A DNA stretch of 9,786 bases from an uncultured Microbacteriaceae bacterium (GTDB lineage: Bacteria; Actinomycetota; Actinomycetes; Actinomycetales; Microbacteriaceae), in NCBI GenBank assembly GCA_946481135.1, contig CAMLMQ010000106.1:1-9786 (forward strand), given 5' to 3'. This document shows positions 1-9,786 of the stretch, in pieces. Within the stretch, counting starts at the first letter, position 1. Each line of letters starts with the position of its first letter. Under the pieces are notes generated by a model. It made no database searches and was not told the DNA's origin. It worked only from the letters and a program-made list of their open reading frames with translations. The translations under genes were made by a program, and so were the position numbers.

Positions 1-322
1 CCCAGGCATCCAGCTCGGTCGTCTCGATCGAGTCGTCGTCGGCGGGCGAGATGCCCGCGTTGTTGAAGGCGATGTCGACGCGGCCGAGCTCCGCCGCAGC
101 GGTGTCGAAGAGGGCGTCGACATCCGCCTTGTCGGCGACGTTGGCGCGCACGAAGAGGCCGCCGACCTCCTCGGCCGCCGCCTGGCCCGTCGCCGGATCG
201 AGGTCGCCGATCACCACCCGGGCTCCTTCCGCGGCGAAGCGGCGGGCGGTCGCGAGACCGATGCCGGAAGCGCCGCCCGTGATGACGGCGACGCGGTCGG
301 CGAGGCGCTGGGTGAGGTCCAT
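1..322 (-). CDS. Short-chain dehydrogenase/reductase (SDR), N-terminal part, cut by the window edge
   Basis: The visible 107 residues are the NAD(P)-binding half of a classical SDR. A TGGASGIG glycine motif (TGxxxGxG) lies at residues 15-22 after the first beta strand, an acidic residue ends strand 2 (VVIGDLD), and the NNAG motif follows DIAF near residue 89. The Ser-Tyr-Lys catalytic part lies outside the window. The ATG at 322 is chosen because AGGAG sits at 328-332, 5 nt upstream, inside the end of the aldehyde dehydrogenase gene; the gap between the two genes is 2 nt, so they should be co-transcribed and probably coupled. SDRs are often labelled 3-oxoacyl-ACP reductase by default. Here the context suggests oxidation of an alcohol (inference), for instance the hydroxyl of a gamma-glutamylated amino alcohol, producing the substrate of the neighbouring aldehyde dehydrogenase. 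The family call is firm; the substrate is not. Confidence 0.9.
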   Translation of the reverse strand, partial: MDLTQRLADRVAVITGGASGIGLATARRFAAEGARVVIGDLDPATGQAAAEEVGGLFVRANVADKADVDALFDTAAAELGRVDIAFNNAGISPADDDSIETTELDAW

Positions 323-324
323 GG

Positions 325-1701
325 TCACTCCTGGGTGCTGAAGAACACGTTCTTGGTCTCGGTGAAGTGCAGGGGCGCGTCGGGGCCGAGTTCGCGACCG
401 AGGCCGGAGTGCTTCATGCCGCCGAAGGGCGTCGTGTAGCGCACCGACGAGTGCGAGTTGACGGAGAGGTTGCCGCTCTCGACGCCGCGCGCGACGCGGA
501 TGCCGCGACCGAGGTCGCGGGTCCAGATCGAGCCCGAGAGCCCGTACACCGATGCGTTCGCGAGGGCGATCGCATCCGCCTCGTCGTCGAAGGGCAGCAC
601 GCTCACGACAGGTCCGAAGATCTCGTCGATCGCCACCCGGTCGGTGCGCGCGGGGAGCAGCACGGTGGGCGCCATCCAGAAGCCCTTCCCCTCGGGTGCG
701 GTGCCGCGGAAGGCGACGGGCGCGCCGTCGAGGAACGACGACACCGAGTCGCGGTGCGCCGCCGAGACGAGCGGACCCATCTCGGTCGCCTCGTCGCGGG
801 GGTCGCCGACGCGCCACGCCGCGACGGCCGGCTCGAGCAGCTCGAGGAACCGGTCGAGCACCGACCGCTCGACGAGCAGCCGCGATCGGGCGCAGCAGTC
901 CTGCCCCGCGTTGTCGAACACCGACCCGGGGGCGGTCGCCGCCGCCCGCTCGAGGTCGGCGTCGGCGAAGACGATGTTGGCGCTCTTGCCGCCGAGTTCC
1001 AGGGTCACGGGCTTCACCTGCGCGGCGGCACCCGCGGCCACGCGCATGCCGACCTCGGTGGATCCCGTGAAGACGATCTTGCGCACATCCGGGTGGGTGA
1101 CGAACCGCTCCCCGACGACGGCGCCGCGACCCGGCAGCACCTGGAAGAGGTGCTCGGGCAGCCCCGACTCGAGCCCGAGTTCGCCGAGCCGGATCGCGGT
1201 GAGCGGCGTCCAGTCGGCGGGCTTGAGCAGCACGGCGTTGCCCGCGGCGAGCGCAGGGGCGAACCCCCACGACGCGATCGTCATCGGGAAGTTCCACGGC
1301 ACGATCACCCCGACGACGCCGATCGGCTCGTGGAAGGTGACATCGATGCCGCCCGCGACCGGGATCTGTGCCCCGATCAGCCGCTCGGGAGCTCCAGCGT
1401 AGTAGTGGAGCACGTCCCGCACGTGTCCCGCCTCCCAGCGAGCCGACGAGATCGGGTGCCCCGAGTTGCGCACCTCGAGCTGTGCGAGCTCCTCGACGTG
1501 GGCGTCGACGGTCGCGGCGAACCGTCGCAGCGCGGCCGCACGATCGGCCGGCGCGAGGGATGCCCACGCGCGCTGGGCGACGACGGCGCGGGCGACGGCG
1601 GCATCCACCTCGTCGAGCGGGGTGTGGGCGACCTCGCCGATCACCGACTCGTCGGCCGGGTTGACGAGGATCGTGCTCGCGCCGTCGTGGGCCTGCGTCA
1701 T
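325..1701 (-). CDS. NAD(P)-dependent aldehyde dehydrogenase, probably acting on a gamma-glutamylated amino-aldehyde
   Basis: This 458-residue protein has the full ALDH signature: PWNFP with the oxyanion-hole Asn at N137, the Rossmann FTGSTEVG at 211-218, the general-base Glu in LELGGK (E235), the nucleophile region GQDCCA with C269 in the catalytic position, and EIFGPV at 360-365. It is slightly shorter than the usual 475-500 residues, mainly at the N-terminus. The ATG at 1701 is chosen because it overlaps the stop of the preceding hydrolase gene as ATGA; longer in-frame starts would run far into that gene. In the Puu pathway the homologous enzyme (PuuC) oxidises gamma-glutamyl-gamma-aminobutyraldehyde. 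Here the product could instead be gamma-glutamylglycine if the operon handles ethanolamine (inference from the permease and the SDR). Enzyme class is certain; substrate is inferred. Confidence 0.93.
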   Translation of the reverse strand: MTQAHDGASTILVNPADESVIGEVAHTPLDEVDAAVARAVVAQRAWASLAPADRAAALRRFAATVDAHVEELAQLEVRNSGHPISSARWEAGHVRDVLHYYAGAPERLIGAQIPVAGGIDVTFHEPIGVVGVIVPWNFPMTIASWGFAPALAAGNAVLLKPADWTPLTAIRLGELGLESGLPEHLFQVLPGRGAVVGERFVTHPDVRKIVFTGSTEVGMRVAAGAAAQVKPVTLELGGKSANIVFADADLERAAATAPGSVFDNAGQDCCARSRLLVERSVLDRFLELLEPAVAAWRVGDPRDEATEMGPLVSAAHRDSVSSFLDGAPVAFRGTAPEGKGFWMAPTVLLPARTDRVAIDEIFGPVVSVLPFDDEADAIALANASVYGLSGSIWTRDLGRGIRVARGVESGNLSVNSHSSVRYTTPFGGMKHSGLGRELGPDAPLHFTETKNVFFSTQE

Positions 1702-2423
1702 CGCCGAGTCCCCGCGTAGTGCCGGGCCGCGTCGACGAGACCGGCGAACAGCCGGGCGTCCTCGGCGGCATCCTCTTCGGGGTGCCATTGCACCGCCACA
1801 CCGAACGGCACCTCGGGAAGCTCGATGCCGTAGACGGTGCCGTCGGCGGTGTGCGCCGTCGCGCGCAGGCCCATGCCGAGGTCGGCGACCGCCTGGTGGT
1901 GGTAGCTCTTGCCGGTCACGGTGCCGCCGACGAGTTCGGCGAGCGTCGACCCCTGCTCGACGCGTGCCTCGGTGTCGGTGAACACGCCGCCGCCGGCGTT
2001 GTACCGGTCGTCACCGACGAGGTCGGGGAGGTGCTGATGCAGGGTGCCGCCGCGGGCGACGTTGAGCAGCTGCAGGCCGCGGCAGATGCCGAGGAACGGC
2101 AGCTCGCGCACGATCGCGCGCGTGAGCAGGGTCTCCTCGAACGCGTCGCGCTCGGGGTTCGGCCGGTCGGCCTTCTCGTGGCGTTCGGCGCCGTAGCGCG
2201 CGGCGTCGATGTCACCTCCGCCGGTGATGATGAGCCCGTCGAGCCCGTCGAGGATGCGGTCCGCGCTCCCATCGTCGATCGGCTGCGGGGGCAGCAGCAC
2301 GGGAATGCCGCCCGCCGCCTGCACCGCCTCGAAGTAGACGGCGGGCAGGTACGAGGCGGTCGTGTCCCACACGCCCGTCTGCGCACGCTGCTTGTAGGTG
2401 GTCAACCCGATCACCGGCTTCAC
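1698..2423 (-). CDS. Gamma-glutamyl-amide hydrolase, class I glutamine amidotransferase fold (peptidase C26, PuuD-like)
   Basis: The 241-residue protein starts VKPVIGLTTY, as is common in PuuD-type hydrolases. It carries the ITGGGDID loop (66-73), the nucleophile elbow LGICRG with C114, the SYHHQAV segment (173-179) and the VQWHPE motif with H214 and E216, completing a Cys-His-Glu triad. In the family these enzymes cleave gamma-glutamyl-gamma-aminobutyrate to glutamate and GABA. Here it would release glutamate and the oxidised amine at the end of the pathway. The GTG at 2423 is the likely start: it overlaps the stop of the ligase gene (GTGA), and no ATG in this frame fits the conserved N-terminus. 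The reading frame stays open far upstream opposite and across the ligase gene, but that extension is arginine-rich shadow sequence. The 3' end overlaps the aldehyde dehydrogenase start by 4 nt. Confidence 0.92.
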   Translation of the reverse strand: MKPVIGLTTYKQRAQTGVWDTTASYLPAVYFEAVQAAGGIPVLLPPQPIDDGSADRILDGLDGLIITGGGDIDAARYGAERHEKADRPNPERDAFEETLLTRAIVRELPFLGICRGLQLLNVARGGTLHQHLPDLVGDDRYNAGGGVFTDTEARVEQGSTLAELVGGTVTGKSYHHQAVADLGMGLRATAHTADGTVYGIELPEVPFGVAVQWHPEEDAAEDARLFAGLVDAARHYAGTRR

Positions 2424-3778
2424 AGTCGCTCGAACCCCCGCACGCGCTCCCAGTCGGTGATCGCCGCGTCGAAGGCGCGCTGCTCGACGCGGGCGTTGGT
2501 GAGGTAGTGCTCGACGACGGCGTCCCCGAACGCCTCCCGGGCGACGGCCGACCCGGCGAACAGCTCGGCGGCGTCGCGCAGCGACGTCGGCACGCGCGGC
2601 TTGTCGGAGACGTAGGCGTTGCCGCGGAGCTCGGGTTCGAGGTCGAGTTCGTTCTCGATGCCGTACAGCCCGCCCGCGATGATCGCGGCGACCGCGAGGT
2701 AGGGGTTCACGTCGCCCCCGGGCACGCGGTTCTCGACGCGCAGCCCGGCCCCGTGTCCGACGACGCGGAGGGCGCACGTGCGGTTGTCGCGACCCCACGC
2801 GATCGCGGTCGGGGCGAACGAGCCCTCGACGTAGCGCTTGTAGGAGTTGATGTTCGGCGCGGAGAAGAGCGTGAGCTCGCGCATCGTCGCGAGGATGCCG
2901 GCCGTCCACTGCTCGGCGAGCTTCGACATCCCGTCGCCCTCGGCCATCACGGCCTCGCCGTTCGTGCCCCGCACGGAGAGATGGATGTGGCACGAGTTGC
3001 CCTCGCGCTCGTTGAACTTCGCCATGAAGGTGAGCGACTTGCCGTGGGCGTCGGCGATCTCTTTCGCGCCGTTCTTGTAGATGACGTGGTTGTCGCATGT
3101 CGCGAGCGCCTCGGTGTAGCGGAACGCGATCTCCTGCTGACCGAGGTTGCACTCGCCCTTGACGCCCTCGCAGTACATGCCGGCGCCCTCCATCCCGAGC
3201 CGGATGTCGCGCAGCAGCGGCTCCATGCGGGTCGAGGCGAGCAGGGCGTAGTCGATGTTGTAGTCCGACGCGGGGGTGAGGTCGCGGTAGCCCTTCGCCC
3301 AGGCCTCGCGGAACGTGTCGTCGAAGACGATGAACTCCAGTTCGGTGCCGACGAACGGCACGAGACCCTTCTGCGCGAGCCGCTCGATCTGTCGCGTCAA
3401 AATGGCGCGCGGGCTGACCTCGACACCCACCCCGTCGGTCGTGGTCAGGTCGGCCATCACGAGCGCCGAACCCGGCAGCCACGGGATGAGGCGCAGGGTG
3501 TCGAAGTCGGGCTTGAGCACCATGTCGCCGTAGCCGGTGTCCCACGACGAGATCGCGTACCCGTCGACGGTGTTGTTCTCGACGTCGACCGCGAGCAGGT
3601 AGTTGCATGCCTCGGCGCCGTGGGCGGCGACATCCTCGCGGAACAGCCGGGCGGCGACCCGCTTGCCGACGAGCCGACCCTGCATGTCGGCGAACGCGAG
3701 CACGACGGTGTCGATCTCGCGGCGGTCGATGAGCGCGGTCAGCTCGTCGAGGGTCAGGTTGCCGGAACGGACGCCCAT
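2420..3778 (-). CDS. Gamma-glutamyl-amine ligase of the glutamine synthetase family (PuuA / GlnA3 / GlnA4 type)
   Basis: This 452-residue protein is a GS-I-fold ATP-dependent ligase that would join glutamate to an amine. Visible metal and nucleotide ligands are E146 and E148 (GTELEF), E204 and E209 (EGVKGE), E216 (GQQEI), H264 and H266 (SCHIHLS), R315 (NSYKRY), WGRDNRT at 329-334 and E349-N350-R351. The ammonium-site Glu that lies in a GYEAP-like loop of true glutamine synthetases appears as GSFAP here (F321), and no GlnA-like adenylylation tyrosine loop (NLYDLPPEE type) is seen; GNAYVSDKPRVPTSL stands in that area. Both features fit an amine ligase rather than an ammonia-assimilating enzyme. 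In Streptomyces, GlnA3 is reported to act on polyamines and GlnA4 on ethanolamine. The adjacent ethanolamine-type permease makes ethanolamine the better guess, but putrescine or another amine stays possible. The ATG at 3778 has GAGGAG at 3784-3789, 5 nt upstream. It is the first gene of the operon. Confidence 0.93.
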   Translation of the reverse strand: MGVRSGNLTLDELTALIDRREIDTVVLAFADMQGRLVGKRVAARLFREDVAAHGAEACNYLLAVDVENNTVDGYAISSWDTGYGDMVLKPDFDTLRLIPWLPGSALVMADLTTTDGVGVEVSPRAILTRQIERLAQKGLVPFVGTELEFIVFDDTFREAWAKGYRDLTPASDYNIDYALLASTRMEPLLRDIRLGMEGAGMYCEGVKGECNLGQQEIAFRYTEALATCDNHVIYKNGAKEIADAHGKSLTFMAKFNEREGNSCHIHLSVRGTNGEAVMAEGDGMSKLAEQWTAGILATMRELTLFSAPNINSYKRYVEGSFAPTAIAWGRDNRTCALRVVGHGAGLRVENRVPGGDVNPYLAVAAIIAGGLYGIENELDLEPELRGNAYVSDKPRVPTSLRDAAELFAGSAVAREAFGDAVVEHYLTNARVEQRAFDAAITDWERVRGFERL

Positions 3779-3783
3779 GGTTA

Positions 3784-3789
3784 CTCCTC
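3784..3789 (-). promoter_or_regulatory. Ribosome binding site of the ligase gene
   Basis: GAGGAG on the minus strand, 5 nt before the ATG at 3778, fixes that start codon for the first gene of the amine operon. Confidence 0.75.
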
Positions 3790-3835
3790 GCGGTCGCGGA
3801 CTCGACCATTACAGCGTAGGGGCGTCGTCAAGAGC

Positions 3836-3850
3836 CGTGATCGCGTCACG
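3836..3850. promoter_or_regulatory. Candidate operator: inverted repeat CGTGA-N5-TCACG
   Basis: Two perfect 5-bp arms flank TCGCG, directly upstream of the TTGACG box of the ligase operon and close to the midpoint of the divergent region. It resembles CRP/GlxR-type sites (TGTGA-N6-TCACA) but has a 5-nt spacer and lacks the outer T/A, so another dimeric regulator is equally likely. Short arms mean it could be chance. Confidence 0.3.
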
Positions 3851-3956
3851 CACTTTTTACATCCAAAGGTAGACACCGGGTACCAATGAGGGCCATTCTC
3901 GTGTCCAAGCGCGGACGCCGGAGTCCCGGCTCTCACGCGTACCCCCGTCCCCTCGA

Positions 3957-3963
3957 AGAAGGA
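3957..3963 (+). promoter_or_regulatory. Ribosome binding site of the ethanolamine-type permease
   Basis: AGAAGGA ends 5 nt before the ATG at 3969. The alternative GTG at 3966 would be only 2 nt away, so the ATG is preferred. Confidence 0.65.
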
Positions 3964-3968
3964 CCGTG

Positions 3969-5522
3969 ATGGCTGAACAGAAGCAGGTCGCCGGCGTCAA
4001 ATACACGAGCGCCGGCCAGGAGTACTTCGCCAAGCGCAGACTGCGACGCAGCGCCGGCGTGTGGGGCCTGTGGGGCCTCGCCGTCGCCGCCGTCATCTCG
4101 GGCGACTTCTCGGGCTGGAACTTCGGCATCGACTTCGCCGGGTTCGGCGGGATGCTGATCGCCTTCGTCGTGCTCGTGATCATGTACTACGGCCTCACCT
4201 TCTCGATCGGCGAGATGGCGGCCGCGATGCCGCACACCGGCGGCGCGTACTCGTTCTCTCGTTCGGCGATGGGCCCGTGGGGCGGTCTCGCGACCGGACT
4301 CGCGGAGACCATCGAGTATGTCGCGACGACGGCGGTGATCGTCTTCTTCTCGGCCCTGTACGCCAACGGCATCACGACAGAACTGCTCGGGTTCGACCTC
4401 TCCGACAACATGTGGATCTGGTGGGTCGCGCTCTACCTGGTCTTCATCGGGCTCAACGCCGCCGGTGCCGCGATCTCGTTCCGCTTCGCGATCGTCGTGT
4501 CGGTCATCTCGATCGGCATCATCGTGGTCTTCGGCGTGATGGCCCTCGTCTCGGGTGCCTTCAAGTGGGACCTGCTGTGGAACATCGCCCCCAACCCCGA
4601 GGTCGCCGGAGCTTCGACGTTCCTGCCCGAAGGCATCTTCCCGATTCTGTTCGCGCTCCCGTTCGCGATGTGGTTCTTCCTCGGCATCGAGGAGCTGCCG
4701 CTCGCGGCGGAGGAGTCGCACGACCCGTCCCGTGACATCCCGCGGGCCGGTGTCTGGGCACGCGGCACCCTCATCGTCACGGGTCTCATCGTGCTGTTCC
4801 TCAACACGGGCGTGATCGGAGCCGACGCAACGGGAGTGTCGGGTGAACCACTGCTCGACGGTTTCCGTGCGATCGTCGGCGACCAGGCCGCGGCGGTGCT
4901 CGCTCTGCTCGCTCTCGTCGGGTTGTTCGCCTCGCTGATGGGCATCATGTTCGCCTACGGACGCAACATGTACTCCCTCTCGCGGGCCGGCTACTACCCG
5001 AAGTTCCTCTCGCTGACCGGCAAACGCCAGACCCCGTGGGTCGCGCTGGTTGTCGGCGCCATCCTCGGGTTCGTCGCGCTCGTCCTCCTCGACCTGCTGA
5101 GCCGCCTCAGCCCCGACGGTGCGGGTGCCGTCGCCGGCGCGATCATTCTGAACATCGCCGTGTGGGGCGCCGTGCTGGCGTACATCCTGCAGATGGTGTC
5201 GTTCATCATCCTGCGCCGGAAGTTCCCGAGTGTCTCGCGTCCGTACCGTTCGCCGTGGGGCCTCCCGGGCGCGTGGGCGGCGGCGATCATCGCGGCGATC
5301 GTCTTCGTCGGCGTGCTCATCAACCCGGCGTTCACCCCGGCGATCATCGCCATCGTCGTCGTCTACGTCGTCATCTTCATCGGCTTCGCGGTGTACGGCC
5401 GACACCGGCTCGTGCTCTCCCCCGAGGAGGAGTACGCGCTCTCGGGCGGCTTGCACGGCGACCCGCAGAAGGAGGGCTACGACGCCATGGAGGGCGAGGT
5501 GCCGGGCACCGGGAAGAAGTAA
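3969..5522 (+). CDS. APC-superfamily amine permease, ethanolamine-transporter (EAT) type
   Basis: This is a 517-residue integral membrane protein with a cytoplasmic N-terminus of about 30 residues, about 12 hydrophobic helices and a hydrophilic C-terminal tail (about 478-517, acidic and lysine-rich). Family-type motifs are SGDFSGWNFGI (44-54) in helix 1, GEMAAAMPHTGGAYSFSRSAMGP (81-103) after helix 2, FLGIEELPLAAEE (237-249) followed by DPSRDIPRA in the helix 6-7 loop, and AYGRNMYSLSRAGYYPK (329-345) after helix 8. The helix 1 segment with SGD-x-x-GWNFG and the GIEELPLAAEE segment are what I associate with bacterial ethanolamine permeases rather than with polyamine or amino acid branches. Proton-coupled import of ethanolamine or a similar small amine is the likely role, feeding the ligase encoded divergently. 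Start: ATG at 3969 with AGAAGGA upstream. A strong hairpin terminator follows 16 nt after the stop. Confidence 0.88.
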   Translation: MAEQKQVAGVKYTSAGQEYFAKRRLRRSAGVWGLWGLAVAAVISGDFSGWNFGIDFAGFGGMLIAFVVLVIMYYGLTFSIGEMAAAMPHTGGAYSFSRSAMGPWGGLATGLAETIEYVATTAVIVFFSALYANGITTELLGFDLSDNMWIWWVALYLVFIGLNAAGAAISFRFAIVVSVISIGIIVVFGVMALVSGAFKWDLLWNIAPNPEVAGASTFLPEGIFPILFALPFAMWFFLGIEELPLAAEESHDPSRDIPRAGVWARGTLIVTGLIVLFLNTGVIGADATGVSGEPLLDGFRAIVGDQAAAVLALLALVGLFASLMGIMFAYGRNMYSLSRAGYYPKFLSLTGKRQTPWVALVVGAILGFVALVLLDLLSRLSPDGAGAVAGAIILNIAVWGAVLAYILQMVSFIILRRKFPSVSRPYRSPWGLPGAWAAAIIAAIVFVGVLINPAFTPAIIAIVVVYVVIFIGFAVYGRHRLVLSPEEEYALSGGLHGDPQKEGYDAMEGEVPGTGKK

Positions 5523-5538
5523 GGCCCGCACCTTCGGC

Positions 5539-5579
5539 GACGGCCTCCTCGCGCGCGGTTGTGGCGCGGGGAGGCCGTC
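5539..5579 (+). terminator. Hairpin terminator downstream of the permease
   Basis: Arms GACGGCCTCCTCGCGC (5539-5554) and GCGCGGGGAGGCCGTC (5564-5579) pair over 16 positions with one T-G wobble and a 9-nt loop. It begins 16 nt after the permease stop. There is no T tract after the stem, which is common for actinobacterial terminators. The loop and 3' arm also carry the putative promoter of the next gene. Confidence 0.75.
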
Positions 5580-5587
5580 ACTACGTT
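5559..5587 (+). promoter_or_regulatory. Putative promoter of a leaderless transcript
   Basis: TTGTGG (5559-5564) and TACGTT (5582-5587, matching TANNNT) are exactly 17 nt apart. The -10 box ends 6 nt before the ATG at 5594, so transcription would start at or next to the start codon. No Shine-Dalgarno sequence precedes that ATG. This is the usual geometry of leaderless genes in actinobacteria. The -35 box lies in the terminator loop. Confidence 0.5.
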
Positions 5588-5593
5588 GTCGCC

Positions 5594-5935
5594 ATGACCG
5601 TGGATCAGCCCGACACGACCCCCGAGGATGCGGCCGCCCCCGTCGTCGCCGCCGCCCGCACCGCGGGCGGGGCCGTGCTCGTCGTACTCGGTGTCGCGAT
5701 GGTGCTCGCGGGCGGGTTCTGGTTCTTCCTCGTGCCCTGGTTCGGCTGGGCGACGGAGGGCTTCTGGTTCGCGATGGCGGACTGGGCGGACCTCGGCGGC
5801 GCGGCCCTCGGCATCCTCGGCTTCGTCGTGCTCGTGCTCGGCGCGGCCCTCATCCAGCGGGCGCGGAAGCGGCGGTTCGAGGTGCTCGTCGACCCGAGCG
5901 CGGTGGTTCAGGGCGACTCGACGTCGGAACGCTGA
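5594..5935 (+). CDS. Small two-helix membrane protein of unknown function
   Basis: The protein has 113 residues: an acidic, proline- and alanine-rich N-terminus (1-22), a hydrophobic helix at about 26-49 ending in the aromatic stretch GGFWFFLVPWFGW, a short loop with further aromatic residues (EGFWFAMADWADLG, 55-68), a second helix at about 68-88, a basic stop-transfer segment (RARKRR, 89-94) and a polar tail. Two helices with a basic segment after the second suggest both termini are cytoplasmic. I recognise no family. The ATG at 5594 is supported by a -10 box placed for a leaderless transcript, and the reading frame upstream overlaps the terminator and permease and is not coding. The gene converges on the second APC permease, and their last 28 bp overlap tail to tail. 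Coding status rests on membrane-protein composition and the start context. Confidence 0.75.
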   Translation: MTVDQPDTTPEDAAAPVVAAARTAGGAVLVVLGVAMVLAGGFWFFLVPWFGWATEGFWFAMADWADLGGAALGILGFVVLVLGAALIQRARKRRFEVLVDPSAVVQGDSTSER

Positions 5936-7248
5936 GCGAACCGTCGCGCGACGACGTAGAGCACCGCGCCCACCGCGAGCGCGATCGCGCCGAACAACCA
6001 CACCGTCGGACTCTGCTGCGTGAGCAGCAGCATGCACGAGGCGACGCCGAGCACCGGCACCGCGGTCCAGACGCGGAAGTGCGGATGCGCGACGCGGTCA
6101 CGACGCAGCACGAGCACCGAGACGTTGACCGAGATGAACACGACGAGCAGCAGCAGCACGACCGTCTCGGCGAGCAGCGCGAGGTCGCCGAGCAAGGTGA
6201 GCCCCATCGCGACGACGGTCGTCGCGATGATCGCGACCCACGGCGTGCGACGCTTCGGCAGCACCCGGCCGAGCACCGACGGCAGCAGCCCCTGCTGCGC
6301 CATCCCGTAGGTGAGGCGGCTCGCCATGATCATCGTGAGCAGGGCGCCGTTCGCGACCGCGATGAGTGCGACCGCACCGAAGACCATCTCGGGGATGGGC
6401 ACACCCGTCGACTCCACGACGGCGAGCAGCGGTCCCGACGTCGCGCTCAACTCGTCGGGCGCGAGGGCGATCGAACTCGCCGCCCCGACCAGCACGTAGA
6501 CGACACCCGCCGTCACGAGGGAGGCGAACAGCGCGCGCGGGTACACGCGCGACGGATCACGCACCTCCTCGACGATGTTCGCCGAGGTCTCGAACCCGAC
6601 GAAGGAGTAGTACGCGATGATCGCCGCCGCGAGGGTCGCGAGCGCCGGGTTCGCCCCGGCCGGGAACTCGGTCAGCCGGGACGTGTCACCGCCGCCCGCG
6701 CCGAGCAGGATGCCGACGCACACGATGACGAGCAGCAGGCCGGTCAGCTCGATGATCGTCATCACGACGTTGCTCGTCAGGGACTCCCGGATGCCGCGCG
6801 CGTTGAGCGCCGCGACGAGCGCGAGGAAGACGATCGCGGCCGGAATCTGCGGCACATCGAGGAACGCCCCGAGGTAGTCGCCGGCGAACGCGAGCGAGAG
6901 TCCGGCGGCGCTCACCACCCCGGCGGCGAGCATGCAGAAGCCGACGAGGAACGACACGATCGGCTTCCGGAAGGCGCGCTCGGCGAACACCGCTGCGCCG
7001 CCGGCGCGCGGATACTTCGTCACGAGTTCGGCGTACGAGCCCGCCGTGAGCAGGGCGAGCCCGAGGGCGACCACGAGCGGAAGCCACAGCACGCCGCCGA
7101 CATCCTCCGCGAGCACGCCCATGAGGGCATAGATACCCGCCCCGAGCACGTCGCCGAGGATGAAGAGGAAGAGCAGCGGCCCCGTGATCGCCCTCCGCAG
7201 CAGCGTCGGCGGAGCGGCGGGCGGCGTGGTCGCGTCGTCGGTGGTCAT
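5908..7248 (-). CDS. APC-superfamily amino acid/amine permease
   Basis: This 446-residue protein has about 12 hydrophobic helices. Helix 1 carries GDVLGAGIYALMG (32-44), the unwound-helix glycine segment of APC transporters; YPRAGGAAVFAERAF (79-93) follows helix 2, and the helix 6-7 region reads FVGFETSANIVEEVRDPSRVYPRAL (216-240), the usual Phe-x-Gly-Phe-Glu plus charged loop. It belongs to the general amino acid/cationic amino acid branch and is not close to the ethanolamine-type permease at 3969. Substrate unknown. The ATG at 7248 has GAGGGG at 7254-7259, 5 nt upstream, and that site is predicted to be paired in a hairpin. It lies 110 nt downstream of the sugar operon on the same strand, with no clear terminator in between, so it may be read from that operon or from its own promoter. 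Its 3' end overlaps the small membrane protein gene by 28 bp. Confidence 0.9.
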   Translation of the reverse strand: MTTDDATTPPAAPPTLLRRAITGPLLFLFILGDVLGAGIYALMGVLAEDVGGVLWLPLVVALGLALLTAGSYAELVTKYPRAGGAAVFAERAFRKPIVSFLVGFCMLAAGVVSAAGLSLAFAGDYLGAFLDVPQIPAAIVFLALVAALNARGIRESLTSNVVMTIIELTGLLLVIVCVGILLGAGGGDTSRLTEFPAGANPALATLAAAIIAYYSFVGFETSANIVEEVRDPSRVYPRALFASLVTAGVVYVLVGAASSIALAPDELSATSGPLLAVVESTGVPIPEMVFGAVALIAVANGALLTMIMASRLTYGMAQQGLLPSVLGRVLPKRRTPWVAIIATTVVAMGLTLLGDLALLAETVVLLLLVVFISVNVSVLVLRRDRVAHPHFRVWTAVPVLGVASCMLLLTQQSPTVWLFGAIALAVGAVLYVVARRFAQRSDVESP

Positions 7249-7304
7249 CGGATCCCCTCACCGGGCGAAGACCGCCCCGGTTCGAGAGTGCGCCGAGGGA
7301 TCCG
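7249..7304 (-). promoter_or_regulatory. RBS-sequestering hairpin in the leader of the second APC permease
   Basis: In the minus-strand transcript, CGGATCCCTC (7304-7295) can pair with GAGGGGATCCG (7259-7249) over 10 bp with one bulged G. The second arm contains the Shine-Dalgarno sequence and ends right at the ATG. The 35-nt loop holds a second hairpin, ACCGGGGCG (7281-7273) with CGCCCGGT (7267-7260) around a 5-nt loop, which would stack directly on the outer stem. Seen in sequence; the regulatory role is inferred. Confidence 0.45.
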
Positions 7305-7308
7305 ACGA

Positions 7309-7327
7309 GGCGAGGCCTGGTCTCGCC
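7309..7327 (-). other. Small hairpin in the gap between the TIM-barrel gene and the APC permease
   Basis: Arms GGCGAG and CTCGCC pair over 6 bp with a 7-nt loop, upstream of the RBS-sequestering structure. No T tract follows in the minus direction, so it is at best a weak terminator. A short (GC)5G tract lies at 7345-7355, just after the TIM-barrel stop. Confidence 0.3.
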
Positions 7328-7358
7328 CGACGTGGCGTGCTACGGCGCGCGCGCGTCG

Positions 7359-8102
7359 TCAGCGTCCGTGCGCCTCCAGCCAGTCGCGCGACACCCGGAA
7401 GCCGTCGTCGAGCGACGCCGAGCTCTCCTCGTCGACACAGAGCCAGCCATCGTATCCGCGGTCGTCGAGCACCGACAGAAGCTCCGCGAGGGGCAGGGTG
7501 CCCTCGCCGAGCAGTCGCCACTCCTCGCCGTCGAAGTCCTTGAGATGCAGGTTGTCGATGACCTCGGCGAACTCGGCGCAGAAGCCCGGAAGGTCGGCGA
7601 TCCCCGCCTTCGCGAGGTGCGCGGTGTCGACGGTCAGCCCGACGGACTCCCCCGCGACGTCGAAGAACCGCCGGACGTCGTCAGGGAGCATGACCGGCTG
7701 GCCGACGTGATGGTGCAGCGACAGAGCGACACCACGATCGGCGGCACGTCGACCCTCGTCGGCGAGTACACGGGCGAAGCCTCGCAGCACGTCGGCGTCG
7801 ACCCCGTCGCGGGGGTGGTCGTGACAGAAGATCACGCGCTCCGAGCCGACGGCCTCCGCGAAGCCGAAGATGTCGCGGAGCCGCTGGAGGCCTTCGTCGT
7901 GCAGCTTGTCGAAGACGATGAGCGCGGAGAACGCCCCCGTGTCGCCGCCCCATCGGGCCGACAGCTCACCCGGGGTCGCCAGGTGCTCGAGATACTGGCC
8001 CTGCTTGAGCTGCAGGCCCTCGTAACCCTGGTCGCGGTACTCGGCGACGAGCCGATCGACCTCGGCGGGCGCGACGGGTTTCGAGAAGGCGCGGCGCATC
8101 AC
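7359..8102 (-). CDS. Sugar phosphate isomerase/epimerase-like TIM-barrel protein (xylose-isomerase-like fold)
   Basis: This 247-residue protein fits the AP-endonuclease-2/xylose-isomerase-like TIM barrel. Likely metal-site residues are D159 and H162 (TVDTAHL), H186 and D189 (NLHLKDF) and E225 (CVDEES). The earlier strand usually bearing a Glu in an ENH-type motif reads SLHHHVGQ (128-135), which is closer to the HxH-G pattern I associate with inosose dehydratase (IolE)-like members. At 247 residues it is near the lower end for the family. The GTG at 8102 overlaps the oxidoreductase stop (GTGA) and has GAAGGG 8 nt upstream; the ATG at 8099 is a close alternative, 11 nt from that site. It follows the Gfo/Idh/MocA gene, and such pairs commonly act in successive isomerase, epimerase or dehydratase steps on a sugar or cyclitol. 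The reaction cannot be assigned. Confidence 0.85.
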   Translation of the reverse strand: MMRRAFSKPVAPAEVDRLVAEYRDQGYEGLQLKQGQYLEHLATPGELSARWGGDTGAFSALIVFDKLHDEGLQRLRDIFGFAEAVGSERVIFCHDHPRDGVDADVLRGFARVLADEGRRAADRGVALSLHHHVGQPVMLPDDVRRFFDVAGESVGLTVDTAHLAKAGIADLPGFCAEFAEVIDNLHLKDFDGEEWRLLGEGTLPLAELLSVLDDRGYDGWLCVDEESSASLDDGFRVSRDWLEAHGR

Positions 8103-9106
8103 GCCGCCAGCCCTTCGGGCAACCCGTCGACGAAACGCACCTGGCGGCCGTTCTCGGCGGCCGAGGCGTAGACCGCCTCGAGCAACCCGATGACGTGCAC
8201 GTTGTCACGTCCCGAGTTCACGGGGTCGGAGTCCGACTCGATGCCGTCGAGCAGGTGCTCGAGCTGCCGGTAGGCGCTCAGATGCTTGCCCCCTCCGAGC
8301 CCCTCGGCCACGCGCGTCTCCACACCCGACTCGGTGCGGATCTCCAAGCGGTCGTAATCCAGGTGGAGGGTGCCGCTCTCTCCGAGAACCGTCGTCTCCG
8401 TGCGATCGACCCGGCTCGAGAAGCTCTGCACGAGGGATGCGGAGACACTGCCGAAGCGGGCGAGCGCGAAGGTGTCGGTGTCGCCGCCCGTCGCAATCGC
8501 CGGTGACGATGTCGTCGTCGCCACGAGCCAGTCCGCCTCCTTCCCGGTGAGCAGTCGAAAGGCGTCGAACCAGTGCACCCCCATGATCATCAGCGCATAG
8601 CGGTCGAGCTCCATCCGCCAGCCGACTTCGCTGCGGAACTGCAACTCGCGCTGCTCGATCCCGATCAGCTCGCCGATGAGTCCCTCGTCGATCGCGGCGC
8701 GCGCGAGCTCGAAAGGGTAGTGGTCGCGGAAGTTCTGATCGACCGCCAGCCGGATCCCCGCCTCGTCGGCAAGGCGCACCATCTCCCGGGCTTCCGCGAC
8801 GGTGTTGGCGAACGGCTTCTCGACGAGGATGTGCTTTCCCGCCGCCGCGAGCTCCGCCACGGCGGGCACCCGGATGTGGCTGGGCGTCGCGACGACCGCG
8901 ACGTCGAACGCGAGGTCGCGTACGGCATCCGCGATCGAGGCCACCGTGGGCACCCCGTAGGCCTCTTCGGCCCAGGCGCGGCGGTCGGGGGTCGGGTCGA
9001 CGGCGCCGACCAGCTCGATGCGCTCCGGTCGCGCGGCGAAGTAGTCGAAGTGCATCGACGAGATCCGTCCGGCGCCGACGACGACGACGCGGTGACGCCG
9101 CGTCAT
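8099..9106 (-). CDS. Gfo/Idh/MocA-family NAD(P)-dependent oxidoreductase
   Basis: This 335-residue protein has an N-terminal Rossmann domain (VVVVGAGRIS, 7-16; acidic AVDP at 35-38), the VVATP strand (71-75), the hallmark EKPF with K97 (96-99), and the C-terminal alpha/beta domain with MGVHWFDAFRLLTG (175-188), where H178 and D181 take the place of the usual catalytic His/Asp region. The family oxidises or reduces sugars, inositols and related polyols. The ATG at 9106 overlaps the cupin stop (ATGA) and has GAGGTGA at 9114-9120, 7 nt upstream. Downstream it overlaps the TIM-barrel gene. With an ABC permease and a cupin upstream, it probably performs a dehydrogenation step on the imported sugar (inference). 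Confidence 0.92.
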   Translation of the reverse strand: MTRRHRVVVVGAGRISSMHFDYFAARPERIELVGAVDPTPDRRAWAEEAYGVPTVASIADAVRDLAFDVAVVATPSHIRVPAVAELAAAGKHILVEKPFANTVAEAREMVRLADEAGIRLAVDQNFRDHYPFELARAAIDEGLIGELIGIEQRELQFRSEVGWRMELDRYALMIMGVHWFDAFRLLTGKEADWLVATTTSSPAIATGGDTDTFALARFGSVSASLVQSFSSRVDRTETTVLGESGTLHLDYDRLEIRTESGVETRVAEGLGGGKHLSAYRQLEHLLDGIESDSDPVNSGRDNVHVIGLLEAVYASAAENGRQVRFVDGLPEGLAA

Positions 9107-9483
9107 TCGCCGATCACCTCACGATGCGCGGTGTCGAACACGATGACGAGCTCGCACTGCTCGTCCCCGATGTTCGTCGCATTGTGGATCGAGCCGACAG
9201 GGATCGAGATCGTGTCGCCCGGCCCCATCTCGACATACTCGTCGCCGACCCGGTGCCGGATGCGGCCCCTCACGACGTGGAGCACCTCGTCGCAGTTCGG
9301 GTGGTGATGCACGGGGTTCGCCCGGCCCGGATCGATGAAGCACTTCCCCACCGTGAGCACATCGGAGTTGCCGAGCGAACCGGCGACCATCCACTCCAGT
9401 CGACCCCAGTCCTGCGGCTCGACGCGCACCGCGTCGGCCGGCTGGAGTCCTCCACGGTGTGCGGGCTGCGCTGAATCCGTCAT
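9103..9483 (-). CDS. Single-domain cupin protein
   Basis: The 126-residue protein matches both cupin motifs. Motif 1 is G53-x5-H59-x-H61-x4-E66-x6-G73 and motif 2 is G89-x5-P95-x-G97-x2-H100-x3-N104, so the usual four metal ligands (H59, H61, E66, H100) are all present. Cupins in sugar operons act as isomerases, epimerases, dioxygenases or sugar sensors; no substrate can be read here. The ATG at 9483 is chosen because GAAAGGA lies 7 nt upstream (9491-9497); a longer frame from a TTG at 9504 would translate through that ribosome binding site. It starts 28 nt after the ABC permease stop and its own stop overlaps the oxidoreductase start, placing it in the operon. Confidence 0.92.
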   Translation of the reverse strand: MTDSAQPAHRGGLQPADAVRVEPQDWGRLEWMVAGSLGNSDVLTVGKCFIDPGRANPVHHHPNCDEVLHVVRGRIRHRVGDEYVEMGPGDTISIPVGSIHNATNIGDEQCELVIVFDTAHREVIGE

Positions 9484-9490
9484 TGTCGTT

Positions 9491-9497
9491 TCCTTTC
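9491..9497 (-). promoter_or_regulatory. Ribosome binding site of the cupin gene
   Basis: GAAAGGA on the minus strand, 7 nt before the ATG at 9483, decides that start over the upstream TTG. Confidence 0.65.
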
Positions 9498-9511
9498 TTG
9501 GCAAGCTGAGT

Positions 9512-9786
9512 TCAGTCCTTGACCGCGCCGGCGGCGAGTCCGCTCGTGATCTGCCGTTGGAACAGCAGGAACACGACGACGATGGGGATGGCGACCACCG
9601 TCGACGCCGCCATGAGTGGGCCCCAGTCGGTGCCGTACTGGCCGATGAACGAGTTGAGGGTCACCGTCACGGGCTGGATCTCGGACTTCGTCGTGAGCGT
9701 GAGCCCGAAGATGAACTCGCCCCAGGTCATGACGAACGCGAAGACCGCGACCGACCATATCGCAGTCCTGCGCCCGCATGCCTGGC
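9512..9786 (-). CDS. Carbohydrate ABC transporter permease (MalG type), C-terminal part, cut by the window edge
   Basis: About 90 C-terminal residues are visible. The frame is open to the window edge, so the ATG at 9730 is internal, not a start. The segment AIWSVAVFAFVMTWGEFIFGLTL is the last part of the inner-membrane permease domain; the expected elements follow: a periplasmic-side stretch QPVTVTLNSF, the YGTDWGPLMAAS block before the last helix, a final helix (VVAIPIVVVFLLFQR) and the conserved tail GLAAGAVKD, nearly identical to the GLTAGAVKG ending common in CUT1 sugar permeases. It would form one half of the membrane channel of a sugar importer together with a partner permease, a solute-binding protein and an ATPase outside the window. 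It is the upstream member of the operon seen here. Confidence 0.93.
   Translation of the reverse strand, partial: QACGRRTAIWSVAVFAFVMTWGEFIFGLTLTTKSEIQPVTVTLNSFIGQYGTDWGPLMAASTVVAIPIVVVFLLFQRQITSGLAAGAVKD

Follow-up and report, generated by a model that had tools for sequence, protein, structure and literature searches.

Ethanolamine is a major membrane headgroup. The closest described system is the gene set of Streptomyces (SCO1610–SCO1615), for which the ligase step catalyzed by GlnA4 was shown, and for which short-chain dehydrogenase (SDR), aldehyde dehydrogenase (ALDH), and hydrolase steps to glycine and glutamate were proposed (Krysenko et al., 2019; PMC6529630). GlnA4 of S. coelicolor makes gamma-glutamylethanolamide in vitro with a Km of 0.47 mM for ethanolamine, and is reported to be ethanolamine-specific among the amines tried. 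SCO1615 is labeled as a glutamine amidotransferase in Fig. 2 of that paper and assigned to the formylglutamate amidohydrolase family in its Discussion. The alphaproteobacterial Eto pathway is described in Phaeobacter MED193 (PMC10132767), where an earlier demonstration in Chromohalobacter and Agrobacterium is cited. The Puu pathway of E. coli also has a ligase, an ALDH, and a C26 hydrolase with gamma-glutamyl masking. The locus described here is an actinobacterial version of the published gene set. The first-pass annotation had presented it as a candidate pathway from ethanolamine to glycine. The route itself is well supported, but the implied novelty is not, because the whole pathway and its gene cluster were already proposed in PMC6529630; the pathway is thus not new.

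Organization of the locus

The window, by which we mean the whole 9,786-nucleotide stretch analyzed, comes from a Pseudolysinimonas-like member of the Microbacteriaceae. Four genes lie on the minus strand. The first encodes a glutamine synthetase (GS)-family ligase, proposed to be of the GlnA4 type (2420–3778, 452 aa; PF00120, 323 bits). It is followed by a C26 hydrolase (peptidase C26; class I glutamine amidotransferase-like; 1698–2423, 241 aa; PF07722, 202.7 bits), an ALDH (325–1701, 458 aa; PF00171, 496.8 bits), and an SDR (1–328; PF00106, 75 bits), which runs off position 1 and is represented by its N-terminal 109 aa only. All three operon junctions are 4-base overlaps (2420–2423, 1698–1701, and 325–328). 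An APC permease, the proposed ethanolamine importer, diverges from the operon on the plus strand (3969–5522; TIGR00908, 325 bits). The intergenic region in between hosts an imperfect palindrome, CCAAAGGTAGACACCGGGTACCAATG (3863–3888), which is conserved in relatives. The Pfam and NCBIfam matches and the coordinates confirm the tight operon divergent from a permease that had been described at first pass. The SDR is present as claimed, but it is incomplete at the window edge and its C-terminal catalytic residues fall outside the window. The order GS-C26-ALDH-SDR is found in 70 of the 83 loci with a called ligase (window counted), and is therefore not due to chance. The ORF caller missed the ligase in two of the 80 genome_contigs loci (L051 and L060), both of which are outside the 83.

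The window shares with the Streptomyces GlnA4 cluster a GlnA4-type ligase, an ALDH, a short-chain dehydrogenase, a glutamine amidotransferase, and the proposed chemistry; the Streptomyces cluster also has a regulator and, in species other than S. coelicolor, a permease. Different from that cluster, the window hydrolase gene is located inside the operon, flanked by those for the ligase and the ALDH, and no other gene separates the ligase from the divergent permease. In Embleya (Streptomycetaceae; L002), C26, APC, FCD, GS, ALDH, and SDR genes form one cluster that matches the set in Fig. 2 of PMC6529630. There, unlike in the window, the regulator is between the ligase and the permease, and the permease and hydrolase run the opposite way.

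The Eto-type loci compared, on a Paracoccus plasmid (L092) and in Aminobacter (L112), have a homologous ligase (48.8 and 48.4% identity, respectively), an ALDH, and the same proposed intermediates. By annotation, they differ from the window in having an iron-containing alcohol dehydrogenase for the SDR, an N-formylglutamate amidohydrolase for the C26 hydrolase, and an RpiR-type regulator, while Phaeobacter and Paracoccus have a TRAP transporter. In place of these Eto hallmark enzymes, the window carries the SDR and the C26 hydrolase.

The ligase

All 14 published GlnA4 residues for metal, glutamate, and ATP binding and the flap have their equivalents in the window ligase, with the numbering shifted by −10 throughout, the reference being the residue numbers of GlnA4 (SCO1613) in PMC6529630 rather than a whole-sequence alignment. 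The best single-offset matches in the controls were five for PuuA, four for E. coli GlnA, and four to six for 17 GS paralogues. Such a single offset varies with loop length: in 78 of 240 proteins, the two residue blocks are in register, and most of the others have a shift of 2–15, which is 3 in the named Streptomyces ones. In the ligase tree, the window protein lies inside a 17-row actinobacterial clade of GlnA4-type proteins (support 100/100), which includes a Streptomyces protein whose UniRef name starts with "Gamma-glutamyleth". PuuA is outside a 21-row ligase clade (100/99); PuuA and L094 have long branches, and where they join with respect to the clade is only weakly supported (86/87 and 94/87). 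The window ligase is thereby grouped with GlnA4-type proteins and away from PuuA and GlnA, in line with the earlier expectation that it would not cluster with polyamine-specific enzymes. We propose that it is a GlnA4-type gamma-glutamylethanolamide synthetase. The expected activity on ethanolamine is published for the S. coelicolor counterpart of the window protein.

The SDR family

The best NCBIfam match of the SDR fragment is NF004713/PRK06057, with 160 bits over 107 aa against a cut-off of 404, the protein being incomplete; the full-length SDR of a relative (L020) scores 509 bits, above this cut-off. We surveyed 296 Actinomycetes genomes, counting the SDR at E ≤ 1e-100. All 125 genomes with an NF004713 SDR also carry the ligase, and 121 of the 126 SDR copies lie no more than 5 kb downstream of the ligase, in the same orientation. 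Conversely, 20 of the 145 ligase genomes have no SDR match, of which 13 have only low-scoring ligases and 7 have good ones. What is new here is that, among the 296 genomes, the NF004713 SDR is confined to ligase-bearing ones and nearly always located just downstream of the ligase.

The NCBI name of NF004713 is "3-oxoacyl-ACP reductase", which is probably wrong. A close solved structure, 4wec, was deposited as "Short chain dehydrogenase" only; we take it to be from a Mycobacterium. Similarly, 5dm3 is presumably the Chromohalobacter ligase.

Permease, regulator, and candidate operator

TIGR00908, the ethanolamine permease family, is by far the best NCBIfam match of the window permease, but the score of 325 bits is below the curated cut-off of 381.75. 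The protein is hence not counted as a member, although its position suggests that it may function like an ethanolamine permease. It is approximately 40% identical to the Embleya permease. The scores of other permeases are 329.5 (L010), 488 (L002 cluster), and 539 (L063 cluster). In the 296 genomes, 38 of the 48 permeases matching TIGR00908 are within 5 kb of the ligase, and 19 of these 38 exceed the cut-off. All seven found in ligase-less genomes sit in genomes with EutB. Taken together, 45 of the 48 permeases have the ligase or EutB as a partner, with the EutB neighbors read by eye. The EutBC ethanolamine ammonia-lyase pathway shares its substrate with the proposed route and, in Actinomycetes, its permease family. 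It differs in that no ammonia-lyase or microcompartment gene was seen among the scanned window genes; the ten scanned window proteins include neither EutB nor EutC, which bears out for the window the earlier description of the route as one without EutBC. Among the genomes, EutB occurs in 7 of the 125 with ligase and SDR versus 24 of the other 171.

The first-pass annotation had suggested looking for a regulator to the left of position 1. Of the 83 loci, 73 have a called gene directly after the SDR, which in 53 of them is of the FCD type, and GntR and FCD domains were confirmed in all five regulators scanned. By analogy, the regulator of the window operon is expected at the far end, left of position 1. 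The pattern CAAAGGTA has 32 of its 43 occurrences (both strands, 1.5 Mb of loci) in 32 kb of upstream regions; this enrichment is descriptive, because the palindrome was found by word counts in the same regions. By pattern match, the candidate operator is present in 36 of 56 loci with an FCD gene versus 2 of 17 without (Fisher 0.00018, relatedness ignored), a count that leaves out nine loci with an unseen stretch beyond the SDR as well as the window itself; the background is 1.8% per 390 bases. We infer that the palindrome at 3863–3888 is the operator of the GntR/FCD regulator.

Possible fate of glycine

Several lineages have Gcv/SHMT or bhc neighbors. GcvT-GcvH-GcvP follows the operon in L045, and GcvP-GcvT-GcvH-SHMT and GcvT-GcvH-serine dehydratase are beside it in L078 and L003, respectively. 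In L087, the adjacent glycine cleavage genes were judged by length and one GcvT match only. GcvP is present in 285 of the 296 genomes, and among the matches listed, inspected by eye, none lies within 100 kb of the ligase on a shared contig. Glycine cleavage neighbors were therefore rejected as general proof; being rare near the operon, they are supporting evidence only.

Proposed pathway and alternative readings

It is very likely that the operon encodes a gamma-glutamyl-masked route from ethanolamine to glycine, served by the divergent permease and a predicted FCD regulator. The permease would import ethanolamine, which the ligase would couple, at the expense of ATP, to the gamma-carboxyl group of glutamate. 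The SDR would oxidize the free hydroxyl of gamma-glutamylethanolamide to the aldehyde with the amine still masked. The ALDH, proposed to be a gamma-glutamyl-aminoacetaldehyde dehydrogenase, would convert the aldehyde to gamma-glutamylglycine, from which the C26 hydrolase, a putative gamma-glutamylglycine hydrolase, would release glycine and return glutamate. The GntR/FCD regulator, expected just left of position 1, would control both transcripts via the palindrome. This order of steps, put forward at first pass, is the best-supported reading, with the ligase tree and the absence of PuuB in its favor.

The likeness to the Puu pathway is considerable: the ligase shares 30% identity with its homologue PuuA, the ALDH 41% with PuuC, and the hydrolase 31% with PuuD. 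In the blastp alignment of the window ALDH with E. coli PuuC (40.6% identity), QDCCA and ELGGKSAN of the former stand opposite QVCIA and EAGGKSAN of the latter. The hydrolase has ICRGLQ and VQWHPE in common with PuuD, and its PDB relatives include the solved PuuD chain 6vtv. A Puu-like pathway for putrescine or another polyamine is nevertheless extremely improbable, as it is contradicted by the ligase tree, by the NF045547 (GGputSyn) score of the ligase (186 bits, where the cut-off is 650), and by the absence of PuuB, in whose stead the operon has the SDR as presumed alcohol dehydrogenase. No PuuB homologue was found among 1,462 predicted proteins of the window and relatives (blastp, E ≤ 1e-10), or in the nucleotide sequences of all 90 records, of which the window is one (tblastn, E ≤ 1e-3), in agreement with the claim that no PuuB-like FAD oxidase intervenes between the ligase and ALDH steps. 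In L020, an FAD oxidase-GcvT fusion is located 2.2 kb beyond the regulator, without a blast match to PuuB.

A fatty-acid 3-oxoacyl-ACP reductase that resides in the operon fortuitously or for some other function is what the NCBIfam name of the SDR would suggest, but this is very unlikely, given that no NF004713 copy occurs apart from the ligase in the 296 genomes and that nearly all copies are adjacent to it. Moreover, the corresponding place in Paracoccus and Aminobacter is occupied by the iron-containing alcohol dehydrogenase, and in Thermomicrobium, a ligase, an SDR (unscored for NF004713), and a permease annotated eat are side by side. It is also improbable, though less so, that the same chemistry serves another amino alcohol or short amine, such as 1-amino-2-propanol, alaninol, or isopropylamine, and yields alanine or some other amino acid in place of glycine. 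Any gamma-glutamyl amino alcohol would be compatible with the gene set, the window permease scores below the ethanolamine-permease cut-off, and related ligases are clustered with other partners, e.g., an aminotransferase in L005 and L091. Against this stand the partnership of the permease family with ligase or EutB, the neighbors pointing to glycine, and the reported specificity of GlnA4.

Implications for the family

Returning to the masked route from ethanolamine to glycine, we consider it likely, as one joint proposition, that the whole of NF004713 is a dedicated gamma-glutamylethanolamide dehydrogenase, and that the pathway arose on two or more occasions from a single type of ligase, which recruited unrelated enzymes to oxidize the alcohol (an SDR or an iron alcohol dehydrogenase) and to carry out the last hydrolysis (a C26 hydrolase or an N-formylglutamate amidohydrolase). 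The NF004713 link provides a solved structure with a substrate to assay and flags the database name of a common SDR family. With the ligase in 145 and ligase plus SDR in 125 of the 296 genomes versus EutB in 31, the glutamyl route seems to be the more widespread means of ethanolamine use in Actinomycetes.

Operon layout and regulation

The ligase (2420-3778), C26 hydrolase (1698-2423), ALDH (325-1701), and SDR (1-328) form a minus-strand operon in the first 5.5 kb of the window with a 4-base overlap at each junction, and an APC permease (3969-5522, plus strand) diverges from it. Gene calls and domain matches bear out the tight four-gene operon and divergent permease claimed by the first-pass annotation. 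The SDR runs for 109 residues before reaching the window edge. Relatives were collected via the ligase, as the best 80 named contigs among the matches listed plus four plasmid records. The gene order is kept in 70 of the 83 loci with a called ligase, the window included. Left of position 1, where a PuuB-like oxidase or a regulator had been considered, the relatives point to the latter: an FCD-type GntR regulator lies immediately past the SDR in 53 of the 73 loci having a called gene there, and all five such regulators scanned carry GntR and FCD domains. No homologue of PuuB, the FAD oxidase of the E. coli putrescine pathway, turned up in the 1,462 proteins predicted from 90 records (E <= 1e-10) or, by tblastn, in the DNA of the same records (E <= 1e-3). 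A regulator is likely to lie past the left edge of the window.

The 190-base divergent region of the window contains the imperfect palindrome CCAAAGGTAGACACCGGGTACCAATG at 3863-3888, and perfect-arm forms of it occur in relatives, for example at loci L052, L020, L021, and L030. Words matching CAAAGGTA are concentrated near the ligases, with 32 of 43 in 1.5 Mb falling in the upstream regions, which total 32 kb. The palindrome accompanies the FCD gene and is likely the operator of the FCD regulator.

The rest of the window encodes a second APC permease (5908-7248, minus strand), whose top NCBIfam match TIGR00909 is far under the cut-off, and, at 7359-9784 on the minus strand, a xylose isomerase-like protein (nearest IolE), a Gfo/Idh/MocA oxidoreductase (nearest IolG), a cupin, and the end of an ABC sugar permease.

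Identity of the ligase

Among named proteins, those nearest the window ligase come from Pseudolysinimonas and other Microbacteriaceae; a protein differing by a single residue is encoded on a 28,083-base contig (P0002). Among PDB chains, 11zs (406 bits) and 5dm3 (380 bits) are the closest in sequence. The glutamate-methylamine ligase 9qur scores 148 bits, other chains named glutamine synthetase (GS) at most 172 bits, and 4hpp, which is PauA7 (PMC6529630), 59 bits. We then compared 14 residues of Streptomyces coelicolor GlnA4, taken from section 12 of Krysenko et al. (PMC6529630), among them Phe331, which replaces the GS flap glutamate. The window ligase has all 14 at a single constant offset of -10. 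At their best single offset, 15 further actinobacterial GlnA4-type rows match 9 of these residues, Paenarthrobacter 8, and the ligases of Paracoccus, Aminobacter, Rhizobium, and Thermomicrobium 5-7; PuuA matches 5, E. coli GlnA 4, and 17 GS paralogues 4-6. Those 15 rows nonetheless contain all 14 residues, with nine residues at one offset and the other five shifted by 2-3 more past a loop of differing length. This nine-plus-five pattern occurs in at least 239 of 240 proteins compared, 78 of them without a shift between the blocks. Hence, the residues mark the class while their exact spacing does not. In a 40-row tree, a comparison proposed with the first-pass annotation, the window ligase lies within a 17-row actinobacterial clade (100/100). 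A 21-row clade (100/99) encloses this clade and the four ligases from Paracoccus, Aminobacter, Rhizobium, and Thermomicrobium, and PuuA, GlnA, and the GS paralogues fall outside it.

Linkage of SDR and permease across genomes

We searched 296 Actinomycetes genomes for the ligase (E <= 1e-150) and for the SDR family NF004713 (E <= 1e-100). The ligase is present in 145 genomes and the SDR in 125, all of which also have the ligase. On the same strand and at most 5 kb downstream of a ligase lie 121 of the 126 SDR matches; four of the other five are on a contig other than the ligase's, and the fifth, an additional copy, lies 16.9 kb from a second ligase. NF004713 has no match in 14 control genomes. 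The data assign this family, which NCBI names 3-oxoacyl-ACP reductase, to the ligase operon. The closest solved structure to a full-length member, from L020 of Mycolicibacterium xanthum, is 4wec (482 bits; next 176). The ligase-SDR gap fits one gene in 92 of 121 cases and two in 28, and is 1,714 bases in one. Hence, the window form, with the hydrolase inside the operon, is the rarer one in the sample. Among ligase genomes without the SDR, 13 have solely ligases of 536-635 bits and seven have good ligases, five of these genomes being 1.4-1.8 Mb; they may represent pathway variants or another substrate.

The ethanolamine permease family TIGR00908 gave 48 matches in the same genomes (E <= 1e-85), of which 38 lie at most 5 kb from a ligase, 34 of them divergently. 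Adjacency holds for 19 of the 28 permeases that exceed the curated cut-off and for 19 of the 20 that do not. Seven genomes (G031, G036, G120, G123, G144, G151, and G271) have the permease without a ligase, and all seven have EutB. By eye, the permease adjoins EutB in six of these and in G154; in G036 the two are on separate contigs. G242 and G264 have the permease away from the ligase and no EutB. In Actinomycetes, this permease family therefore pairs mostly with the ligase or EutB, a pattern that connects the ligase with ethanolamine. For the window permease, which scores below the TIGR00908 cut-off, the connection comes from position rather than score. EutB occurs in 31 of the 296 genomes; of the 125 that have both ligase and SDR, 7 carry it (Fisher, 0.021). 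In Thermomicrobium, the ligase, an SDR, and a permease annotated eat are consecutive.

Neighbouring genes and related clusters

Glycine-using genes beside the operon are rare and confined to some lineages: GcvT-GcvH-GcvP at L045, GcvP-GcvT-GcvH-SHMT at L078, a similar pattern at L087 (from gene lengths and one GcvT match only), and GcvT-GcvH-serine dehydratase at L003. On the Aminobacter plasmid pMET3 (L112:5176-13347), an iron-alcohol-dehydrogenase version of the operon adjoins the beta-hydroxyaspartate genes bhcR-bhcA-bhcB-bhcC; BhcC uses glycine. The alphaproteobacterial version in Paracoccus (L092) differs in comprising an N-formylglutamate amidohydrolase, a TRAP transporter, the ligase, an ALDH, and an iron alcohol dehydrogenase.

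The operon arrangement is also carried by a conjugative Arthrobacter plasmid (L001) and is therefore able to move. There (L001:2554-12275) it is accompanied by an amidase and by genes of the inositol monophosphatase and choline kinase families, whose products possibly release ethanolamine from N-acyl or phospho forms. On the Paenarthrobacter plasmid pYJN5-2, a different cluster occurs as two inverted copies (L005:5177-9344 and 11226-15393). Its ligase shares 50% and its ALDH 70% identity with the window enzymes, and it also has a class III aminotransferase; the 5-oxoprolinase PxpA is nearby. This cluster may serve a gamma-glutamyl pathway for another amine. In M. xanthum, 2.2 kb past the operon regulator, a gene preceded by a UTRA-type GntR regulator encodes an 845-aa FAD oxidoreductase-GcvT-like fusion (L020:17194-19731; DAO, FAO_M, and GCV_T), which has no PuuB match by blast.

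Relation to the known pathway

Krysenko et al. (2019) reported the gene cluster in Streptomyces, with EpuRI as repressor (PMC6529630). A glnA4 mutant was unable to use ethanolamine, and GlnA4 was active with Km values of 0.47 mM for ethanolamine and 85 mM for glutamate. The authors proposed that SCO1611 and then SCO1612 carry out the oxidation, after which SCO1615 hydrolyses the product to glycine and glutamate; a 2022 review restated this (PMC9397018). The available text of the open-licence literature yielded no assay of the actinobacterial SDR, ALDH, or hydrolase. We judge the first-pass reasoning toward a glutamyl-masked route from ethanolamine to glycine correct; as the pathway is already published, its novelty is low. 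The present analysis adds the linkage of NF004713 and of the permease family across genomes, together with a likely operator and a likely regulator past the window edge.
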